Shown: positions 1-64,000, counted from the first letter of the stretch. The stretch: DNA of 64,000 nt from Halogeometricum sp. S3BR5-2 (GCF_031624635.1 NZ_JAMQOQ010000001.1:310001-374000), one strand, 5' to 3'. Notes: generated by a model from the sequence alone, not told the origin. Program-made: numbers and translations.

Positions 1-1
1 C

Positions 2-343
2 GACGCCGGCACCGAGTCCGTCACCGTCACCGTCGGCGCCCTCCCCGACGGCTTCTTCGTCGCCGACGACGGCCCCGGCGTGGCCGAGGGGGTCCGCGGG
101 ACGCTGTTCGACTCGGGCGTCTCCACCGCCGCCGGGGGGACGGGGTTCGGCCTCCACATCGTCCGGTCGCTGGCGGCGGCGCACGGGTGGGAGGTGTCGC
201 TTGCGGACGGCGGCGCTGGAACCGATGTTGATGCCGGCGCCCCGGGCGCGCGATTCGAGTTCCGGAACGTGTCCGTCGCCGTCGGGGACGGCGCCGGCGG
301 GGAGGCGGAGCGCGGGCGACGGAGCGACGGCGTCGGACGATGA
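2..343 (+). CDS. Sensor histidine kinase, C-terminal part (5' end outside window)
   Basis: The reading frame is open from the left edge and ends with TGA at 341-343. Visible are the end of a GHKL ATPase domain: an acidic G1-like stretch (VADDGPGV), then the glycine-rich G2 loop GGTGFGLHIVRSLAAAHGW followed by a strand typical of HATPase_c. The catalytic histidine and sensor domains lie upstream of the window, so the signal it senses is unknown. It converges on pyrI with no gap. Assignment to the histidine kinase family is secure from the G2 box; which subfamily is not determinable. Confidence 0.85.
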   Translation, partial: DAGTESVTVTVGALPDGFFVADDGPGVAEGVRGTLFDSGVSTAAGGTGFGLHIVRSLAAAHGWEVSLADGGAGTDVDAGAPGARFEFRNVSVAVGDGAGGEAERGRRSDGVGR

Positions 344-814
344 CTAGGAGACGTCGAGGTTCTCCGCCACCTCGCCCTCGCGGACGATGTCGCCGCAGTA
401 GCCGCAGCGGAGGCCGTCGGAGAGCACCTCGAAGCGCGAGACGACCGGTTCGTCGGCGTTCGTGATGCAGTTGCGGTTCGGACAGGAGACGACGCCGGCC
501 ACCTCCGCGGGTCGCTCGACGCGTTTCTTCTCGACCACCTCGTAGTCGCGGACGATGTTGATGGTCGCCTCCGGGGAGATGACCGAGAGCACGTCCACCT
601 CCGACTGGCTCAGTTCCCGCCCTTCGACCTTCACGATGTCCTTGCGGGCGAGTCGGTCCGAGGGGACGTTCATCCCGATGGAGACGCCCTCGCCGCCGGA
701 GCCGTCGATGCCGAGGATGGCGAGGACGTTCAGCGCCTGTCCGGCGGTGAGGTGGTCGATGACGGTGCCGTCGCGTATCTTCGAGACGCGGAGTTCCGTG
801 TTCTTGTCACTCAT
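344..814 (-). CDS. pyrI: Aspartate carbamoyltransferase regulatory chain
   Basis: 156 residues, the normal length for PyrI. The N-terminal nucleotide-binding domain begins [15 protein letters not shown], the classic PyrI opening, and the C-terminal zinc domain has four cysteines at 111, 116, 137 and 140 (CPNRNC and CGYC). It binds CTP/ATP and modulates the catalytic chain PyrB in de novo UMP synthesis. Its start lies 8 bp inside the end of pyrB, so the two are translated from one transcript in the order pyrB-pyrI. Confidence 0.97.
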
Positions 815-1727
815 CTCGGTCGCCCTCCAGCAGCATATCCAGGAGCGCCATCCTGACGGGGACGGCGTTGTGCGCCTGCTCGAAGTACTTCGCGTGCGGC
901 GTCTCGTCCACCTCGGGGGCGATTTCGTCGACGCGGGGCAGGGGGTGCATCACGGTCAGGGAGTCCTTGGCGTCGGCGAGGTCGTCGGGTCCGATCTGGT
1001 ACTGGCCGGCCACCTTCCGGTACTCGTTCTCGTCGGGGAAGCGCTCGCGCTGGATGCGCGTCACGTACAGCACGTCGAGTTCGGGGAGTATCTCGGCCAA
1101 CTCGGTGTGCTCGCGGACCTGCGCGCCCGAGGCGTGCAGGTCGTAGCGGACGCTGCGGGGCAGGCGCAGGCTCTCGGGGCTGACGAAGTGCTGGCGGCTC
1201 TCGAAGTTGGTCAGCATCTCGGCCAGCGAGTGGACCGTCCGGCCGTACTTCAGGTCGCCCATGACGCCGATGGTGAGGTCGTCGAGGCCGGCGTTCTCGC
1301 GGATGGTGTAGAGGTCCAAGAGGGTCTGCGTGGGGTGTTGGCCCGCGCCGTCGCCCGCGTTGATGACGGGCACGTCGACGAACTCGGCGGCCATCTTCGC
1401 CGCGCCTTCGAGGGGATGTCTGAGGACGATGGCGTCCGCGTACCCCTCGACGACGCGGACGGTGTCGGCCAGGCTCTCGCCCTTCTTGACCGACGTGGAG
1501 TCGACGGGTCCCATGTCGACGGTCCGTCCCCCGAGTCGCTTCATCGCGGTGTCGAAGCTCATCCGCGTGCGGGTGCTGGGTTCGAAGAAACACAGGCCGA
1601 GCACCGACCCGGCGCGCCGTTGGCGCCACGCCCCCGGGTCAGCGTCGATGTCCGCCGCGCGGTCGAGCACCGCCTCGACGTCGTCCCGCGACAGTTGCGC
1701 CGCGGAGATGAGGTGGTCCTGACGCAT
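807..1727 (-). CDS. pyrB: Aspartate carbamoyltransferase catalytic chain
   Basis: 306 residues. It condenses carbamoyl phosphate with aspartate, the committed step of pyrimidine synthesis. The carbamoyl-phosphate motif STRTR is at 51-55, the 80s-loop SVKKGES at 79-85, HPTQT at 131-135 and HPLPRVDEI at 261-269. The frame stays open 90 nt further upstream, but that stretch is Arg/Ser-rich and unlike the family, so ATG at 1727 (MRQDHLIS) is chosen. Overlaps pyrI by 8 bp, forming a pyrBI operon. Confidence 0.97.
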
Positions 1728-1905
1728 CGTCGGATAGCGCGTATGGGACCGACTTGAATTGCTCGGCTTCGAGCGACGCCGGAAAACAGCACGTTCGTGC
1801 ATATCGCGTCGCCTCACCGAGGACGGGATTCGGCCGACGATGAACCGCGCCGGAGCGGCGGTTCGCCCCGGTCACCCGGGCCGGCCGGGTCCCTCGCCGG
1901 CCGAC

Positions 1906-2649
1906 TCAGCACCCGGCGGCGGCGGGCGTGTCGGACCGCCCGCCGAGGTAAGTCTCTCCGAGGTGGTCGAAGACGTAGTCGACCGTCTCCGGGTCGTACG
2001 TCCAGAAGCCGTAGAACCGGCGGGGTTCGCGCTCCTCGGCGAGGAGCGCGCACTTCGACTCCTCGTCGCCGCCGCCGTCGAAGGCGACGAACCAGGTGTC
2101 GCGAATCTCGGCGGCGCGTTCGGGGTAGACGTCGAACGTCCCCTCGTGGTCCGGGAGTTCGGCGTCGGGGAAGGCGAAGGCCGTCACGTCGAGGTTCGTC
2201 TTCGTCCCCAACTGCTCGTACACCGGTAGCTGTCGTTCCAAAACCGAGTAGCGCTGGAAGCCGGCGTACAGCGTTCCCTCGCCGGCGCGCCACGCGCGGT
2301 CCTCGATTTCGCGCGAGGCGGCGAGCATCCGCCGCCAGTCGTAGGAGGTGAACATCGTCTCGTCGAGTTCGTCCAGAATCGGTTTGTAGGGCTCGGAGCC
2401 GAACCCGGGGGTCTGCGGCCGGCCGCCGCCGGGGACGACTTCGGCCAGCGAGGTGGCCGAGAGCACCCGGTCGCCCTCCGAGAGGACGACGTACTCGGGG
2501 GGCCCCGACTCGGTGGAGGCCGTCGTCACGCTCACGTTGCGGTCGGCGAACCGGTCGACCACCGAGTCGACCGTCGGTTCGTCGGCGTTGTGAACCACGA
2601 GCGTCTTCTCGCTGTCTTCGACACCGGCGATGAGTTCAGTGAGGGACAC
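1906..2649 (-). CDS. DICT-domain sensory protein (first of two in the window)
   Basis: 247 residues from a GTG start; a box A at 2672-2679 about 26 nt upstream fits a leaderless start here. The hallmark stretch ASREIEDRAWRAGEGTLYAGF and the C-terminal FWTYDP identify the DICT sensory domain, which in haloarchaea often stands alone or is coupled to signalling proteins. It shares these motifs, TSYD and DGGGD-x2-SKCALLAEER with the protein at 42224-42925, so the two are paralogues. No enzymatic motif is visible; the ligand is unknown. The N-terminal 90 residues are more divergent between the two copies. Confidence 0.8.
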   Translation of the reverse strand: MSLTELIAGVEDSEKTLVVHNADEPTVDSVVDRFADRNVSVTTASTESGPPEYVVLSEGDRVLSATSLAEVVPGGGRPQTPGFGSEPYKPILDELDETMFTSYDWRRMLAASREIEDRAWRAGEGTLYAGFQRYSVLERQLPVYEQLGTKTNLDVTAFAFPDAELPDHEGTFDVYPERAAEIRDTWFVAFDGGGDEESKCALLAEEREPRRFYGFWTYDPETVDYVFDHLGETYLGGRSDTPAAAGC

Positions 2650-2671
2650 GCTCGTAATTTAGAGCGATAGC

Positions 2672-2679
2672 ATATAATT
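2672..2679 (-). promoter_or_regulatory. Box A (TATA) of the DICT-domain gene
   Basis: On the minus strand the AT-rich element AATTATAT lies about 26 nt ahead of the GTG at 2649, in an otherwise GC-rich region. This spacing is that of a haloarchaeal leaderless promoter and supports the GTG as the start. Confidence 0.5.
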
Positions 2680-2764
2680 CTTGCTCGGAAGGTGCGTAAA
2701 CAAGGGGGCGTACGCGAGGCGTACCCGGCGACGATTACCGGTTTTCGAGGCGGATACTACCGGT

Positions 2765-4021
2765 TCAGGGCCAGTTGCCGTTGTCGGTGTAGGCGTCGAC
2801 GACGCGGCGGATGGCGACGACGTAGGCGGCGGTGCGGAAGTTCGGCAGGTCGTGCGTCTCGTAGGCCTCGACGAGGGTGTCGAACGCCTCGGTGATGACC
2901 CGTTCGAGTTCGTCGTTGACGCGCTCTTCGGTCCAGGCGAACCGCTGGCGGTTCTGCACCCACTCGAAGTAGGAGACGGTGACGCCGCCGGCGTTCGCGA
3001 GGATGTCGGGGAAGACGGAGACGTCGCGTTCTGTGAGGACGTCGTCGGCGTCGGGCGTGAGGGGTCCGTTCGCCGCCTCGACCACCACGTCGGCCCGCAC
3101 CTCCTCCGCGAGTTCGCCGTCGATGGCGTTCTCCAGGGCCGCGGGGACGAGCAGGTCCACGTCGAGGGTGAGCAGGTCCTCGTTCGAGAACTCCTCGTCG
3201 GCGCCGTCGTAGCCCGAGACGCTCCCCGTCTCGCGCTTGAACTCCTTGACCGCCTCGGTGTCCAGTCCCCCCTCCCGGTAGACGGCGCCGCTGGAGTCGG
3301 AGACGGCGACGACGTTCGCGCCGACGTCTTCGAGGAGCGTTGCCGCGACGGACCCGGCGTTACCGTACCCCTGCACGGCGACCGTGGCGCCCTCCATCTC
3401 CACGTCGAGGTAGTCGAACGCCTCGCGGGCGGTGAGCATCGTCGACCGACCGGTGGCCTCCACGCGGCCCTCGCTCCCGCCCGAGGAGATGGCCTTTCCG
3501 GTGACGACGCCCGGCGCCGTCGTGTGTTCGAGTTTCTCGTAGGTGTCCTTTATCCAGTTCATCTCCCGCTGACCCGTGTTCACGTCGGGAGCGGGGATGT
3601 CCTCGTTCGGGCCGATAATGGGCCGGAGTTCCTTGGCGAACGACCGCGTGACGCGTTCGAGTTCGGCCGCCGAGTACTCCTTCGGGTCGATGACGACGCC
3701 GCCCTTCCCGCCGCCGTAGGGGATGTCGACGACGGCGCACTTGTACACCATCCACCCCGAGAGCGCCTTCACCTCGTCGCGGGAGACGTTCGGGTGATAC
3801 CGGATGCCCCCCTTGTACGGCCCCCGGTCGCCGTTGAACTGCGAGCGGAACGCCCGGAACCGCTCCCGCGACCCGTCGTCCAAGTCTACTGACAGGTTCA
3901 GTTCGAGCACGCGTTCGGGATGTTTCAGTCGCTCGACGACGTCGTCGTCGACGTCCAAATGCGCCGCGGCGTCGTCTATCTGTTCCTGTAGGCTCTCGAA
4001 TGGGTTCGCCTCCTCGCTCAT
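2765..4021 (-). CDS. Glutamate dehydrogenase (GDH)
   Basis: 418 residues, full length for archaeal hexameric GDH. It interconverts glutamate and 2-oxoglutarate plus ammonia. The substrate loop GGIRYHP is near 71-77, the catalytic-lysine motif PYGGGKGG at 101-108, and the Rossmann motif GYGNAGS follows in the second domain; the C-terminus has [23 protein letters not shown] element about 26-30 nt before the ATG suggests a leaderless mRNA. Immediately upstream lies a decayed second GDH copy on the same strand. Coenzyme preference (NAD or NADP) cannot be read safely from the sequence. Confidence 0.97.
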
Positions 4022-4349
4022 ACGTACCGCACCGACCGGCGCGCGGTTAAGTCTGCCGGGGACAATGTCTTCGAAATGGACATTTATGGCGAGCTGACCG
4101 CTCTTCTCTCCGGTGTCGGGTTTCCCGCGCCCGCGGGACCGCCGTCCGCGCCCGCCGCGGCACGGCCCGTCGTCCCGTCTGGTTGGTCCCCGACTGTGCC
4201 CGCATCCGCCGCGCGGCGGTACGTCCCTCCCGTTACACGTCGATTGCCGACGACCCGTATAATATTAATGTCCTTATGTTATATTAATACACTGAGCCGC
4301 GGTCCTCCGCCCTCTTGGCCGCGGACGCGCGGCCGCCCTGACACTCGCG
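4022..4349. other. Intergenic region with AT-rich direct repeat
   Basis: This 328-bp stretch between glutamate dehydrogenase and its decayed paralogue holds the dehydrogenase promoter at its left end. It is mostly GC-rich with no convincing ORF. At 4258-4290 there is a sharp AT-rich island in which the octamer ATATTAAT occurs at 4262-4269 and again at 4281-4288 (19-bp period). It could be a relic promoter, a regulator site or simply relic DNA of the deleted gene's flank; nothing decides between these. Confidence 0.5.
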
Positions 4350-4646
4350 TCAGAGCGCGCGGTCGCGGTGCGCCTCCGCGAGGCGTTCGAGGGCGACGAC
4401 GTACGCGGCGTCGCGCCACCGCAGGTCACGCGCGTCGACGACGCGGCGCACCGCCTCCCGGGCGTCGAGCACTCTCGCGTCGAGTTCGCGTTCGACCCGG
4501 CCGAGCGACCACGAGTCGCCCTCGACGTTCTGGTGCCACTCGAAGTAGGAGACGGTGACGCCGCCGGCGTTCGCGAGAACGTCCGGAATCACCGGCACGC
4601 CGCGGTCCGCCAGCGCCCCGTCGGCGGCGAACGTCGTCGGGCCGTC
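4350..4646 (-). pseudogene. Glutamate dehydrogenase C-terminal remnant
   Basis: The 98 codons ending at 4350 match the last quarter of the intact dehydrogenase next door ([19 protein letters not shown] versus [19 protein letters not shown], and [14 protein letters not shown] versus [14 protein letters not shown]). The N-terminal domain, catalytic-lysine motif and Rossmann motif are absent. Upstream of about 4646 the frame continues into unrelated Arg/Pro-rich sequence up to 4766, as expected of a deletion junction. The remnant and the intact gene differ at many positions, so this was an old paralogue, not a recent copy. Confidence 0.85.
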
Positions 4647-4772
4647 CGGAGGGGATCTTCGGGGTCGTCGTTCGGTTGGGGCGGTGCGTCGGGCGGGGAA
4701 ACTGCGGCCGCGTTCGGGGACGATGTTGGTCGGTGGATCACGTACTTTTCCAGACAAAAGATGCACGAGTAG

Positions 4773-4782
4773 GTACTAGTAC
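4773..4782. promoter_or_regulatory. Perfect 10-bp palindrome GTACTAGTAC
   Basis: A CTAG-centred perfect palindrome in the AT-richer gap between the dehydrogenase remnant and the CitE-like gene. It could have been an operator of the lost dehydrogenase. A related 12-bp palindrome with the same TACTAG/CTAGTA arms occurs at 39682-39693. No bound factor is known to me. Confidence 0.25.
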
Positions 4783-4832
4783 ACTAACTCTGTGCCTAAT
4801 TGTGCTCCTAACTGCCGTTAAGGAACAGACCG

Positions 4833-5684
4833 TTACTTTTCTTCTCTCGCGAGCGAGACGATGCGCTCGGCCTGCGCGACCAGCGGCGCGTCTACCATCT
4901 CGCCGTCGACGCGGAACACCCCGGAGTCGGACGCTTCGGCCTCCTCGCGGGCGCGGAGCACCTTCCGCGCCCACTCGACCCGTTCGGGCGACGGGGCGAA
5001 CGACTCGTTGATGACGGGCACCTGTGCGGGGTGGATGGCCATCTTGCCGTCGTAGCCGAGGGTCCCCGCGAACGCCGTCTCCCGCCGGAGACCCTCCTCG
5101 TCCTCGAAGTCGGTGTGGACGGTGTCGATGGCGTCGACGCCCTCGGCGGCGGCGGCGAGGACGACCCGTTCGCGGGCGTACAGCACTTCGGTGCCCTCCT
5201 CGGTCCGCGTCGCGCCCACGTCGGCGGCCAAATCCTCCGCGCCGAAGACGAGCGCCGTCGTCGGTCCCGCGGCGGCGACGTCGGGCGCGTTCAGCACGCC
5301 GCGCGCCGTCTCCACGAGGGCGAACACGGGCAGCGTCCACCCGCGGGCCGCGAGTTCGTCGTCCACGTCGAGGACGTCCTCGGCGAACCCGGTTTTGGAG
5401 AGCATAACCGCGTCGAGGCGCACGTCCGCGTCGCCGTCCGGACCGAGAACCCCGTCCAGGTCCTCGGCCGCCGTCTCGGCGGCGACCCGGACGACGACTT
5501 CCGCGTCGGGGTCGAACGACGGGTCCGACAGCACCTCGCGGACGGCGGCGCGCGCCTCGTCCTTCTTCGCCGGCGCGACGGCGTCTTCGAGGTCGAAGCA
5601 GACCACGTCCGCGCCCGCGGTCGGCGCCTTGCGCATCAGTTCCGGGCGGTCGCCGGGCGAGAAGAGGAGACTTCGTCGTGCCAT
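4833..5684 (-). CDS. HpcH/HpaI-family CoA-ester lyase (CitE-like)
   Basis: 283 residues, typical for CitE-like lyases. Motifs in order: SPGDRPELMRKA and VVCFDLEDAV at the N-terminus (acyl-CoA and Mg2+ site), FALVETARGVLNAPDVA, VFGAEDLAADVG and GYDGKMAIHPAQVPVIN near the C-terminus. Relatives cleave malyl-CoA, beta-methylmalyl-CoA or citramalyl-CoA; in haloarchaea such an enzyme serves the methylaspartate cycle. Lying beside glutamate dehydrogenase and a few kb from a MaoC hydratase is suggestive of that chemistry, but glutamate mutase and methylaspartase genes are not in the window. The exact substrate is an inference. Confidence 0.88.
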   Translation of the reverse strand: MARRSLLFSPGDRPELMRKAPTAGADVVCFDLEDAVAPAKKDEARAAVREVLSDPSFDPDAEVVVRVAAETAAEDLDGVLGPDGDADVRLDAVMLSKTGFAEDVLDVDDELAARGWTLPVFALVETARGVLNAPDVAAAGPTTALVFGAEDLAADVGATRTEEGTEVLYARERVVLAAAAEGVDAIDTVHTDFEDEEGLRRETAFAGTLGYDGKMAIHPAQVPVINESFAPSPERVEWARKVLRAREEAEASDSGVFRVDGEMVDAPLVAQAERIVSLAREEK

Positions 5685-5749
5685 ACCGACACAACGGGCG
5701 GCGACGGCTTGAAACTGTACCGCCGCGCCGCCGGTCGCTCGTCGGTCGC

Positions 5750-7375
5750 TTACTCGTCGTCCTCGGCGTCGTTTCCGTCCGCGTCGTCGTCGGTATCGCC
5801 GCGGTCCGCGCTCGTTTCCTCGACGGTTTCGCCCTCGACCGCCGGTTCGGATTCGGACTCGACGAACGTCCCCTCGCCGGCGTCGTCTTCGACCCCGTCG
5901 GGAGCGACTTCCGACGGCAGGACGCGCCGCAGGTCGTCGTCGAGCAACTCGTCGAGTTCGCCGCCGTCGGCGTCCAGACCGCTGTAGCCGTAGGCGAGAC
6001 CGAACCCGCCGCCGAGCAGCGCCCCGGTGGTTCGGTTTCCGACCTCCGGTGAGGCGTCGGCGGCGCGCGCGCCCATCTCAGCCCCGCGGAGCACCGCCTC
6101 GGGGTCGACGTTGGCGTACCAGTGGGCGTACTCGGCGGGCGGGTTCGTCCGGTCGAAGACGTGTTCGGCCGCGCCGAGGAGGTTGCCGGCGGCGGCCCCG
6201 CCCGGTCCGCCCTCGCGGTCCCACCGCCGGCCGCGCGTCCGCGCGCCGACGGCCATCTCCAAGGGGTCGATGCGCGCGGCGGCCGAGCCGGGGTTGGCGC
6301 TGGCGTAGGCGCCCGTGGCGGCGCCGCCGAGGGCGATGGCGCCGAGACCGGCCGCCGTCGAGAACGGGAGCGACACCGCGACGCTGAACCCCGCGATGCC
6401 CGCGCCGATGGCCCATTTACCGGCCTCCTTCGGGTCGCCCTCGCGGAACGCGCGCTTGAGGTTCCGTCCGAACGGTCGGGCGTCGAGTCGAACCCGCCGA
6501 GCCGTCGGCAACTGGTCCGCCAACTCGACGGCGCCCGTCCCGCCGTTCGCGGGCGTTCCGTCTTCCGTCGTCTCGTCCTCGGCGGGGCGCGGCGGCGACG
6601 ACCCGACGAGCGTCGACTCCGACAGCAGCGCGAACAGTTCCTCGACGGAGTCGGCCTCCCCGACGAAGCGGTCGAATCCCGACCCGGATTCGGACTCCTC
6701 GTCCCGAGCGGCGAACACGTCCGCCGCCGCCCGGAGCGCCGTCTCGGCGTCCGACGCGTCCGCGACGGCGGCGTCCAGGTCGCGGCGGAACCCGGCGGCG
6801 CGCGAGGCCGACGAGTGGACGCTGTGCGCCAGTTCGCGCGTCCGCTCGGCGACCGGGTCGAGGTCGTCCGGGTCGGCGACGGAGAGCGTCGCCGTCGACC
6901 CGTCGGCCAGTTCGAGCGCGAGCGTGTCCGTCAGCCACGACGACCCCGTCTCGACGCCGACCACGTCGGCGAAGTCGAACGCCCCGACCTGGTCGCCGCG
7001 GTCCGAGGGCGAGACGACGACCACTCGCCGGTCGCTCACGAGGGCGTGGCCCCGCTTTCTGAAACCGGGGTTTATCGACCAGGTCTCGCCGTCGGGGGTA
7101 TCGACGCCGAGTTCGTCCACGGTGAGGACGAATCGCGGTCGCTCGTCCTCGAACAGGTACGCGCCCAGCGGCCGGTCGTACCGGTCGTGCTTCGAGCGGA
7201 GCGTCTCGAAGGTGACGCTCTCGTGGTCTGCCTCGGCGGCGACTTCGCTCAGGTGGCTCGTGAGTTCGGGATGGCGGTCCGGAATCCCGACCGCGTCGAG
7301 CGTCGCGCGGCAGTTTAGGCAGAATCGCGTCTCGGGGACGACCGTCGAACAGCGCGAACAGCGGGTCGTGCTCAT
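5750..7375 (-). CDS. Zinc-ribbon protein with PH-like domain and glycine-rich membrane region
   Basis: 541 residues, function unknown. Residues 6-22 hold a zinc ribbon (C6-x2-C9, C19-x2-C22). About residues 60-165 form a PH/GRAM-like beta domain (FVLTVDELGV...ALVSDRRVVVV...FDFADVVGVE). A helical stretch and a linker follow, then two Gly/Ala-rich hydrophobic segments around 310-365 and 455-475, and a long Asp/Glu tail. The design suggests a membrane-associated regulatory protein. It is monocistronic-looking, on the same strand as the CitE-like gene but with a 65-bp gap. Confidence 0.75.
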   Translation of the reverse strand: MSTTRCSRCSTVVPETRFCLNCRATLDAVGIPDRHPELTSHLSEVAAEADHESVTFETLRSKHDRYDRPLGAYLFEDERPRFVLTVDELGVDTPDGETWSINPGFRKRGHALVSDRRVVVVSPSDRGDQVGAFDFADVVGVETGSSWLTDTLALELADGSTATLSVADPDDLDPVAERTRELAHSVHSSASRAAGFRRDLDAAVADASDAETALRAAADVFAARDEESESGSGFDRFVGEADSVEELFALLSESTLVGSSPPRPAEDETTEDGTPANGGTGAVELADQLPTARRVRLDARPFGRNLKRAFREGDPKEAGKWAIGAGIAGFSVAVSLPFSTAAGLGAIALGGAATGAYASANPGSAAARIDPLEMAVGARTRGRRWDREGGPGGAAAGNLLGAAEHVFDRTNPPAEYAHWYANVDPEAVLRGAEMGARAADASPEVGNRTTGALLGGGFGLAYGYSGLDADGGELDELLDDDLRRVLPSEVAPDGVEDDAGEGTFVESESEPAVEGETVEETSADRGDTDDDADGNDAEDDE

Positions 7376-7445
7376 GGGCGTACGAAGGGGCCGGCCGAGG
7401 TAGTGTCTTGTCCCTATTCCCCGCCCTCCCTCCCCCGCGCCGGTC

Positions 7446-8129
7446 TCACCGCCGCGAGGCGCGGGCCGCGAACGCCGCCGCGGCGAGCACCGCGACGACC
7501 GCGGCGACCGGGCCGAATCCGGGCACCGGCGAGTCGGTCAACGCCACCACGTCGGCGCCGTCGGATTCCGCCGTCGTTCCCGTTTCGTCCGTCGTCGCGG
7601 GCGTCGCGCCGGCGTCTCCCGGGACGGTCACGGTGGCGTTCACCGTCGCGCGTTCGCCGGGGGCGTTGAGGGAGAGCGGAACGGTGTGTTCGCCCGGCGC
7701 CGGCGTCGGAATCCCCTCCACGACGACGACGAGTTCGTCGCCCGCGCGGAGTTCGTTCGTCCCGTCGAACACCACCTCGACGGTGCCGTCGTCGCCGACG
7801 CTCACGCCCGCGATGTCCTCGCGGACCGAGACGTCGACCTCGGTTCCCGGTCGGTCGCCGCCCCGGTCGATGCCGGCGACGGCGACGGCGTTCGGCGGGA
7901 CCGACGAGGGAGTCACGCCCGCCTCGCCGAGATGCATCTCGAAGGCGTCGAGCGGACCGACGTCGCTCTCCTCGACGGTCATCGTCGCCGCGTACGTCGC
8001 CGACCCGGCGTTCGATTCCGAGGGGCGGATTTCGAGCGTCGCGTTCGACGCGCCGGCGACCCCGCCGGCGAACGCGCTCGAACTCAGCAGTGCGACGACC
8101 AGCAGGCCGAAGGCGGATTTCGCGTTCAT
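7446..8129 (-). CDS. Secreted PGF-CTERM surface protein
   Basis: 227 residues from ATG at 8129. A signal peptide (SAFGLLVVALLSSSAFA) is followed by a beta-rich ectodomain resembling cohesin-like folds (about residues 28-165), a Thr/Ala/Asp-rich linker, and the C-terminal tripartite signal PGFGPVAAVVAVLAAAAF plus basic tail, which is the PGF-CTERM signal recognised by archaeosortase A for lipid anchoring. The frame is open 693 nt further upstream but that part is Arg-rich shadow of the divergent MaoC gene. The binding partner is unknown. Confidence 0.85.
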   Translation of the reverse strand: MNAKSAFGLLVVALLSSSAFAGGVAGASNATLEIRPSESNAGSATYAATMTVEESDVGPLDAFEMHLGEAGVTPSSVPPNAVAVAGIDRGGDRPGTEVDVSVREDIAGVSVGDDGTVEVVFDGTNELRAGDELVVVVEGIPTPAPGEHTVPLSLNAPGERATVNATVTVPGDAGATPATTDETGTTAESDGADVVALTDSPVPGFGPVAAVVAVLAAAAFAARASRR

Positions 8130-8243
8130 CTGTATATAGGGCGGACGGCGGCCGTCCGTTCGTCGGTTGTTAGGAGGACGGCGAGAAGGGGTTTGCGGCT
8201 CGCGGACCGTCACGGTTTTTCGACCGAGACGAGAGGGGGACGT

Positions 8244-8696
8244 ATGACGGGACGCTACTACGAGGAGTTCGAGGTGGGCGAGACCATCGACCACGAGAAG
8301 CGCCGAACCGTCTCCGAGTCGGACAACCAGCGCTTCTGCGACATGACGATGAACCAGCAGCCGTTGCACCTCGACGAGGAGTTCGCGGGCGAGACGAGGT
8401 TCGGCGAGCGACTCGTGAACGGGCTGTACACGCTGTCTCTGGCCGTCGGGCTCTCCATCCCCGACACGACGGACGGCACAATCGTGGCGAACCTCTCCTA
8501 CGACGAAGTAGAGCATCCGAACCCCGTCTTCCACGGCGACACCATCCGCGCGCGCAGCACCGTCACCGACAAGCGGGAGACGTCGGACGGGGAGCGCGGC
8601 GTCGTCACGATGCACGTCGAGGCGTTCAACCAGGACGACGAGTTGGTCTGCGAGTTCGACCGGACCGCGCTCTCGCTGAAGCGTCCGGAGGAGTAG
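8244..8696 (+). CDS. MaoC-family dehydratase
   Basis: 150 residues, single hotdog domain. The opening YYEEFEVGE, the ITxNxH-like region DMTMNQQPLHLDEEFA with catalytic Asp and His-Leu, and FGERLVNG are typical of MaoC (R)-specific enoyl-CoA hydratases; in haloarchaea close relatives act as mesaconyl-CoA hydratase. A purine-rich GAGAGGGGG ribosome site lies just before the ATG. The next gene starts 1 bp after its stop, so they form an operon. Substrate cannot be fixed from sequence. Confidence 0.88.
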   Translation: MTGRYYEEFEVGETIDHEKRRTVSESDNQRFCDMTMNQQPLHLDEEFAGETRFGERLVNGLYTLSLAVGLSIPDTTDGTIVANLSYDEVEHPNPVFHGDTIRARSTVTDKRETSDGERGVVTMHVEAFNQDDELVCEFDRTALSLKRPEE

Positions 8697-8697
8697 C

Positions 8698-9159
8698 GTG
8701 GACCGAGACGCCTCGGCCCGACTCCGAGTTCGGCCCCGGGCGCTGGCGGCGCGCGCCCCGGACCCGTCGACGCTGGCGCGCCTGAGTCTCGGCGCGATGG
8801 TCCTCCTCGCGGGCGTCCACAAACTGCTCGACCCGGCCGCGTGGGCCGCCTACGTCACCGACTGGCTGGAACCGTGGCTCGTCGTCTCGCCCGTCGCGTT
8901 CATGCTCCTCAACGGAATCTTAGAGGTCGGATTCGGCGCCGCCATCCTCGCGGACCGGTACACGGCGTTCGCCGCGGCCGTCGCCGCCGTCTCGCTCACC
9001 GCCACCTGCGGCTACCTCGCCCTCGCCTTCCTCCTCGACGGCGCGTTCGGCGACGTGCTCGCTCGGGACGTGGGGCTCGCCGGACTGGCGTGGGCCGTGC
9101 TGGTCGACGCTCTGCGGGGCGAGACCGCCGGCGTGGACACCGAACTCAGCCGAAGATGA
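8698..9159 (+). CDS. DoxX-like small membrane protein
   Basis: 153 residues from a GTG that follows the MaoC stop by one base, so the two are translationally linked. After a basic N-terminus there are about four hydrophobic helices, with LARLSLGAMVLLAGVHKLLDPAAWAAYVTDWLEPW, the usual first helix and loop of DoxX/DoxD family proteins. Some members take part in redox or quinone chemistry; nothing here tells whether this one does. Its end overlaps the convergent gene by 14 bp. Confidence 0.75.
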   Translation: MDRDASARLRVRPRALAARAPDPSTLARLSLGAMVLLAGVHKLLDPAAWAAYVTDWLEPWLVVSPVAFMLLNGILEVGFGAAILADRYTAFAAAVAAVSLTATCGYLALAFLLDGAFGDVLARDVGLAGLAWAVLVDALRGETAGVDTELSRR

Positions 9160-9499
9160 GGAGAGAGTTGGACACCGACGCCACCGCCCACGGCGTCGCC
9201 ACCGCCAGCGGGATGAGCGGTCGGCCGCCGGGCGGGGCGTACCGCGTGAAGACGACAGCGATACCGACGACGACGGTCTTGAGGCCGACCATCGCCGGCA
9301 GGGGGCCGACGGCGAGCATCGTCGCGCGGGCGACGGGGTTGGCCTCCTCGAAGCCGAGGCTGAGACCGTAGGCGGTGAGCGCGACGTCGAGGACGTACGT
9401 GACGGCGACGGCGGCCCAGAGGGTCCGCTCCCGTCGGGCGAGGGCGTCGACGGCGTCGGCGAGGAGCGTCGCCGGCCGCGTCGCGTTGGGTGCTGCCAT
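9146..9499 (-). CDS. DUF5658-like membrane protein
   Basis: About 117 residues from ATG at 9499 (a GTG at 9511 is the alternative). The motif DVALTAYGLSLGFEEANPVAR followed by a second helix and KTVVVGIAVV is characteristic of the DUF5658 family of small archaeal and bacterial membrane proteins with three to four helices. Function unknown. Convergent with the DoxX-like gene, 14-bp overlap of the 3' ends. Confidence 0.75.
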   Translation of the reverse strand: MAAPNATRPATLLADAVDALARRERTLWAAVAVTYVLDVALTAYGLSLGFEEANPVARATMLAVGPLPAMVGLKTVVVGIAVVFTRYAPPGGRPLIPLAVATPWAVASVSNSLLIFG

Positions 9500-9632
9500 G
9501 GCACCGTTCACACGGGCAACACTTCTCAGTAGTCGTCACATACCTTCTGAGAGTCAGGATAATTTGTACGTTACTCCCCGATAAACGCCCGCCTACGGCC
9601 CGGCGACCGGGGGAAATGCGGTCGCGGCCGCC

Positions 9633-11381
9633 TCAGAGGACGGTGCCGTGCTTCTTGTCGGGGAGGGATTTCTCCACGTCCTCGTAGAACGCGAACCGGC
9701 CGGCGAGTTCGGCGCGGAGGTCCGAGGGCGGCACGATTTCGTCGATGACGACTTCGCTCGCCATCCGGTGGGCGTCGATGTCGCGGCGGTACTCCTCGCG
9801 GAGTTCGTCCTCGCGTTTCGCCCGTTCGTCGGGGTCGTCGATGTCGTTCAGTTTGTTCGCGTAGACGGCGTTGATGGCCGCCTCCGGACCCATGATCCCG
9901 ATTTCTCCGGAGGGAAGCGCGAGGACGCTCTCGGGGTCGTAGGCGGGTCCGCCCATCGCGTAGATGCCCGCGCCGTACGCCTTGCGGACGACGACGGTCT
10001 GTTTCGGCACCGTCGCCGACGACGTGGCGTAGATGAACTTCTTGCCCTTCTCCAAGATAGCGTCCTCCTCCACCTGCGACCCGGCCATGAACCCCGGCGT
10101 GTCGCAGAGGTAGAGGAGCGGAATCTCGTAGGCGTCGCAGGTCCAGATGAACTCCGCGGCCTTCTCGGCGGCGTCGGGGAAGATGGCGCCCGACCGCTGG
10201 GCGGGTTGGTTGGCGACGACGCCGACGGGCCGGCCGTCGATGCGCGCGAACGCGGTGACTATCTCCGTCCCGTAGTCGGGCTTGAGTTCGAAGACGGATT
10301 CGGCGTCGGCGATTCTGTCCAAGAGGTCGTGGACGTCGTACGGGCGGTTCGGCGCCTCCGGGATGAGTTCGTCGATGCCGTCGGGGGAGTACTTGGGAGG
10401 ACGCGTCTCCGATTTCGGGGGCTTCTCGCCGGCCTTGTCCGGGAGGTACGTCACCAACTCCGCGACGAGTTCGCGGGCGTGGGCCTCGTCGCGGGCGACC
10501 AAGTCGGCGCTGCCGGACTCCTCGGCGTGCATCCGCGCGCCGCCGAGGTCCTGCATATCTATCTGCTCTCCCGTCACCATCTCGACCATGCGCGGGGAGG
10601 CGATGGCCATCGCGGACATCCCCTCGACCATGACCGTGAAGTCCGCGAACACGGGGGTGTAGGCCGCGCCGGCGATGCACGGCCCGTAGAGCACGCATAT
10701 CTGCGGCACCCGCCCCGAGAGCATCGAGTGGTTGTAGTAGTACTTCCCGATTCCCTCCCTGTTCGCGAAGAAGCCCGTCTGCTGGTCGATTCTGCCCCCG
10801 GAAGAGTCCATCAGGTACAGCACCGGTTTCCCGCTCTTGAGGGCTCGCTGCTGCATCCGGAGGAACTTCTCGACGCCGTGGCGGGCCATGCTACCGGCCT
10901 TCACGGTGAAGTCGTTCGCCATGAAGTGCAGGTCGCGTCCCTCGAACGTCGCCGCGCCCGTGATGAGGCCGTCCGCCGGGAGGCGGTTCCCGTCGTCCGG
11001 GTCCTCCACTTCGGGGCTGTCCGGATGCCAGCCGTCGAAGTGGGCGAACTTGCCGTCCTCGAAGGTGACGCCGTCCTCGCCGAACCAGAGGTCGAGTCGG
11101 TCGCGGACGAACAGTTTCCCCTGGTCGCCGAGTCGGGCGCGGTACTTCTCCGGACCCCCCTCCAGGATGTCCCGAATCTCCGCGCGCAGTCGCTCCTCGC
11201 GTTCGGTCGGCCCCAACTCGTCGTCCAGGGGGTACGCCGCGGTCGGTGCGTCGGCCGTCGCCGCGGGGGCGTCCGCCCCGCCGGCGTACACCTCGACGGC
11301 CGAGTCGAGGTGCTGCGCGAGGGCGCTCGCGATGGCGGACGCCTCCTCGTCGGAGGCGTCGGCGCCGATTCGGACCTTCAT
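9633..11381 (-). CDS. Acyl-CoA carboxylase carboxyltransferase subunit (PccB/MmdA type)
   Basis: 582 residues with both crotonase-like halves: residues ~100-320 carry KAGSMARHGVEKFLR, LMDSSGGRIDQQ and GPCIAGAAYTPVFADFTVMV (biotin/acyl-CoA oxyanion loops), residues ~350-570 carry GVVANQPAQRSGAI, LLYLCDTPGFMAGS and YGAGIYAMGGPAYDP. The family transfers carboxyl from biotin to propionyl-, acetyl- or methylcrotonyl-CoA. It is longer than the usual ~515 residues because of an N-terminal extension of about 55 residues. No biotin carboxylase or biotin-carrier gene is adjacent. A TTTTGA element about 26 nt before the ATG suggests leaderless transcription. Confidence 0.92.
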   Translation of the reverse strand: MKVRIGADASDEEASAIASALAQHLDSAVEVYAGGADAPAATADAPTAAYPLDDELGPTEREERLRAEIRDILEGGPEKYRARLGDQGKLFVRDRLDLWFGEDGVTFEDGKFAHFDGWHPDSPEVEDPDDGNRLPADGLITGAATFEGRDLHFMANDFTVKAGSMARHGVEKFLRMQQRALKSGKPVLYLMDSSGGRIDQQTGFFANREGIGKYYYNHSMLSGRVPQICVLYGPCIAGAAYTPVFADFTVMVEGMSAMAIASPRMVEMVTGEQIDMQDLGGARMHAEESGSADLVARDEAHARELVAELVTYLPDKAGEKPPKSETRPPKYSPDGIDELIPEAPNRPYDVHDLLDRIADAESVFELKPDYGTEIVTAFARIDGRPVGVVANQPAQRSGAIFPDAAEKAAEFIWTCDAYEIPLLYLCDTPGFMAGSQVEEDAILEKGKKFIYATSSATVPKQTVVVRKAYGAGIYAMGGPAYDPESVLALPSGEIGIMGPEAAINAVYANKLNDIDDPDERAKREDELREEYRRDIDAHRMASEVVIDEIVPPSDLRAELAGRFAFYEDVEKSLPDKKHGTVL

Positions 11382-11481
11382 ACCCCGGACTCCGCGGGGG
11401 AGTTCAAAATTGTTTTCTATGTAAGATATGCGGGCCGCCGGTCGCTCGGCGGAGCGCCGGCCGTTGGCGCGCCGTCGCCGG

Positions 11482-12381
11482 TCAGTTCTCGAACGCCGCT
11501 TCCAGGTCGTCGACGAACGTCTCGTTGCCGACGTACACCGGCGTCCGGGCGTGTAGGTCGTCCTTCTCGACGTCCATGAGCGACTGCTCGCCGTCGGAGG
11601 ACCGCCCGCCCGCCGTCTCGACGATGTAGCCGACGGGGTAGCCTTCGAACTGGACGCGGAGTTTCCCCTCCGGGGCGTCCGCGAGCGTCGGGTAGGCGAA
11701 GATGCCGCCGTAGGTCATCACCTGGTTCACGTCGCCGATCATCGACCCGCCGTAGCGGAGTTTCATGCTCGGGTCCGACTCAACCTCCTCGGCGTAGGCG
11801 GCGAAGTCGTCGACCCAGTCGGGCACCCGGCCGCCGAAGCCGTACACCGTCGGGTCGTCCGGCAGCGACACGTCCTCGCGTATCGTCTCGTAGTCGCCGT
11901 CGTCGTGAATTACGTACTCGGTGACCGCGCCGTCGCGCGCGACGACCATCGTCGTCGTCGCGCCGTACAGAACGTAGGCGGCCGCGACCATGTCGTCCCC
12001 CGTCGCCGGGAGGGGGGCGTCGTAGACGGCGACGATGGTGCCCATCGTGTTGTTCGGCTTCAGGTTCGAGGAGCCGTCGAGGGGGTCGATACACACCGAG
12101 AGGCCGCCCGCGCCGGTGTCGATGACCTCCTCGCGTTCCTCGCTGGCGTACTCGCCGACGCCCGGCAGGTCGCCGAGGCGGTCGCAGAGCATGCCGTCCG
12201 CGAAGATGTCCGCCTCCAGCGGCGTCTCACCGGAGGGATTGTCCGTCTCCGCGTACACCCGGCGGCCGGGCAGACCGGCGCGAATCTCCGGGGCCGCGGC
12301 GGCGACTGCGTCGATGATCCGCGTGATAGTGGTCGCGTTCGATACCGTTTCCGCCGGGGTGGTGTCTTCCTGCGTAGCCAT
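11482..12381 (-). CDS. fbp: Fructose-1,6-bisphosphatase, class I
   Basis: 299 residues. It hydrolyses fructose 1,6-bisphosphate in gluconeogenesis. The metal/phosphate motif DPLDGSSN lies near residue 99, preceded by EYASEEREE, and the C-terminal substrate part has [11 protein letters not shown] and [11 protein letters not shown]. The ATG at 12381 is preceded at only 3 nt by the stop codon of a 40-codon in-frame ORF (12385-12507) that itself sits at the predicted transcription start, so fbp seems to have a translated leader. Convergent neighbours are unrelated. Confidence 0.95.
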
Positions 12382-12384
12382 CGG

Positions 12385-12507
12385 TTAGAGCGCACCTCCG
12401 CGGGTCGGAGCGAAGCGTGCAGTGGGGGAGTCTCGGTGCGGACCGGACGCCGAGGGAGTCGACCGGTCGGGGGATGCGAGGCGTCCGGACGCGGCACCGA
12501 CGTTCAT
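12385..12507 (-). CDS. Possible 40-codon leaderless upstream ORF of fbp
   Basis: ATG at 12507 lies 26 nt downstream of a strong box A (12530-12537), the standard spacing for a leaderless start. The ORF runs 40 codons, is rich in Ser, Arg, Pro and Ala, and stops with TAA; after three bases (CCG) the fbp ATG follows in the same frame. No family recognised. It may be a leader peptide that couples translation to fbp, or fbp may simply have a ~125-nt leader and this ORF be untranslated. Confidence 0.35.
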   Translation of the reverse strand: MNVGAASGRLASPDRSTPSASGPHRDSPTARFAPTRGGAL

Positions 12508-12529
12508 CAGTTCTGTTTCCGGTCACCGA

Positions 12530-12537
12530 ATATATAA
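12530..12537 (-). promoter_or_regulatory. Box A upstream of fbp
   Basis: The minus strand reads TTTATATA, a near-consensus archaeal TATA box. The expected transcription start falls at about 12507, where the small ORF begins, about 126 nt before the fbp start codon. No better box A is seen closer to fbp. Confidence 0.65.
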
Positions 12538-12667
12538 AAGCAGCGTCGTCAGGAATCGCTATACGAATCCTAACTGACGGACAGAAATAGGTTTAGGGGC
12601 CCTATTCTCGAACTTGAGGCTTCAGATTCAAATTAACTCGAAGAGTAAATACTTCTTCGGAGCGCGT

Positions 12668-13834
12668 TCAGTCGAAGCGGGCTCGGGCCGCCTCGCACCA
12701 CTCGCGGACCCGCCGCTCGTCGAGTTCGAGGGCGTCGGCGACGCTCGCGGGGTCCGCGGTGGCGAGCCGTCGGACCGAGCGGATGCCCGCGTCCGCGAGT
12801 CGCGCCGCGTGGTCGTCGTCGACGGCGGCGAGGGCCGTCACGGGCGTCAGTGCGCTTCGCTCGCGCCACGCGGCCTCGTCGTCGGCGTCCCCGCGCGTCC
12901 CCTCTCCTTGCCCCGTCTCGCCCGGCTTCGTCGCCCGTTCGCGCCACGCGGCCTCCTCGTCCGTCTCCGCTTCCCGTCCGCCGGCCGGCGTCGACTTCGC
13001 CCGCCACTCGGCCTCCTCGTCGCGCGTCGGTTCCTCGGACGCCGTCCCTTCGGCCGCGGCGCGCCACTCGGCCTCCGCGTCGGCCGTCGACTCGGTTCCG
13101 GACGCCTCCGAATCCGGCGTTCCGTCGGCGGCCTCCTCGACTTCCTCGGTCCGCTCGCGCCACGCGGATTCGGCGCCCGCCGCGTCGCCCGAACCGTCCG
13201 TCTCGGCGGCCGACTCCCCGTCCGCCGCCCACCCCGAGGACGCGGCGACCCACGCGCGTTCGTCGTCGTCGAGTCCGCGCACCTGCGAGGACCGCCGCGA
13301 GAGGTCGCCGTCCTCGGAGTCGAACGACCACGACAGCGAGTGCTCGCGCCGTATCTTCGCCGCCACCCCGGGGTGGACGCCGTTCGCGGTCAGGTCGCGG
13401 TAGGAGACGCGCTTGCGGGCCAGGTCCTCGACGTCGACGGGGGAATCGCGGAGGGCCGCGGCGGTCTTCGGACCGACGAAGCGCAGGTCCTCGAACGCCT
13501 CGGGGACCGTCTCCTCGGACTCCTCGGAGGGCGTCTCCTCCGATTCCTCCTCGTCGGGGACGGTCCACGGGAGGGGAATCTCCCCGTCGTCGTCCGTCGG
13601 CGCCGCCGCGCTCCACGACTCGGGGTCGGCCTCGGCCACCGTCCCCCCGTCGTCCTGTCCGGTATCGGCGTCAGTACCGGCGCCGGTGTCGCCCTCCCGG
13701 CCGTCGGCCCCCGCGACCCCCTCGGCGTCCCCCCGCTCCGCCGTTCGGTCCTCGGCGCCGTCGCTCCCGTCGGCGCCGTCGCTCCCGTCGGCGGCGTCGT
13801 CGCCCTCGCGCCCGCTGTCGGCACCTCGGTTCAC
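12668..13834 (-). CDS. Acidic helix-hairpin-helix protein with WR repeat motif
   Basis: 388 residues from GTG at 13834. The first 110 residues are a disordered Asp/Glu/Gly tail. Residues ~113-172 form a helix-hairpin-helix unit (FVGPKTAAALRDSPVDVEDLA) and residues ~336-386 a second one (LAAVDDDHAARLADAGI). Between them a short motif, EAxWR followed by a charged pair, recurs five times (Trp at 225, 257, 277, 298, 323) at 20-32 residue spacing within acidic linkers. HhH units normally bind DNA backbone; the role of the tryptophan motifs is unknown. Haloarchaeal protein of no known function. Confidence 0.75.
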   Translation of the reverse strand: MNRGADSGREGDDAADGSDGADGSDGAEDRTAERGDAEGVAGADGREGDTGAGTDADTGQDDGGTVAEADPESWSAAAPTDDDGEIPLPWTVPDEEESEETPSEESEETVPEAFEDLRFVGPKTAAALRDSPVDVEDLARKRVSYRDLTANGVHPGVAAKIRREHSLSWSFDSEDGDLSRRSSQVRGLDDDERAWVAASSGWAADGESAAETDGSGDAAGAESAWRERTEEVEEAADGTPDSEASGTESTADAEAEWRAAAEGTASEEPTRDEEAEWRAKSTPAGGREAETDEEAAWRERATKPGETGQGEGTRGDADDEAAWRERSALTPVTALAAVDDDHAARLADAGIRSVRRLATADPASVADALELDERRVREWCEAARARFD

Positions 13835-13976
13835 GCGTTCACCCGTTGACCCCTACCTTCACGTTCTGCAACTTGAGGGTTTCCGTGCATGTCTGTGTGG
13901 AAACAAGTCCTTCGGGAAGCGACTGATACCGCCGTCGGTTCGTCACGTTTAGCACCCGCGGCGGCGACTGAGGTTC

Positions 13977-14843
13977 ATGGACGTTCGTGAGCTATCAGAC
14001 GTAGGGACGGTCGGCGTCGTCGGCGCCGGGACGATGGGCAACGGCATCGCGCAGGTGGCGGCGACCGCGGGGTACGACGTGGTGATGCGCGACATCGAGG
14101 AGGGGTTCGTCGACCGCGGCCTCGACAGCATCGAGGACTCACTCTCCCGGTTCGTGCGCAAGGAGCGACTCTCGCAGGCGGAGGCCGACGACGCCCTCGA
14201 CCGGGTGCGCGGCACGACGGAGTTGGCCGACCTCGCGGCCGCGGACCTGGTGGTCGAGGCGGCCGTCGAGGAGATGGACGTCAAGCGCGACATCTTCGCG
14301 GAGTTGGACGAAATCGTCGACGACGACGTGGTCCTCGCGACGAACACCAGCACCCTCTCCATCACGACCATCGCCGCCGCGACCGGTCGGCCGGAGAAAG
14401 TGGTCGGCGTCCACTTCATGAACCCCGTCCCGGTGATGAAGGGCGTCGAAGTCGTCGTCGGGGAGAAGACCGACCCCGCCGTCGTCGAACTCGCCCACGA
14501 GTTCTCCGAGGCCCTCGACAAGGAGACGTGGGAGTCCGACGACAAACCCGGGTTCGTCACCAACCGCATCCTGATGCCGTGGATAAACGAGGGTATCCGC
14601 GCGTACGACGAGGGCGTCGCCTCGAAGGAGGACATCGACCGCGGGATGACGCTCGGGACGAACGTCCCCATGGGACCGCTGACGCTCGCGGACCACATCG
14701 GCCTCGACATCTGTCTGCACGCCTCGCGGACGCTCCACGAGGAACTGGGCGACCGGTACAAGCCGGCGTACCTCCTCAAGCGCAAGGTCGAGGCGGGCGA
14801 CTTGGGGAAGAAGACGGGTGCGGGGTTCTACGAGTACGACTGA
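13977..14843 (+). CDS. 3-hydroxyacyl-CoA dehydrogenase
   Basis: 288 residues, the single-function length. It oxidises 3-hydroxyacyl-CoA with NAD. The Rossmann motif GVVGAGTMGNGIAQ is at ~12-25, the conserved NTSTLSIT and GVHFMNPVPVMKGVEVV carry the catalytic His-Glu region, and the C-terminal domain has KPGFVTNRILMPWINEG and ends GKKTGAGFYEYD. A TTTAG element about 30 nt upstream fits leaderless transcription. Substrate (butyryl or longer chains) is not determinable. Confidence 0.95.
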   Translation: MDVRELSDVGTVGVVGAGTMGNGIAQVAATAGYDVVMRDIEEGFVDRGLDSIEDSLSRFVRKERLSQAEADDALDRVRGTTELADLAAADLVVEAAVEEMDVKRDIFAELDEIVDDDVVLATNTSTLSITTIAAATGRPEKVVGVHFMNPVPVMKGVEVVVGEKTDPAVVELAHEFSEALDKETWESDDKPGFVTNRILMPWINEGIRAYDEGVASKEDIDRGMTLGTNVPMGPLTLADHIGLDICLHASRTLHEELGDRYKPAYLLKRKVEAGDLGKKTGAGFYEYD

Positions 14844-14850
14844 CCCGCCC

Positions 14851-15003
14851 TTACCACGTGCAGTTCGGACAGCGCTTCTCGCCCAACTCTTGAGGGTCGG
14901 CCTCCCGTTCCTCGACGGTCGCCAGCACGGACGACTCCGCGCAGGCGAGGATGTCCGTTCGGTGCCACCGTCCCGCCTCGTCGCGTACGACAGTTGTTGT
15001 CAT
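14851..15003 (-). CDS. Small cysteine-containing protein (50 aa)
   Basis: 50 residues from ATG at 15003; the longer frame upstream is Arg-rich and unlikely. It has one Cys near residue 21 and a CPNC pair at the C-terminus, so a half zinc-binding site is possible. The composition (acidic, short) matches other haloarchaeal small proteins. Unknown function; its end lies 7 bp from the 3-hydroxyacyl-CoA dehydrogenase end, convergent. Confidence 0.6.
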   Translation of the reverse strand: MTTTVVRDEAGRWHRTDILACAESSVLATVEEREADPQELGEKRCPNCTW

Positions 15004-15052
15004 ACGTTCGAACGACGCTCGCGCGCCCACCAAAGCGTGTCGCCGGCGACGC

Positions 15053-15295
15053 CTACTCGCCCCCGCCTCGGAGCACCGCCGCGACGACGGCACCGGCGAG
15101 GAGGAACAGGAACCCGAGTCCGACGAATCCGAGGGCGAACGCGCGGACGACGGGGAGGACGTCGCCGGCGGCGACGTACGCGAGGCCGGCGGCGAACCAG
15201 AACAGGACGGCGACGAACCCGCCGACGAACAGGGCGGTCCGCGGGTCGAGGTAGTCGTCTGCGGGCACAGGTGGACGTTTCGCGCGGAACCCCAT
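15053..15295 (-). CDS. Small two-helix membrane protein (80 aa)
   Basis: 80 residues from ATG at 15295, beginning MGFRAKRPPVPADDYLDPRT, followed by two hydrophobic helices (~22-42 and ~48-74). The opening resembles haloarchaeal small membrane proteins of unknown function. The frame continues far upstream, but that is antisense shadow of the divergent ABC ATPase gene. Divergent from the exporter operon, 78 bp apart. Confidence 0.65.
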   Translation of the reverse strand: MGFRAKRPPVPADDYLDPRTALFVGGFVAVLFWFAAGLAYVAAGDVLPVVRAFALGFVGLGFLFLLAGAVVAAVLRGGGE

Positions 15296-15373
15296 TACTG
15301 CGCCGCCGCCCCGAGTATCAGCGCTGAGTCTCTGCACGAACGATTTATCTGAGTGACTTTCTTTTCCCCGATC

Positions 15374-16354
15374 ATGATACGGGTCGCGGGGCTCAGGAAG
15401 ACGTACGGGGGGTTCCCCGCCGTCGTGGGGAGCGACTTCGAGGTGAGCGAGGGGGAGATTTTCGGCGTCGTGGGGCCGAACGGCGCGGGGAAGACGACGA
15501 CGCTGAAGACGCTCGCCGGACTGATCGAACCGACCGAGGGGACCGTCGAGATAGGCGCCTACGACGCCGGCGACGCGGAGATGCGTCGTCACCTCGGCTT
15601 CCTCCCCGAGGAGTCGCCGCTGTACGAGGACATGACCGCGCGGTCGTACCTGCGCTTCTTCGCGGACCTCTACGACGTTCCTCGGGAAGAGGCGACGCGT
15701 CGGACCGAGGACACCCTCGACCGACTCGAACTCGAACACAGGGACAGACGGCTGGGCGACATGTCGAAGGGGATGAAGCGGAAGGTGGCCATCGCGCGGT
15801 CGCTGGTCAACGACCCCGACCTGCTCATCTACGACGAACCCGCGTCGGGGTTGGACCCGCTGACGACGAACTACGTTCTGGAGTTCACGCGCGAGTTGGC
15901 CGAGCGCGGCAAGACCGTCGTGTTCAGCGCGCACAACCTCTATCACGTCGAGAGCGTCTGCGACCGCGTCGTCATCATGAACCGCGGGGAGATAGTCGCT
16001 CGCGGCACTGTGCCCGAAATCCGAGAGGAGCACGGCGAGACGACCTACCGCGTGTTCGCGACGGTGCCCGTCGAGGGCTCGGAAGCGACCGACGACGGCC
16101 GTTATCTGAGAACCGTCGGCGACATGGCGGCCGTCGAGGCCGTCCGCGTCGAGGCCGAGTTCGCCGGGGGCGGGGTGGCCGACATCCGCACCGACGAACC
16201 CAGCCTGGAGGACGTATTCCTCGACATCGCCGGCCGGCCGCCCGCGGCGCGCGAGGACGGACGGGGGCGCGCGGACTCCGCCGCGGCCGCGCGGGCCGAC
16301 GGCGGGCGAGAAGGCGAGCGCACGGATAGCGGCGACGACCGGGGGACGTGGTGA
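15374..16354 (+). CDS. ABC exporter ATP-binding protein (ABC-2 type)
   Basis: 326 residues from ATG at 15374, chosen because TTTATC at 15343-15348 lies about 28 nt upstream (leaderless); a GTG at 15353 is possible. Walker A is GPNGAGKTT, the signature is MSKGMKRKVAIARSL and Walker B LLIYDEP, with the long C-terminal extension typical of ATPases that drive ABC-2 exporters of the NatA/CcmA kind. First gene of a three-gene operon with two permease genes, joined by overlapping stop and start codons. Confidence 0.93.
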   Translation: MIRVAGLRKTYGGFPAVVGSDFEVSEGEIFGVVGPNGAGKTTTLKTLAGLIEPTEGTVEIGAYDAGDAEMRRHLGFLPEESPLYEDMTARSYLRFFADLYDVPREEATRRTEDTLDRLELEHRDRRLGDMSKGMKRKVAIARSLVNDPDLLIYDEPASGLDPLTTNYVLEFTRELAERGKTVVFSAHNLYHVESVCDRVVIMNRGEIVARGTVPEIREEHGETTYRVFATVPVEGSEATDDGRYLRTVGDMAAVEAVRVEAEFAGGGVADIRTDEPSLEDVFLDIAGRPPAAREDGRGRADSAAAARADGGREGERTDSGDDRGTW

Positions 16355-18267
16355 GTCGGTCGCTCGCGGAGCGACTCCGCGCGGTCCGCCGCATCGCCCG
16401 CTGGGAGGTGTCCCGTTTGGCGGGGACGCTCGACCGCCGGACGCTCGGACTCGCCCTCGTCGCCCTCGTCCTCGCCGGCGGCGTCGCCAGCGCGGGCGCC
16501 CTCTCGGGCGGCGTCGCCCTCGACCGGGACATCTACCGCGTCGGCGTCGACGCGGACAGTCCGTACTACGGCCCCGTCGTCGCCTCGCCGGCGCTCGACC
16601 CGCAACCGGCGGACGCGAGTCGGATGGACGAGATGGACCTGTTCGTCGGTCAGGGGTACATCGCCGCGGACGACTCCCAGAAGAGCAGGGCCGCGCTCGC
16701 GGAACTGAACGACGCCGTCCGGCGGTACAACACCCGGACGATGGCGGCCGAGGAGAACCGAACGGCGGCGTTCCCCGTCGTCGTCTCCCTGGAGTACGCC
16801 TCGCGGACGTCGTCGCTGCCGGCGGGCGCGACGGCCGGCGGCGAGTCCGGAGGGGCGGGCGGAACCGACGGCGTCGCCTCCGGCAACTCGGGCGGCGCTT
16901 CGGGCGGTTCGAGCGGTTCGAGCGAAACGGGCGGCGACGCGGCCTCCGAGGACGGATCTGTGGTCGGTGGAGCGAACGGTGGGCCGACGGGGGTCTCGGG
17001 TTCCGCCGACTCCGACGACTCGCTGTCGGTTCCCTCGCTCGGCGGCGTCGACCCGTTCGCCTCGGGGTCGACCGGGTCGCCGGCCGACATCCGGCCGCCG
17101 TTCCCCTTCGCCTCCCTCGTCCTCGCGTTCGCCTTCCTCGTGCCGATGAACTTCGTCGTGCAGGCCTACGGCGGGACGATGCTGAACGAGCGCATCAACC
17201 GCCGCGGCGAACTGCTCCTCGTCGCGCCCGTCTCGCCGGGCGACATCGTCCTCGGGAAGACGCTGCCGTACCTCGCCGCCGTCGTCGGCATCACGGCGGC
17301 CATCGCACTCGCCGTCGGGGGCGGCCTCGTCTCCATCGCGGCGGTGCTGCCAATCGGCCTCGTCTTCCTCGGCGCGACGTTCGTCGGCGCGATGTTCGCG
17401 CGGTCGTTCAAGGAACTCACGTTCGTCACCGTCGCGGTGTCGGTGTTTCTCACCTCCTACACCTTTGTCCCGGCCATCTTCACGCAGGTGACGCCCGTGG
17501 CGCTCATCTCGCCGCTCACGCTCGTCGTGCGCGACTTGGGTGCTCAGCCGGTGAGCCTCGGGGAGTACCTGTTCTCGACGGGGCCGTTCTTCCTCTGCGG
17601 CGTCGCCCTGTTCGCCCTCGGCGCGGGCGTCTACCGCGAGGAGGACATGTTCACCCAGCGGCCGGTGCCGCTGAAGTTCCTCGACGCCCTCGACGCGCGC
17701 GTCACTCGGCCGCGGGACGCCGCCGTCGTCTCCGCGGTGTCGATTCCGTTCGTCTTCGCCGCGGAACTGCTCGCCATCGCCGTGCTGTTCGTCCTGCCCG
17801 TCGCGCTCACGGTGCCGACGATGCTCCTCCTCGTCGCCCTCATCGAGGAGGCGGCCAAGAGCCTGCACGTCTTCGCGGCGTTCGAGAAGTCCCGCTTCGA
17901 GCGGACGCTCCCGACGGCGCTCCGACTCGGCGCGCTCTCCGGCCTGGGCTTCTTCGTCGGCGAGAAGTTCACCGCCGTCGCGCAACTCATCGGCCTCCAG
18001 CAACTCGAACTCGGGCGGACGGTTCTCGCCCCCGCGGGCGTCGACGCCGGCGCCCTCGGCGGCGCGGGTGCGGGCGCGGCGCCGGGCGCCGCGGGCCTTC
18101 TCCTCGCCGTCGGCCTCCTGCTCGCTCCGCTCGCACTCCACGCCGTCACGGCGGGCATCTCCGCCGTCGGCGCCTCGCGCGGGAAGCGTTCCTACGCCGC
18201 GGCGTTCCTCGTCGCGGTGGCGGTTCACGCCGCCTACAACTACACGGTGGTGAGTTTCCTTGGGTGA
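16348..18267 (+). CDS. ABC-2 type permease fused to a PrsW-like intramembrane protease domain
   Basis: 639 residues from GTG 16348, overlapping the ATPase stop. Residues 1-450 look like an ABC-2 permease: helix near 28-50, a large extracytoplasmic loop (~50-250) with a Ser/Gly-rich segment, then helices including GELLLVAPVSPGDIVLGKTLPYL, the ABC-2 coupling region. Residues ~455-639 are different: EEAAK at 500-504, F535-x3-E539, His at ~598 and HAAYN at 627-631 in successive hydrophobic helices, the motif order of PrsW-type intramembrane proteases. The fusion is within one uninterrupted frame. Whether it cleaves the exported substrate is my inference. Confidence 0.8.
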   Translation: MVSRSLAERLRAVRRIARWEVSRLAGTLDRRTLGLALVALVLAGGVASAGALSGGVALDRDIYRVGVDADSPYYGPVVASPALDPQPADASRMDEMDLFVGQGYIAADDSQKSRAALAELNDAVRRYNTRTMAAEENRTAAFPVVVSLEYASRTSSLPAGATAGGESGGAGGTDGVASGNSGGASGGSSGSSETGGDAASEDGSVVGGANGGPTGVSGSADSDDSLSVPSLGGVDPFASGSTGSPADIRPPFPFASLVLAFAFLVPMNFVVQAYGGTMLNERINRRGELLLVAPVSPGDIVLGKTLPYLAAVVGITAAIALAVGGGLVSIAAVLPIGLVFLGATFVGAMFARSFKELTFVTVAVSVFLTSYTFVPAIFTQVTPVALISPLTLVVRDLGAQPVSLGEYLFSTGPFFLCGVALFALGAGVYREEDMFTQRPVPLKFLDALDARVTRPRDAAVVSAVSIPFVFAAELLAIAVLFVLPVALTVPTMLLLVALIEEAAKSLHVFAAFEKSRFERTLPTALRLGALSGLGFFVGEKFTAVAQLIGLQQLELGRTVLAPAGVDAGALGGAGAGAAPGAAGLLLAVGLLLAPLALHAVTAGISAVGASRGKRSYAAAFLVAVAVHAAYNYTVVSFLG

Positions 18268-19318
18268 CCCCCGCGTCACCGTCGCGCGGCGCGAACTCGC
18301 CTCGCTCGGCGAGGAGAAGACCATCGTGCTGGCGCTGGTGTTACAGCTGTTCATCGCGGCGTTCTCGTCGTTCCTCGTCGTCGGCCTCGTCTCGCTGTAC
18401 GACCCCGGCGAGATGGGCGGGTACGAGGTGGACGTGGCGATAGCGGGCGACGCGACGGACGAACTCGTCGCCGCCGCCGACGGGGTGACGGGCGTGGACT
18501 CGCACGTCTATCCAGACGCCGCGGCCGCGACTGACGCCTTCGAGCGGCCGTCGGAGACCGGAATCGACGCGGTGCTGATAGGCGAGGTCCGCGACGGCAG
18601 AGTGTACGTGTCGGCGACGGTGCCGGACGGGAACGTCCAGACCACCGTCGTCGTCGTGCAGTTGCGCGACGTGCTCAGAAACCTCGAAACGGCCGAGCGG
18701 ACCGACCGCGCGGCGTGGCTGTCGTCGCTTCCGGTCGACCTGCCGCCGGAGACGCGCTCCAGTCCGTACTACGGCTTCACCTACACCGTGCTGGTGCCGC
18801 TCCTCCTCTTTCTCCCGGTGTTCATCAGCGGCTCCCTGACCGTGGACTCGCTGGCCGAGGAGCGAGAGCGCGGGACGCTGGAACTGCTCCGGGTCGCTCC
18901 CGTCTCCCTGCGCGAAATCGTCGACGGCAAACTGCTCGCCGCGGCGGCGCTGGCGCCCGCGCAGGCGGCGCTGTGGGTCGTCCTCCTCGGGTTCAACGGG
19001 ACGCGCGTGGCGAACCCGCTCGCGCTCCTGGCGCTCGTGGCGGCGCTGTCTGCGCTGGTCTGCTCGCTCGGGGCGGCCGTCGCCCTGCTCTCGCCGGAGC
19101 GACGCTCGGCGCAGTTCCTCTACTCGATAGGGGTACTGTTCGTCTTCGGCGGCACGGCGCTGTTCCCGAACAACCCGGTGAACACCGCCGCGCGCCTCGC
19201 CATCGGGAGCGCGGACGCCTCGTCGTGGGTCGTCGTCGCCGCCTACGTCGTCGTCGGCGTCGGCGTCTACGTCGCGCTCAGGCGGCTCGTCGGCGACGTG
19301 GACGCGAACGCGCTCTGA
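18260..19318 (+). CDS. ABC-2 type exporter permease
   Basis: 352 residues from a TTG at 18260 that overlaps the end of the previous gene by 8 bp. One N-terminal helix (~22-46), an extracytoplasmic domain, then about five helices; ERERGTLELLRVAPVSLREIVDGK is the conserved cytoplasmic segment of ABC-2 permeases of the NatB/YhaP kind. With the preceding two genes it makes a complete exporter (one ATPase, two unlike permeases). Substrate unknown. Confidence 0.9.
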   Translation: MGDPRVTVARRELASLGEEKTIVLALVLQLFIAAFSSFLVVGLVSLYDPGEMGGYEVDVAIAGDATDELVAAADGVTGVDSHVYPDAAAATDAFERPSETGIDAVLIGEVRDGRVYVSATVPDGNVQTTVVVVQLRDVLRNLETAERTDRAAWLSSLPVDLPPETRSSPYYGFTYTVLVPLLLFLPVFISGSLTVDSLAEERERGTLELLRVAPVSLREIVDGKLLAAAALAPAQAALWVVLLGFNGTRVANPLALLALVAALSALVCSLGAAVALLSPERRSAQFLYSIGVLFVFGGTALFPNNPVNTAARLAIGSADASSWVVVAAYVVVGVGVYVALRRLVGDVDANAL

Positions 19319-19414
19319 GCCGCGCGCGACTTCGACTCTCTTTTCCTCGCGGATGCGGGCGGACGGGTAGGGAAAAGCGGAACGCACACAAGCCCGGAGT
19401 GCGCACCCCCGTGC

Positions 19415-19783
19415 ATGGGAATCGGAGGGACGGCGAAGAAGCTCCAGAAGGTGGCCGAGATGGCCGAGGACGTGTACGCTCGACTGAACGAACTGCGCGA
19501 CCAACTCGCGGAGATGCGCGAGACGGCGCAGGCGACGAAGGCGCGCGTGGACCGACTCGAAGTCGAGAACGCCGAGCAGCGCGCCCTGCTGGAGGCCCTC
19601 GCGGAGCGTGAGGGTATCGACGTCGAGAGCGTCACCGCCAACGCCCACATCGCCGAGGCGGAGACGGCCGGGTCGGACGCCGCGAGCGACGACCTGACCG
19701 GCGAGGCGGCGACGGACGCCGGGACGAACGAGGAGATACCCGTCGACGAGGACGACGCGACTGGGACGAACGGCTCGAACTGA
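19415..19783 (+). CDS. Haloarchaeal coiled-coil protein (DUF5798-like)
   Basis: 122 residues. Residues 4-68 form a continuous amphipathic helix with heptad pattern (KVAEMAEDVYARLNELRDQL...KARVDRLEVENAEQRALLEAL), then an acidic disordered tail rich in Ala, Thr and Asp. This small protein family is widespread in haloarchaea with no assigned role. Starts 97 bp after the exporter operon; its own promoter is likely. Confidence 0.75.
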   Translation: MGIGGTAKKLQKVAEMAEDVYARLNELRDQLAEMRETAQATKARVDRLEVENAEQRALLEALAEREGIDVESVTANAHIAEAETAGSDAASDDLTGEAATDAGTNEEIPVDEDDATGTNGSN

Positions 19784-19927
19784 CGCCGGACGACGCGGAC
19801 CCCTTCTCGCGGCCGACCGGCGCTCGTCAGCGGGAACGCCGTCGACCGTCCGCCGCCCATCGCCCGCCGCCCGCCGCCCGACGCCCGGATGGGAACTTTG
19901 AGGTACTGGGGCAACATTTGCCAGCGC

Positions 19928-20908
19928 ATGACAACGCACCGGGAACCGCTCGCCTCGGTCCTCGACGCCGTGGGCGAGACGCCCCTCGTCCGCGTCCACG
20001 CCTCCCCCGACGAGGTACCCGTCTACGCCAAACTGGAGTCGTTCAACCCCGGCGCGAGCGTCAAGGACCGCATCGGGAAGTACATGCTCGAACGCATGCT
20101 CGAAGACGGGACGCTCCCCGAGGGCGGCACCATCGTCGAACCGACGGCCGGCAACACCGGCATCGGCTTCGCCCTCGCGGCCGGGCAACTCGGTATCGAG
20201 GCGGTGTTCGTCGTCCCCGAGCGCTTCAGCGTCGAGAAGCAGCAACTCATGCGCGCCCTCGGCGCGACGGTCATCAACACGCCCAGCGAGGACGGCATGG
20301 GCGGCGCCATCGACCGGGCGCACGCCGTCGCCGCGGAGACGGACGACGCCGTCGTCCCCCAGCAGTTCTCGAACCCGCTGAACGTCGAGGCGCACTACGC
20401 GACCACCGGTCCCGAAATCTACGACGCCCTCGACGGCGAGGTGGGCGCCGTCGTCGCCGGGTGCGGTACCGCGGGGACGCTGATGGGTATCGCGAAGTAC
20501 GCCCTCGAACGTGACTCCGACACCCGCGTCGTCGCCGTCGAACCCGAGGGGTCGCTGTACGGAACGCTGAAGGGCGACGAGGAGGAGGAGGGGGCGTACA
20601 AGACCGAGGGCATCGGCACGCACGACCCCGCGACGAACGAACTGTTCGACCCCGAACTCGTCGACAGGGTGGTGCAGATTTCCGACCGGGACGCCCACAG
20701 GGAGGTGCAGCGACTCGCCCGCGAGGAGGGCCACCTCGTCGCCTCCTCGGCCGCCGCGGCGAGTCTCGCCGCGCGCGACGCGGCCGAGCGAATCCGCGAC
20801 GGCGCGGTGGACGCGCCGCACGATTCGGTCGCCACGGTGTTCCCCGACTCCAGCGAGCGATACCTCTCGAAGGGAATCTACGGCGACTTCGAGTCCTGGG
20901 AGGGATGA
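19928..20908 (+). CDS. PLP-dependent cysteine synthase / cystathionine beta-synthase-like
   Basis: 326 residues from ATG at 19928 (MTTHREPL); an in-frame ATG 39 nt upstream is less likely. Fold-type II PLP enzyme: catalytic Lys at 46 in NPGASVKDRIG, substrate loop TAGNTG at 73-78, phosphate-binding glycine loop GCGTAGT, and SLYGTLKG. Members make cysteine from O-acetyl- or O-phosphoserine, or cystathionine from homocysteine and serine. The GEGTHDPATNELFDP region fits the group shared by CysK and CBS; substrate not decided. Confidence 0.92.
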   Translation: MTTHREPLASVLDAVGETPLVRVHASPDEVPVYAKLESFNPGASVKDRIGKYMLERMLEDGTLPEGGTIVEPTAGNTGIGFALAAGQLGIEAVFVVPERFSVEKQQLMRALGATVINTPSEDGMGGAIDRAHAVAAETDDAVVPQQFSNPLNVEAHYATTGPEIYDALDGEVGAVVAGCGTAGTLMGIAKYALERDSDTRVVAVEPEGSLYGTLKGDEEEEGAYKTEGIGTHDPATNELFDPELVDRVVQISDRDAHREVQRLAREEGHLVASSAAAASLAARDAAERIRDGAVDAPHDSVATVFPDSSERYLSKGIYGDFESWEG

Positions 20909-20963
20909 GGCGTCGCGGGTGAGTCGCGGGTCGCGGCGCCGTCCGTTCTCTTCTCCGCTCCGC

Positions 20964-21386
20964 TCAGCCGAGGAGCCGCGAGTGCTCGACTTTCATGCAC
21001 TTATCCTGCACGAACGCGAGGCCGGCCTCGCGCGCCCGTTCGCCCGCCTCGTCGTCCGTGATTCCGAGTTGGAGCCACACCGAGCGCACGTCCCCGACTG
21101 ACTCGTGGCGCTCGATCGCGGCGTCGACGATGTCGCCCGCCTCCTCGCTCGGGCGGAACACGTCCACGAGGTCGATTTCGACGTCCTCGGGCACGTCCGC
21201 GAGCGAGTCGTACGCCGTCTCGCCGAGAACCTCGTCGGCGAACGGGTTGACCGGAATCACGCGGTAGCCGTGTCGCTGAAGGTACGCGGGGATGTCGTGG
21301 GCCGCCTTCCCCTCGGTCGTCGAACAGCCGACGACGGCGACGGTGTCGGCGTCGAGCATCTCTCTGAGGTCGTCGTCGCTCACCAT
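20964..21386 (-). CDS. CoA-binding domain protein (YccU family)
   Basis: 140 residues, one Rossmann CoA-binding domain. It begins AVVGCSTTEGKAAHDIPAYLQ, has VIPVNPFADEVLGETAYDSL and DLVDVFRPSEEAGDIV, and ends VQDKCMKVEHSRLLG, the standard YccU layout. These stand-alone proteins bind CoA or acyl-CoA; in bacteria some are protein-level regulators. It lies alone between a cysteine-synthase gene and a RecA-like gene. Confidence 0.9.
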   Translation of the reverse strand: MVSDDDLREMLDADTVAVVGCSTTEGKAAHDIPAYLQRHGYRVIPVNPFADEVLGETAYDSLADVPEDVEIDLVDVFRPSEEAGDIVDAAIERHESVGDVRSVWLQLGITDDEAGERAREAGLAFVQDKCMKVEHSRLLG

Positions 21387-21479
21387 GCCCGGAGGGAGGC
21401 GGTCCGCGGCAAAAAGTCCGCCGTCGGCGCGGGTGCGGCGTCCGTACCCGAGGTCAGAGACGAGGAGGCCGGGGGTCGG

Positions 21480-22091
21480 TCAGTCGGACGCGAGCCGAAT
21501 CCGCGGTTCGCCGTCCTCGGAGGTGGTGACGATGCCGTCGAACAACTGCTTGAGCGTGTTCATCGTCTTGTCGTCGTGCGCGCTGGCGTCGATGGCGAAC
21601 AGGCCGAGACCCTCGACGCTCTGGATGCGCCCGGTGAAGACGTGCAGGAAGCGAAACACCGTCTGGAGGTCGGCGTACATCAGGAGCGTCGACAGCGAGT
21701 GGAGCATGATGCGGTTCTGCTCGATGTTTCTGTCCTGATAGAACGCCTGCAGGAACTCGGAGAGTTTGATACCGATGCCGGTCATGTCGACGGGCGAGGA
21801 TGTGTACTTGATGCGGTCGTCGTCGCGGATGTCGTTGACGCCCTGCTGGCGCGTCACGCAGTCGACGACGGCGACGGGTTTCCCCTCGTAGGGGGTGCGT
21901 TTCTCGAAGTCCGAGAGGACGCGTTTGGCTCCGTCCTTCGTGGTGACGATGATGGCGCCGTCGCCGTCGCTGGCGCCGTGCGCGAGGATATCGAGCGCGA
22001 GCGAACGCTTCCCCGTGAGCGGCGGTCCGCTGATGAGGAGGTTCGTCCCCGGCGGGACCTCGGCATCGAGCGCCGGCGAGAGGTCATACAT
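21480..22091 (-). CDS. RecA-superfamily ATPase (RadA/KaiC-like, haloarchaeal)
   Basis: 203 residues from ATG at 22091 (MYDLSPALD). Walker A is SGPPLTGKRSLALDIL; a Walker B-like strand ends GLGLFAIDASAHD. The sequence looks like the haloarchaeal Rad55-like/KaiC-like single-domain ATPases, not a true recombinase (no DNA-binding loops L1/L2 visible). Some relatives act in signalling with response regulators. A rather long AT-containing leader (to about 22200) precedes it. Confidence 0.8.
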   Translation of the reverse strand: MYDLSPALDAEVPPGTNLLISGPPLTGKRSLALDILAHGASDGDGAIIVTTKDGAKRVLSDFEKRTPYEGKPVAVVDCVTRQQGVNDIRDDDRIKYTSSPVDMTGIGIKLSEFLQAFYQDRNIEQNRIMLHSLSTLLMYADLQTVFRFLHVFTGRIQSVEGLGLFAIDASAHDDKTMNTLKQLFDGIVTTSEDGEPRIRLASD

Positions 22092-22290
22092 GCGGGTGCC
22101 TCTGCGTCGGCCGACCGACTGGTGGTTCGTTTCCGGGGGGTGTGACCTCACCGAGAGCCATAGACGATGTAATGATACCGTGAGCCGATATTATTCTTTT
22201 TGATTTGATGACCATCTGGTTCGAGTGATATGCTCCCGTGCTGTCGAATGGGACGGCGAGGTTTTCCGTTCCGCTCGTCTCGTGATAACA

Positions 22291-23229
22291 TCATACCGGG
22301 GCGCCCGTCATAAACACCCGGCCCGCGATGAACGCCGCCGTGGCGAGCAGCATTCCGCGCTTGAGGCGACGCTGTGCGACCGCGGGGTCCGAGAACGACC
22401 GGACGCACGCGGCCAGCATCAGGAGGTCCGCGGGGACGACTAGGGCGAGGTAGGCGAGGCCGAATCCGCTCTCCAGATACGGGAGGACGCTGGCCGCCGT
22501 CGCGACGACCATCGCCGCGAGGCCGACGCCGAGGGCGACGCGTTCGCCGGCGACGATGGGGAGCGTCCGCAGTCCCTCCTCCCTGTCGCCCGCGAGGTCC
22601 TCGACGTCCTTGACGACTTCTCTCGTGAACGTCGCCAGCGCGGCGAGGCCGAACAGCACGAGGACGCTCCGGTTCAGGGGGTCGCCCACCGCCGCGGCGC
22701 CGAACAGGAACGTCGACCCGGTGAGGTAGCCGACGACGACGTTGCCCACGCCGGGCAGCCCCTTGAAGTACTCCGTGTAGGCGACGAGAGCGAGCAGGTT
22801 CACCACCGCGATGCCGAGCGCTTCGAGGGGGAGCAGCGCCGCGCAGACGACGGCGCCGAGGAACAGGGCAACGCTGAACGCTAAGGCGCCGCGCGAACTC
22901 ACCGCGCCGCGCGGGATGGGCCGGTCCGGTCGGTTGATGGCGTCTATCTCCCGGTCGAAGTAGTCGTTCACCGCGTTGCCCGCGCCCGTGGCGAACACCG
23001 TCGCCAGCACCGCCGCGGCGACGCGGAACGGCGAGGCGAACAGGCCCGCCGCGACGAACGACCCGGTGAACGTCAGGACGCCCGCCGAGAGGGTGTTGCC
23101 GGGACGCGTGAGGTCGAGCAGTCCTCGGGCCGTCCCGGTCGACGCCGCGGACGTCGCGTCCGGCGGCGCGCCTTCGGACGCCGCCGCGTCGCCCCTGTCG
23201 GCGGACTCGGACTCCCCGGCGGGTGGCAT
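22291..23229 (-). CDS. UbiA prenyltransferase, probable digeranylgeranylglyceryl phosphate synthase
   Basis: 312 residues with an acidic N-terminal tail and about eight helices. The two prenyl-diphosphate sites are NDYFDREIDAINRPDRPIPRG (~90-110) and TREVVKDVEDLAGDREEGLRTLPI (~200-223). In archaea this UbiA type adds the second geranylgeranyl group to geranylgeranylglyceryl phosphate, making the core diether lipid. Together with the phosphomevalonate decarboxylase and geranylgeranyl reductase elsewhere in the window it belongs to archaeal lipid synthesis. Confidence 0.9.
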   Translation of the reverse strand: MPPAGESESADRGDAAASEGAPPDATSAASTGTARGLLDLTRPGNTLSAGVLTFTGSFVAAGLFASPFRVAAAVLATVFATGAGNAVNDYFDREIDAINRPDRPIPRGAVSSRGALAFSVALFLGAVVCAALLPLEALGIAVVNLLALVAYTEYFKGLPGVGNVVVGYLTGSTFLFGAAAVGDPLNRSVLVLFGLAALATFTREVVKDVEDLAGDREEGLRTLPIVAGERVALGVGLAAMVVATAASVLPYLESGFGLAYLALVVPADLLMLAACVRSFSDPAVAQRRLKRGMLLATAAFIAGRVFMTGAPV

Positions 23230-23300
23230 ACGCGGAACGTCCCCGTCCCGCGATGATAAATGGCGCGGAGTCGGCGGGTTCGCCGAACGGAATCCGTGGG

Positions 23301-23309
23301 TTTAAATTA
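23301..23309 (+). promoter_or_regulatory. Box A of tRNA-Arg
   Basis: TTTAAATTA lies 25-33 nt upstream of the first tRNA base at 23334, the normal distance for an archaeal tRNA promoter, and stands out in a GC-rich background. Confidence 0.7.
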
Positions 23310-23333
23310 CACCGCGTCGGTACGAATGAGTGA

Positions 23334-23408
23334 GGGCGCTTAGCTCAGTCTGGACAGAGTGCTTGGCTTCGGACCAAGTTGCCACGGGTTCAAATCCTGT
23401 AGCGCCCA
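23334..23408 (+). tRNA. tRNA-Arg (anticodon UCG)
   Basis: 75 nt. Acceptor stem GGGCGCT (23334-23340) pairs with AGCGCCC (23401-23407), discriminator A at 23408. The anticodon stem CTTGG/CCAAG encloses the loop CTTCGGA, giving anticodon TCG for CGA arginine codons. The T arm is ACGGG-TTCAAAT-CCTGT. CCA is not encoded and no intron is present. Its last 21 bases plus one more are repeated 102 bp downstream (attachment-site scar). Confidence 0.96.
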
Positions 23409-23409
23409 C
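23388..23409 (+). repeat. Attachment-site-like direct repeat, copy 1 (inside tRNA-Arg)
   Basis: These 22 bases cover the T loop to the discriminator of tRNA-Arg plus one base. An exact copy stands at 23490-23511. Integrases of haloarchaeal elements typically recombine into the 3' end of tRNA genes, restoring the tRNA and leaving the displaced end as a downstream repeat. Confidence 0.8.
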
Positions 23410-23489
23410 TTCTCTGCGACGAACGGAGTGAGGAGCGAGAAGTGTACCGCGAAGGATTCGAACCAGCGAGCAGCTCCGCTGCGAGTGGA

Positions 23490-23511
23490 GTTCAAATCCT
23501 GTAGCGCCCAC
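23490..23511 (+). repeat. Attachment-site-like direct repeat, copy 2
   Basis: Exact 22-of-22 match to 23388-23409. The 80 bp between the copies contain no gene but hold patchy repetitive sequence (GAACGGAGTGAGGAGCGAG) and a small hairpin GCAGC-TCC-GCTGC. The element that created the repeat has been lost, or only a minimal fragment ever inserted. Confidence 0.8.
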
Positions 23512-23563
23512 GATTCTTCCGCGGAAAACACGAATTCCCCGTCTCTTGCGCCGGCGTTCGGCG

Positions 23564-23965
23564 CTACGTCTCCGGGTCGTACTCCTCGTCGGTGACGTGT
23601 TCCAGCCACTCGACGGCCTCGCCGTCCTGTTCCTCCTGAATCGCGATGTGCGTCATCGCCTTCTCCGGCGTCGCGCCGTGCCAGTGTTTCTCGCCCGGCG
23701 GGAACCAGACGACGTCGCCCGCTCGAATCCGCTCGATATCGCCGCCCTCCCGTTGGACGAGACCACAGCCGCTCGTCACGACCAGTCGCTGACCGAGCGG
23801 GTGGGTGTGCCACGCGGTTCGCGCGCCGGGCTCGAACGTCACGCTCGCCGCCGCCGCGCGGGCCTCGTCCTGCGAACCGAACAGGGGGTCGATTCGGGCG
23901 TTTCCGGTGAAGTACTCGTCGGGTCCGTCGCTCGACGGGCGTGCGCAGTCGTTCGTTATCTCCAT
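23564..23965 (-). CDS. Cupin-domain protein
   Basis: 133 residues from ATG at 23965 ([10 protein letters not shown]); the frame is open 24 nt further. Metal motif 1 is [13 protein letters not shown] and motif 2 PPGEKHWHG, which supply three histidines and a Gln/Glu for a metal in a single small cupin barrel. The pattern resembles cupins found with carboxymuconolactone decarboxylases, but no such gene is next to it. Function not assigned. Confidence 0.85.
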
Positions 23966-24031
23966 GTGCGATATCCGATTTGACGCCACCCGACTTGGAT
24001 TCGATGCTATCTGGAAACCCCGTTTATACGC

Positions 24032-24447
24032 TCACCGAGTCGAGCGGGGTGCGAAGAATCGGTGACCGAACGAGAACGGGGAGAGAGGAGAACTGCCGTC
24101 GAGACCGAGGCTACGGCTGGACGTGACGACCGTCGGCTCCCTCTGGGTCGCGGTGAACCGCTCGGGGGCGAAGGCCTTCGAGACGACGTCCGCCAGTTCG
24201 ATGGTGAGTTGGTAGACGTCCTTGCCGCTCGCGCGCCCGAGCGGAGCCGTCTCGACGACTTCGTCGAGCGCCGAGAGGTCCTCCTCGGAGGCGTCGTCGT
24301 CGGGGTCGAGGTAGACGACGAACACGCGGGAGTTCCCCTCGTGACAGAGCCCGTGCACGCACTCAACTTGGTCCGACGGGAGCGACTCCGCGAGGCTGAC
24401 GAACGGGAGCGAGGGCGACCGGATGACGAACTCCGTGGTGAGGTCAT
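24032..24447 (-). pseudogene. Truncated bacterio-opsin-activator-type regulator
   Basis: The frame ending at 24032 encodes a typical N-terminal domain of haloarchaeal Bat-like HTH regulators: TEFVIRSPSLPFVSLAES, then RVFVVYLDPDDDASEEDLSAL and GRASGKDVYQLTIELADVV up to about QREPTVVT. After that it runs into unrelated sequence and stops; the HTH_10 DNA-binding domain is missing. The only ATG at the right place (24447) is out of frame with this domain by one base, indicating a start-proximal frameshift as well. An in-frame GTG at 24358 exists but would drop conserved sequence. Confidence 0.7.
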
Positions 24448-24594
24448 GGGGAGGCCATAGACTTCATCCGAAGTTGACTCATCGGTCCCTCGCCCCCGGT
24501 TTCGGCCGTCTCACGGTGCGAGCGACCGTTCGGCGGCAGGCTGGCGGCGCGAATCAGGTCCGTCCCGGCGCCCGTCTCGAATCGGGGACGAGGG

Positions 24595-25581
24595 TCAGTC
24601 GGCCGTCGACGCCGACCCCTCGCCCGGTTCCGACCCCTCGTCCATCCGGGAGAACAGCGTCGCCAGCGCCGGCCCCGAAACGTTGTGCCAGACGCTGAAC
24701 AGCGCGGGGACGAGCGCCGCACTCGCGCCGAAGTGCGCCGTCGCCAGGGCGACGGCCAGCCCGCTGTTCTGCAGTCCGACCTCGAAGGCGCAGGTCCGAG
24801 CGCGGTCCTCGGACATCCCGCTGGCGCGCCCGATGCCGTAGCCCGACCTGAGGCCGAGGCCGTTGTGCAGGACGACGGCGAGGAAGACGACGAGGCCCGC
24901 CGAGAGGATGGTCGTCACGTTCAGTCCGACGACGGCGGCGATGATGGCGACGATGGCGACGACGCTCACGGCCGGAAAGATGGAGACGCCCGCCCGAGCG
25001 ACGGCCGGCGCGTACCGGTCGAGGACGTACCGCAGGAGCAGTCCACCGACGACGGGCAGGAGGACCACCTGCACGATGGAGGTAGCCATCTCCGCGAACG
25101 TGACCGAGATGGACTCGCCCGCGAGCAGGACTATCCACGCCGGCATCACCACCGGCGCCGCGACGGTGGTCACCGAGGTGATGGTCACCGACAGCGCCAC
25201 GTCGCCGCGCCCGAGGTAGGTCATCACGTTCGAGGCGGTGCCGCCCGGCGCCGCGCCGACGAGAACCAGTCCGACGCCTATCTCCGGCGGCAACCCGAGG
25301 AGGGCGACGAGGCCGTAGGCGAAGAGCGGCATCAACAGCCACTGGCTGGCCGCGCCGACGAACACGTCCCGCGGGCGTTCGACGACTCGGCGGAAGTCCG
25401 CGGGCGTCAGCGTCAGTCCCATCCCGAGCATGATGACTCCCAAGAGCGGCGTGATGTACGGCGCGATGGGGGTGAACGTCTCCGGCGAGTACAGCGCCAG
25501 CGGCGCCACCGCGACCACCCAGAGGACGAAGTACTCGCTCGTGAAGTCGCCGACCCGTTCCAGCGTCGTCTGCAGGCTCAT
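24595..25581 (-). CDS. Bile acid:sodium symporter family (BASS) transporter
   Basis: 328 residues with about nine to ten helices. Characteristic stretches are GVIMLGMGLTLTPADFRRV, LVGAAPGGTASNVMTYLGRGDVALSVTI and CAFEVGLQNSGLAVALA (the Glu/Gln-Asn crossover of the BASS fold). Family members import bile acids, pyruvate, pantoate or other organic anions with Na+, a good fit for a high-Na+ cell. Substrate unknown; no linked metabolic operon. Confidence 0.93.
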   Translation of the reverse strand: MSLQTTLERVGDFTSEYFVLWVVAVAPLALYSPETFTPIAPYITPLLGVIMLGMGLTLTPADFRRVVERPRDVFVGAASQWLLMPLFAYGLVALLGLPPEIGVGLVLVGAAPGGTASNVMTYLGRGDVALSVTITSVTTVAAPVVMPAWIVLLAGESISVTFAEMATSIVQVVLLPVVGGLLLRYVLDRYAPAVARAGVSIFPAVSVVAIVAIIAAVVGLNVTTILSAGLVVFLAVVLHNGLGLRSGYGIGRASGMSEDRARTCAFEVGLQNSGLAVALATAHFGASAALVPALFSVWHNVSGPALATLFSRMDEGSEPGEGSASTAD

Positions 25582-25672
25582 CTGTCGGTCACCGAGGGAG
25601 CCGTTCCGCGGGCCGACGCATCAAGACTCGGCTTGCTGAAAATATGTCCCCGGACCCGACTCGGTACCCGAT

Positions 25673-26689
25673 TCAGTCGTCGGCGGCGGAGGCGACCGAC
25701 AGCCACTCGCGCATCCGCTCGCGGTGGAACCCGACGGCCGCCTCCCCCTCCAGTTCGGGGTAGCGCGGCCGGGTCACGACGCCGTGGGAGTCCACCGCCG
25801 AGCGGACCACCGCCGCGAGTCGGTAGACGGGGGGAACCTCCGGGTACGGCCGCACCGAGCGGTAGCCCTCGCGGAACGCCGCGCGGAGGGGGTCGCCGTC
25901 GGCGACGTACCAGTCGGCGACGAGGTGTTCGACCTTGGCCGCTCCGAGACCCGCCGCCGCCGCCAGCGGCCCGCCCCAGTCGAGCACGGCGACCACCTCC
26001 TCGCCGTCGAAGACGGCGTTTCCGGGCCGGAGGTCCCACGGGTACAGCCGCGGCGTCGGATTCCGCGGAAGGTGGGCGTCGTCGAGGGCGGCGAGGAGTT
26101 CCCCCCGGACGTCGTCGAACGCCGCCGGGAGCGCGCTGATACCGTCCCGGACGTGGGCGTCGAACCACGAGGCCCACGACCCGGCGCCGTCGGATCGGAG
26201 GGTGACGGCCGCGTCGCTCGGGTCCCTCGCGGCTTCTTCGTCGCCATCGTCGCTTCCGTCTCCGTCCTCGCCCTCGTCCTCGACGCGCACGGCGCCGTAG
26301 CCCTCGAAGGCGAACGACCCGTGCAGCGCCGCGAGCGAGCGACCGAACCCCCGGCTCAGCCGTCGCCGCGTCGCCGAGGAGACGCGCGAGAACCGCTCGT
26401 GCAGGTCGACGCCGTCGACCAGTTCCACGACGGCGTACGGTCGGCCGTTCAGGACTCCGTCGGCGAGAACCCGCGGCGTCGGCACCGCGGTGCGCGCTCC
26501 GACCGCGCGGGCGACCGCGAGTTCGGTCCGGAACGCCTCGGCGTCCGCGGAGAACTGCACGACGACGCCGCCGCCGTCGGCGAACCGCACCAGCGTCGTC
26601 TCCTTCGTGTTGCCCCGCCGCGCGGGCGCCGTCTCCGCGACGGTCCGCGCGGGGAACTCCCGGTCGAGCACCGCTGTCACGTCGTCCAC
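25673..26689 (-). CDS. APH-fold phosphotransferase family protein
   Basis: 338 residues from GTG at 26689, chosen because GGGAGGTG lies 7-10 nt upstream; the ORF extends further only into the HAD gene. It has the kinase-like N lobe, LVDGVDLHERF hinge, and the region LYPWDLRPGNAVF followed by VLDWGG. The usual catalytic HxD is altered here (Pro in place of His two before Asp) while Asp, Asn and the metal Asp remain. Family members phosphorylate small molecules such as aminoglycosides, choline or sugars. It follows the HAD gene by 58 bp and may share its transcript. Confidence 0.82.
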   Translation of the reverse strand: MDDVTAVLDREFPARTVAETAPARRGNTKETTLVRFADGGGVVVQFSADAEAFRTELAVARAVGARTAVPTPRVLADGVLNGRPYAVVELVDGVDLHERFSRVSSATRRRLSRGFGRSLAALHGSFAFEGYGAVRVEDEGEDGDGSDDGDEEAARDPSDAAVTLRSDGAGSWASWFDAHVRDGISALPAAFDDVRGELLAALDDAHLPRNPTPRLYPWDLRPGNAVFDGEEVVAVLDWGGPLAAAAGLGAAKVEHLVADWYVADGDPLRAAFREGYRSVRPYPEVPPVYRLAAVVRSAVDSHGVVTRPRYPELEGEAAVGFHRERMREWLSVASAADD

Positions 26690-26747
26690 CGGGGCACCTC
26701 CCGCGGCCGGTCGTCGGTCGCCGGCCGGCGCGAGCGGTCCGCGCGGG

Positions 26748-27428
26748 TCACTCGGCGGACCCGTCCAACACGGCGGCGAGTTCCGGGAGCGACTCGACGA
26801 CGTAGTCGGGGTCGTACGACCCGGGGTCGGCGTCACCGTCGGGGTACCACGCGACGGGCATCCCGGCCTCGCGGGCGCCGGCCACGTCGTACTGCAGGGA
26901 GTTGCCGACGTACAGCGTGTCGGAAGCGTCGACGCCCAGCGACTCGACCGCCCGGTCGAACGGGTCGGCGTGGGGTTTCCGCCGCTCCATGTCGCCGGCG
27001 TAGACGACCACCTCGAAGGCGCTTTCGAGGCCGAGCGCCTCCAGCTTGACCGACTGGCGGTACTCGGGACCGTTCGTCAGCAGTCCGACCTGATGGCCGG
27101 CGCCGGCGCCCTCCAAGGCCGCCTCGGCCCCGTCGAGCAGCGAGACGGCCCCGTAGTCGATGCCGTCGACGAACTCGCGGGCGACGGCGCTCACGTCGGC
27201 CCCCTCTCGGTCGTGTTCCGCGGCGACCGTTCGGAAGCCCTCGCGGTAGTAGCCGAACTCGTCCGGCGTGGTCGGCGGCCCGTCGAGCACCGCCCACAGG
27301 TCGCTCGGGACGCCGAACGGCTCCACCCCCGCCCGCTCGAACGCCCCGAAGTAGAGGTGCTCTACGTCCTGTTCGCTCTCGCACAGCGTCCCGTCGAGGT
27401 CGAACAGGACGGCGTCGAACCGGCTCAT
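26748..27428 (-). CDS. HAD-superfamily hydrolase
   Basis: 226 residues from ATG at 27428 (MSRFDAVLF). HAD motif I is DLDGTL, motif II is GLLTNG, motif III the Lys in RRKPHADPF and motif IV GNSLQYDVAGA. The helical cap (~20-95) resembles the phosphoglycolate phosphatase/haloacid dehalogenase subgroup. Probably a phosphatase of small phospho-metabolites. It sits between two APH-fold genes on the same strand. Confidence 0.9.
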   Translation of the reverse strand: MSRFDAVLFDLDGTLCESEQDVEHLYFGAFERAGVEPFGVPSDLWAVLDGPPTTPDEFGYYREGFRTVAAEHDREGADVSAVAREFVDGIDYGAVSLLDGAEAALEGAGAGHQVGLLTNGPEYRQSVKLEALGLESAFEVVVYAGDMERRKPHADPFDRAVESLGVDASDTLYVGNSLQYDVAGAREAGMPVAWYPDGDADPGSYDPDYVVESLPELAAVLDGSAE

Positions 27429-27503
27429 GGTCGGGGATTGGGGCGTCGAAAGCAAAAGCGACTCGGCGCGACGGGTCGAATCGCGCTTTCGCCTTACTCC
27501 TCC

Positions 27504-28430
27504 TCAGCCGAGTTCGGACATCGTCTCGAACGTCCGCGCTCGGAACCGCTCTGCACGCTCCGCCGTCGCCGCCTGCCCGTGTTGGTCCTGCACGTACAGC
27601 GACTGGAGGTAGTAGACCGAGTTCAGTAGCCCGTAGAGCGGTTTTCGGCGCTCGAACCCGGAGGGAAGAGAACGGACCGATTCGTAGCCGCGCCGGAACG
27701 CGCGTCGCGCGGCCTCGGTGTCACCGTTGCGCGCCGCGAACGTCGGGGTGACCGTCCGCCAGTAGTCCCACTCGTCCGGTGCCGCCCTCGCGTGTTCGAG
27801 GTCAACGACGCAAGCGACTCGCCCGTCCTCGACGGTGACGTGTTCGGGCGTCCACCACCCGTGACAGCAGACGGGATCGCCCATACCGTCGAAGGCGTCC
27901 GGGCGGTCCCGAAGGAACTCGACCACGGCGTCGGCGATGTCGGCGTGGCCGTACTCGGCGAGGACCGACCGGCGGTGACGGATGTCGTCGACGGCCGCCG
28001 CGCGCCAATCGTCGACCGTATCGACCCGGACCCCGCCGTCGGCCGCGCGGAACGGGCCGTAGCCGTCGACCAGCGGTTCCGTCTCCGCGTGCAGCGTCGC
28101 CATCCCGCGACCGGCGGCACGCGCCCACGCTGCCTCCGCCTCGGTCGACGCGTCAGGTACCGGGGCGTCGGGGTGCCACGCGGCGACGTAGTAACCGTCG
28201 CCGACGCGCAGTGTCTCGGGCACCGGTACCGTCGTCTCCCCGCCGAAGAACGCGGTCACTCGGCCCTCGACGGCCGCGTTCCCGGTCGGTCCAGTGTTGC
28301 CCTTGTAGACGGCGCGGCGGCCGTCGACCGCTATCTCGTATACTTCGTGCGGCGGCACACCGTGGAGTTTTCGGACGATACGGTAGTCTGCGAACTGTTC
28401 TGCGAGTCTCTCGCGTGCGTCTCGTCTCAT
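27504..28430 (-). CDS. APH-fold protein with degenerate catalytic loop
   Basis: 308 residues from ATG at 28430. The N lobe (EVYEIAVDGRRAVYKGNTG) keeps a Lys, and the C lobe has VCCHGWWTPEHVTVEDGRVACVVDLEHA. In active relatives the loop reads HGDLxPxN; here the catalytic Asp is Trp and the Asn is His, while the following DFG-like Asp (VVDLEH) is kept. So it may be an inactive pseudokinase or use another residue. Distant paralogue of the protein at 25673-26689. Confidence 0.78.
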   Translation of the reverse strand: MRRDARERLAEQFADYRIVRKLHGVPPHEVYEIAVDGRRAVYKGNTGPTGNAAVEGRVTAFFGGETTVPVPETLRVGDGYYVAAWHPDAPVPDASTEAEAAWARAAGRGMATLHAETEPLVDGYGPFRAADGGVRVDTVDDWRAAAVDDIRHRRSVLAEYGHADIADAVVEFLRDRPDAFDGMGDPVCCHGWWTPEHVTVEDGRVACVVDLEHARAAPDEWDYWRTVTPTFAARNGDTEAARRAFRRGYESVRSLPSGFERRKPLYGLLNSVYYLQSLYVQDQHGQAATAERAERFRARTFETMSELG

Positions 28431-28581
28431 GGTATTCGCCGCGTGACGGGCGGCGACCGGCCGGTACGACACTAACTAGTGCACGGTGCCGCAGCTACGG
28501 CCGTGAGAAGTCGTCTCGACCGTCGCCAGCCTCCGTCAAAAGCGTTCTCTTCCTGCCGGCTACGACCGGGTGTCCGTCGTC

Positions 28582-29331
28582 TCACGCGCGTTCGAGCGAC
28601 ACCGCGTTGCCCACCTCGAACCCGAACGCCTCGTCGCCGCGGCCGCGGTTCACCGCCAACTCCACGTTGCCGTGGCTACCGACGGTGACGACGCGACCGC
28701 CGGGGTCGACGGCGGCGTACGACCGCCCGACTGGAACCGCCTCCCCGCCGACGGACACCCGGTCGAGACCGTCGAGGAACTCACCGGGGACGTTCGTGAC
28801 GACGTTGCCGAAGCCGTCGACGACGAGCACCTCACCCGTCGCCGTCCCCTCGCCCACCTCGGGGTCCGGGAAGGCGAGGTCGACGTACTCGTCGGTCGGC
28901 GCGATTCGGTCGACGGCCGTCACCGCGGGGGCGTCGTGGACGTCCGCGGCGGCCGGCGCGAACACGTCGCGCCCGTGGAACGTGTTGCTCGGCGTCTCCT
29001 CGTACTCGACCTCGTACACGTCGAAGTCGTCGCCGGCCACCTCGCGGGCGACCGGAAGCGCGACGCCGTTGTCCGGCGCGACGAACGCGTGGTCGCCGGC
29101 CTCCACGACGAGGGCCGCGCGGTCGGTGCCGACGCCGGGGTCGACGACGACGAGGTGCGTCGCGGGCGGAAAGTACGGCAGCACCTCCCGAAGCCAGAAG
29201 GCCGTCGCGCGCACGTCCTGTCTCGGGAAGTCGTGGCCCACGTCGACGAGTCGGGCGTCGGTGCGACCGAGCAGCACGCCTTTCATCGCCGCGGGGTACG
29301 GCGTCCCGAAGTCCGAAGCGAGCGTTATCAT
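28582..29331 (-). CDS. SAM hydrolase (DUF62, adenosine-forming)
   Basis: 249 residues from ATG at 29331. The N-terminal ITLASDFGTPYPAAMKG, DVGHDFPRQDVRATAFWL, VVDPGVGT and APDNG motifs, then VDGFGNVVTNV, are those of the SAM hydroxide adenosyltransferase/DUF62 family, which hydrolyses S-adenosylmethionine to adenosine and methionine and is structurally related to fluorinases. The cell role is likely SAM or adenosine balance. Lies just downstream of an orphan ABC ATPase gene. Confidence 0.93.
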   Translation of the reverse strand: MITLASDFGTPYPAAMKGVLLGRTDARLVDVGHDFPRQDVRATAFWLREVLPYFPPATHLVVVDPGVGTDRAALVVEAGDHAFVAPDNGVALPVAREVAGDDFDVYEVEYEETPSNTFHGRDVFAPAAADVHDAPAVTAVDRIAPTDEYVDLAFPDPEVGEGTATGEVLVVDGFGNVVTNVPGEFLDGLDRVSVGGEAVPVGRSYAAVDPGGRVVTVGSHGNVELAVNRGRGDEAFGFEVGNAVSLERA

Positions 29332-29396
29332 CGGATGTAGTCTCTTCCGCGCCCGGCATGTCGGTGTCGCTTTCGGGGTGCGCTCAGCCCTCGGCC

Positions 29397-30467
29397 TCAG
29401 AAGAACGTCGCCGCCCCGGGGTCGAACCCCACGTCGAGGCGGTCCGCGTCGGGCACGTCCGGGGTTCGAACGACCACCTGCCGGTCCGCCCACCGGCAGT
29501 ACAGTCGGGTCGTATCGCCGAGGAACTCCGCCGTCTCCACGTCGACGGTCAGGCGGTTCGGCGGCGCGGCGGACCGCGACGACGCGGTGGCGCCCGACGA
29601 CGGGTCGACCACCGACAGGCGTTCCGGGCGGACGCAGAAGCGGACCGTTTCGCCCGCCGCGGCGTCGGTCGGGGGCAACCGGAACTCGGCGTCCGCGACG
29701 CGGACGACCGTCGACTCGTCGTTCGACGCCAGCACCTCGGCCTCGAAGACGTTGTTGTCGCCGACGAAGGAGGCGACGAACGCCGTCTCCGGCCGGCGGT
29801 ATATCGCCTGCGGCGTGCCGACCTGTTCGACCCGGCCGGCGTTCATCACGGCCACGCGGTCGGAGACGGCCAGCGCCTCCTCCTGGTCGTGCGTGACGTA
29901 CAGCGTCGTCACGCCCAGTTCCCGCTGGATGGACTTGACGCTCCGCCGGAGTTGCTCGCGGAGGCGGGCGTCGAGGGCGCTCATGGGTTCGTCGAGGAGG
30001 AGCACGCGCGGTTCGGGCGCGAGGGCGCGAGCGAGGGCGACTCGCTGCTGCTGGCCGCCCGAGAGTTCGTCCGGGTCGCGGCCGCCCATCCCGGAGAGGT
30101 CGACCAATTCCAGCAGTTCGTCGACGCGTTCCTCCTTCGTCGTCCGCTGCGGCGGCCCGTCGAACTGGAGGCCGTAGGCGACGTTCTCGCGGACGCTCAT
30201 ATGGGGGAACAGCGCGTAGTTCTGGAAGACGACGCCCACGTCGCGGTCCTCGGTCGGCACCCCGCGCACGTCCTCGCCGCCGAAGCGGACGGCGCCCGCG
30301 TCGGGCGACTCCAACCCGGCGACGAGGCGGAGCGTCGTCGTCTTTCCGCACCCGGATGGGCCGACCAGCGTGAAGAACTCCCCCTCCGCGACCGACAGGG
30401 AGACGTCCTCCAGCGCCGTCGTCCCGGCGTACGCCCGGCGGACGCCGTCGAGTTCGAGGTCAACCAC
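29397..30467 (-). CDS. ABC importer ATP-binding protein (PotA/ThiQ-like)
   Basis: 356 residues from GTG at 30467 with GAGGTGA 7 nt upstream. Walker A GPSGCGKTT, Q loop VFQNYALFPHM, signature LSGGQQQRVALARAL, Walker B VLLLDEP, H loop YVTHDQEEA, then a C-terminal TOBE-type domain (NRLTVDVETAEFLGDTTRLYC). Such ATPases power thiamine, spermidine, iron or molybdate importers. No permease or binding-protein gene is adjacent, so partners must be encoded elsewhere. Confidence 0.92.
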   Translation of the reverse strand: MVDLELDGVRRAYAGTTALEDVSLSVAEGEFFTLVGPSGCGKTTTLRLVAGLESPDAGAVRFGGEDVRGVPTEDRDVGVVFQNYALFPHMSVRENVAYGLQFDGPPQRTTKEERVDELLELVDLSGMGGRDPDELSGGQQQRVALARALAPEPRVLLLDEPMSALDARLREQLRRSVKSIQRELGVTTLYVTHDQEEALAVSDRVAVMNAGRVEQVGTPQAIYRRPETAFVASFVGDNNVFEAEVLASNDESTVVRVADAEFRLPPTDAAAGETVRFCVRPERLSVVDPSSGATASSRSAAPPNRLTVDVETAEFLGDTTRLYCRWADRQVVVRTPDVPDADRLDVGFDPGAATFF

Positions 30468-30629
30468 GGGGCGTCACCTCGCGGGCGGCGGGAACGGGGG
30501 AGACGGCGCGGACGGCGGCCTCGCGGGCGCCGTGAGGTGCGGCCGGCATCGTCTCCCTTCAGTCACCAATCGGTGATATACCCGTCGAATCACGCGCTCG
30601 GCGGTCGTTCGGTCCGAGCGACCGCGCCG

Positions 30630-31490
30630 TCACGAACGCGTCTCGGCCTCGTCGTCGTCCGAGAGGGCGTCGGGGGCGCTGGGAACGCTCGGGAGCCACT
30701 CCAAGTCGGCGTCGACGCGTCCCGAGAGGACGGCGTTGACGACGACGCCGACGAGGATGGCCAGGCCGCCGAGGTAGAGCCACGAGAGGAAGATGAGCGC
30801 CACGCCCGCGATGCCGTACAGTTGGACGCTCTCGGAGAGGCCGACGTAGGCGCGGAAGACGAACCCGGAGACGGTCCACGCCGCCGCGGCCACGACGACG
30901 CCCGGAAGCGCCTCGCGCGGCGATTGGTCGACGCCCGGAAAGAAGTAGTACATCGGGAAGAAGCCGACGACGAGGGAGACGAAGATGAGCAGTCCGCTCG
31001 CCACCGACCACCAGCCGCCGAGGGCCAGCGACAGGGCGACGGAGACGAACGAGACGACGATGAGCGCGATGGTCGTGCCGACGAAGACGAGCCCCGTGTC
31101 TCGGATGCGTCCCCAGAAGGAGGTGTGCCGGCGCGTGCCGTACACCTCGGCGAACGTGTCCTGAATCGAGCGGAGGCTCTTCAGCGAACTCCAGATAACG
31201 ATGGCGACGGCCAGCGACAGCGCCCGGACGCGGGCGTCGGTCTGGGCGCCGATCATCTCCAACACCCGCCGGAGTTGGTTCGGGTCGACGCTCACGAGTC
31301 GGCCGAGACCCTGCGCGATGGCGTCGACGCTCCCGAGCGTGGCGATGCCGACGACCAACAGGAACACCGTCGGCACGAACGCGTTGAACACGTAGTACGA
31401 CAGGCTGGCGGCGAGCGTCGTCACGTTCTTCTCGCGACTGACTGCGACGACGGCTTTCGTCACTCGCACGACGGAATCGGCACGGGACAC
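30630..31490 (-). CDS. YihY/UPF0761 family membrane protein
   Basis: 286 residues from GTG 31490; TTGATAC about 27 nt upstream would act as box A, so a TTG at 31520 is less likely. Six helices with the family motifs NVTTLAASLSYYVFNAFVP, RSIQDTFAEVYGT, FPGV near the fourth helix and YLGGLAILVGVVVNAVL. The family was once called ribonuclease BN but is now regarded as a membrane protein of unknown function. Confidence 0.88.
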   Translation of the reverse strand: MSRADSVVRVTKAVVAVSREKNVTTLAASLSYYVFNAFVPTVFLLVVGIATLGSVDAIAQGLGRLVSVDPNQLRRVLEMIGAQTDARVRALSLAVAIVIWSSLKSLRSIQDTFAEVYGTRRHTSFWGRIRDTGLVFVGTTIALIVVSFVSVALSLALGGWWSVASGLLIFVSLVVGFFPMYYFFPGVDQSPREALPGVVVAAAAWTVSGFVFRAYVGLSESVQLYGIAGVALIFLSWLYLGGLAILVGVVVNAVLSGRVDADLEWLPSVPSAPDALSDDDEAETRS

Positions 31491-31601
31491 TCGGCGTGGT
31501 AAGCGCCACGCCGGTATCAATCGTCGCAGATGTCGGAACGAGTGACTTTCAACGAGAGGGCTACAACGGTTATGTGTCGAGAGAGTGTCGTCGGAACTGC
31601 A

Positions 31602-31820
31602 ATGACGGCACTCACAGCGCTCACGGCCGGTGTCACAGTCGCGTCGACCGCGCTCCCCCTGCAGTCGGGCGGGCTCCTGACGCTCGCTATCGCATTCCTC
31701 GTGCTCGCCGTTCTGGCGGGGCTCGCGGGGTTCCGCGGGGTCGCCGGCCTCTCGATGAGCGCCGCGCGAATCCTCGTCGTAGTGTTCCTCGTCCTCGCCA
31801 TCATCACGTTCATCCTGTAA
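31602..31820 (+). CDS. DUF1328-like small membrane protein
   Basis: 72 residues from ATG at 31602; the ORF reaches back to 31530 but the part before is not hydrophobic and lies close to a likely box A (GTTATG, 31569-31574). Two helices, the second preceded by GLAGFRGVAGLSMSAARILVVVF, which matches the small DUF1328/YtjA membrane family. Function unknown. Confidence 0.7.
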   Translation: MTALTALTAGVTVASTALPLQSGGLLTLAIAFLVLAVLAGLAGFRGVAGLSMSAARILVVVFLVLAIITFIL

Positions 31821-31957
31821 AGTGACGGGTCCGCGGGACGCTCGGTCGACGCTCGGCGTCTCCGGCCGCGATTCGACCCCGAAACCGTCCCTTCGCGAAC
31901 GCGTACCTCCGTCCGCGCCCCGTCAGGCTTATTCGGCAGTTCCGCGAATCGGAGGGC

Positions 31958-32413
31958 ATGAACCGGCCACTCGCCGCCGTCGCCGGCGGCCTCTCCGGAA
32001 CCGCCGCCTTGACCGTCCTGCTCCTCCTCTTCGAGGTCGAGACGCGGTCGCAGATAGGCATGTTCGACGTCGTCGCGCGGTTCGTCGGCGTCCCCGGGAG
32101 CACGACGGTCGGGTTCGTCCTGTTCGTCGCCGCCGGGACGCTGGCGTGGCCCCTCCTGTTCGTCGCCGTCGAGGACTCCGTTCCCGGGTCCGACCCCGCG
32201 ATAAAGGGGATGGGCGTCGGCGTGCTCCTCTGGATTCCGTTCCTCCTCCTCGGACGGGCGGAACTCTCGGGGGCCATCGTGTTCGCCTTCGCGGGCCTGA
32301 CCCTCGTCGCCCACCTCGCCTACGGCTACATCACCGGCGCCGTCTACGCCCGTCTCACGGGTCGGACGCCGTCGAGCGGTACGCTCGGCGACGGCTCGGA
32401 ACTGCAGGGCTGA
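31958..32413 (+). CDS. Four-helix haloarchaeal membrane protein
   Basis: 151 residues with four hydrophobic helices (~5-25, 48-75, 88-110, 112-135). LVAHLAYGYITGAVYARLTG near the end and IGMFDVVARFVG resemble DUF6789-like membrane proteins found near terminal oxidases in haloarchaea. It precedes the oxidase subunit I gene on the same strand by 136 bp, so a functional link is possible. No catalytic motif. Confidence 0.65.
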   Translation: MNRPLAAVAGGLSGTAALTVLLLLFEVETRSQIGMFDVVARFVGVPGSTTVGFVLFVAAGTLAWPLLFVAVEDSVPGSDPAIKGMGVGVLLWIPFLLLGRAELSGAIVFAFAGLTLVAHLAYGYITGAVYARLTGRTPSSGTLGDGSELQG

Positions 32414-32549
32414 CCCGGCGCCGACGACTCCCCGCCGACCCGCGCTCCCCCCTCCCCCGCCCGGCGATTCTCGGATTCTGGTGACGGCCTTGCCACTTAT
32501 GTATGGACCGTCCTAAGTCGCTCTCACGCGCCTCTCGCGCGAGTTGATA

Positions 32550-34553
32550 ATGTCTCTGCCGCTCGTCCCGCTTCTCGCCGTCGTCAGTGTCCTCCTCGGA
32601 GGGTTGGCGTGCTGGCGCCGCCGCGAGTCGACGGACCCCACCGCGACCGAATCGCCCCGACATCCCGCCTCGCTCCGGACGGACGGCGGCGAAGAACGAC
32701 CCGACGGCGGACGTCGGACCGACGAGGACCGACGGGTCTCCGAGGAGCGTCGAACCGACGGCGGCGAACGCCGCGCCGACTCCGGGTCCGAGAGTCAGAT
32801 GCCCGTGATCGGCACGCTGTACGGCCGCGAGCACAAGACCAGCAAGCCGTACGGGTTGATGCGATGGCTGACGAGCGTCGACCACAAGGACATCGGCATC
32901 CTCTACCTCATCTTCGGCCTCGCCGCCGGCATGTGGGGAGCGACGGACGCGATGATGATCCGGACGGAGCTTTTCACCCCCGGCACCGACGTCTGGAACG
33001 CCGAGACGTACAACGGCCTGTTCACGACGCACGGGTTGACGATGCTGTTCTTCTTCGTCACCCCGGTGTTCACCGGACTGGCGAACTACTTCCTCCCCCT
33101 CCTCATCGACGCCGAGGACATGGCGTTCCCGCGCATCAACGCCATCGCCTTCTGGCTCCTGCCGCCCTCGTTCGTCCTCGTCCGCGCCGGCCTCCTCACC
33201 GAGGTGCTGGCGAAGGTCATCGACGCCGTCGGCCCGCGCGTCGAGTTCCTCTACGCCCTCGAACCGCCGACGATGGGGTGGACGCTGTACACGCCGCTGA
33301 CGACCCAACTGGCCAACCCGCAGGTCGACCTGCTGCTGTTGGGCCTCCACCTGTCCGGACTGGCGACGATAATGGGCGGCGTGAACATCATCGTCACCAT
33401 CTTCACCGAACGCGGCGAGGGGGTTAGCTGGTCCACGCTCGACATCCTCACGTGGTCGCTCCTGACGACGAGCGGTCTCATCCTGTTCGCGTTCCCCGTC
33501 CTCGGGAGCGCCGTCCTCATGCTCCTGTTCGACCGCAACTTCGGCACGACGTTCTTCGCCGTCGAGGCGGGCGGCCCCATCCTCTGGCAGCACCTGTTCT
33601 GGTTCTTCGGCCACCCCGAAGTGTACATCCTCGTCCTCCCGGCGTTCGGGCTGACGAGCCAGATACTCCCGAAGTTCTCGGGGCGGAAGCTGTTCGGATT
33701 CAAGTTCATCGTCTACTCGACGCTCGCCATCGGCGTGCTCTCGTTCGGCGTGTGGGCCCACCACATGTTCGCGACGGGGATGGACCCCCGCCTCCGCGCG
33801 TCGTTCATGGTGGTCACGCTCGCCATCGCGGTGCCGAGCGCCGTCAAGACGTTCAACTGGATGGCGACCATCTGGAACGGGAACGTCAAACTCGAAGCGC
33901 CGATGCAGTTCCTCGTCGGCGGCATCGGCCTGTTCGTCGTCGGGGGCGTGACGGGCATCTTCCTCGCGTCCGTCCCCGTGGACCTCGTCGTCCACGGCAC
34001 CTACTACGTCGTGGCGCACTTCCACTTCATCGTCGTCGGCATCATCGCCTTCTCGATGTTCGCCGCGTCGTACTACTGGTACCCGCTCCTGACCGGGCGG
34101 ATGTACAACAAGCGCCTCGGAACGATTCACGCCGTCCTCAGCATCGTCGGCGTCAACGTGACGTTCATGCCCCTGTTCCTCGTCGGCCTGATGGGCCTGC
34201 CGCGCCGGTCGGCGCAGTACCCCGTCGAGTTCACGCTCCTCCAGCAGGTGGCCACCGTCGGGGCGTTCATCCTCGCCGCCAGCGTCGGTATCTGGCTGTT
34301 CAACATGGTGAACTCTTTCCGGACGGGACCGGTCGTCCGGACCCCCGACCCGTGGGACCTGAAGGAGTCCAACCAGTTCTCCCGCGAGTGGCAGTGGTTC
34401 GAGCGGCGGATGACGGAGGGGCTGTCGAACCCGCAGGCCCTCGCCGACGGCGGGCGCGTCGCCGACGGAGAATCCGACGCCTCGAACGACGCCGGTTCGG
34501 ACGCCGGGGCCGGCGACGAAGACTCCGACGCCGACGCGGACGCCGAGAACTGA
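32550..34553 (+). CDS. Haem-copper terminal oxidase subunit I (A1 type)
   Basis: 667 residues from ATG at 32550. Twelve core helices; the low-spin haem His is in TTHGLTMLFF, the Cu_B ligand and cross-linked Tyr in GHPEVYILVLPAFG (Glu present, which marks A1-type proton channels), further Cu_B histidines in WAHHMF, and haem histidines in HGTYYVVAHFHFIV. It reduces oxygen to water while pumping protons. Unusual are an N-terminal extra helix followed by an ~65-residue Arg/Asp/Glu linker and an acidic C-tail. No subunit II or haem-assembly gene is adjacent. Confidence 0.95.
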   Translation: MSLPLVPLLAVVSVLLGGLACWRRRESTDPTATESPRHPASLRTDGGEERPDGGRRTDEDRRVSEERRTDGGERRADSGSESQMPVIGTLYGREHKTSKPYGLMRWLTSVDHKDIGILYLIFGLAAGMWGATDAMMIRTELFTPGTDVWNAETYNGLFTTHGLTMLFFFVTPVFTGLANYFLPLLIDAEDMAFPRINAIAFWLLPPSFVLVRAGLLTEVLAKVIDAVGPRVEFLYALEPPTMGWTLYTPLTTQLANPQVDLLLLGLHLSGLATIMGGVNIIVTIFTERGEGVSWSTLDILTWSLLTTSGLILFAFPVLGSAVLMLLFDRNFGTTFFAVEAGGPILWQHLFWFFGHPEVYILVLPAFGLTSQILPKFSGRKLFGFKFIVYSTLAIGVLSFGVWAHHMFATGMDPRLRASFMVVTLAIAVPSAVKTFNWMATIWNGNVKLEAPMQFLVGGIGLFVVGGVTGIFLASVPVDLVVHGTYYVVAHFHFIVVGIIAFSMFAASYYWYPLLTGRMYNKRLGTIHAVLSIVGVNVTFMPLFLVGLMGLPRRSAQYPVEFTLLQQVATVGAFILAASVGIWLFNMVNSFRTGPVVRTPDPWDLKESNQFSREWQWFERRMTEGLSNPQALADGGRVADGESDASNDAGSDAGAGDEDSDADADAEN

Positions 34554-34578
34554 GACGACCGCTCCGTATTCGGTCGTC
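34554..34578 (+). terminator. Inverted repeat after the oxidase gene
   Basis: Perfect 8-bp arms GACGACCG (34554-34561) and CGGTCGTC (34571-34578) with a 9-base loop start right at the TGA of the oxidase gene. The following bases are only moderately T-rich (GTTTCTGATTTCT). It could stabilise the 3' end; archaea do not need such hairpins to terminate. Confidence 0.35.
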
Positions 34579-34699
34579 GCGCGTTTCTGATTTCTCGCGC
34601 ACGTCACGCAGACTCACGCGCACGAGCGGACGCTCCGCTCCGCGGGTCGAAGATGGGAAGAAGAGACGACGGCGAGAACGGCGGTCGGCGCGAACTGTA

Positions 34700-35116
34700 T
34701 TAACTCTGGAACGGTTCCTCGTCGCGGTGGTTGTCCGGGTTGTTTATCTCTTCGGCCTCCCGCTCCATCTGGTCGGTTTCGCGGTCCACCTCGTCCGTCC
34801 CGCGCCGGTCTGCGTCGGGGTGGACGTCGTCCTCGTCGCCCGCGCCCGGGACGCGGGACTTGTCGACGAAGCGCTGTCGCCCCTCGTCGCCGTCGTCCAC
34901 GACGAACGCCACGTCCGACGCCTCGTACATCGAGGTGAACTCCTCCCAGTCGAGTTCGCGGCCCTCCGCGTCCTCGTCGGTCGTAAAGCGGAGTTCCAAC
35001 GACCCCTCGGACGTGGCGGCGACGACCGGCCGCGACCCGGTCTCCTCGGCCCACGACCGCATCTCTTCGAGGTCTGAGAGCACTCGCTCCTCGTCCGCGT
35101 CGTTGTTTTCGCTCAT
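34700..35116 (-). CDS. Acidic haloarchaeal protein of unknown function
   Basis: 138 residues. Residues 10-90 look folded (RVLSDLEEMRSWAEETG, VAATSEGSLELRF, VAFVVDDGDEGRQRFVDKS), the rest is a charged tail. About one third of all residues are Asp or Glu, consistent with a soluble cytoplasmic halophilic protein. No family recognised; convergent with the oxidase gene. Confidence 0.7.
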   Translation of the reverse strand: MSENNDADEERVLSDLEEMRSWAEETGSRPVVAATSEGSLELRFTTDEDAEGRELDWEEFTSMYEASDVAFVVDDGDEGRQRFVDKSRVPGAGDEDDVHPDADRRGTDEVDRETDQMEREAEEINNPDNHRDEEPFQS

Positions 35117-35416
35117 CTCACTCCATACTCGCTACGAGCGCACACCGCTCTCACGCCTGCAAGTGCAGGGTTCCGCCCGCCTCGGTGAGGGATAAAACAA
35201 CACGCAGCCGCAAGCAGAAAGACGGGGTCGCCGTCGGACGAACTTCGTCGTCGACGCTGCCGCGCGCCGCTTGAGGCACCCGTCCCTCGGCGGCGTCCGG
35301 AAGACGGACATTTCGATGTTTCGGGCGCTCTCGCGTCAGCCTTCGGTCGCTGCCAAATCTGCGGCCGTCGCGGCGCGGCCGTCGTCTTGAAACCGGCCCC
35401 CGACGTAGCACGTTCC

Positions 35417-36079
35417 GTGACGAGCATCGCCACACTCAGCGCCGACGCGACGGACTTCCTCCTCGGCGACGCCTTCGAGGCGATTCCGACGCTCGCCGTC
35501 GAGGTGCCGCCGGTCGTCGCCCACGGACCCGACGACCCCTTCCCCTTCCTCGCCGCGACGGGCGCGGACCCGGAGGCCGCGGCCGCGGCCTTCGAGGACG
35601 ACGGCTCGGTCCGCGAGGTCGACCGCCTCTCGGCCGGCGGGGAGGGCGGCCTGTTCCGTGTCGTCTGGACCGAGACGGTCGAACTGCTCCTCGGGTCGGT
35701 CGTCAGGACGGACGCGACGGTGCTCTCGGTCCGCGGCGCCGACGGCGCCTGGAAGTTCCGCGTCCTCGCGCCGGACCGCGACTGCCTCGGCGTGACGTTC
35801 GACTTCCTCGCCGACCACGGGGTGCACGTGGAGTTGGAGGGCATCCGCAGCCTCGACGCCGACGACGCCACCCGCTCGTTCGGGCTGAGCGAGGAGCAGT
35901 ACACCGCCCTCCTCGCCGGCCTCGACCGCGGGTTCTACGACGTCCCCCGCGACACCGACACCTCCGAACTCGCCGCCGAACTGGGCATCACCCACCAGGC
36001 GCTCTCCGAGCGACTCCGGCGGGCGCACGGCACCCTCGTCGAGAACGCCCTCGCCTCCGGGTCGCGCGTGTTCAACTGA
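35417..36079 (+). CDS. Bacterio-opsin-activator-type HTH regulator
   Basis: 220 residues from GTG at 35417 (MTSIATLSADATDFLLG); the frame is open earlier but the family starts here. The N-terminal sensor-like domain spans ~1-150; the C-terminal HTH_10 domain has FGLSEEQYTALLAGLDRGFYDVPRDTDTSELAAELGITHQALSERLRRA, typical of Bat/HTH_10 DNA-binding. It probably regulates transcription; targets unknown. Divergent promoter region shared with the acidic protein at 34700. Confidence 0.9.
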   Translation: MTSIATLSADATDFLLGDAFEAIPTLAVEVPPVVAHGPDDPFPFLAATGADPEAAAAAFEDDGSVREVDRLSAGGEGGLFRVVWTETVELLLGSVVRTDATVLSVRGADGAWKFRVLAPDRDCLGVTFDFLADHGVHVELEGIRSLDADDATRSFGLSEEQYTALLAGLDRGFYDVPRDTDTSELAAELGITHQALSERLRRAHGTLVENALASGSRVFN

Positions 36080-36173
36080 CCGGCGCGCCCGAGTCGGTCC
36101 GGTCCGTCGGAGTCCGACGCCGACGCCGACGCCGAGTCCGTGCGCTTTTGTCCCGACCCGCCGACGCCCGCGT

Positions 36174-36986
36174 ATGCACGAGCAGTCCCTCCCGCTCCCC
36201 GACCGCGCCGTCGTCGGAATGGTCCACCTCCGCGCCCTCCCCGGCGCGCCGACTCACGACGCCGACGCCGGCATCGAGGCCGTCCGCGAGGCGGCGCTCG
36301 AAGACGCCGCGGCCCTCGAAACCGGCGGCGTCGACGCCCTCGTCGTCGAGAACTTCGGCGACGCTCCCTTCTATCCCGACGACGTGCCGAAGCACACCGT
36401 CGCGTCGATGACCGCCGTCGTCGGCGCCGTCGCCAGCGAGGTGGACGTCCCCGTCGGCGTCAACGTCCTCCGCAACGACGCCGAGGCGGCCCTCTCGGTG
36501 GCGGCGGCGACGGGGGCGTCGTTCGTCCGCGTGAACGTCCACGCCGGCGCGCGCGTCACCGACCAAGGACTCGTCGAGGGCCGCGCCCACGAGACGATGC
36601 GCCTGCGCGAGTCGCTCGGCGCGGACGTGGCCGTCCTCGCCGACGTGGGCGTGAAACACTCCGAACCGCTGGGACGCGAGACGCCCCTCGACGTCGCCGT
36701 CGAGGAAGCCGTCGGCCGCGGACTCGCCGACGGCGTCGTCGTCTCCGGGGCTGGGACGGGCGCCCCGACCGACGACTCGGACCTCGCGGCCGTCGCCGAG
36801 GCGGCCGAGGCGGCGGGCGTGCCCGCCCTCGTCGGAAGCGGCGTCACCGCCGAGACGGTCGCCGCGACGCTCGAACGGGCGGACGGCGTCGTCGTCGGGA
36901 CGGCGCTGAAAGAAGGAGGGGAGACTACGGCCCCCGTCGAGGAGTCGCGGGTGCGCGCCGTCGTCGAGGCGGCGCGGTCCGAGTAA
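36174..36986 (+). CDS. BtpA/SgcQ family TIM-barrel protein
   Basis: 270 residues. GMVHLRALPGAP at the N-terminus, ALVVENFGDAPFY, GVNVLRNDAEAAL and VNVHAGARVTDQGLVEGRA are BtpA family hallmarks. The family was named for a photosystem I assembly factor in cyanobacteria; in archaea the biochemical role is unknown, though the barrel resembles sugar- or nucleoside-phosphate enzymes. A TTTTG element about 27 nt upstream suggests leaderless transcription. Confidence 0.9.
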   Translation: MHEQSLPLPDRAVVGMVHLRALPGAPTHDADAGIEAVREAALEDAAALETGGVDALVVENFGDAPFYPDDVPKHTVASMTAVVGAVASEVDVPVGVNVLRNDAEAALSVAAATGASFVRVNVHAGARVTDQGLVEGRAHETMRLRESLGADVAVLADVGVKHSEPLGRETPLDVAVEEAVGRGLADGVVVSGAGTGAPTDDSDLAAVAEAAEAAGVPALVGSGVTAETVAATLERADGVVVGTALKEGGETTAPVEESRVRAVVEAARSE

Positions 36987-36992
36987 CGCCGA

Positions 36993-38291
36993 CTACGAGT
37001 TCAGTTCCTCTTCGACCAAGTTCGCGGCGTTCTTCACGGCCCCGACGGAGCTGAGATGGCCGGCGCCGACGGAGGCCTTCATCGCCTTCGCGGCGCTCCC
37101 GGTCACGACCGTCGGCCCGAGTTGGGCCACCGCGCCGTCGCCGACGCTGACGATCCATCCCGGCACCTCGAAGCGATACGGCTCCATCCGGGGGGCGAAG
37201 TCCGTCGCCTCTCCCTCCGTCTCGTGGCGGACGAGTTCGGCGAGGTTGTCGGCCACGGTCCGGGCCTCGCGCAGGGCGGCGGAGGCCGACGCGGGGACGG
37301 CCTCCCCGTCGGCGTCGACCACGCGCGCGGCGTCGCCGACGGCGAACGTGCGCTCGTCCAGTCGGAGGTCGCTCCGGACGACCGGCCGGTCGCCGCCCAT
37401 CGCGGCCTGCCCGGCGATGCCGCCCGTCCAGACGAACGTGTCGCAGGCGAACGTCCCCGCGTCCGTCTCGACCGCCTCGTCGGTCGCGCGCTCGACCGAC
37501 GTGCCGGTTCGAACGTCGATGCCGCGGGTTTCGAGCGCCTCGCGCACCGCCTCGCGGAAGTTCTCCGGGAAGTTCGGGGCGACGTGGTCGAGTTGCTCGA
37601 CCAGCGTGATATCGGCCTCGACGCCCTCCTCCGCGGCGAGGGCGGCGAGTTCGCCGGCCGTCTGGACGCCCGAGAGCCCCGCCCCGCCGACGACGGCGGT
37701 GACCGACCCGCTCTCGGCGGCCGGGACGCTCGGGCCGTCAGAGGCGTCGATATCGGCGGCGGCGGCGTCGCCGGTATCGCTTCCGTCGACCGCCGCCGCG
37801 CCCTCGTCCGAGACGTCGATGGTGATGCTTCCGCCGGCGTCGGCGGCGTCGCCCGTCTCGCCGCCACCGACGGCGTCGACCGCACCGAGGAACGATTCGC
37901 GGATGGCCTCGGCGTCGGCGACGCTCTTGAGGGGCAGGGAGCGTTCCTCGACGCCCGGCAGGTCGTAGTAGGCCGTCGCGGACCCGAGGCAGACGGCGGC
38001 GTAGTCGTAGTCGAGTTCCGTTCCGTCCGCGAACGAGACCGTTCGGGCGTCCCTGTCGACGCCGTCGACGCGGGCGACGCGGACCTCCGCGCGGTCGAAG
38101 AGGTCTTCGAGGGGGACCTGAATCGTCTCGGCGAGTCCGGGGCGACGGATGACGCGGTGGACCTCGTGCAGGACGAGGTGAGAGGCGTCCTCGTCGACGA
38201 CGACGAGTTCGGCGTCGTCGGGCAGGCGCGATTCGAGACGGCGGGCGAGCGTCACTCCGGCGTATCCCGCGCCGAGTACCAGCACACGCAT
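36993..38291 (-). CDS. Type II NADH dehydrogenase-like FAD oxidoreductase
   Basis: 432 residues. FAD motif LVLGAGYAGVTLARRL at 4-19, NAD motif VVGGAGLSGVQTAGELA near 205, and FAVGDAARV for the FAD ribityl near 320. Such NDH-2 enzymes pass electrons from NADH to menaquinone without pumping. An Asp/Ala-rich insertion of about 55 residues (~143-200) before the NAD motif is not found in typical members. It is transcribed toward BtpA (convergent, 6 bp apart). Confidence 0.88.
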   Translation of the reverse strand: MRVLVLGAGYAGVTLARRLESRLPDDAELVVVDEDASHLVLHEVHRVIRRPGLAETIQVPLEDLFDRAEVRVARVDGVDRDARTVSFADGTELDYDYAAVCLGSATAYYDLPGVEERSLPLKSVADAEAIRESFLGAVDAVGGGETGDAADAGGSITIDVSDEGAAAVDGSDTGDAAAADIDASDGPSVPAAESGSVTAVVGGAGLSGVQTAGELAALAAEEGVEADITLVEQLDHVAPNFPENFREAVREALETRGIDVRTGTSVERATDEAVETDAGTFACDTFVWTGGIAGQAAMGGDRPVVRSDLRLDERTFAVGDAARVVDADGEAVPASASAALREARTVADNLAELVRHETEGEATDFAPRMEPYRFEVPGWIVSVGDGAVAQLGPTVVTGSAAKAMKASVGAGHLSSVGAVKNAANLVEEELNS

Positions 38292-38376
38292 GGTCGGAGG
38301 GTAGGAGTACGGGACAATGAGCCTGTGGGGTGCTCGGGGTCGGGTCGAGTCGGCGGAGCGGTCCCCGTAGACCTGC

Positions 38377-39351
38377 TCAGAACAGCGCCTCGGACTCGTC
38401 GAGGACTTCCGCGGGGCCGCCGACGCTCCAGACGTCCGTGTCGACGTCGCAGGCGGCGATTTCCTCTTCGACCCGGTCGGCGTGCTCGGCCGTGGTGTTC
38501 ACGTAGACGCTCGCGCCCGTGTCGGCGGAGAAGTAGACGGGAATCTCCTCCTCGCTGCGGAGTTCGCGGACGGCGTTGAACACGGCGATGGTCTTCGGCT
38601 GCCAGTACACCCAGCCCGCGGGGCCGGTCATCGTCGTCGCCGTCAGCGAGAGCGTGTCGTGCTCGGCGAGTTCGAACGCGCGAGCGAAGTCCGCCGCGCG
38701 GAGGGCGTCGCGCATCTCGTCTATCTGCTCGTGGACGTGCGCCATCCGCGCTTGGAACATGTGGCTCGCCGCGGCCTCCTCGTGGGCCTGTTCGGTCTCC
38801 TTGTAGGCGGGGACGTGCGCGGCGACGATTCTGAGGTCGTCCTCCAACTCGGATTCGATGCGCTCGGAGCGGCAGTCCTCGTCGTTCATGCCCGAGTAGA
38901 GCTGAGAGAACGCGCCGGTGACGGCGCGGGCGGCGGAGGAGGACCCGCGGCGGGCGATGGTCGAGATTTCGGGGCGGGTCAGCCCGAGGTCGGCCGCCTC
39001 CGCGAGGGCCATCGCGGCGGCGGCGAACCCCGACGAGGAGGAGCCGAACCCGATGTTCGAGGGGAAGGAGTTCTCCGATTCGAGGCGCACCGCGTCGTCG
39101 GTGTTGGCGAGGGCGCGGACGTGGTCGACGACGGCGTCGATTCGCTCGGCGCCGCGGCCGGTCACCTCCTCGCCCCCGATGACGTAGGTGTCCTCGGCGG
39201 CGTCGGGTTGGAACTCGACGGTCGTCGTCGTGTGACTCGGCGCGGTGCAGACGCTGATGCTGTCGTGGTACGGGAGTCGCAACTCCTCGTCGCGCATCCC
39301 GTGGTACTTCACCAGCCCCTGAATCGGGTGTGCCTTCGCGGTGGCCTTCAT
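38377..39351 (-). CDS. mvaD: Phosphomevalonate decarboxylase (MvaD type)
   Basis: 324 residues of the GHMP-kinase-fold decarboxylases. AKAHPIQGLVKYHGMRDEELRLPYHDSISV at the N-terminus, the ATP loop PSNIGFGSSSSGFAAAA (~93-109) and the substrate region GSSSAARAVTGAFSQ are clear. In haloarchaea the enzyme of this family acts on mevalonate 5-phosphate to give isopentenyl phosphate, the archaeal mevalonate route (established for Haloferax volcanii). Supplies C5 units for archaeal lipids. Confidence 0.92.
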   Translation of the reverse strand: MKATAKAHPIQGLVKYHGMRDEELRLPYHDSISVCTAPSHTTTTVEFQPDAAEDTYVIGGEEVTGRGAERIDAVVDHVRALANTDDAVRLESENSFPSNIGFGSSSSGFAAAAMALAEAADLGLTRPEISTIARRGSSSAARAVTGAFSQLYSGMNDEDCRSERIESELEDDLRIVAAHVPAYKETEQAHEEAAASHMFQARMAHVHEQIDEMRDALRAADFARAFELAEHDTLSLTATTMTGPAGWVYWQPKTIAVFNAVRELRSEEEIPVYFSADTGASVYVNTTAEHADRVEEEIAACDVDTDVWSVGGPAEVLDESEALF

Positions 39352-39463
39352 ACTCCCACGCGCGGGAGACGCGGGGTTAAACGTCCCGATGGTCGGCGAG
39401 AGACCGCAGTCCGGCGGCGACGTGGCGGTGTCTGAGAGAAACGGGCGTCTTCGAACCGGGCGT

Positions 39464-39616
39464 TCAGTCGTCCGCGGCGACGGTCGAGTCGGGCGTCGCT
39501 TCGGCGTCGACTTCCGCTTCCTCTCCCTCTCGGCCTCGATTCCAAACGTTGGTGACTGTCTCGCCCGTCGGCGGGGTGTGGCTTATCTCTTTCATGCTCG
39601 CGCGCTCTTCTGTCAT
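39464..39616 (-). CDS. Small acidic protein (50 aa)
   Basis: 50 residues from ATG at 39616 (MTEERASMKEISHTPPTG). A TTAAG element about 27 nt upstream (39642-39645) supports a leaderless start. The first half is conserved-looking, the second is Ala/Glu/Asp-rich. Not recognised; possibly one of the many haloarchaeal micro-proteins. The longer reading frame upstream is unlikely. Confidence 0.5.
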   Translation of the reverse strand: MTEERASMKEISHTPPTGETVTNVWNRGREGEEAEVDAEATPDSTVAADD

Positions 39617-39681
39617 GTGCGAGTGACTGCCACGAACGAGCTTAACCGTTGTCCTGAAAATGATTATAACACTTAGTACCA

Positions 39682-39693
39682 TACTAGCTAGTA
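39682..39693. promoter_or_regulatory. Perfect 12-bp palindrome TACTAGCTAGTA
   Basis: This CTAG-containing palindrome lies between an AT-rich box A candidate (ATTATAAC, 39663-39670) and the GTG start of the SRPBCC gene at 39707, where a repressor would act. Similar half-sites form the palindrome at 4773-4782. Binding is unproven. Confidence 0.35.
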
Positions 39694-39706
39694 CAAGGAG
39701 TCTAGG

Positions 39707-40150
39707 GTGACCCGCGGTTCGGACGCGGCGCGGACCCGAACGGGGATAGAGCGAACGCCGGACGGCCGGCGTCTCGTCGTCGCGCGGGTCGTCGACGCCC
39801 CCGCGTCGGCGGCGTGGGACGTGCTCACCGACACGCGGACGTGGACCGAGTGGGGGCCGTCCGTCTCAGCGGTTCGCGGCCCCGACCGAATCGGACCGGG
39901 GGCGACGGGTGAGGTGCGCATCACCGGCGTCGGCGCGTGGGTCCCGTTCGAGGTGACGGAGTACGACGAGGGGGCGATGCGGTGGACGTGGGCCGTCGCG
40001 CGCGTCCCGGCGACGGGCCACCGCGTCGACGTCCTCGGGGACCGCCGGTGTCGCGTCGCCTTCGAGGTGCCACTCCTCGCCGCCGCGTACGCGCCCGTCT
40101 GCCGGCGGGCGCTTCGGGCGATAGCGCGGTTGGCCGAACGCCGGGCGTGA
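39707..40150 (+). CDS. SRPBCC (START-like) family protein
   Basis: 147 residues from GTG at 39707. The opening VVARVVDAPASAAWDVLTDTRTWTEWGPSVSAVRG is the classic first strand and helix of SRPBCC/polyketide-cyclase-like folds, which bind hydrophobic ligands in a deep cavity. No catalytic residues can be inferred. A palindromic site sits just before it; its 3' end meets the flavin reductase gene 5 bp away. Confidence 0.82.
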   Translation: MTRGSDAARTRTGIERTPDGRRLVVARVVDAPASAAWDVLTDTRTWTEWGPSVSAVRGPDRIGPGATGEVRITGVGAWVPFEVTEYDEGAMRWTWAVARVPATGHRVDVLGDRRCRVAFEVPLLAAAYAPVCRRALRAIARLAERRA

Positions 40151-40155
40151 GCGCC

Positions 40156-40740
40156 CTACGGCGGCCGTTCCAGCGAGAACCGGTCGCCGATGCGGGCGTA
40201 CTCCGACCCCGAGAGGCGACCCACCGCGTCGAGTTTCGTCGTGTCCATCTTCCCGTTGGTGAGCACGGCGTCGTCGACGTGCGCGTGGACGACTTCGCCG
40301 AACACGAGCGTCGAGGCGCCGACGTCGAGCGTGTCGACCAGTTCGCACTCGAACGACACCGCCGCCTCCGCGACGCGCGGGGCGTCGACGACGGCGCAGT
40401 CAGCGGCCGTCACCGCGGCGCGGTCGAACTCGTCCTCGCCGGGCGGGAGCGTCGCACTCGTGGCGTTCATCGCCTCGGCCACGTCCTCGGTGACGACGTT
40501 CCAGACGAACTCGCCCGTCTCAATCGCGTTCCGGGCGCTGTCCTTTCGGTCCTCGCCGGTGCCCGACGCGGAGAACAGCAGCGTCGGCGGGTCCGGGGTG
40601 ACGACGTTCGAGAAACTGTACGGCGCGAGGTTCCGCGTCCCGTCCGCCGCGCGGGTGCTCACCCACGCGATGGGTCGCGGGACGACGGCGCCCGAGAGGA
40701 GGCGGTACGGCGACCCGAAGGCGTCCGGCGGTCCGTCCAC
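40156..40740 (-). CDS. Flavin reductase-like (FMN-binding split barrel) protein
   Basis: 194 residues from GTG at 40740. GAVVPRPIAWVSTRAADGTRNLAPYSFSN is the FMN-binding opening of the flavin reductase (DIM6/NTAB) family, followed by KDSARNAIETGEFVWNVV and FECELVDTLDVGASTLVFGEVV. Probably binds FMN and reduces flavin or acts as an oxidoreductase; partner enzyme unknown. Confidence 0.9.
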   Translation of the reverse strand: MDGPPDAFGSPYRLLSGAVVPRPIAWVSTRAADGTRNLAPYSFSNVVTPDPPTLLFSASGTGEDRKDSARNAIETGEFVWNVVTEDVAEAMNATSATLPPGEDEFDRAAVTAADCAVVDAPRVAEAAVSFECELVDTLDVGASTLVFGEVVHAHVDDAVLTNGKMDTTKLDAVGRLSGSEYARIGDRFSLERPP

Positions 40741-40937
40741 GTCAGGGCGCCTCCCGCGTCGGCCGCGCGTGCTCGTTCATCACCCGTCCTTCGCCGACCG
40801 GCGACAAAGAACCGCCGGCCCGCGCGGACCGCGCCGGGCCGCCGCCACCGACGGGACGGCGCTTCCCCGTTCACCCGCGTACCACCCGGGGACCCGAACG
40901 GTCGTGATTGGGCTGAATTATCTCCGTACTCCTCGAA

Positions 40938-40945
40938 AAATATAC
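40938..40945 (+). promoter_or_regulatory. Box A upstream of the HTH gene
   Basis: AAATATAC centred about 30 nt before the ATG of a seven-codon ORF at 40972 and about 46 nt before the HTH gene start at 40988. The expected transcription start is near 40970. Confidence 0.55.
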
Positions 40946-40971
40946 CTGTGCTCGTGACCGAGTGCAAGCGA

Positions 40972-40995
40972 ATGGAACACTCTCACGATGACTGA
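40972..40995 (+). CDS. Possible seven-codon leader ORF (MEHSHDD)
   Basis: ATG at 40972 lies at the transcription start predicted from the box A. The ORF of seven codons ends with TGA at 40993-40995, overlapping the start (40988) of the HTH regulator in another frame. Short overlapping leader ORFs can couple translation of the next gene; chance is also possible. Confidence 0.25.
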   Translation: MEHSHDD

Positions 40996-41662
40996 CTCTT
41001 GGGATACCGCGGGTTACATCGCGAGCTCGCGGTACAGAGCGTCCGTCTGTGAGTTCCTCGACGAGGAGGGACCCGAGCTACCGTCGCGCATCGCGTCGGA
41101 GTTAGAGCTCGCACAGCCGCACGTCTCTCGGGCGCTCTCGGAACTCCGGGAGCGAGGGGTCGTCGAACTCCTGGTCCCCGAATCCCAACAGAAGGGCCGG
41201 CTCTACGGTCTCACCGGTCGGGGGCGGACCGCCTTGGTCCGACTCCACGGCGAGTCCGACTCCGGTCCCGTCTCCGTCACGTTCGTCGAGGAGGGTGCGT
41301 TCCCCTATCCGCCGCTCGTCGACTACCTCTCCGAGGAGTACCCGGGCGTCTTCCGGTTCGCGCTCGTCCGCGAGGGCGACGACTCCGACGCGTTCGCGGC
41401 GAGCGAGGAGGTCCGCGAGACGTGCGATTCGCACTCGCTGTCCACCGTCATCGGGGCGCTCAGCGCCGGCGACGCGACGGTGAACGAGCAGTTGGACGGA
41501 GCCGACGACGGCGAGCGCTTCGTCGTCCGCGGCTTCGAGCACTCGCTGTGGGTCAGGCTCCCGGTGAGCGAGGACGTCGAGGTGTTCGTCGGTCTGGACC
41601 GCGACGCCGACGTCAACGTCAACTCCTTCGTCGACGCCTGTCGGAGCCGTCTGAAGAACTGA
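40988..41662 (+). CDS. Winged-helix transcriptional regulator (ArsR-like)
   Basis: 224 residues. The N-terminal winged helix (~8-75) has YRASVCEFLDEEGPELPSRIASELELAQPHVSRALSELRERGVVELL with a wing KGRLYGLTGRG. Residues ~85-220 form an effector-like domain of unknown ligand, resembling the HVO-type ArsR family regulators of haloarchaea. The gene is preceded by a box A and a possible leader ORF, suggesting regulation of its own expression. Confidence 0.85.
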   Translation: MTDSWDTAGYIASSRYRASVCEFLDEEGPELPSRIASELELAQPHVSRALSELRERGVVELLVPESQQKGRLYGLTGRGRTALVRLHGESDSGPVSVTFVEEGAFPYPPLVDYLSEEYPGVFRFALVREGDDSDAFAASEEVRETCDSHSLSTVIGALSAGDATVNEQLDGADDGERFVVRGFEHSLWVRLPVSEDVEVFVGLDRDADVNVNSFVDACRSRLKN

Positions 41663-41721
41663 CCGGGCCGTTTTTCGCCGGGGGGAGAACGCCCATACCG
41701 CCGGAACCCCTAGAACCGTCG

Positions 41722-42147
41722 ATGTATACGGGGAAGACCGAGCAGCCCTGCTGTCTCTGCGACGACCCGGACACCGCCGCACGCATCGACGTGCCGCCGC
41801 GCGCCGTGCCCCTGATGAAACACTCGGGGTCCGTCGCGTGGCGCGACATCGTCGGCGAGGTGTCGATTCACTTCTGCGAGAGCGACTGGGACCTCGTCAC
41901 CGACCTCGTCTCCATGGGGCTGAATCCGCTCTCGCGCTGCAACGTCGCGCGGGCGTCGTTCAGCATCCGCGAGGATTTCGAGGCGCTGTTGAACGCGACG
42001 CGCGAGGCGCCCGACCAGCGCGCGCAGGAGGCCGGCCTCCTCGACGAGGCGCGCGAGACGCTGGACGACTACGGCGAGGACCCGATGGTCGAAGAGCGCG
42101 ACTTCGTGGAGGCGTGGGTGGTCGTCGACGCCCTCTCGGAGGCGTGA
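41722..42147 (+). CDS. Cysteine-containing haloarchaeal protein of unknown function
   Basis: 141 residues from ATG at 41722 (MYTGKTEQPCCLCDDP). Cysteines at ~10, 11 and 13, and HFCESDWD and SRCNV further on, suggest a zinc site. The remainder is helical and acidic. Adjacent genes (HTH regulator, DICT protein) are on the same strand but with gaps of 59 and 76 bp. Family not recognised. Confidence 0.7.
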   Translation: MYTGKTEQPCCLCDDPDTAARIDVPPRAVPLMKHSGSVAWRDIVGEVSIHFCESDWDLVTDLVSMGLNPLSRCNVARASFSIREDFEALLNATREAPDQRAQEAGLLDEARETLDDYGEDPMVEERDFVEAWVVVDALSEA

Positions 42148-42191
42148 AGCGGCCGCCGAACGGCCGCGTCTCGGCCGTCCTCGGGAGAACG

Positions 42192-42196
42192 TATAT
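42192..42196 (+). promoter_or_regulatory. Box A of the second DICT gene
   Basis: TATAT about 28-32 nt upstream of the ATG at 42224; fits a leaderless transcript, as for the first DICT gene. Confidence 0.5.
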
Positions 42197-42223
42197 GTCG
42201 CTCGACCGTCTCGGCCGTACCTG

Positions 42224-42925
42224 ATGAGCCTGCGGGACATCGTCGCCGCGGTCGGCGAGCGCGAACGGACGCTCGTCCTCTACGAACCCGTCTCCGACCG
42301 ACTGCTCGAACAGGTGCGGGAGTACCTCGCGCCGTACCCGCTGACCGTCGAGCGCCGGGACGGGGGCGAGTCGCTGTCGGGGACCGCGGAACTGACCGAC
42401 GGCGACGGCTCGTGGGTCCGAACGGACTGCTCGGACCTCGCGGCGCCGGCGACGCCGCAGGAGTTCGAGGCGACGCTCTCGGACGTGCTGACGCGCATCG
42501 ACCGGACGACGTTCACCTCCTACGACGGCGCGCGGATGGCGTCGGCCTCGCGGGAGATAGAGGACCGGGCGTGGCGGTTCGGTCGCGGGACGCTCCACGC
42601 CGGGTTCCAGCGCGCGTCGGCCCTGCGGCGACAGGCGGAGGTGTACCGCCGCCTCGCGCGCACGGACCTCGACGTCCACGCCTACGCCGTCCCGGAGGGC
42701 GACGCGCCGACGCTCGATGACGCGACCGTCCACCTCGTCGACGACGAGGAGATAGCCGCGACGTGGTTCGTCGTCTACGACGGCGGCGGCGACGACGCAT
42801 CGAAGTGCGCGCTCCTCGCCGAGGAGCGCGACCCGGACGTGTTCCGCGGCTTCTGGACGTACGACCCGCGCGTCGTCGACGACGTCCTCGCGCACCTGTC
42901 GAACCGGTACGGCGCCCCCGCCTGA
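42224..42925 (+). CDS. DICT-domain sensory protein (second copy)
   Basis: 233 residues. It shares TSYD, ASREIEDRAWRFGRGTLHAGFQR, DGGGDDASKCALLAEER and FWTYDP with the protein at 1906-2649, so it is a DICT-domain paralogue. The N-terminal third has diverged and lacks about 15 residues. Stand-alone sensory domain with unknown ligand. It lies upstream of the RND exporter gene, but 251 bp apart and with separate promoter. Confidence 0.8.
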   Translation: MSLRDIVAAVGERERTLVLYEPVSDRLLEQVREYLAPYPLTVERRDGGESLSGTAELTDGDGSWVRTDCSDLAAPATPQEFEATLSDVLTRIDRTTFTSYDGARMASASREIEDRAWRFGRGTLHAGFQRASALRRQAEVYRRLARTDLDVHAYAVPEGDAPTLDDATVHLVDDEEIAATWFVVYDGGGDDASKCALLAEERDPDVFRGFWTYDPRVVDDVLAHLSNRYGAPA

Positions 42926-43053
42926 GCGGCCGGACCGTCCGACGGCGCCGCGGGGGGCCGTACCACGATTTATATGCGATGGGGCCAATCAGACCCACAC
43001 GACGGCCGGCACGGCCCGCACCGGCCACCGCGGAACGCGGGCGCTCGCTCCTC

Positions 43054-43173
43054 ATGCCACGGAACCGCCGCACGCTGTCCGCCGTTCGTCCCGCGCGCCC
43101 CGATGGGGGTGTCAGGAGCGCCGCCGACGCCCGTCGCGGCGATATCGCCCGCCGCCCGGAGCGGCGGGCCTGA
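43054..43173 (+). CDS. Possible 39-codon upstream ORF of the RND exporter
   Basis: First ATG after the predicted transcription start (box A at 42969-42975). 39 codons, Arg-rich, ending TGA, then CCG and the ATG of the exporter in the same frame, an arrangement identical to that in front of fbp. No family. Could be a leader peptide or chance. Confidence 0.25.
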   Translation: MPRNRRTLSAVRPARPDGGVRSAADARRGDIARRPERRA

Positions 43174-43176
43174 CCG

Positions 43177-45729
43177 ATGGCGTACGACTACCAGCGCGTC
43201 GTCGACTGGGTCGACGACCACATCGTCGAGCGACCCGGGCAGGTGATGCTCGCGTTCTTCGTGCTCACCGCCCTCTTCGGCGTCGGCCTCGGCAACGTCT
43301 CCACGGAGGCGGGCACCTCGCAGTTCGCCGAGGACATCCCCGCGCAGAACGCCCTCGACCAGGTGAACCAGGAGTTCCTCCCCGTCTTCGGTCAGGACAC
43401 CGGGAGCACGCAACTCATCCAACGGGGGCAGAACGTCCTCTCGCGGCGGTCGATGCTGCAGATGCTCAGGACACAGGAGCGCGTCGAGGAGCAGCCGACG
43501 CTGCGGGTCAGCGACACCTCCTCGGCGGCCGCCGTCGTCGCGCGGACGTTAGACCCGAACGCGACGACGCTCGACGAGCAGATAACGGCGCTCGAACGCG
43601 CCACCGACAGCGAGGTGGCGGCCGCCGTCCGCGAGAACGCGGACAACCCGGCGTTCACCGGGTCGGTGAGCGAGGACTTCAACGCACGGTCGGCGTCGGC
43701 GTCGGCCACCATCGGCGTGATTCAGCACTCGCTGCCGACCGAGGTGTCCTCCTCGGCCGGCCAGTCCGGCGACAGCCCGCTCACCCCCATCCAACAGCGG
43801 GTCCAGCGCATCGTCGACGCCAGTCCGGGCGACATCACCGTCTTCGGCAGCGGCATCATCGCCGACGAGTTCGGCGCGGTCATCTCCGACTCGCTTCTCA
43901 TCGTCACGCCCGCCGCGGTCATCCTCATCGTCCTCTTCCTCGTCGTCGCCTACCGCGACCTCCTGGACCTCCTTCTGGGGACGTTCGCGCTGGCGATGGC
44001 CGTCGTCTGGACGTTCGGCTTCCTCGGCCTCGCGGGCATCCCGTTCAACCAGATTATGATCGCCGTCCCGCCGCTCCTCCTCGCGGTGGGCATCGACTTC
44101 GGCATCCACGCCATCAACCGCTACCGCGAGGACCGCGAGACCGGGCTGGGAATCGAGGAGGCGATGCGCGCGGCGACCGACCAACTGCTCGTCGCCTTCT
44201 TCATCGTCACCGGCACCACCGTCATCGGCTTCCTCTCGAACCTCGCCTCGGGCCTCGCGCCCATCCGCGACTTCGGCGTCGTCGCCGGCGTCGGAATCAC
44301 GTTCACGTTCCTCATCTTCGGCGTGTTCCTCCCCGCGGCGAAGGTGTGGATGGACCGCCGCAAGGAGTCGTGGCCGCTCCCGACGTTCAGCCAGAAACCG
44401 CTCGGGCGCGAGGGCTCCTCGCTCGGCGACGCGCTCTCCGTCGGCGTCGGTATCGCCGACCGGATTCCCGTGCTGTTCGTCCTCGCGGCCCTCCTGTTCA
44501 GCGTCGGCGCGGCGGGCTACGCGACGGGCGTCGACACCTCGTTCACGCAGGAGGACTTCCTCCCGCCCGAGGAGGTGCCCTCCTACCTGCGGTCGCTGCC
44601 GGAGCCGTTCGCGCCGAGCGACTACTCCGTCGTCGCCACGCTGAACTTCCTCGAAGAGCGCTTCACGAGTTCGCAGGGGGGGTCGGTCACGATATACGTC
44701 GAGCGGCCGATGGAGCAGGACTCCGCGCTCGAGGAACTCCACCGCGCCGGCGAGGACCCGCCGGACTCGTTCGTCGTCGAGGACGGCCGCGCGGAGTCGA
44801 CGAGCGTCGTCACGGTCATCCGCGACTACGCCGAGGAGGACCCCGAGTTCGCCCGCCTCGTCGCCCGGAACGACGCGAACGGAAACGGCATCCCCGACGA
44901 CAACTTGGGGGAGATATACGACTACTTGGAGACGTCGCCGGTGTCCGAGCAGGTCGACCGGTACCTCGCGGAGGACCACCGGAGCGCCCGCGTCGTCTAC
45001 ACCGTCTCGGCCGACGCGTCGGACGCCGAGGCGACGGCCGACGGCGAGCAGGTGGCGGAGCGCTTCCGCTACGAGGCCGTCGCCACGGGCGACATCGTCG
45101 TCTTCCAGGCCGTCTCCGACCTCATCTTCAACTCCGCGGTGACGAGTCTCGCCCTCGCCCTCGGCGGAACGGTGGCGTTTCTCGTGTTCAGCTACTGGCT
45201 CCTCGACGGCCTCCCCTCCATCGCCTTCGCCAACCTCCTGCCCATCGTAGTGTCGGTGGCGGGCGTCGCGGCGACGATGCGCCTCCTCGGCATCTCGTTC
45301 AACGCGTTCACCGCGACCATCCTCTCTCTCACCATCGGGTTGGGTATCGACTACTCCGTCCACGTCGTCCACCGCTTCGTCGACGAACGGAAGGACGCCG
45401 ACCTGAACACGGCGCTGCGTCGGACCGTCGTCGGCACGGGCGGCGCCCTCATGGGCAGCATGTTCACGACGGCGTTCGGCATCGGCGTCCTCGTCCTCTC
45501 GCTGCTCTCGGTGCTCGGACAGTTCGGCGTGCTCACGGCCGTCTCCATCGTCTACTCGTTCGTCACCTCGCTCGTCGTCCTCCCCTCGGCGCTCGTCATC
45601 TGGGACCGCTTCGCCAACGAGAGCCCCGACGTACCGATGGGCGGGGGGCCGACCGGGGACGACTCGGATTCGGGTCCGGGTTCGGGTCCGAACTCCGAAC
45701 GCCTCGCCGCCGACGGCGGCCGTCCCTGA
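43177..45729 (+). CDS. RND-superfamily (MMPL/HAE3-like) exporter
   Basis: 850 residues in two homologous halves, each one helix, a large extracytoplasmic domain and five more helices, 12 helices in all. GIDFGIHAINRYRED (~aa 305) and GIDYSVHVVHRF (~aa 725) are the paired helix-4 motifs typical of MMPL/HAE3 proteins. Family members export hydrophobic compounds or lipids using the ion gradient. The C-tail is Asp/Gly/Pro-rich. Substrate unknown; no linked periplasmic adaptor, as expected in archaea. Confidence 0.93.
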   Translation: MAYDYQRVVDWVDDHIVERPGQVMLAFFVLTALFGVGLGNVSTEAGTSQFAEDIPAQNALDQVNQEFLPVFGQDTGSTQLIQRGQNVLSRRSMLQMLRTQERVEEQPTLRVSDTSSAAAVVARTLDPNATTLDEQITALERATDSEVAAAVRENADNPAFTGSVSEDFNARSASASATIGVIQHSLPTEVSSSAGQSGDSPLTPIQQRVQRIVDASPGDITVFGSGIIADEFGAVISDSLLIVTPAAVILIVLFLVVAYRDLLDLLLGTFALAMAVVWTFGFLGLAGIPFNQIMIAVPPLLLAVGIDFGIHAINRYREDRETGLGIEEAMRAATDQLLVAFFIVTGTTVIGFLSNLASGLAPIRDFGVVAGVGITFTFLIFGVFLPAAKVWMDRRKESWPLPTFSQKPLGREGSSLGDALSVGVGIADRIPVLFVLAALLFSVGAAGYATGVDTSFTQEDFLPPEEVPSYLRSLPEPFAPSDYSVVATLNFLEERFTSSQGGSVTIYVERPMEQDSALEELHRAGEDPPDSFVVEDGRAESTSVVTVIRDYAEEDPEFARLVARNDANGNGIPDDNLGEIYDYLETSPVSEQVDRYLAEDHRSARVVYTVSADASDAEATADGEQVAERFRYEAVATGDIVVFQAVSDLIFNSAVTSLALALGGTVAFLVFSYWLLDGLPSIAFANLLPIVVSVAGVAATMRLLGISFNAFTATILSLTIGLGIDYSVHVVHRFVDERKDADLNTALRRTVVGTGGALMGSMFTTAFGIGVLVLSLLSVLGQFGVLTAVSIVYSFVTSLVVLPSALVIWDRFANESPDVPMGGGPTGDDSDSGPGSGPNSERLAADGGRP

Positions 45730-45803
45730 GAGTCGGTACCGACCGACTCGACCTTCTGCCCGACGCCCGAGGCTATTTCTCGGTCGGCGATGACTGCCCG
45801 AAC

Positions 45804-46580
45804 GTGACCGACAGAGCGACGGTCGCCGAGGAGTCGGCGGCCGCAGGTGCGGACGTGGCGATGGGGATGTTCGAAGAGGACATCGAGACCGAGGAGAAGA
45901 CCTCGAAGACGGACGTGGTGAGCGAGGCGGACGCCGCCGCGCAGGACGAGATACTCGACGTCATCGGCGAGCACTACCCCGACGACGTCGTCGTCGGCGA
46001 GGAGGGCGACACGCCGAAGGAGGCCCCCGAGGAGGGCGACGCCTGGATCGTCGACCCCATCGACGGTACGTCGAACTACCTCCACGGCTTCACCGCGTGG
46101 TGTCAGGCGGTGGCGGCCGTCCGCGACGCCGAACCCGTCGCCGCCGCGGTGACGCGCCCGGCCGTCGGGCACACGTTCGTCGCCGACGAGGACTCCTTCC
46201 GGAGGAACGGCGAGGAGACGACGGTGAGCGACGAGTCCGACCCCGAGCGGTTCGTCGTCGCGCCGACGCTGAAGGTGGACGACGACAACCGCGACCGGTA
46301 CATGTCGGTCATCGAGACCTGTTTCGAGGAACTGGGCGACATGCGGCGCATCGGGTCGGCGCAGGTGACGTTCGCGATGGTCGCCGCGGGGTCCATCGAC
46401 GCCGCCCTCGGCATCGGGCAGGCGCACCCGTGGGACACCGTCGCCGGCGTCCACATGGTCCGGGCGGCCGGCGGCACCGTCACCGACTTGGACGGAAACC
46501 GCTGGCGGCACGACAGCGACGGCATCCTCGCCTCCAACGGCGAGGCCCACGAGGACGTGCTGGAGATGCTCGGCTTCTGA
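45804..46580 (+). CDS. Inositol monophosphatase family phosphatase
   Basis: 258 residues from GTG at 45804. Li+-sensitive phosphatase motifs: VVGEEG (Glu), WIVDPIDGTSNYLHGF, and the C-terminal HPWDTVAGVHMVRAAGGTVTD. Archaeal members hydrolyse inositol phosphate and fructose bisphosphate to differing degrees. A second family member, fructose-bisphosphatase, lies at 11482-12381. Monocistronic-looking. Confidence 0.92.
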   Translation: MTDRATVAEESAAAGADVAMGMFEEDIETEEKTSKTDVVSEADAAAQDEILDVIGEHYPDDVVVGEEGDTPKEAPEEGDAWIVDPIDGTSNYLHGFTAWCQAVAAVRDAEPVAAAVTRPAVGHTFVADEDSFRRNGEETTVSDESDPERFVVAPTLKVDDDNRDRYMSVIETCFEELGDMRRIGSAQVTFAMVAAGSIDAALGIGQAHPWDTVAGVHMVRAAGGTVTDLDGNRWRHDSDGILASNGEAHEDVLEMLGF

Positions 46581-46603
46581 GCAGGGCGAGTAGAACGGAG
46601 AGC

Positions 46604-46846
46604 TCAGAACCGGGCGGCGCTCGCGGCGCGCGTCGCCCCCCACGCGAGAACGACGACGCCGACGACGAACCCGGCGAGGGCGGCCATCAGCGAAATCGGC
46701 TCCAAGAGCGCCCCGCCGAGGAACGGCCCGCGGACGAGGAGGTAGCCGGTGCCGGTGGTGAGGAGAAGGCCGACGAGCGTCACGAACCCGTAGACGTAGG
46801 TGAGAACGCCGAGTCCGCCGCGGTCTGTTCTCGGGCGGCGTACCAT
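46604..46846 (-). CDS. Small two-helix membrane protein (80 aa)
   Basis: 80 residues with two hydrophobic helices (~14-38, ~50-72) separated by GPFLGG. Codon use and length look real, and the start MVRRPRTDRGG is basic as for an inside-first helix. Unknown function, no family recognised. Confidence 0.6.
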   Translation of the reverse strand: MVRRPRTDRGGLGVLTYVYGFVTLVGLLLTTGTGYLLVRGPFLGGALLEPISLMAALAGFVVGVVVLAWGATRAASAARF

Positions 46847-46917
46847 AGGGTCCGAGCTACCCGCAGCGACTTAGCTGTCGGCGTCGTCGACGACTGCCCG
46901 CGACTTCGTTCGCCCCG

Positions 46918-47199
46918 CTACCACTCGATTCTGAACCCCGACTCGCCCTCGGGGTCGCCGTAGTCGACGTCGACGGACTCCACCTCGGCGGCCTCGCTGC
47001 CGGTGTGGCACCACTCGACCATCTCCTCGACCGAGTCGGCGGGCCCTTCGAAGACGGCCTCGACGCGGCCGTCGTCGAGGTTCTTCACCCAGCCGTCGAG
47101 GTTCCGTTCGCGGGCGGCGTCGCGCGTGCTCGCTCGGTAGTAGACGCCCTGCACCGTGCCGGTGACGAAGACGTGGGCGCGGGTTCGCTCGTCGCTCAT
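46918..47199 (-). CDS. acyP: Acylphosphatase
   Basis: 93 residues from ATG at 47199. Acylphosphatase opening AHVFVTGTVQGVYYRASTRDAARERNLDGWVKNL with the catalytic Arg after YY and the Asn in WVKN, then VEAVFEGPADSVEEMVEWC. It hydrolyses acyl phosphates such as carbamoyl or 1,3-bisphosphoglycerate. Full length. Confidence 0.95.
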   Translation of the reverse strand: MSDERTRAHVFVTGTVQGVYYRASTRDAARERNLDGWVKNLDDGRVEAVFEGPADSVEEMVEWCHTGSEAAEVESVDVDYGDPEGESGFRIEW

Positions 47200-47305
47200 G
47201 GGCGGCGGTACGGCGGCCACCGACAAGTATCGGCCGGCCGCGGAACCCGTGGAACTCGTCCCGCGAATCGAAGCCATCTAAGTGACGGGCCGCCGACTCG
47301 CCCGT

Positions 47306-48688
47306 ATGGAACTCTTCGGAACCGCCGGGATTCGCGGCGACGCGGTGACGCGCGTCACGCCCGAACTGGCGCTCTCGGTCGGTCGCGCGGTGGGTCTGGA
47401 CGCGGTGGAGTCGAACAGACGGGCGGAAGTCGTCGTCGGCCGCGACGGGCGGACGACGGGGCCGTCGCTCGCCGCCGCCGCCGAGGCGGGACTGGAGTCC
47501 GCCGGCGCGGACGTGCGCCGCGCGGGCGCCCTCCCCACGCCCGCCCTCGCGTTCGCCTCGCGGGGGCGACGCGGCATCATGCTCACCGCCTCGCACAACC
47601 CGCCGACGGACAACGGAATCAAGGTGTTCGTCGACGGCGAGGAGTACGACCGGAGCCTCGAACGCGGGGTCGAAGAGCGCGTCGCCGCGGACCCGGACCC
47701 GGCGCCGTGGGAGGTGTGGGGCGACAGCGAACCCGTCGACGTGCTCGCGGACTACCGCGAAGCCGTCACCGAGTACGCCCGCGGGTTCGGCGCCGACCCC
47801 AAGGGCTTGAACGTCGTCGTCGACTGCGGCAACGGGATGTCGGCGCTGGGGACGCCGCAGGTGCTCGGCCGACTCGGCGCGCGCGTCGTCACCCTCAACG
47901 GGCAGGTTGACGGCCACTTCCCCGGCCGGGAGTCGAAGCCGACGCCGGAGACGCTGTCGGACCTCCGCGCGTTCCTCGCCGACGAGGAGACCGAACCCGG
48001 CGGCGACTACGACTTCGGCATCGCCCACGACGGCGACTCCGACCGCATCGTCGTCGTCGACGCGGACGGCGAGGTGGTCCACGAGGACACCGTCGTCGCC
48101 ATCCTCGCCGAACGGTTCGTGCGCGAGTCGGAGGCGGACGACCCGGTGGTCGTGACGACGCCGAACGCCTCGGGCCGCATCGACGAACGGGTCCGCGCGG
48201 CGGGCGGCCGGGTCGAACGCGTCCGCCTCGGCGCACTCCACGAGGGCATCGCGTCGGCGCGCGCCGCCGGCGGCGACGTGGTGTTCGCCGCCGAACCCTG
48301 GAAGCACGTCCACCGCGGACTCGGCGGGTGGATAGACGGCGTCGCCTCCGCGGCCGTGTTCACCCGCCTCGTCGCCGAGGAGGGCCTGGGCGCCCTGCGC
48401 GAACCCGTCACCGAACGCCCGTACCGGAAGGTCAGCGTCGAGTGTCCCGACGAGGCCAAACAGGCCGCCATGGCCCGCGTCTCCGAGACGCTCCCCGAGG
48501 CGTTTCCCGACGCGGACGTCGACACCGAGCACGGCGTCCGCATCGAACGCGCGGACGCGTCGTGGGCGCTCGTTCGACCGTCGGGGACCGAGCCGTACGT
48601 CCGGGTGTACGCGGAGGCCGACGACGTGGACGCCTTCGTCGACGCCGTCACCGACGTGGTGGCGGCGGCCGTCGACGCGGCCGCGTAA
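47306..48688 (+). CDS. Phosphohexomutase (phosphoglucosamine/phosphomannomutase)
   Basis: 460 residues from ATG at 47306 (MELFGTAGIRGD). Active-site serine loop MLTASHNPPTDNGIKV near 100, metal loop AHDGDSDR near 240, sugar loop AAEPWKHVHRG near 330, and the phosphate-binding VRPSGTEPYVRVY at 419-431. Interconverts hexose or glucosamine 1- and 6-phosphates, for surface-glycan synthesis. The motif AAEPW where bacterial GlmM has GGEQSGH shows the archaeal form; substrate not decided. Confidence 0.92.
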   Translation: MELFGTAGIRGDAVTRVTPELALSVGRAVGLDAVESNRRAEVVVGRDGRTTGPSLAAAAEAGLESAGADVRRAGALPTPALAFASRGRRGIMLTASHNPPTDNGIKVFVDGEEYDRSLERGVEERVAADPDPAPWEVWGDSEPVDVLADYREAVTEYARGFGADPKGLNVVVDCGNGMSALGTPQVLGRLGARVVTLNGQVDGHFPGRESKPTPETLSDLRAFLADEETEPGGDYDFGIAHDGDSDRIVVVDADGEVVHEDTVVAILAERFVRESEADDPVVVTTPNASGRIDERVRAAGGRVERVRLGALHEGIASARAAGGDVVFAAEPWKHVHRGLGGWIDGVASAAVFTRLVAEEGLGALREPVTERPYRKVSVECPDEAKQAAMARVSETLPEAFPDADVDTEHGVRIERADASWALVRPSGTEPYVRVYAEADDVDAFVDAVTDVVAAAVDAAA

Positions 48689-48822
48689 CTGTACGCGCGT
48701 GCGCGATTTCGCCGGCGAGAACCGGGTTCGTCAGCGTACGGCCGCCTCGCCCGCGGGATGAAAACGGAAACGACGCACTTATGGCCGCCTCTCCTCGGTT
48801 ATGTGAGTAGGTGTCCACAGTC

Positions 48823-49977
48823 ATGGATAGACGGAGATTCTTAAAGGCGACGGGTGTGGCAGGTATCGCGGGGCTGGCCGGCTGTTCCGGCGGTCCCACG
48901 AGCGAGGGCGACGGAACGACCGCGGAGAGCACCGAGACGTCCGGCGACGGGGCGTCGACCGAGGCCGAGAGCGGGACGGGCGAGGAGTCGACCGATGGGT
49001 CGAGCGGGGAGACCATCAACGTCGGGATGGTGTACGCCACCGGCGGACTGGGCGACGGGTCCTTCAACGACCAGGCCCAGCAGGGTATCCAGCAGGCGTC
49101 CGAGGAGTTCAACGTCCAGTACGAAGAGGCGCAGCCCGACTCCGTCTCGCAGTTCCAGAACTTCCAACAGCAGTTCGCCAGTTCGACCAATCCGGAGTAC
49201 GACCTGGTCAGCTGTATCGGCTACCTGCAGGCCGACGCCCTCTCGCAGACCGCCTCGGACTACCCCGACCAGCGGTTCATGATCGTCGACAGCGCCGTCG
49301 ACGCCGACAACGTGTCGAGCTACGTGTTCCAGGAGCACCAGGGGTCGTTCCTCGCCGGCGTCATGGCCGGGCGACTCACGACCACGGAGTTCAGCGCCGG
49401 CGCCGGGTCGACGAAGCCCGACGAGAAGGTCGTCGGCTTCGTCGGCGGCGAGGAGAGCGACCTCATCGGCAAGTTCGAGGCCGGCTACACCGCCGGCGTC
49501 AAGTACGTCGACGACTCCATCGAGGTGCAGTCGACGTACGTCGGGAGCTTCAACGAACCGACGGCCGGGAGCGAGGCGGCCATCGCGATGTACAACAGCG
49601 GCGCCGACATCATCTTCCACGCCTCCGGCAACACCGGGACCGGCGTCTTCCAGGCCGCACAGGAGAACGGGAACTTCGCCATCGGCGTCGACCGCGCACA
49701 GTCGGTCACGAAGCCGTCGTACGCGGACGTCATCCTCGGCAGCATGGTCAAGCGCGTCGACACGGCGGTGTACACCTCCGTCGAGGCCGTCGCCAACGAC
49801 TCCTTCGACGGCGGCGCCGTCACGACGCTCGGACTGGAGCAGGACGGGGTCGCCCTCGTCTACGGGGACTCGCTCGAATCGGAGATTCCGTCCGCGGTCA
49901 AAGACGCCGTCACCTCCGCCCGCGAGGAGGTCATCGGCGGTTCCGTCTCCGTGCCGACCGACCCCTCGAACGTCTGA
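48823..49977 (+). CDS. BMP-family nucleoside-binding lipoprotein (ABC importer)
   Basis: 384 residues from ATG at 48823 (a GTG 12 nt earlier is possible). A Tat signal with lipobox DRRRFLKATGVAGIAGLAGC predicts export folded and lipid anchoring at Cys. A Thr/Glu/Ser-rich spacer precedes the BMP domain: NVGMVYATGGLGDGSFND, DYPDQRFMIVDSAVDADNV, FVGGEESDLIGKFEAGYTAGVKY. BMP proteins bind nucleosides or purines. It heads a four-gene importer with ATPase and two permeases. Confidence 0.94.
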   Translation: MDRRRFLKATGVAGIAGLAGCSGGPTSEGDGTTAESTETSGDGASTEAESGTGEESTDGSSGETINVGMVYATGGLGDGSFNDQAQQGIQQASEEFNVQYEEAQPDSVSQFQNFQQQFASSTNPEYDLVSCIGYLQADALSQTASDYPDQRFMIVDSAVDADNVSSYVFQEHQGSFLAGVMAGRLTTTEFSAGAGSTKPDEKVVGFVGGEESDLIGKFEAGYTAGVKYVDDSIEVQSTYVGSFNEPTAGSEAAIAMYNSGADIIFHASGNTGTGVFQAAQENGNFAIGVDRAQSVTKPSYADVILGSMVKRVDTAVYTSVEAVANDSFDGGAVTTLGLEQDGVALVYGDSLESEIPSAVKDAVTSAREEVIGGSVSVPTDPSNV

Positions 49978-50022
49978 GCCGAATCGGCGGAGATAAACGA
50001 TTCCTCACTCATTTCACCTACA

Positions 50023-51639
50023 ATGCCACCAGCGGTCCGACTCGACGGGATAACCAAGCGGTTCCCGGGAGTCGTCGCCAACGACGACGTCGACCTCACC
50101 GTAGAGGCTGGGACGGTGCACGCGCTTCTCGGCGAGAACGGGGCCGGGAAGACCACGCTGATGAACGTCCTCTACGGCCTGTACGAACCGACCGAAGGAA
50201 CGGTGCATCTCGACGGCGAGGCGCGTGAGTTCGACGCGCCGCGCGACGCCATCGACGCCGGAGTCGGCATGATCCACCAGCACTTCATGCTGGTCGACCC
50301 GATGACCGTCGCCGAGAACATCACTCTGGGAAACGAACCGCGGAAGTGGGGCGGCCTCGCCGTGGACCGCGAACGCGCCCGCGAGGAGGTCGTCGACCTC
50401 TCGGAGCGCTACGGGTTCGACGTCGACCCCGACGCGCGCATCGAGGACGTCTCCGTCGGCGTCCAACAGCGCGTCGAGATTCTGAAGGCGCTCTACCGCG
50501 GCGCCGACGTCCTCATCCTCGACGAACCGACGGCGGTGTTGACCCCCCAAGAGGTCGACGAACTGTTCACCGTCTTGGAGGAACTCACCGCGCAGGGCAA
50601 GACGATTATCTTCATCACCCACAAACTCGGCGAGGCGCTCGAAGCGGCCGACGAGGTGACCGTCCTCCGCGACGGGAAGAACGTCGGTTCGCTGCCCACC
50701 GCCGAGACGGACCGCGAGGAGTTGGCGACGCTGATGGTCGGCCGCGAGGTGCTGATGCAGTTCGACAAGCCGCCCGCTTCGCCCGGCGAGACGGTGCTCT
50801 CGGTGCGGAACATCGGCGTCGAGGACGAACGCGGCGTCGACGTCGTCGACGACGTGTCGTTCGACGTGCGCGAGGGCGAGGTGTTCGGCATCGCCGGCGT
50901 CGACGGGAACGGGCAGTCCGAACTCGTCGAGGCCGTCACCGGCCTCCGCGAGCAGACGACCGGTTCGGTCGCCTTCGAGGGGCGGTCGATAGACGACTGG
51001 TCGCGCCGCCGCCGCATCCGGGAGGGGATGGCCTACATCCCCGAGGACCGGCAGGAACGCGGCCTCGTGATGGAGTTCGACCTCGTCGAGAACGCGATTC
51101 TCGGGAGCCAGCACCGCGGGCCGTTCGCCGAGGGGGGCCGCATCGACTGGGGACGGTCGCGCGAGCACGCAGAGGACGTCATCGACCGGTACGACGTCCG
51201 ACCGCCGAACGCCGACGCGGAGGCGCACTCCTTCTCCGGCGGGAACCAACAGAAGTTCATCGTCGGCCGCGAGTTCGAGCGCGACCCCTCGCTCGTCGTC
51301 GCCACGCACCCGACGCGCGGCGTCGACATCGGCTCGACCGAGTTCATCCACGAGCGACTGCTCGACCTGCGGAACGACGGCCGGGGCGTCCTCCTCGTCT
51401 CCTCGAAACTCGACGAGGTGCAGGGACTCTCCGACCGCCTCGCGGTGATGTACGAGGGCGAACTGATGGACGTCGTCGACCCCGAGACGGTCACCGAAGA
51501 GGAACTCGGTCTGCTGATGGCCGGTCAGTACCCCGACTCCTACGAACGCGCCGCCGTCGCGGACGACGCGGCGGGCCCGAGGGCGGACGCAGACGCGGAT
51601 GCGGACGCGAACACGAACGTGGCGGGTGAGCGGTCGTGA
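50023..51639 (+). CDS. ABC importer ATPase, two fused domains (nucleoside type)
   Basis: 538 residues, two ABC domains. The first has LLGENGAGKTTLMNVLYG, signature SVGVQQRVEILKAL and VLILDEP; the second has GVDGNGQSELVEAVTG in place of a full Walker A but keeps SFSGGNQQKFIVGRE, as usual for the RbsA/YufO kind where the second site is degenerate. Lies between the binding protein and the permeases; start and next gene overlap by 4 bp. Acidic Ala/Asp-rich tail. Confidence 0.95.
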   Translation: MPPAVRLDGITKRFPGVVANDDVDLTVEAGTVHALLGENGAGKTTLMNVLYGLYEPTEGTVHLDGEAREFDAPRDAIDAGVGMIHQHFMLVDPMTVAENITLGNEPRKWGGLAVDRERAREEVVDLSERYGFDVDPDARIEDVSVGVQQRVEILKALYRGADVLILDEPTAVLTPQEVDELFTVLEELTAQGKTIIFITHKLGEALEAADEVTVLRDGKNVGSLPTAETDREELATLMVGREVLMQFDKPPASPGETVLSVRNIGVEDERGVDVVDDVSFDVREGEVFGIAGVDGNGQSELVEAVTGLREQTTGSVAFEGRSIDDWSRRRRIREGMAYIPEDRQERGLVMEFDLVENAILGSQHRGPFAEGGRIDWGRSREHAEDVIDRYDVRPPNADAEAHSFSGGNQQKFIVGREFERDPSLVVATHPTRGVDIGSTEFIHERLLDLRNDGRGVLLVSSKLDEVQGLSDRLAVMYEGELMDVVDPETVTEEELGLLMAGQYPDSYERAAVADDAAGPRADADADADANTNVAGERS

Positions 51640-52865
51640 GTCTCCGCGACAGCGCGGAACGGCTCGTCCGGGCCTCGGCGTTCGAGCGGTTCCTCATCAG
51701 CGCCGCGGCGCTCATCCTCTCTATCGCCGTCGGGTTCGTCCTCATCCTCGCCGCGGGGCGGATGACGACGTGCACGACGGCGGCCACCTCCTACTTCGGC
51801 GTCGGCTTCTGTTACGACCCCGTCACCGTCTACGACCGCCTGTTCCTCGGCGCGTTCGGCAACGTCTTCGCCGACCCGCTGAACGGGCAGTTCGCGACGA
51901 CGCTGTCGGAGACGACGGTGCTGATGTTCACGGGCGTCGCCGTCGCCGTCGCCTTCCGCGCCGGCATCTTCAATATCGGGACGCAGGGACAGCTCGTGGT
52001 CGGCGCGCTGGCGACGGCCGTCGGCGTGCTGGCCGCCTCGCCGCTGGTCAGCGGCCTGCTCGGGACGCTGCTGCTCGTCCCGTTCGGCCTCCTCGTCGGC
52101 GCCCTCTTCGGCGGCGCCTACGGCGCGATTCCGGGGCTGCTGAAGGCCTACGCGGACGCCAACGAGGTCATCACGACCATCATGCTGAACTTCGTCGCCA
52201 CCTCCGTGGCGCTGTTCCTCGTACAGGACCACTTCGCGGACCCCGAGAGCGCGGCGACGCAGACGGTGCCGCTCCCGGACTACGCGGTGTTCCCCAGCAC
52301 GGTGTTCAGACCGCGCGACGACTTCTCGCTTCTCGCCTTCCTCTTCGCCGTCGCCGTCCTCGTGGGCATCTACGTCTTCCTCGAACGGACCTCGCTCGGC
52401 TACGACCTCCGGACGAGCGGAATTCAGCCCGAGGCCGCCGAGTACGGCGGCGTCGACGCGCCGCGCACCGTCGTCGCCAGCATGGCGCTGTCGGGCGCCC
52501 TGGGCGGTCTCGGGGGCGCGGTGTACGTGCTCATGATTCTCGGGAACTTCCAGACGGGCGTCCCGTCGTACGGCTTCGACGGCATCACCGTCTCCATCCT
52601 CGCGGGGAACAACCCGCTCGGCGTCGGCTTCGCGGCGCTGCTGTTCGGCGTCCTCAAGAGCGGTTCCATCGTCGTCGACGTCGGGACGGACGTGCCGCCG
52701 CAACTGGTCGGCGTCCTCCGCGGTCTCATCATCCTGTTCGTCGCCATGCCGGAGTTCTTCCGGATGGTCGGACGGCGCGTGTGGACGTTCGAGGACGAAC
52801 CGAGTTCCCGCCCGGTCACGGACGGCGGTACCGAGGCGGAGACGGGAGGTGAGCGCGATGAGTAA
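51636..52865 (+). CDS. ABC importer permease 1 (YufP-like)
   Basis: 409 residues from GTG at 51636 overlapping the ATPase stop. About eight to nine helices; FRAGIFNIGTQGQLVVGAL and ANEVITTIMLNFVATSVALF match YufP/BmpC-type permeases of nucleoside importers, and VSILAGNNPLGVGFAALLFGVL is the coupling segment. Partner of the next gene. Confidence 0.93.
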   Translation: MSLRDSAERLVRASAFERFLISAAALILSIAVGFVLILAAGRMTTCTTAATSYFGVGFCYDPVTVYDRLFLGAFGNVFADPLNGQFATTLSETTVLMFTGVAVAVAFRAGIFNIGTQGQLVVGALATAVGVLAASPLVSGLLGTLLLVPFGLLVGALFGGAYGAIPGLLKAYADANEVITTIMLNFVATSVALFLVQDHFADPESAATQTVPLPDYAVFPSTVFRPRDDFSLLAFLFAVAVLVGIYVFLERTSLGYDLRTSGIQPEAAEYGGVDAPRTVVASMALSGALGGLGGAVYVLMILGNFQTGVPSYGFDGITVSILAGNNPLGVGFAALLFGVLKSGSIVVDVGTDVPPQLVGVLRGLIILFVAMPEFFRMVGRRVWTFEDEPSSRPVTDGGTEAETGGERDE

Positions 52866-53928
52866 CGACTCGCTCGGCGCCGTCGGCTTCGCCGGCGACC
52901 TGTCGTGGCGCCGCGTCCTCGTCGGCGCCGCGGCCCTCGGACTCGCCGTCCTCGTCGTCGCCGGCCTCATCGCCCCCGAGTCGGACGCCGGCCGACTGCT
53001 CGGCATCCTGACGTCGCAGAGCACGCTCGCGGCGACGCTCCGCCTCTCGGTTCCAATCGCGTTCGCGGCGCTCGGCGGTATCTTCGCGGAGAAGAGCGGC
53101 GTCATCAACATCGGGCTCGAAGGCCTGCTCATCATCGCGGCGTTCAGCGGCGTCTACCTCGCCGACGTCACGGGAAGCGTCTGGATGGGACTCATGGGCG
53201 GCGTCGTCGCGAGCACGGTGCTCGCGGCGCTGTTCGCCGTCGTCTGCATCGAGTTCCGGGCCGACCAAGTCATCGCCGGCCTCGCCGTCTGGCTCATCGC
53301 GCTCGGACTCGCGCCGTTCGCCTCGCAGGTGGTGTACGGCGGACCGAACACCACCAGCGTCGAGACGGTGGGCACGCTGACGATTCCCTTCCTCTCGGGG
53401 ATACCGTTCTTCGGCGCCCTGTTCGACGCGACGCCGTTCGTCTATCTCATGTTCGTCGCCGTCGCCCTCTCGTGGTACGTCCTCAACCGGACGACGTTCG
53501 GCCGCTGGGTCCGCGCGAGCGGCGAGAACCCGAAGGCGCTCGACACGGCCGGCGTCGACGTCCAGCGCGTGCGCTACGCGGCCGTGCTGCTGTCGGGCGT
53601 CCTCGCGGGCGTCGGCGGCGCGGCGCTCTCTCTGAGCCTCGGACAGTTCACGGGCAACGGCGCGACGATGGTCAACGGCAAGGGGTTCATCGCCATCGTC
53701 GCCTACCTGTTCGGCAACTACAACCCGGTCGGAGCGTTCCTCTCCACGGTGTTGTTCGCCGGTCTCGACGCCCTGCAGTTGACGCTGCAGGCGCGGGACA
53801 TCTTCGACATCCCGCAACCGCTCGTCCGGACCATCCCCTACCTGACGGTCATCGTCGTCCTCGCGCTGTTCGGGCGGACGCGCACCCCGGCGGCCGCGGG
53901 CGACCACTACGAGTCCGGCGACGACTGA
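52858..53928 (+). CDS. ABC importer permease 2 (YufQ-like)
   Basis: 356 residues from ATG at 52858; GGAGGTGA sits 6 nt upstream and the gene overlaps the preceding stop by 8 bp. Helices with AALGGIFAEKSGVINIGLEGLLIIAAFSGVY, FRADQVIAGLAVWLIALGL and GFIAIVAYLFGNYNPVGAF match YufQ-type permeases. Together with the upstream genes this is a complete BMP-type importer operon. Confidence 0.94.
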   Translation: MSNDSLGAVGFAGDLSWRRVLVGAAALGLAVLVVAGLIAPESDAGRLLGILTSQSTLAATLRLSVPIAFAALGGIFAEKSGVINIGLEGLLIIAAFSGVYLADVTGSVWMGLMGGVVASTVLAALFAVVCIEFRADQVIAGLAVWLIALGLAPFASQVVYGGPNTTSVETVGTLTIPFLSGIPFFGALFDATPFVYLMFVAVALSWYVLNRTTFGRWVRASGENPKALDTAGVDVQRVRYAAVLLSGVLAGVGGAALSLSLGQFTGNGATMVNGKGFIAIVAYLFGNYNPVGAFLSTVLFAGLDALQLTLQARDIFDIPQPLVRTIPYLTVIVVLALFGRTRTPAAAGDHYESGDD

Positions 53929-54019
53929 GTCCGCCGACGACTCGTCCGCCGGACGTCGCGGTTCTCAAACCCGGTAATCGGGGCGGGAGAGTTAACTTTC
54001 GACTCGGTGACCACCGCGC

Positions 54020-54928
54020 ATGCGACCGCGAGACGCCGTTCGACGCGCCGCCGGCTATCACTTGAGAGCGCTCCCGCCGACGCTCGCGGGCCTCGCCGTC
54101 GCCGGCACGGGCGTCTGGTACGGCGTCGGCGCCGGGGCCGGCGCCTCGGCGGCGACGCTGGCCGCGGGCGGACGCCTCGTCCCGGCCGCCGGACTCGTTC
54201 TCGTCGGTACCGCCGTCGCCGCAGTCGGCCGGACGGCCGTCCGCATCGACGCGACGGCCGCCGCCGTCTCCGAGGCGGCCGGAGAGGGGGCTCTCGACGA
54301 GGACGACCTGCGACAGACCGTCGCCATCGCCACCGACCGTGCCGTCGCGGCGTCGTTCGAGGGCGCGGCCGCGGAGATAGAGGCGCGCGTCGTCGACGCC
54401 GTCGACCGCGCCGCGTCGGAGACGGACCCCTCGCCGGACGCGCGGGCGCGGACCGATTCGGGCGGCGGGGACGCCCCCCGCGCCGACGCCCTCGGCGCGT
54501 TCGCGGCGTCGGACCGCGCCGAACCGAACGCCCTCGCCGACGCCATCCGGCGCGCGAGCGAACGGGTCGAGTCCTACCTCGCGGCGGAGGATGGAGACGG
54601 GGACGCGGCGGCGTTCCGCGGACTCGCCGAGGGCGCGGCGGTGCTGGACGACGAGAGCGACGACGCGGGGGGCGACGCCGAGAGCGGCGTTCCCGGTGTT
54701 CCCGTCGCCTCCGAGGACGCCGCGCCGGCGGACGGTGCGGAGATTCTCGACGGCGACCGCTCGGGAGGCGGCCTGCCGGACGGAACTGGGAGGGGAGACG
54801 ACGCGGTCATCATCGACGGGCCTGACGTCGGCGCCGATGCCGACACCAACGCCGATGCCGACGCCGACGACGGCGGCGAGATGGTGTTCGGCGGCGCCGT
54901 CCGGGACCCGGAGAGCGACGCGGCGTAG
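54020..54928 (+). CDS. Haloarchaeal membrane protein of unknown function
   Basis: 302 residues. Two hydrophobic helices near the N-terminus (PTLAGLAVAGTGVWYGVGAGAGASAATL and LVPAAGLVLVGTAVAAVG), then a helical region (~75-200) and a Gly/Asp/Ala-rich tail. Recurrent AxADADADADD in the tail. No enzyme motif. Same strand as a 52-aa gene just downstream (37 bp). Confidence 0.65.
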   Translation: MRPRDAVRRAAGYHLRALPPTLAGLAVAGTGVWYGVGAGAGASAATLAAGGRLVPAAGLVLVGTAVAAVGRTAVRIDATAAAVSEAAGEGALDEDDLRQTVAIATDRAVAASFEGAAAEIEARVVDAVDRAASETDPSPDARARTDSGGGDAPRADALGAFAASDRAEPNALADAIRRASERVESYLAAEDGDGDAAAFRGLAEGAAVLDDESDDAGGDAESGVPGVPVASEDAAPADGAEILDGDRSGGGLPDGTGRGDDAVIIDGPDVGADADTNADADADDGGEMVFGGAVRDPESDAA

Positions 54929-54965
54929 CGAACCATCTATCCGCCCGCGGTCCGAACGCCGCGCC

Positions 54966-55124
54966 GTGAGTTCACTCGACGCGGACATCGACGCCTTCGC
55001 GCGTCGCATCGAACGGGAGATTCGACGGAACGAGACGCGACTGGCGGCCCTCCCGGAGTTCGACGACGAGTGGCGGCGCGACGCGGCGGCGTCGATGCCG
55101 GACGCGGACGACCTGTTCTTCTGA
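54966..55124 (+). CDS. Small charged protein (52 aa)
   Basis: 52 residues from GTG at 54966, 27 nt behind a TCTATC element. Mainly helical: a heptad-like ADIDAFARRIEREIRRNETRL and the acidic ending PDADDLFF. It follows the membrane-protein gene with a gap of 37 bp and precedes geranylgeranyl reductase. Probably real given its coding-like composition; unknown function. Confidence 0.5.
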   Translation: MSSLDADIDAFARRIEREIRRNETRLAALPEFDDEWRRDAAASMPDADDLFF

Positions 55125-55237
55125 GCCGAAGACGCGAGGCGACGCTCTCCGTCCCCGATGTTCCCCCGACCCGGAATCGGGCCACCGGGGAGACGACAAA
55201 TAAAGAGTTTTCCGCGCGCCCGCGAGAGTCCAAACCA

Positions 55238-56611
55238 ATGAGCACGACCCACGAGTACGACGTCGCCGTCGTCGGCGCGGGCACGGCCGGGTGCTACGCC
55301 GCCGCGACCATCGCTCGCGAGGGCCTCGACGTCGTCGTCGTCGAACGGAAGACCGCCGAGGAGGCGGGCCACATCGCCTGCGGCGACGCGCTGAAGGGCG
55401 CCGACGCGTTCCCCGACGCCATCCCGAAAGAACAGATTCAGCCCGCGTTCACGAACACGGACGTCGACCACGGGCGCTTCGAGATTCCGCAGGAGGACTC
55501 CGTCCTCGAAATCCCGGTGCCGGGCGAACTCGCGGTCATCGACCGCTGGGAGTACGGCCGCCGCCTCATCGACGGCGCGGAGAACGCCGGCGCGGAGTTC
55601 CACTACGACACCGTGGTGCAGGACGTGACGCAGGACGACGACGGGCGGGTGACGGGCGTCCGCGCCAAGCGCAAGGGCGACGTCGTCGAGTACGAGGCCG
55701 ACGTGACCGTCGACGGGGCGGGCGCGCTCTCCCTCCTCCAAGACAAGGCGGACTTCTCAGAGGCGACGTTCGACACGAACGTCTCCTACTCGCAGTTCTG
55801 CTCGGCCTACCGCGAGGTCGTCGAGGTGGACGAACCCGTCGAGTGGTCCGACGCCCTCGTGTTCAAACCCGCCGAGGTCGCCGCGGGCTACATCTGGTAC
55901 TTCCCGCGGACGGAGACGACCATCAACGCCGGCCTCGGCTTCCAGATGACCGAGGAGCCGATGAAACTCGTCGACGACCTGAAGAAGGACCTCCGGGCGC
56001 GACCCGAGTTCAAGAACGCGACGGTGACGGACAAACTCGGCGCGGCCCTGCCGACGCGCCGCCCCTACGACTCCGCCGTCGCCGACGGCTTCGTCGCGGT
56101 CGGCGACTCGGCGGGGCACGTCAACCCCACCACCGGCGGCGGCATCGCCGGCGCCGCCTACGCCGGCAAGTACGCGGGCGAGCAGGCCGTCCGCGCCATC
56201 GGCGAGGGCGACGTGAGCGAGGCGGCACTCTGGCACTACAACGAGCGCGTGATGGACCACTTCGGCGCCCGCTACGCCGGCCTCGACGTGTACAACATCC
56301 TCTCGACGGCCATCGACGTGAACGGTCTCACGGGGCTTCTGGCCCGCCTGCCCGGCGAGAAACTCGCCGAGGCGCTCTACTCCGGGACCACCTCGTTCGG
56401 CCCCCGCCTCATCGCGCAGACCGCAAAGGAGTCCTACGGCTTCTGGGAGGAGATCTATCAGTTCTACCAGACGAAGAACGTCGCGGACGACCTGATGAGC
56501 CACTACGGCCGCTACCCGCGCCGACCGGGAGCGCTCGACGGCTGGCAGACCGAACGCGACCGTCTGATGGAGGAGGCGTACGCGGTCACCGGTGCCGACC
56601 CGAAGTACTGA
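55238..56611 (+). CDS. Geranylgeranyl reductase family FAD protein
   Basis: 457 residues. FAD motif DVAVVGAGTAGCYAAATIAREG, the CGDAL loop with a conserved Cys, ERKTAEEAGHIACG, and GFVAVGDSAGHVNPTTGGGI with the second FAD contact. Archaeal members saturate the geranylgeranyl chains of membrane lipids (digeranylgeranylglycerophospholipid reductase). AAATAAAG about 36-43 nt upstream is a candidate box A. Works with the UbiA gene at 22291 and mvaD in lipid synthesis. Confidence 0.92.
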   Translation: MSTTHEYDVAVVGAGTAGCYAAATIAREGLDVVVVERKTAEEAGHIACGDALKGADAFPDAIPKEQIQPAFTNTDVDHGRFEIPQEDSVLEIPVPGELAVIDRWEYGRRLIDGAENAGAEFHYDTVVQDVTQDDDGRVTGVRAKRKGDVVEYEADVTVDGAGALSLLQDKADFSEATFDTNVSYSQFCSAYREVVEVDEPVEWSDALVFKPAEVAAGYIWYFPRTETTINAGLGFQMTEEPMKLVDDLKKDLRARPEFKNATVTDKLGAALPTRRPYDSAVADGFVAVGDSAGHVNPTTGGGIAGAAYAGKYAGEQAVRAIGEGDVSEAALWHYNERVMDHFGARYAGLDVYNILSTAIDVNGLTGLLARLPGEKLAEALYSGTTSFGPRLIAQTAKESYGFWEEIYQFYQTKNVADDLMSHYGRYPRRPGALDGWQTERDRLMEEAYAVTGADPKY

Positions 56612-56732
56612 GTCTCGGGTAGTCGGCGGTCGGACTTCTCGCGCCCGATTCGACCGGAGCGACGGCTCCGGCGAACGGGTACGATAGGGAAAAATCGAAA
56701 CGCGAACGCGAAAAATCGAGCGGGGCGGAACC

Positions 56733-59435
56733 TCAGAGTCCGTCGTCGGTCGCGGTCTCGGTACCGCTCTCGGTCGTCTCGGCGGTCTCCTCGCTCGCCG
56801 TCTCCGTTTCAGTCTCCGCTTCGGTGGCTTCTTCGTTCGCCGTTTCCGTTTCGGTCTCCGCTTCGGTGGCTTCTTCGCTCGCCGTCTCCGTTTCAGTCTC
56901 CGCTTCGGTGGTTTCCTCGCTCGCCGTCTCCGTTTCGGTCTCCGTCTCGGTGGTCTCGTCGCTCTCCGTCGCGGTCTCCGATTCGGTGGCCGCGTCGTCC
57001 GTCGTCTCGGCCTCCGACTCGGCGGTCTCGTCGCTCGTCACCTCGTCGGACGTGTCGGCTCCGTCCCCGGCGCTGTCTTCCTCGTCGTCGTCGGTGTAGC
57101 CCGGAGCGGTCGCGTCTCCGTCGTCGTCTCCGGCGTTGACGTCCCGGTCGTCGTCGGTGTAACCCGGGGCGGTCGCGTCGCCGTCGCCGCTGTCGTCGTC
57201 GTCCGCACCGTCGGTGTAGTCCGGTTCGTAGTCGTCTTCGTCATCGGCTTCGGCCTCGTCCTCGCTCGTCTCCTCCTCCTCGGACTCGATGAGGAGGGCG
57301 ACGGTGGTCGAGTCCTCGAACGTGGCCTCGACAGTGCCGTTCTCGGACTGCACGACGGAGTCCTCGACTGCGATCCACTCGCCGTCCTCGAACTCGTACA
57401 GCGAGAGGAGCGATTCGTTCTCCTCGTCGACGTCCGCGTCGGCGTACGAGATGCCGAGCGTCAGCGACGTCTCGTCCCCGACCGATTCGACCTCGACGGC
57501 CGAACCGACGAGCGTCAGGTCATCCGGGACCTCGGGCGTCTCGTCGGCCGCGCGGATGGCGACGTCCTCTCCGGTGTAGGTGACGGTCGTCCCGTTCACG
57601 GAGACGTTCTCGCCGCCGCTCTCGGTCGCACCCGAGGCGAGGTACGCGGCCCAGTCGTCGCCGCTCGCCGTCGAGTTCTCGACCTGGTTGTCGGTGCCGC
57701 CGAGGTAGACGAACGCGCCGCTCGCATTAGTCGCGTTCTCCTCGTCGTCAGTCGCGTCGTCGTCAGCCTCGGTCTCCGTGGCGACGGCCGTTTCCGTCTC
57801 CGTTTCGGCGGGTTCGGTCGACGTCTCGGTCTCGGCTTCGGTTTCCGTTTCGGCTTCCGTCTCCGTCTCTTCCGCGGCTTCCGTTTCGGTCTCAGCCTCC
57901 GTGACGGTACCGCCCTCACCCTCGGTCGTCTGGTTGTCGACCTGTGCCTGGAGGGCGGCCTCGGTCTCCGTGGCGGTTGCGTTCTCGGTCTCGGTCCCTT
58001 CCTCAGTTTCGGTCTCGGCCTCGGTGACAGTCTCCGCTTCCGTCACCGTCTCTTCTCCGGTCTCTTCCTCAGTTTCGGTCTCAGTCGCCTCTTCAGTGAC
58101 CGCTTCCGTCTCGGTCTCGACTTCAGTTTCCGTCTGGTCGGTTTCGTCGTCCGCTTCCTCGAAGTCGGCGCCCGTGTCGTTCACGGTCGCGTTCCGGACA
58201 GCGTTACCCTCGCCGCCGGCGAACACGACGCCGGCCACGCCGTTGCCGTCGGCGGTCAGGTTCTCGACCGTGGAGTCGGTGCTCTCGAACAGTTCGACAC
58301 CGAGGCCCGAGTTCTCGCTCGCGTTCACGTCCGTCAGCGACGCGCCGTCCGCGCCGACGAGGACGATGCCCGCGTAGTGGTTCGTCACGGTGACGTTGCT
58401 GATGGAGACGTTCTCGACCGTCCCGCTCTCCGCCATCACGACGATGCCGACGGTCTCCGTGGTTCCGTCGGTCTCGCCGCCGACCGTGACGGGCGGGACG
58501 ACGCCGTCACCGACCGTCGAGTCGTATTCGACCGTCTCCTCCTCGGTTTCCGTTTCGGTCGCGTCCTCAGTTTCCGTCTCGGTGGCGTCGGCTTCAGTTT
58601 CGGTGGCGTCGGCTTCAGTTTCGGTGGCGTCGGCTTCAGTTTCGGTGGCGTCGGCTTCGGTCTCGGTGACGTCAGCTTCGGTCTCCGTCTCGGCCGTCGC
58701 AGTCTCTTCGGTCGTCGCCGCCTCGGTCGCGGTTTCGTTCTCCGCGTCCGTCTCCGTCTCCGCTTCCGTCGCCGTCTCTTCCTCGGTCTCCGTTTCGGTC
58801 TCAGCCTCGGTGACGGTACCGCCCTCGCCCTCGGTCGTCTGGTTGTCGACCTGCGCCTGAAGGGCGGCCTCGGTCTCCGTTTCCGTCTCCGTCGCGTTCT
58901 CGGCTTCCGTCCCGGCCTCAGTCTCCGTGGCAGCCTCGGTGACCGTTTCCGTCGCGTTCTCGGTCTCGGTTTCGGCCTCGGTAGCGGCCTCCGTTCCCGC
59001 CTCAGTCTCGGTTTCGGTGGCGGCCTCGGTTTCCGCCTCCGTTCCGGCCTCAGTTTCGGTGGCGGCCTCGGTCTCAGCCTCGGTTTCGGTCTCCGTGGCG
59101 CTCTCCGTCTCCGTCGCCGTCTCGCTCGGCGCCTCTTCCCCGGCGAGCGTCACGCCGTCGCCGTCTATCTGCACGCCGTCGCTCGCGACGACGATACAGG
59201 CGTCCACCGCCGACCCGTTGGCGGTCAGCGACGTCTCCTGGTCGGCCGAATCGTCCGCGAGTCCCTCGCCGAGCACGTAGGTCCCCGGTTCGGTTATCGT
59301 CGTGCACTCTTCTATCGTCGTCGGCGCCTCCTGAGCGACGGCGTCGCTCGAGAAGGCCCCGAGCAGGGCGGCCGGCGCGACCGTCACGACTAACAACGCC
59401 GCGGCGACCGCACAGACCTGTCTCGTTGTAGGCAT
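56733..59435 (-). CDS. Secreted Thr/Glu-repeat protein with beta-helix segments
   Basis: 900 residues. N-terminal signal peptide (VCAVAAALLVVTVAPAALLGA). Right-handed parallel beta-helix turns appear at ~40-95 and again at ~305-435 and ~600-680 (GIVLVGADGASLTDVNASENSGLGVEL style, NosD/CASH-like). Between them run long Thr-Glu-Ala tracts, including a 91-bp block duplicated 909 bp apart, a 21-bp tandem repeat and a C-terminal 42-bp tandem repeat, plus Asp-rich DATAPGYTDDD twins. No PGF-CTERM or C-terminal helix, so it is secreted or held otherwise. Function unknown; surface or S-layer-associated role is inference. Its promoter box A is near 59472. Confidence 0.85.
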   Translation of the reverse strand: MPTTRQVCAVAAALLVVTVAPAALLGAFSSDAVAQEAPTTIEECTTITEPGTYVLGEGLADDSADQETSLTANGSAVDACIVVASDGVQIDGDGVTLAGEEAPSETATETESATETETEAETEAATETEAGTEAETEAATETETEAGTEAATEAETETENATETVTEAATETEAGTEAENATETETETEAALQAQVDNQTTEGEGGTVTEAETETETEEETATEAETETDAENETATEAATTEETATAETETEADVTETEADATETEADATETEADATETEADATETETEDATETETEEETVEYDSTVGDGVVPPVTVGGETDGTTETVGIVVMAESGTVENVSISNVTVTNHYAGIVLVGADGASLTDVNASENSGLGVELFESTDSTVENLTADGNGVAGVVFAGGEGNAVRNATVNDTGADFEEADDETDQTETEVETETEAVTEEATETETEEETGEETVTEAETVTEAETETEEGTETENATATETEAALQAQVDNQTTEGEGGTVTEAETETEAAEETETEAETETEAETETSTEPAETETETAVATETEADDDATDDEENATNASGAFVYLGGTDNQVENSTASGDDWAAYLASGATESGGENVSVNGTTVTYTGEDVAIRAADETPEVPDDLTLVGSAVEVESVGDETSLTLGISYADADVDEENESLLSLYEFEDGEWIAVEDSVVQSENGTVEATFEDSTTVALLIESEEEETSEDEAEADDEDDYEPDYTDGADDDDSGDGDATAPGYTDDDRDVNAGDDDGDATAPGYTDDDEEDSAGDGADTSDEVTSDETAESEAETTDDAATESETATESDETTETETETETASEETTEAETETETASEEATEAETETETANEEATEAETETETASEETAETTESGTETATDDGL
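56785..56952 (+). repeat. 42-bp tandem repeat, four units
   Basis: Four near-identical 42-bp units (56785, 56827, 56869, 56911) inside the surface-protein gene, each coding 14 residues of the type ETETETASEETTEA on the minus strand. Differences between units are mostly in third positions, so the array is not brand new but still homogeneous enough to recombine. Confidence 0.9.
57881..57971 (+). repeat. 91-bp direct repeat, copy 1
   Basis: Matches 58790-58880 at 87 of 91 positions, 909 bp away and in frame. It codes ALQAQVDNQTTEGEGGTVTE and flanking Thr/Glu residues. Confidence 0.9.
58580..58684 (+). repeat. 21-bp tandem repeat, five units
   Basis: Five units of 21 bp; the first three are identical and the last two carry several substitutions. 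Each codes seven residues TETEADA on the minus strand within the Thr/Glu tract of the surface protein. Confidence 0.9.
58790..58880 (+). repeat. 91-bp direct repeat, copy 2
   Basis: See copy at 57881-57971; four mismatches in 91 bp. Its spread implies duplication by gene conversion or unequal recombination inside the gene. Confidence 0.9.
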
Positions 59436-59469
59436 ACGGTGTGAGTGAAACGTCCATCCGTGTTAAATC

Positions 59470-59475
59470 ATATAA
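59470..59475 (-). promoter_or_regulatory. Box A of the surface-protein gene
   Basis: TTATAT on the minus strand inside an AT-rich run, about 35-40 nt before the ATG at 59435, giving a leader of roughly ten bases. This is the most AT-rich promoter in the window. Confidence 0.55.
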
Positions 59476-59678
59476 GCGAATTTACAAATTTTCTCGACGG
59501 GCGGATTTTCGACGCATCCGGTCCGATCTAACCGTACTGTCGATGCCTTGCGATTTTACCCGGCGAAGGACGGTTCCGTTCGCGGAGAAATCAGCGCCGA
59601 CGACCGGTCGGAACGATTGTCAGATATCGTAACTATACGCCCGGCGCGGGTCGGGTGTCCCGCGGACTTGCGTCCCGC

Positions 59679-60950
59679 CTACGGCCGCGACGACGCGACG
59701 TCGAGAATCGCCCCCGCGAGCACCTCGACGCCGAGTTCGATGGACTCCTCGTCCACGTCGAACGTCCGGGTGTGGTGGCCGCCGGGGTGGTCGGTGCCGA
59801 CGCCGACGTACGCCGCGAGGCCGCCGTTGTCCTGCACCTCCTGCATGAGGTACGTCGCGTCCTCGCTCCCGCCGAGCACGTCGTTCTCGAGGACCGACTC
59901 GACGCCGTCGTTCGCCCGCGCGACGGCGGCGACGATGGAGGCGAGAGCCCCGTCGCTCGTCGCGGAGGGCGCTTTTCCTTCCGTCGAGATATCCACCTCA
60001 CAGCCGTGCATCTCGGCGGCCGACCGGACGACCCGCCGCCCCTTCTCCTCCATGTACTGCATCAGTTCGGTGGTCTCCCCGCGCACCTCGCCGCCGATGG
60101 ACGCCTCCTCGGGGATGATGTTCGAGGCGGTGCCGCCCTCGACGACGCCGGCGTTCACGCGCGTCGCGCCGTCGGCGTGCCGGGGGATGCCGTAGAGGTT
60201 CTGCACCGCCGTCGCCATCGCCTGCACGGCGTTGTCGCCCTCCTCGGGTCTCGCGCCGGCGTGCGCCGGCGTTCCCGTGAAGCGCGCCTCGAAGTGCGAG
60301 ACGGCGAGGAAGCCGTCGATGCCGGCGACGATTTCGCCGGTCGGGTGGTCGAGGCCGACGTGGACGGCGAGGAGGTAGTCCACGTCGTCGAGGTGGCCCG
60401 ACTTCGCCATCGCCTTCCCGCCGGCTATCTGCTCCTCGCCGGGTTGGAAGAACACCTTCAGGGTCCCCTCGAAGTCGCTCTCCGCGACGGCGTCGAGGAC
60501 GCCGACGCCGATGGTCGCGTGGGCGTCGTGCCCGCAGGCGTGCATGTACCCCTCGTTCTCCGAGCGGAACCCGCCGGAGAAGGGGACGTGGTCGTCGCCG
60601 TCGGACTCGGTGATGGGGAGGCCGTCGATGTCGACGCGGAGGCCTACCGTCGGTCCCTCGCCCTTCTCCAGCACCGCCACGGCGCCGGTGTAGCCGCCTT
60701 CGAGGCGGTCGAGGATGTCCTCGCGGGCGCCGGCCTCGCGGGCGCGGTCGAACCACGCCTCCAGTTCCGCCTCGTCGGGGACGGCCATCCGGTCTTCCTC
60801 GGAGAGCACCTCGGGGCCGACGTAGAGGGCGTCCAGGTCGCGCGTCTCCAGTTCGTCGACGAGTCGGGCGGTGGTGTAGAACTCGCGCCAGGCGGGTTCG
60901 GGGTGGCGGTGCAGGTCGCGTCGGAGTTCGACGAGGTCGGCGGACGTCAT
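59679..60950 (-). CDS. M20-family amidohydrolase
   Basis: 423 residues. ELRRDLHRHPEPAWREFYTTARL at the N-terminus, HACGHDAHATIGVGVLDA and FFQPGEEQIAGGKAM for the metal site, FTGTPAHAGARPEEGDNAVQAMATAVQNLYGI in the dimerisation lid, and the C-terminal GVGTDHPGGHHTRTFDVDEES. These hydrolyse N-acyl amino acids such as hippurate or indole-acetyl amino acids. A stretch at ~40-80 after the first strand is longer than usual. Substrate unknown. Confidence 0.92.
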   Translation of the reverse strand: MTSADLVELRRDLHRHPEPAWREFYTTARLVDELETRDLDALYVGPEVLSEEDRMAVPDEAELEAWFDRAREAGAREDILDRLEGGYTGAVAVLEKGEGPTVGLRVDIDGLPITESDGDDHVPFSGGFRSENEGYMHACGHDAHATIGVGVLDAVAESDFEGTLKVFFQPGEEQIAGGKAMAKSGHLDDVDYLLAVHVGLDHPTGEIVAGIDGFLAVSHFEARFTGTPAHAGARPEEGDNAVQAMATAVQNLYGIPRHADGATRVNAGVVEGGTASNIIPEEASIGGEVRGETTELMQYMEEKGRRVVRSAAEMHGCEVDISTEGKAPSATSDGALASIVAAVARANDGVESVLENDVLGGSEDATYLMQEVQDNGGLAAYVGVGTDHPGGHHTRTFDVDEESIELGVEVLAGAILDVASSRP

Positions 60951-61137
60951 ACCCGGGGGTCGGCGTGTGCCGTGATAAATCTCGGCACCGCCGGGGGGTT
61001 TACCGGGAGTCGCGGTGTCGAAACGGGTCGGGGGCGTTCGCTCACGGTTCGGAGAACGTCTCGGAGGGCGTCCCAGGCGGTGTCTACTCCGACCAGAGCG
61101 GTTCGTTTATGATGGCGGATACCGACCGTGCGAGCGA

Positions 61138-62658
61138 ATGACTGAACTGACCGAGGACGGCGGCGAGTTGCGGTTCCGCGGGGGCCGCCTCGCCAGCGCC
61201 GTTCCCATCGCGTTCTTCATCGTCTGGGCCGTCGTCCAGAGCGGAGTGCTCGGCGTCGGCGACACGACCGGACTCGTCGTCGGGATGCTCCTCGGCCTCA
61301 TCGTCGGCATGTTCCTCGTGAAGGGGCCGTGGAAGGACTACGCCGACGCCATCTTCGACGGGATGACAGAACGCGTCGCCGCGACGGCCATCGTCGCGTG
61401 GTTGTGGGCCGGTATGTTCGCCGAGACCATCCAGGTCGGCGGGTTCGTCGACGGCCTCGTCTGGGCCGCCGACGCCGTCAGCGTCGGCCCGTCGCTGTTC
61501 CCGGCGCTCACCTTCCTGCTCGCCGCCCTCCTCGCGACGGGCATCGGCACCGGCTACGGCACCGCTATCGCGTTCACCGCCTTGGTCTTCCCCGCGGGCG
61601 TCGCCCTCGGGGCCGACCCGGTGCTCCTGTTCGGCGCCATCCTCTCGGGGGCCGTCTTCGGCGACAACCTCGCGCCCGTCAGCGACACCACCATCGTCTC
61701 GGCGGTCACGCAGGACGCCGACATCGGCGGCGTCGTCGCCTCGCGGCTGAAATACGCCCTCATCGCGGCCGCACTCGCGTTCGTCGCCTACCTCGTCGCG
61801 GGCGCCGCGATGACCGGACAACCGGTCGACGCGGGCGCGGTCGGCGACGGCGCCTCGGCGCTCGGACTCGTCCACCTCGTCTCCATCGCCGTCGTCATCG
61901 CCACCGCCGTCGCCGGCCGACACATCATCGAGGCCGTCTCGTGGGGACTGCTCCTCTCGGCCGTCCTCAACGTCGTCCTCGGTCTCGCCCCGGTGTCGGC
62001 GATGCTGGCTTTCGAGGCGTCGCAGGAGTCGGGGCTCGTCCAGGCGGTCGACGCCCTGCCTATCCTCGGTGCGTTCGTCGTCCCCGTCGCACCCGGCGAG
62101 ACGGCCGTCGCCGGGAGCCTGTACGCGGGCGCGCTGGGCTTCTTCCCGCTCATCGTCCTCGTTCTCCTCATCGTCGCGGGCGCGCAGGTGATGCAGCGCG
62201 GCGGTGCGTTCGACGCCATCCTGACCTTCCTGCTCGACAGCGTCGCCACCACCGTCCGCCGCGCGGAGACGACGATGGTGCTCGGCACCGCCCTCGTCAA
62301 CGCCATGATAACCATCAACACCGCAGCCGAAATCGCCATCGCGCCGTACATCCGCACGCTCGGTCGGCGGTTCAACATCAACGGCTACCGCCGCGCGAAC
62401 ATCCTCGACGCCAACACCTCGGCGTTGGGGTACATCTTCCCGTGGGGCGGCGGCCTGCTGGCGGGGTACACCTCGATGCAGGGGCTCCCGCAGGAGTACG
62501 AGTGGTTCACGCAGGCGATGGTCGTCAACCCGGCCAGCGTCTGGCCGTACGTGTTCCACGGCTGGTTCCTCGTCGGCGTCTTCCTGTTCGCCGCGTGGAC
62601 CGGCTACGGACTGGAGTACGTTCCCGACCGGGTGAGCGAGGAGGTGAAGCGCGTATGA
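61138..62658 (+). CDS. NhaC-family Na+/H+ antiporter
   Basis: 506 residues from ATG at 61138 (MTELTEDGGE); TTTATG about 31 nt upstream is its box A. Twelve or so helices with GTGYGTAIAFTALVFP, FGDNLAPVSDTTIVSAV (the NhaC signature) and NTAAEIAIAPYIRTLGRRFN. Exchanges Na+ for H+, important for a cell living in saturated salt. It overlaps the next gene by ATGA, so both are translated together. Confidence 0.93.
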   Translation: MTELTEDGGELRFRGGRLASAVPIAFFIVWAVVQSGVLGVGDTTGLVVGMLLGLIVGMFLVKGPWKDYADAIFDGMTERVAATAIVAWLWAGMFAETIQVGGFVDGLVWAADAVSVGPSLFPALTFLLAALLATGIGTGYGTAIAFTALVFPAGVALGADPVLLFGAILSGAVFGDNLAPVSDTTIVSAVTQDADIGGVVASRLKYALIAAALAFVAYLVAGAAMTGQPVDAGAVGDGASALGLVHLVSIAVVIATAVAGRHIIEAVSWGLLLSAVLNVVLGLAPVSAMLAFEASQESGLVQAVDALPILGAFVVPVAPGETAVAGSLYAGALGFFPLIVLVLLIVAGAQVMQRGGAFDAILTFLLDSVATTVRRAETTMVLGTALVNAMITINTAAEIAIAPYIRTLGRRFNINGYRRANILDANTSALGYIFPWGGGLLAGYTSMQGLPQEYEWFTQAMVVNPASVWPYVFHGWFLVGVFLFAAWTGYGLEYVPDRVSEEVKRV

Positions 62659-62918
62659 GCTTCTGGAACAAACTGACGGCCGGCCTCCGCCTCCGCACGG
62701 CGACGCCGGCGTACGAACCCGGCGAGGAACTCACCGCGTACGTCACCGGCGCCGAGGGGTCGACGCTCCTCGTCCGCGTCGGCGACTCGGTGATCGAACT
62801 GCCCGACGGGGACCCGTCGCTGGTGGACGCGACGGTGCGCTTCGAGGTGGAGTCGTTCGACGCGGCGACGCACCGCGGCCGCGGGCGACTGCTCGATGTG
62901 GTCGAAGAGGCGGAGTAG
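62655..62918 (+). CDS. Small TRAM-like protein coupled to the antiporter
   Basis: 87 residues. Its ATG overlaps the antiporter stop (ATGA), indicating translational coupling. A basic opening (MSFWNKLTAGLRLRTATPAYEPGEELTAYVTG) and a beta-rich rest (VRVGDSVIELPDGD, VRFEVESFDAATHRGRGRLL) resemble a TRAM/OB-like fold found in haloarchaeal small proteins. It may modulate the antiporter or its mRNA; that is inference. Confidence 0.72.
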   Translation: MSFWNKLTAGLRLRTATPAYEPGEELTAYVTGAEGSTLLVRVGDSVIELPDGDPSLVDATVRFEVESFDAATHRGRGRLLDVVEEAE

Positions 62919-62951
62919 GAAAGACCGGAGGAAGCCGTCGTCGCCGCCGCG

Positions 62952-63284
62952 TTACTTGTTGCGATGGCCGAGCGGTTTCTTCTGTTCGACCTCTATCTCG
63001 ACGTGGAGGCTCTCGGGGAAGTCCATGTGACCCACCTCGCGGGCGATGTGGTCGTTGCCGTGTATCTCCAGTTTCCGCGAGTAGACGGTGTAGTCCCACG
63101 AGGAGAACTCGTCGCCCGGGGCGAGGTTCCGGTACTGCGGGACGGTGTGGTGCTCCGGCGGCGCGGCGTGCGGCCCCTTGCACTCGGCGCCCTTGCGTTC
63201 GAGCATCTCCTGCAGTTCCGACAGTTGGTCCTCCAGTTCGTAGCGGTTCCCGCTCTGGAAGGTGAGTTTGGTTACGAAGGTCAT
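62952..63284 (-). CDS. uS10/NusE-like ribosomal-family protein
   Basis: 110 residues from ATG at 63284 (MTFVTKLTFQSGNRY). The fold and KGPHAAPPEHHTVPQYRN, SSWDYTVYSRKLEIHGNDHIAREVG match S10-like proteins, but it is not next to EF-1 alpha or S7, so it is not the canonical rpsJ. Paralogous S10-like proteins exist in haloarchaea with an uncertain role. Confidence 0.82.
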   Translation of the reverse strand: MTFVTKLTFQSGNRYELEDQLSELQEMLERKGAECKGPHAAPPEHHTVPQYRNLAPGDEFSSWDYTVYSRKLEIHGNDHIAREVGHMDFPESLHVEIEVEQKKPLGHRNK

Positions 63285-63447
63285 GGCTGGGTGCGCGTAG
63301 GACGTGGAAAGACGCCGAGGCGTAAAAACGCACCTACACGTCGTCTCCGTGCCGTTCACTCACGAACGCCGACCGGTTCGACCGCGCGCGAAGACGCCGC
63401 TACAGGCACCGATAGCCTCTTAAAACCCGACACGGTTACGTATAGTA

Positions 63448-63921
63448 ATGCCAGTGCAAGCGGTGAGCGCTGGAGCCATCCTCTTCCGCGACACCCGCGG
63501 CCGAAGGGAGTACTTGCTCCTGAAGAGCCGACCGGGGGACTGGGAGTTCCCCAAAGGCGGGGTCGAAGGGAAAGAGGAACTCCAGCAGACTGCCATCCGT
63601 GAGGTCAAAGAGGAGGCGGGCATCGAAGAGTTCCGCCTCGTCGACGGCTTCCGCGAGGATTACGACTACGTGTTCGAGGCGAACGGCAAGACCATCCACA
63701 AGACGGTGCACCTGTTCATCGCCCGGTCGTTCGAGGCCAGCGCCGAACTGTCGACCGAGCACCGCGACCTTCAGTGGCGCGACTACGAACAGGCGCTCAA
63801 CACCATCACGCAGGACGGGCCGCGCGACATCCTGAAGAAGGCCCACAAGTACCTCGACGACGTCGTCAGCGACGGCGACGGCGACGACGACGAGGAGGGC
63901 GAGCGCCAGTACCTCGCCTGA
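63448..63921 (+). CDS. Nudix hydrolase, probable Ap4A hydrolase
   Basis: 157 residues. The Nudix box GGVEGKEELQQTAIREVKEEA fits Gx5Ex7RExxEE, preceded by LLKSRPGDWEFPKGGVEG. The sequence resembles bis(5'-nucleosyl)-tetraphosphatases, which clear Ap4A. An acidic C-tail (GDGDDDEEGE) is typical of halophiles. Box A may be the AT-containing stretch 63421-63447 (TAAAACCCG and TACGTATAGTA). Confidence 0.93.
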   Translation: MPVQAVSAGAILFRDTRGRREYLLLKSRPGDWEFPKGGVEGKEELQQTAIREVKEEAGIEEFRLVDGFREDYDYVFEANGKTIHKTVHLFIARSFEASAELSTEHRDLQWRDYEQALNTITQDGPRDILKKAHKYLDDVVSDGDGDDDEEGERQYLA

Positions 63922-64000
63922 ACGGGTCCCGCGCCGGCCGTCCGTCGCGTCGTCCGCATCCCCCCGAACGGGATGCCCGCCAGCGACCGCTTTACTCGCG

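Follow-up and report, generated by a model that had tools for sequence, protein, structure and literature searches.

The window analysed here, a stretch of 64,000 nucleotides from Halogeometricum sp. S3BR5-2 (GCF_031624635.1, NZ_JAMQOQ010000001.1:310001-374000), carries on its minus strand a gene for a 900-aa protein that is 22.6% Glu, 20.4% Thr and 14.9% Ala and contains no Lys, four Arg and one His. The gene lies between two convergent genes, whose products we take to be a geranylgeranyl-reductase-type flavoprotein on one side and an M20-type amidohydrolase on the other, and it combines predicted folded segments with three tracts rich in Thr and Glu, several DNA repeats and an AT-rich upstream element (Table 1). 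An open frame of 338 aa also runs antisense to tract 1 (58377-59393, plus strand); we rejected it as a real gene, since homologs, a signal peptide and a candidate promoter all belong to the minus frame, and since a high-GC repeat yields such frames mechanically.

Table 1. Features of the locus, in window coordinates (aa, residues of the 900-aa protein; AF2, AlphaFold2).
Feature	Position	Strand	Basis
Flavoprotein gene, neighbour and synteny anchor	55178..56611	+	conserved locus
Gene for secreted-type beta-helix/Thr-Glu tract protein	56733..59435	-	900 aa; ATG start; orthologs
Thr/Glu/Asp C-terminal tail (tract 3), aa 723-900, predicted disordered, no anchor	56736..57269	-	AF2; composition
42-bp tandem array EEATEAETETETAS	56791..56990	-	Tandem Repeats Finder: 4.9 copies, 86% matches
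63-bp Asp-rich pair in tail (GDGDATAPGYTDDD)	57062..57186	-	Tandem Repeats Finder
Last helix coils and ZU5-like beta domain, aa 570-722, predicted	57270..57728	-	AF2 pLDDT 86-95; Foldseek ZU5
Thr/Glu tract 2, aa 423-569, predicted disordered	57729..58169	-	AF2; composition
91-bp block, tract 2 copy	57880..57970	-	87/91 to tract 1 copy
Right-handed beta-helix, aa 326-422, predicted	58170..58460	-	Pfam Beta_helix/NosD; from aa 331 onward, AF2 pLDDT about 80-93
Thr/Glu tract 1, aa 102-325 (224 residues, with 69 E and 66 T), predicted disordered	58461..59132	-	AF2 pLDDT about 30-37 over most; composition
21-bp tandem array (TETEADA)	58572..58679	-	Tandem Repeats Finder: 5.1 copies, 93%
91-bp block, tract 1 copy (ALQAQVDNQTTEGEGGTVTEAETETE)	58789..58879	-	best 91-bp window
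Solenoid N-terminal cap, aa 38-101, invariant Cys44 and Cys80, predicted	59133..59324	-	AF2; ortholog alignment
Putative signal peptide, aa 1-35, ...DAVAQ/EAP	59331..59435	-	Sec-like; no lipobox, no twin Arg; read from sequence
33-bp AT-rich putative promoter element GAAAATTTGTAAATTCGCTTATATGATTTAACA	59461..59493	-	TTATAT starts 40 nt before ATG; contains TGTAA-N6-TTATA
Amidohydrolase gene, convergent to flavoprotein gene, synteny anchor	59679..60950	-	conserved locus

The N-terminus reads as a signal peptide (MPTTRQVCAVAAALLVVTVAPAALLGAFSSDAVAQ) with a clear h-region and, judged by eye, an AVAQ/EAP junction, of which the ...AQ end is kept in all five orthologs considered below. At the other end the 900-aa chain has no hydrophobic anchor: it finishes in ...TESGTETATDDGL, and the PGF-CTERM signature (PGF motif, transmembrane helix and basic cluster) is absent from it and likewise from the orthologs. 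The protein is most likely of the Sec-exported type, and the signal peptide and missing C-terminal anchor reported in a preliminary description of this DNA both hold, the former by eye and the latter on reading of the C-terminus.

Pfam finds only Beta_helix (E=1.3e-9) and NosD (E=3e-6) in the protein, at aa 339-421. The Beta_helix match (PF13229) scores 38.3 bits against a cut-off of 25.9 over aa 341-421, with four of the five orthologs also matching at E<=0.01, and the NosD match (PF05048) is marginal, at 27.2 bits against a gathering cut-off of 23.6. AF2, run on an alignment of the five orthologs, gives pLDDT values mostly of 80-95 for the cap, the helix (about aa 330-422) and the last coils with the C-terminal domain, and returns the same core (pLDDT around 90, with low values at tract positions) for the 519-aa ortholog with the shortest tracts (G011). 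Cys44 and Cys80 of the cap are invariant across the five orthologs, consistent with a disulfide between them. Residues from about 600 to 720 resemble ZU5 domains in Foldseek with a probability of 1.00, but with weak E values (5e-3 to 6e-2) and low target TM scores (0.15-0.44), and no Pfam ZU5 match was found in the five orthologs at E<=0.01. Searching solved structures by sequence gave nothing convincing, the best hit (curlin, E=0.042) being judged a chance match. The predicted fold is thus a compact core made of a disulfide-capable cap, a right-handed beta-helix and a ZU5-like C-terminal domain.

Most of the remaining chain has AF2 pLDDT values of about 30-45, and the three tracts, which together make up 61% of the protein and contain no lysine, are accordingly predicted to be disordered. 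Their boundaries were taken from AF2, a simple composition rule having been dropped because it over-called folded parts rich in Asn and Ser. Thr-Glu tracts had already been described as interrupting a beta-helix region, and the model places them exactly between the folded segments; in it, tracts 1 and 2 look like expanded natural loops of one solenoid, and tract 3 forms a tail. Elsewhere in the same genome, Thr/Glu tracts occur in at least four unrelated exported-looking proteins (L047, L049, L050 and L051), which by eye are PhoX-like, DUF4397-like, cohesin-like with a PGF-type C-terminus, and a lipobox-like nuclease-type protein whose domain occurs twice, on either side of a Thr-Glu tract. 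The tract itself therefore appears to be a general haloarchaeal habit.

Because words such as TE, TEA and ETET make any gene of this kind repetitive at the DNA level, repeat identities were compared with those of 2000 versions of the gene in which codons were shuffled among synonymous positions, leaving the protein repeats fixed. The 42-bp array (DNA identity 0.849 vs 0.748 in shuffles, z 4.0) and the 21-bp array (0.931 vs 0.829, z 3.4) each exceeded all 2000 shuffles. So did the 91-bp pair, whose copies are offset by 909 bp, encode 31/31 identical residues and share 87 identical positions, against a shuffle mean of 77 and a maximum of 86. The 42-bp, 21-bp and 91-bp repeats of the preliminary description (the last given as 87/91 and 909 bp apart) are thus borne out by Tandem Repeats Finder, by alignment and by the shuffles, and most of the repeats are recent copies at the DNA level and not merely a consequence of a repetitive protein. 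The 63-bp pair, previously unmentioned, did not rise above the synonymous-shuffle expectation, 108 of 2000 shuffles reaching its identity. Codon usage in the gene is mixed (ACC 84, ACG 80, GAG 132, GAA 71).

Orthologs were sought with the folded C-terminal segment, which has close relatives in only a few genomes. In a contig profile search the window's own segment alone retrieved no relative, and a two-sequence alignment used as query found the Halogeometricum limi gene. In all, the window genome (G000) and four others, namely H. limi (G003, NZ_FOYS01000002.1), another congener (G002) and two species of a sister genus (G037 and G011), carry the gene between the same two convergent genes, and an NhaC-like gene comes next after the flanking pair in the three loci with enough flank. 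The neighbouring proteins are 79-90% identical to those of the four relatives, the folded segments of the 900-aa protein 34-52%, and the tracts do not align meaningfully. The protein therefore belongs to a synteny-defined ortholog group with the same anatomy and is not an orphan.

The gene is absent from the two closest species (G004 and G001, with 97% and 95% flavoprotein identity, respectively), where the flanking genes stand 49 and 37 bp apart and a cap-profile search recovered only a distant paralog of 237-239 aa. It is therefore dispensable. Since a tree of the two flanking proteins joins G000 with G004 and leaves G001 outside (99/97), its absence from both implies either two losses or one loss followed by a regain.

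Between species, the tracts differ in length, in repeat unit and even in place. That such arrays would change, as had been expected from their repeats, agrees with total lengths of 900, 700, 656, 653 and 519 aa among the five orthologs and with repeat units that vary from species to species (one genome per species): EEATEAETETETAS and TETEADA in G000, units of 36, 30 and 15 bp in G002 (TEETT and others), units of 18, 30 and 48 bp in H. limi (TETETPTE), and N/D-rich units in G011. The tail and its Thr/Glu/Asp/Asn character are kept despite these different units. The G037 protein has its first tract ahead of the cap and not behind it, so that position changes as well as length. All tandem periods listed for the G000, G002 and H. 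limi genes are multiples of three, and slippage would therefore tune length and would not switch the gene on or off.

The 91-bp block proved to be part of a longer module (ALQ...N.TT.G..GGV) that is present in two copies in both G000 and G002 and in a single copy in H. limi. Copies within a gene are 94% (G000) and 87% (G002) identical, compared with 59-67% between species. The internal duplication noted earlier is therefore present, but as an old conserved module that appears to have been homogenised within each gene, as in concerted evolution. Independent duplications in two species would explain this, as would a single duplication with loss in H. limi and homogenisation by gene conversion, which we consider the simpler history; both involve recent intragenic exchange.

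Upstream of the gene, the 33-bp element is identical at 31 of 33 positions in the three Halogeometricum genes, whereas outside it 32 of 150 aligned upstream positions agree, and the two sister-genus genes retain TGTAA-N6-TTACA-N3-TTTA. Searched as a full pattern with one mismatch allowed, it has no match outside this locus in G000, G002 and G011; one or two unrelated or overlapping single matches appear in the remaining genomes, and the reversed pattern, used as a control, matches once or not at all. This points to a conserved, essentially private candidate promoter or operator, and such conservation would therefore indicate that selection acts on the expression of the gene despite the drift of its tracts. 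The palindromic TGTAA-N6-TTAYA motif within the element overlies the TATA region. A wider regulon was considered and rejected, as this motif alone has few sites in five genomes, not clearly above the reversed control.

Beyond the ortholog group, a profile of the C-terminal domain found relatives in 51 of the 293 genomes sampled from the order and in 25 of 87 genera. Given this spread, proteins of this kind are known and common among haloarchaea. Secreted haloarchaeal CASH/NosD-repeat proteins (for example in G063, G192, G261 and G224) have the same C-terminal domain, and those whose full sequences were read also share the cap motif IxxCxxIxxPGxYxL...C(I) and a beta-helix. They differ from the present protein in that most are free of tracts and several carry a PGF-CTERM-like transmembrane anchor: among 27 relatives inspected, most had no long Thr/Glu/Asp run, and six had a PGF-type C-terminal motif, five of these also fitting a transmembrane-plus-basic anchor rule. 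What appears particular to this branch is the lack of an anchor combined with tracts that lie within the solenoid.

We therefore favour, with a probability of about 0.6, the reading that the product is a very acidic, non-enzymatic protein of the surface or matrix, exported by Sec in Halogeometricum and its sister genus, with disordered acidic loops and tail. Tracts 1 and 2 would leave the conserved core as disordered loops of the solenoid, and tract 3 would take the C-terminal place where relatives may carry an anchor. The tracts would act as hydrated, negatively charged spacers, probably N- and O-glycosylated, their composition kept by selection and their length drifting through slippage and gene conversion. 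The core would serve for binding or docking, at the S-layer or in the extracellular matrix, and a protein without an anchor would be either released or held non-covalently.

The 146 Thr residues in the tracts and the 20 N-X-S/T sequons in the protein indicate opportunity for glycosylation only, but two haloarchaeal precedents lend plausibility to an exported glycoprotein. The NosD of Haloferax volcanii (HVO_0892) is secreted through Sec and carries N-glycans attached by AglB (PMC8241124), although its likeness to the present protein is one of NosD family name and not of compared sequences. In the haloarchaeal S-layer glycoprotein, Thr clusters form a likely O-glycosylated spacer (PMC5744192), which is, as here, a Thr-dense stretch in an exported protein; that stretch precedes a membrane anchor, whereas those of the present protein would be internal loops and an unanchored tail.

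The alternative that fares best, although we consider it unlikely, is neutral expansion, in which the core is a surface protein that contributes little and the tracts are an acidic filler that the cell tolerates, constrained only by solubility in high salt. The tracts may indeed be low-complexity filler without function, since similar ones are found in unrelated proteins of the genome that look exported; in addition, most relatives sharing the C-terminal domain are tract-free, and the gene is missing from both closest species. Set against this, the tail is present and Thr/Glu-rich in all five orthologs though its repeat units have been rebuilt, the mixed codons imply that composition outlives the DNA repeats, and the promoter is conserved.

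An improbable alternative is a polysaccharide-binding or polysaccharide-degrading beta-helix protein of the lyase, hydrolase or tailspike type, whose tracts would only link it to the cell. The nearest beta-helices in Foldseek are tailspikes, alginate lyase/epimerase, GH87 and polygalacturonase, but these are among the commonest beta-helices in the PDB and the matches are poor (best E 1.4e-4, rmsd above 19, TM about 0.15). The helix is also short, at about 100 aa plus the last coils, and its invariant residues across the five orthologs are only G, I, V, N, S and A, none of them acidic, His, Lys or Arg, which makes a lyase or hydrolase unlikely in a chain that has no Lys at all. Of the variable surface or secreted polymer-binding protein proposed in the preliminary description, the exported type and the repeat-built tracts are retained, and an enzyme-like role on a polymer is not, given this lack of an invariant charged or His residue in the helix.

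Slightly less probable again is a phase- or antigen-variable surface protein, with strain variation serving escape from viruses or grazers. Rapid turnover of the tracts between species, presence/absence polymorphism within the genus and homogenised repeats would all fit such a role, but on/off switching is not expected from repeat periods that are multiples of three, and no virus link was seen. A NosD-type copper or ABC-associated periplasmic protein, suggested by the Pfam NosD match and by a Foldseek match to the NosD structure 7osf (E=1.4e-2), is very improbable, as the Pfam model here describes a generic CASH/beta-helix repeat that scores barely above its cut-off, and as nosFYZ are absent and the conserved neighbours in four genomes are the flavoprotein, amidohydrolase and NhaC-like transporter genes.

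Returning to the surface or matrix protein, a more specific version of it is possible and is put forward tentatively: a slowly changing beta-helix core may extrude disordered, in-frame, repeat-built brushes from its own loops, with gene conversion keeping the two modules alike in each gene, even as they diverge between species, under a private conserved promoter, so that brush length and charge would be evolvable traits of the surface or matrix. A parallel in process comes from the Borg elements of Methanoperedens, where independent, fast-evolving in-frame tandem repeats (aaTR proteins) give rise to disordered regions, many of them in proteins of the membrane or the cell exterior (PMC9879509). 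Unlike the Borg cases, the present gene is chromosomal and haloarchaeal, lies at a conserved locus and has imperfect repeats. Bacterial Ser/Asp and Ser-rich repeat adhesins (ClfA/ClfB, SRR) likewise place a low-complexity acidic stalk on a beta-rich domain, but the present protein has no sortase anchor and no Ig-like A domain. An MSCRAMM adhesin of ClfA type was rejected, the NCBIfam score being 21.8 bits against a cut-off of 1150 and the match compositional only. A HapP-type antimicrobial precursor was rejected as well: the activity of such precursors lies in N-terminal alpha-helices (PMC12893001), and the present protein is predicted to be nearly all beta structure and disorder.

The beta-helix and the acidic tracts are ordinary in themselves; the homogenised 91-bp module and the putative private promoter element are the specific features. 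With five orthologs and two empty sites, the locus offers a clean natural series, suited to the study of how slippage and gene conversion may rebuild disordered regions while a core and a promoter stay recognisable. The gap between the convergent pair (56612-59678 in the window) is also a recurrent insertion place across about 65 genomes of the family. It measures 2-900 bp in most of them, and other genera hold there either nothing or unrelated genes, which by eye include histidine kinases, an FAD oxidoreductase with an SDR gene, a TFB-like factor and others.
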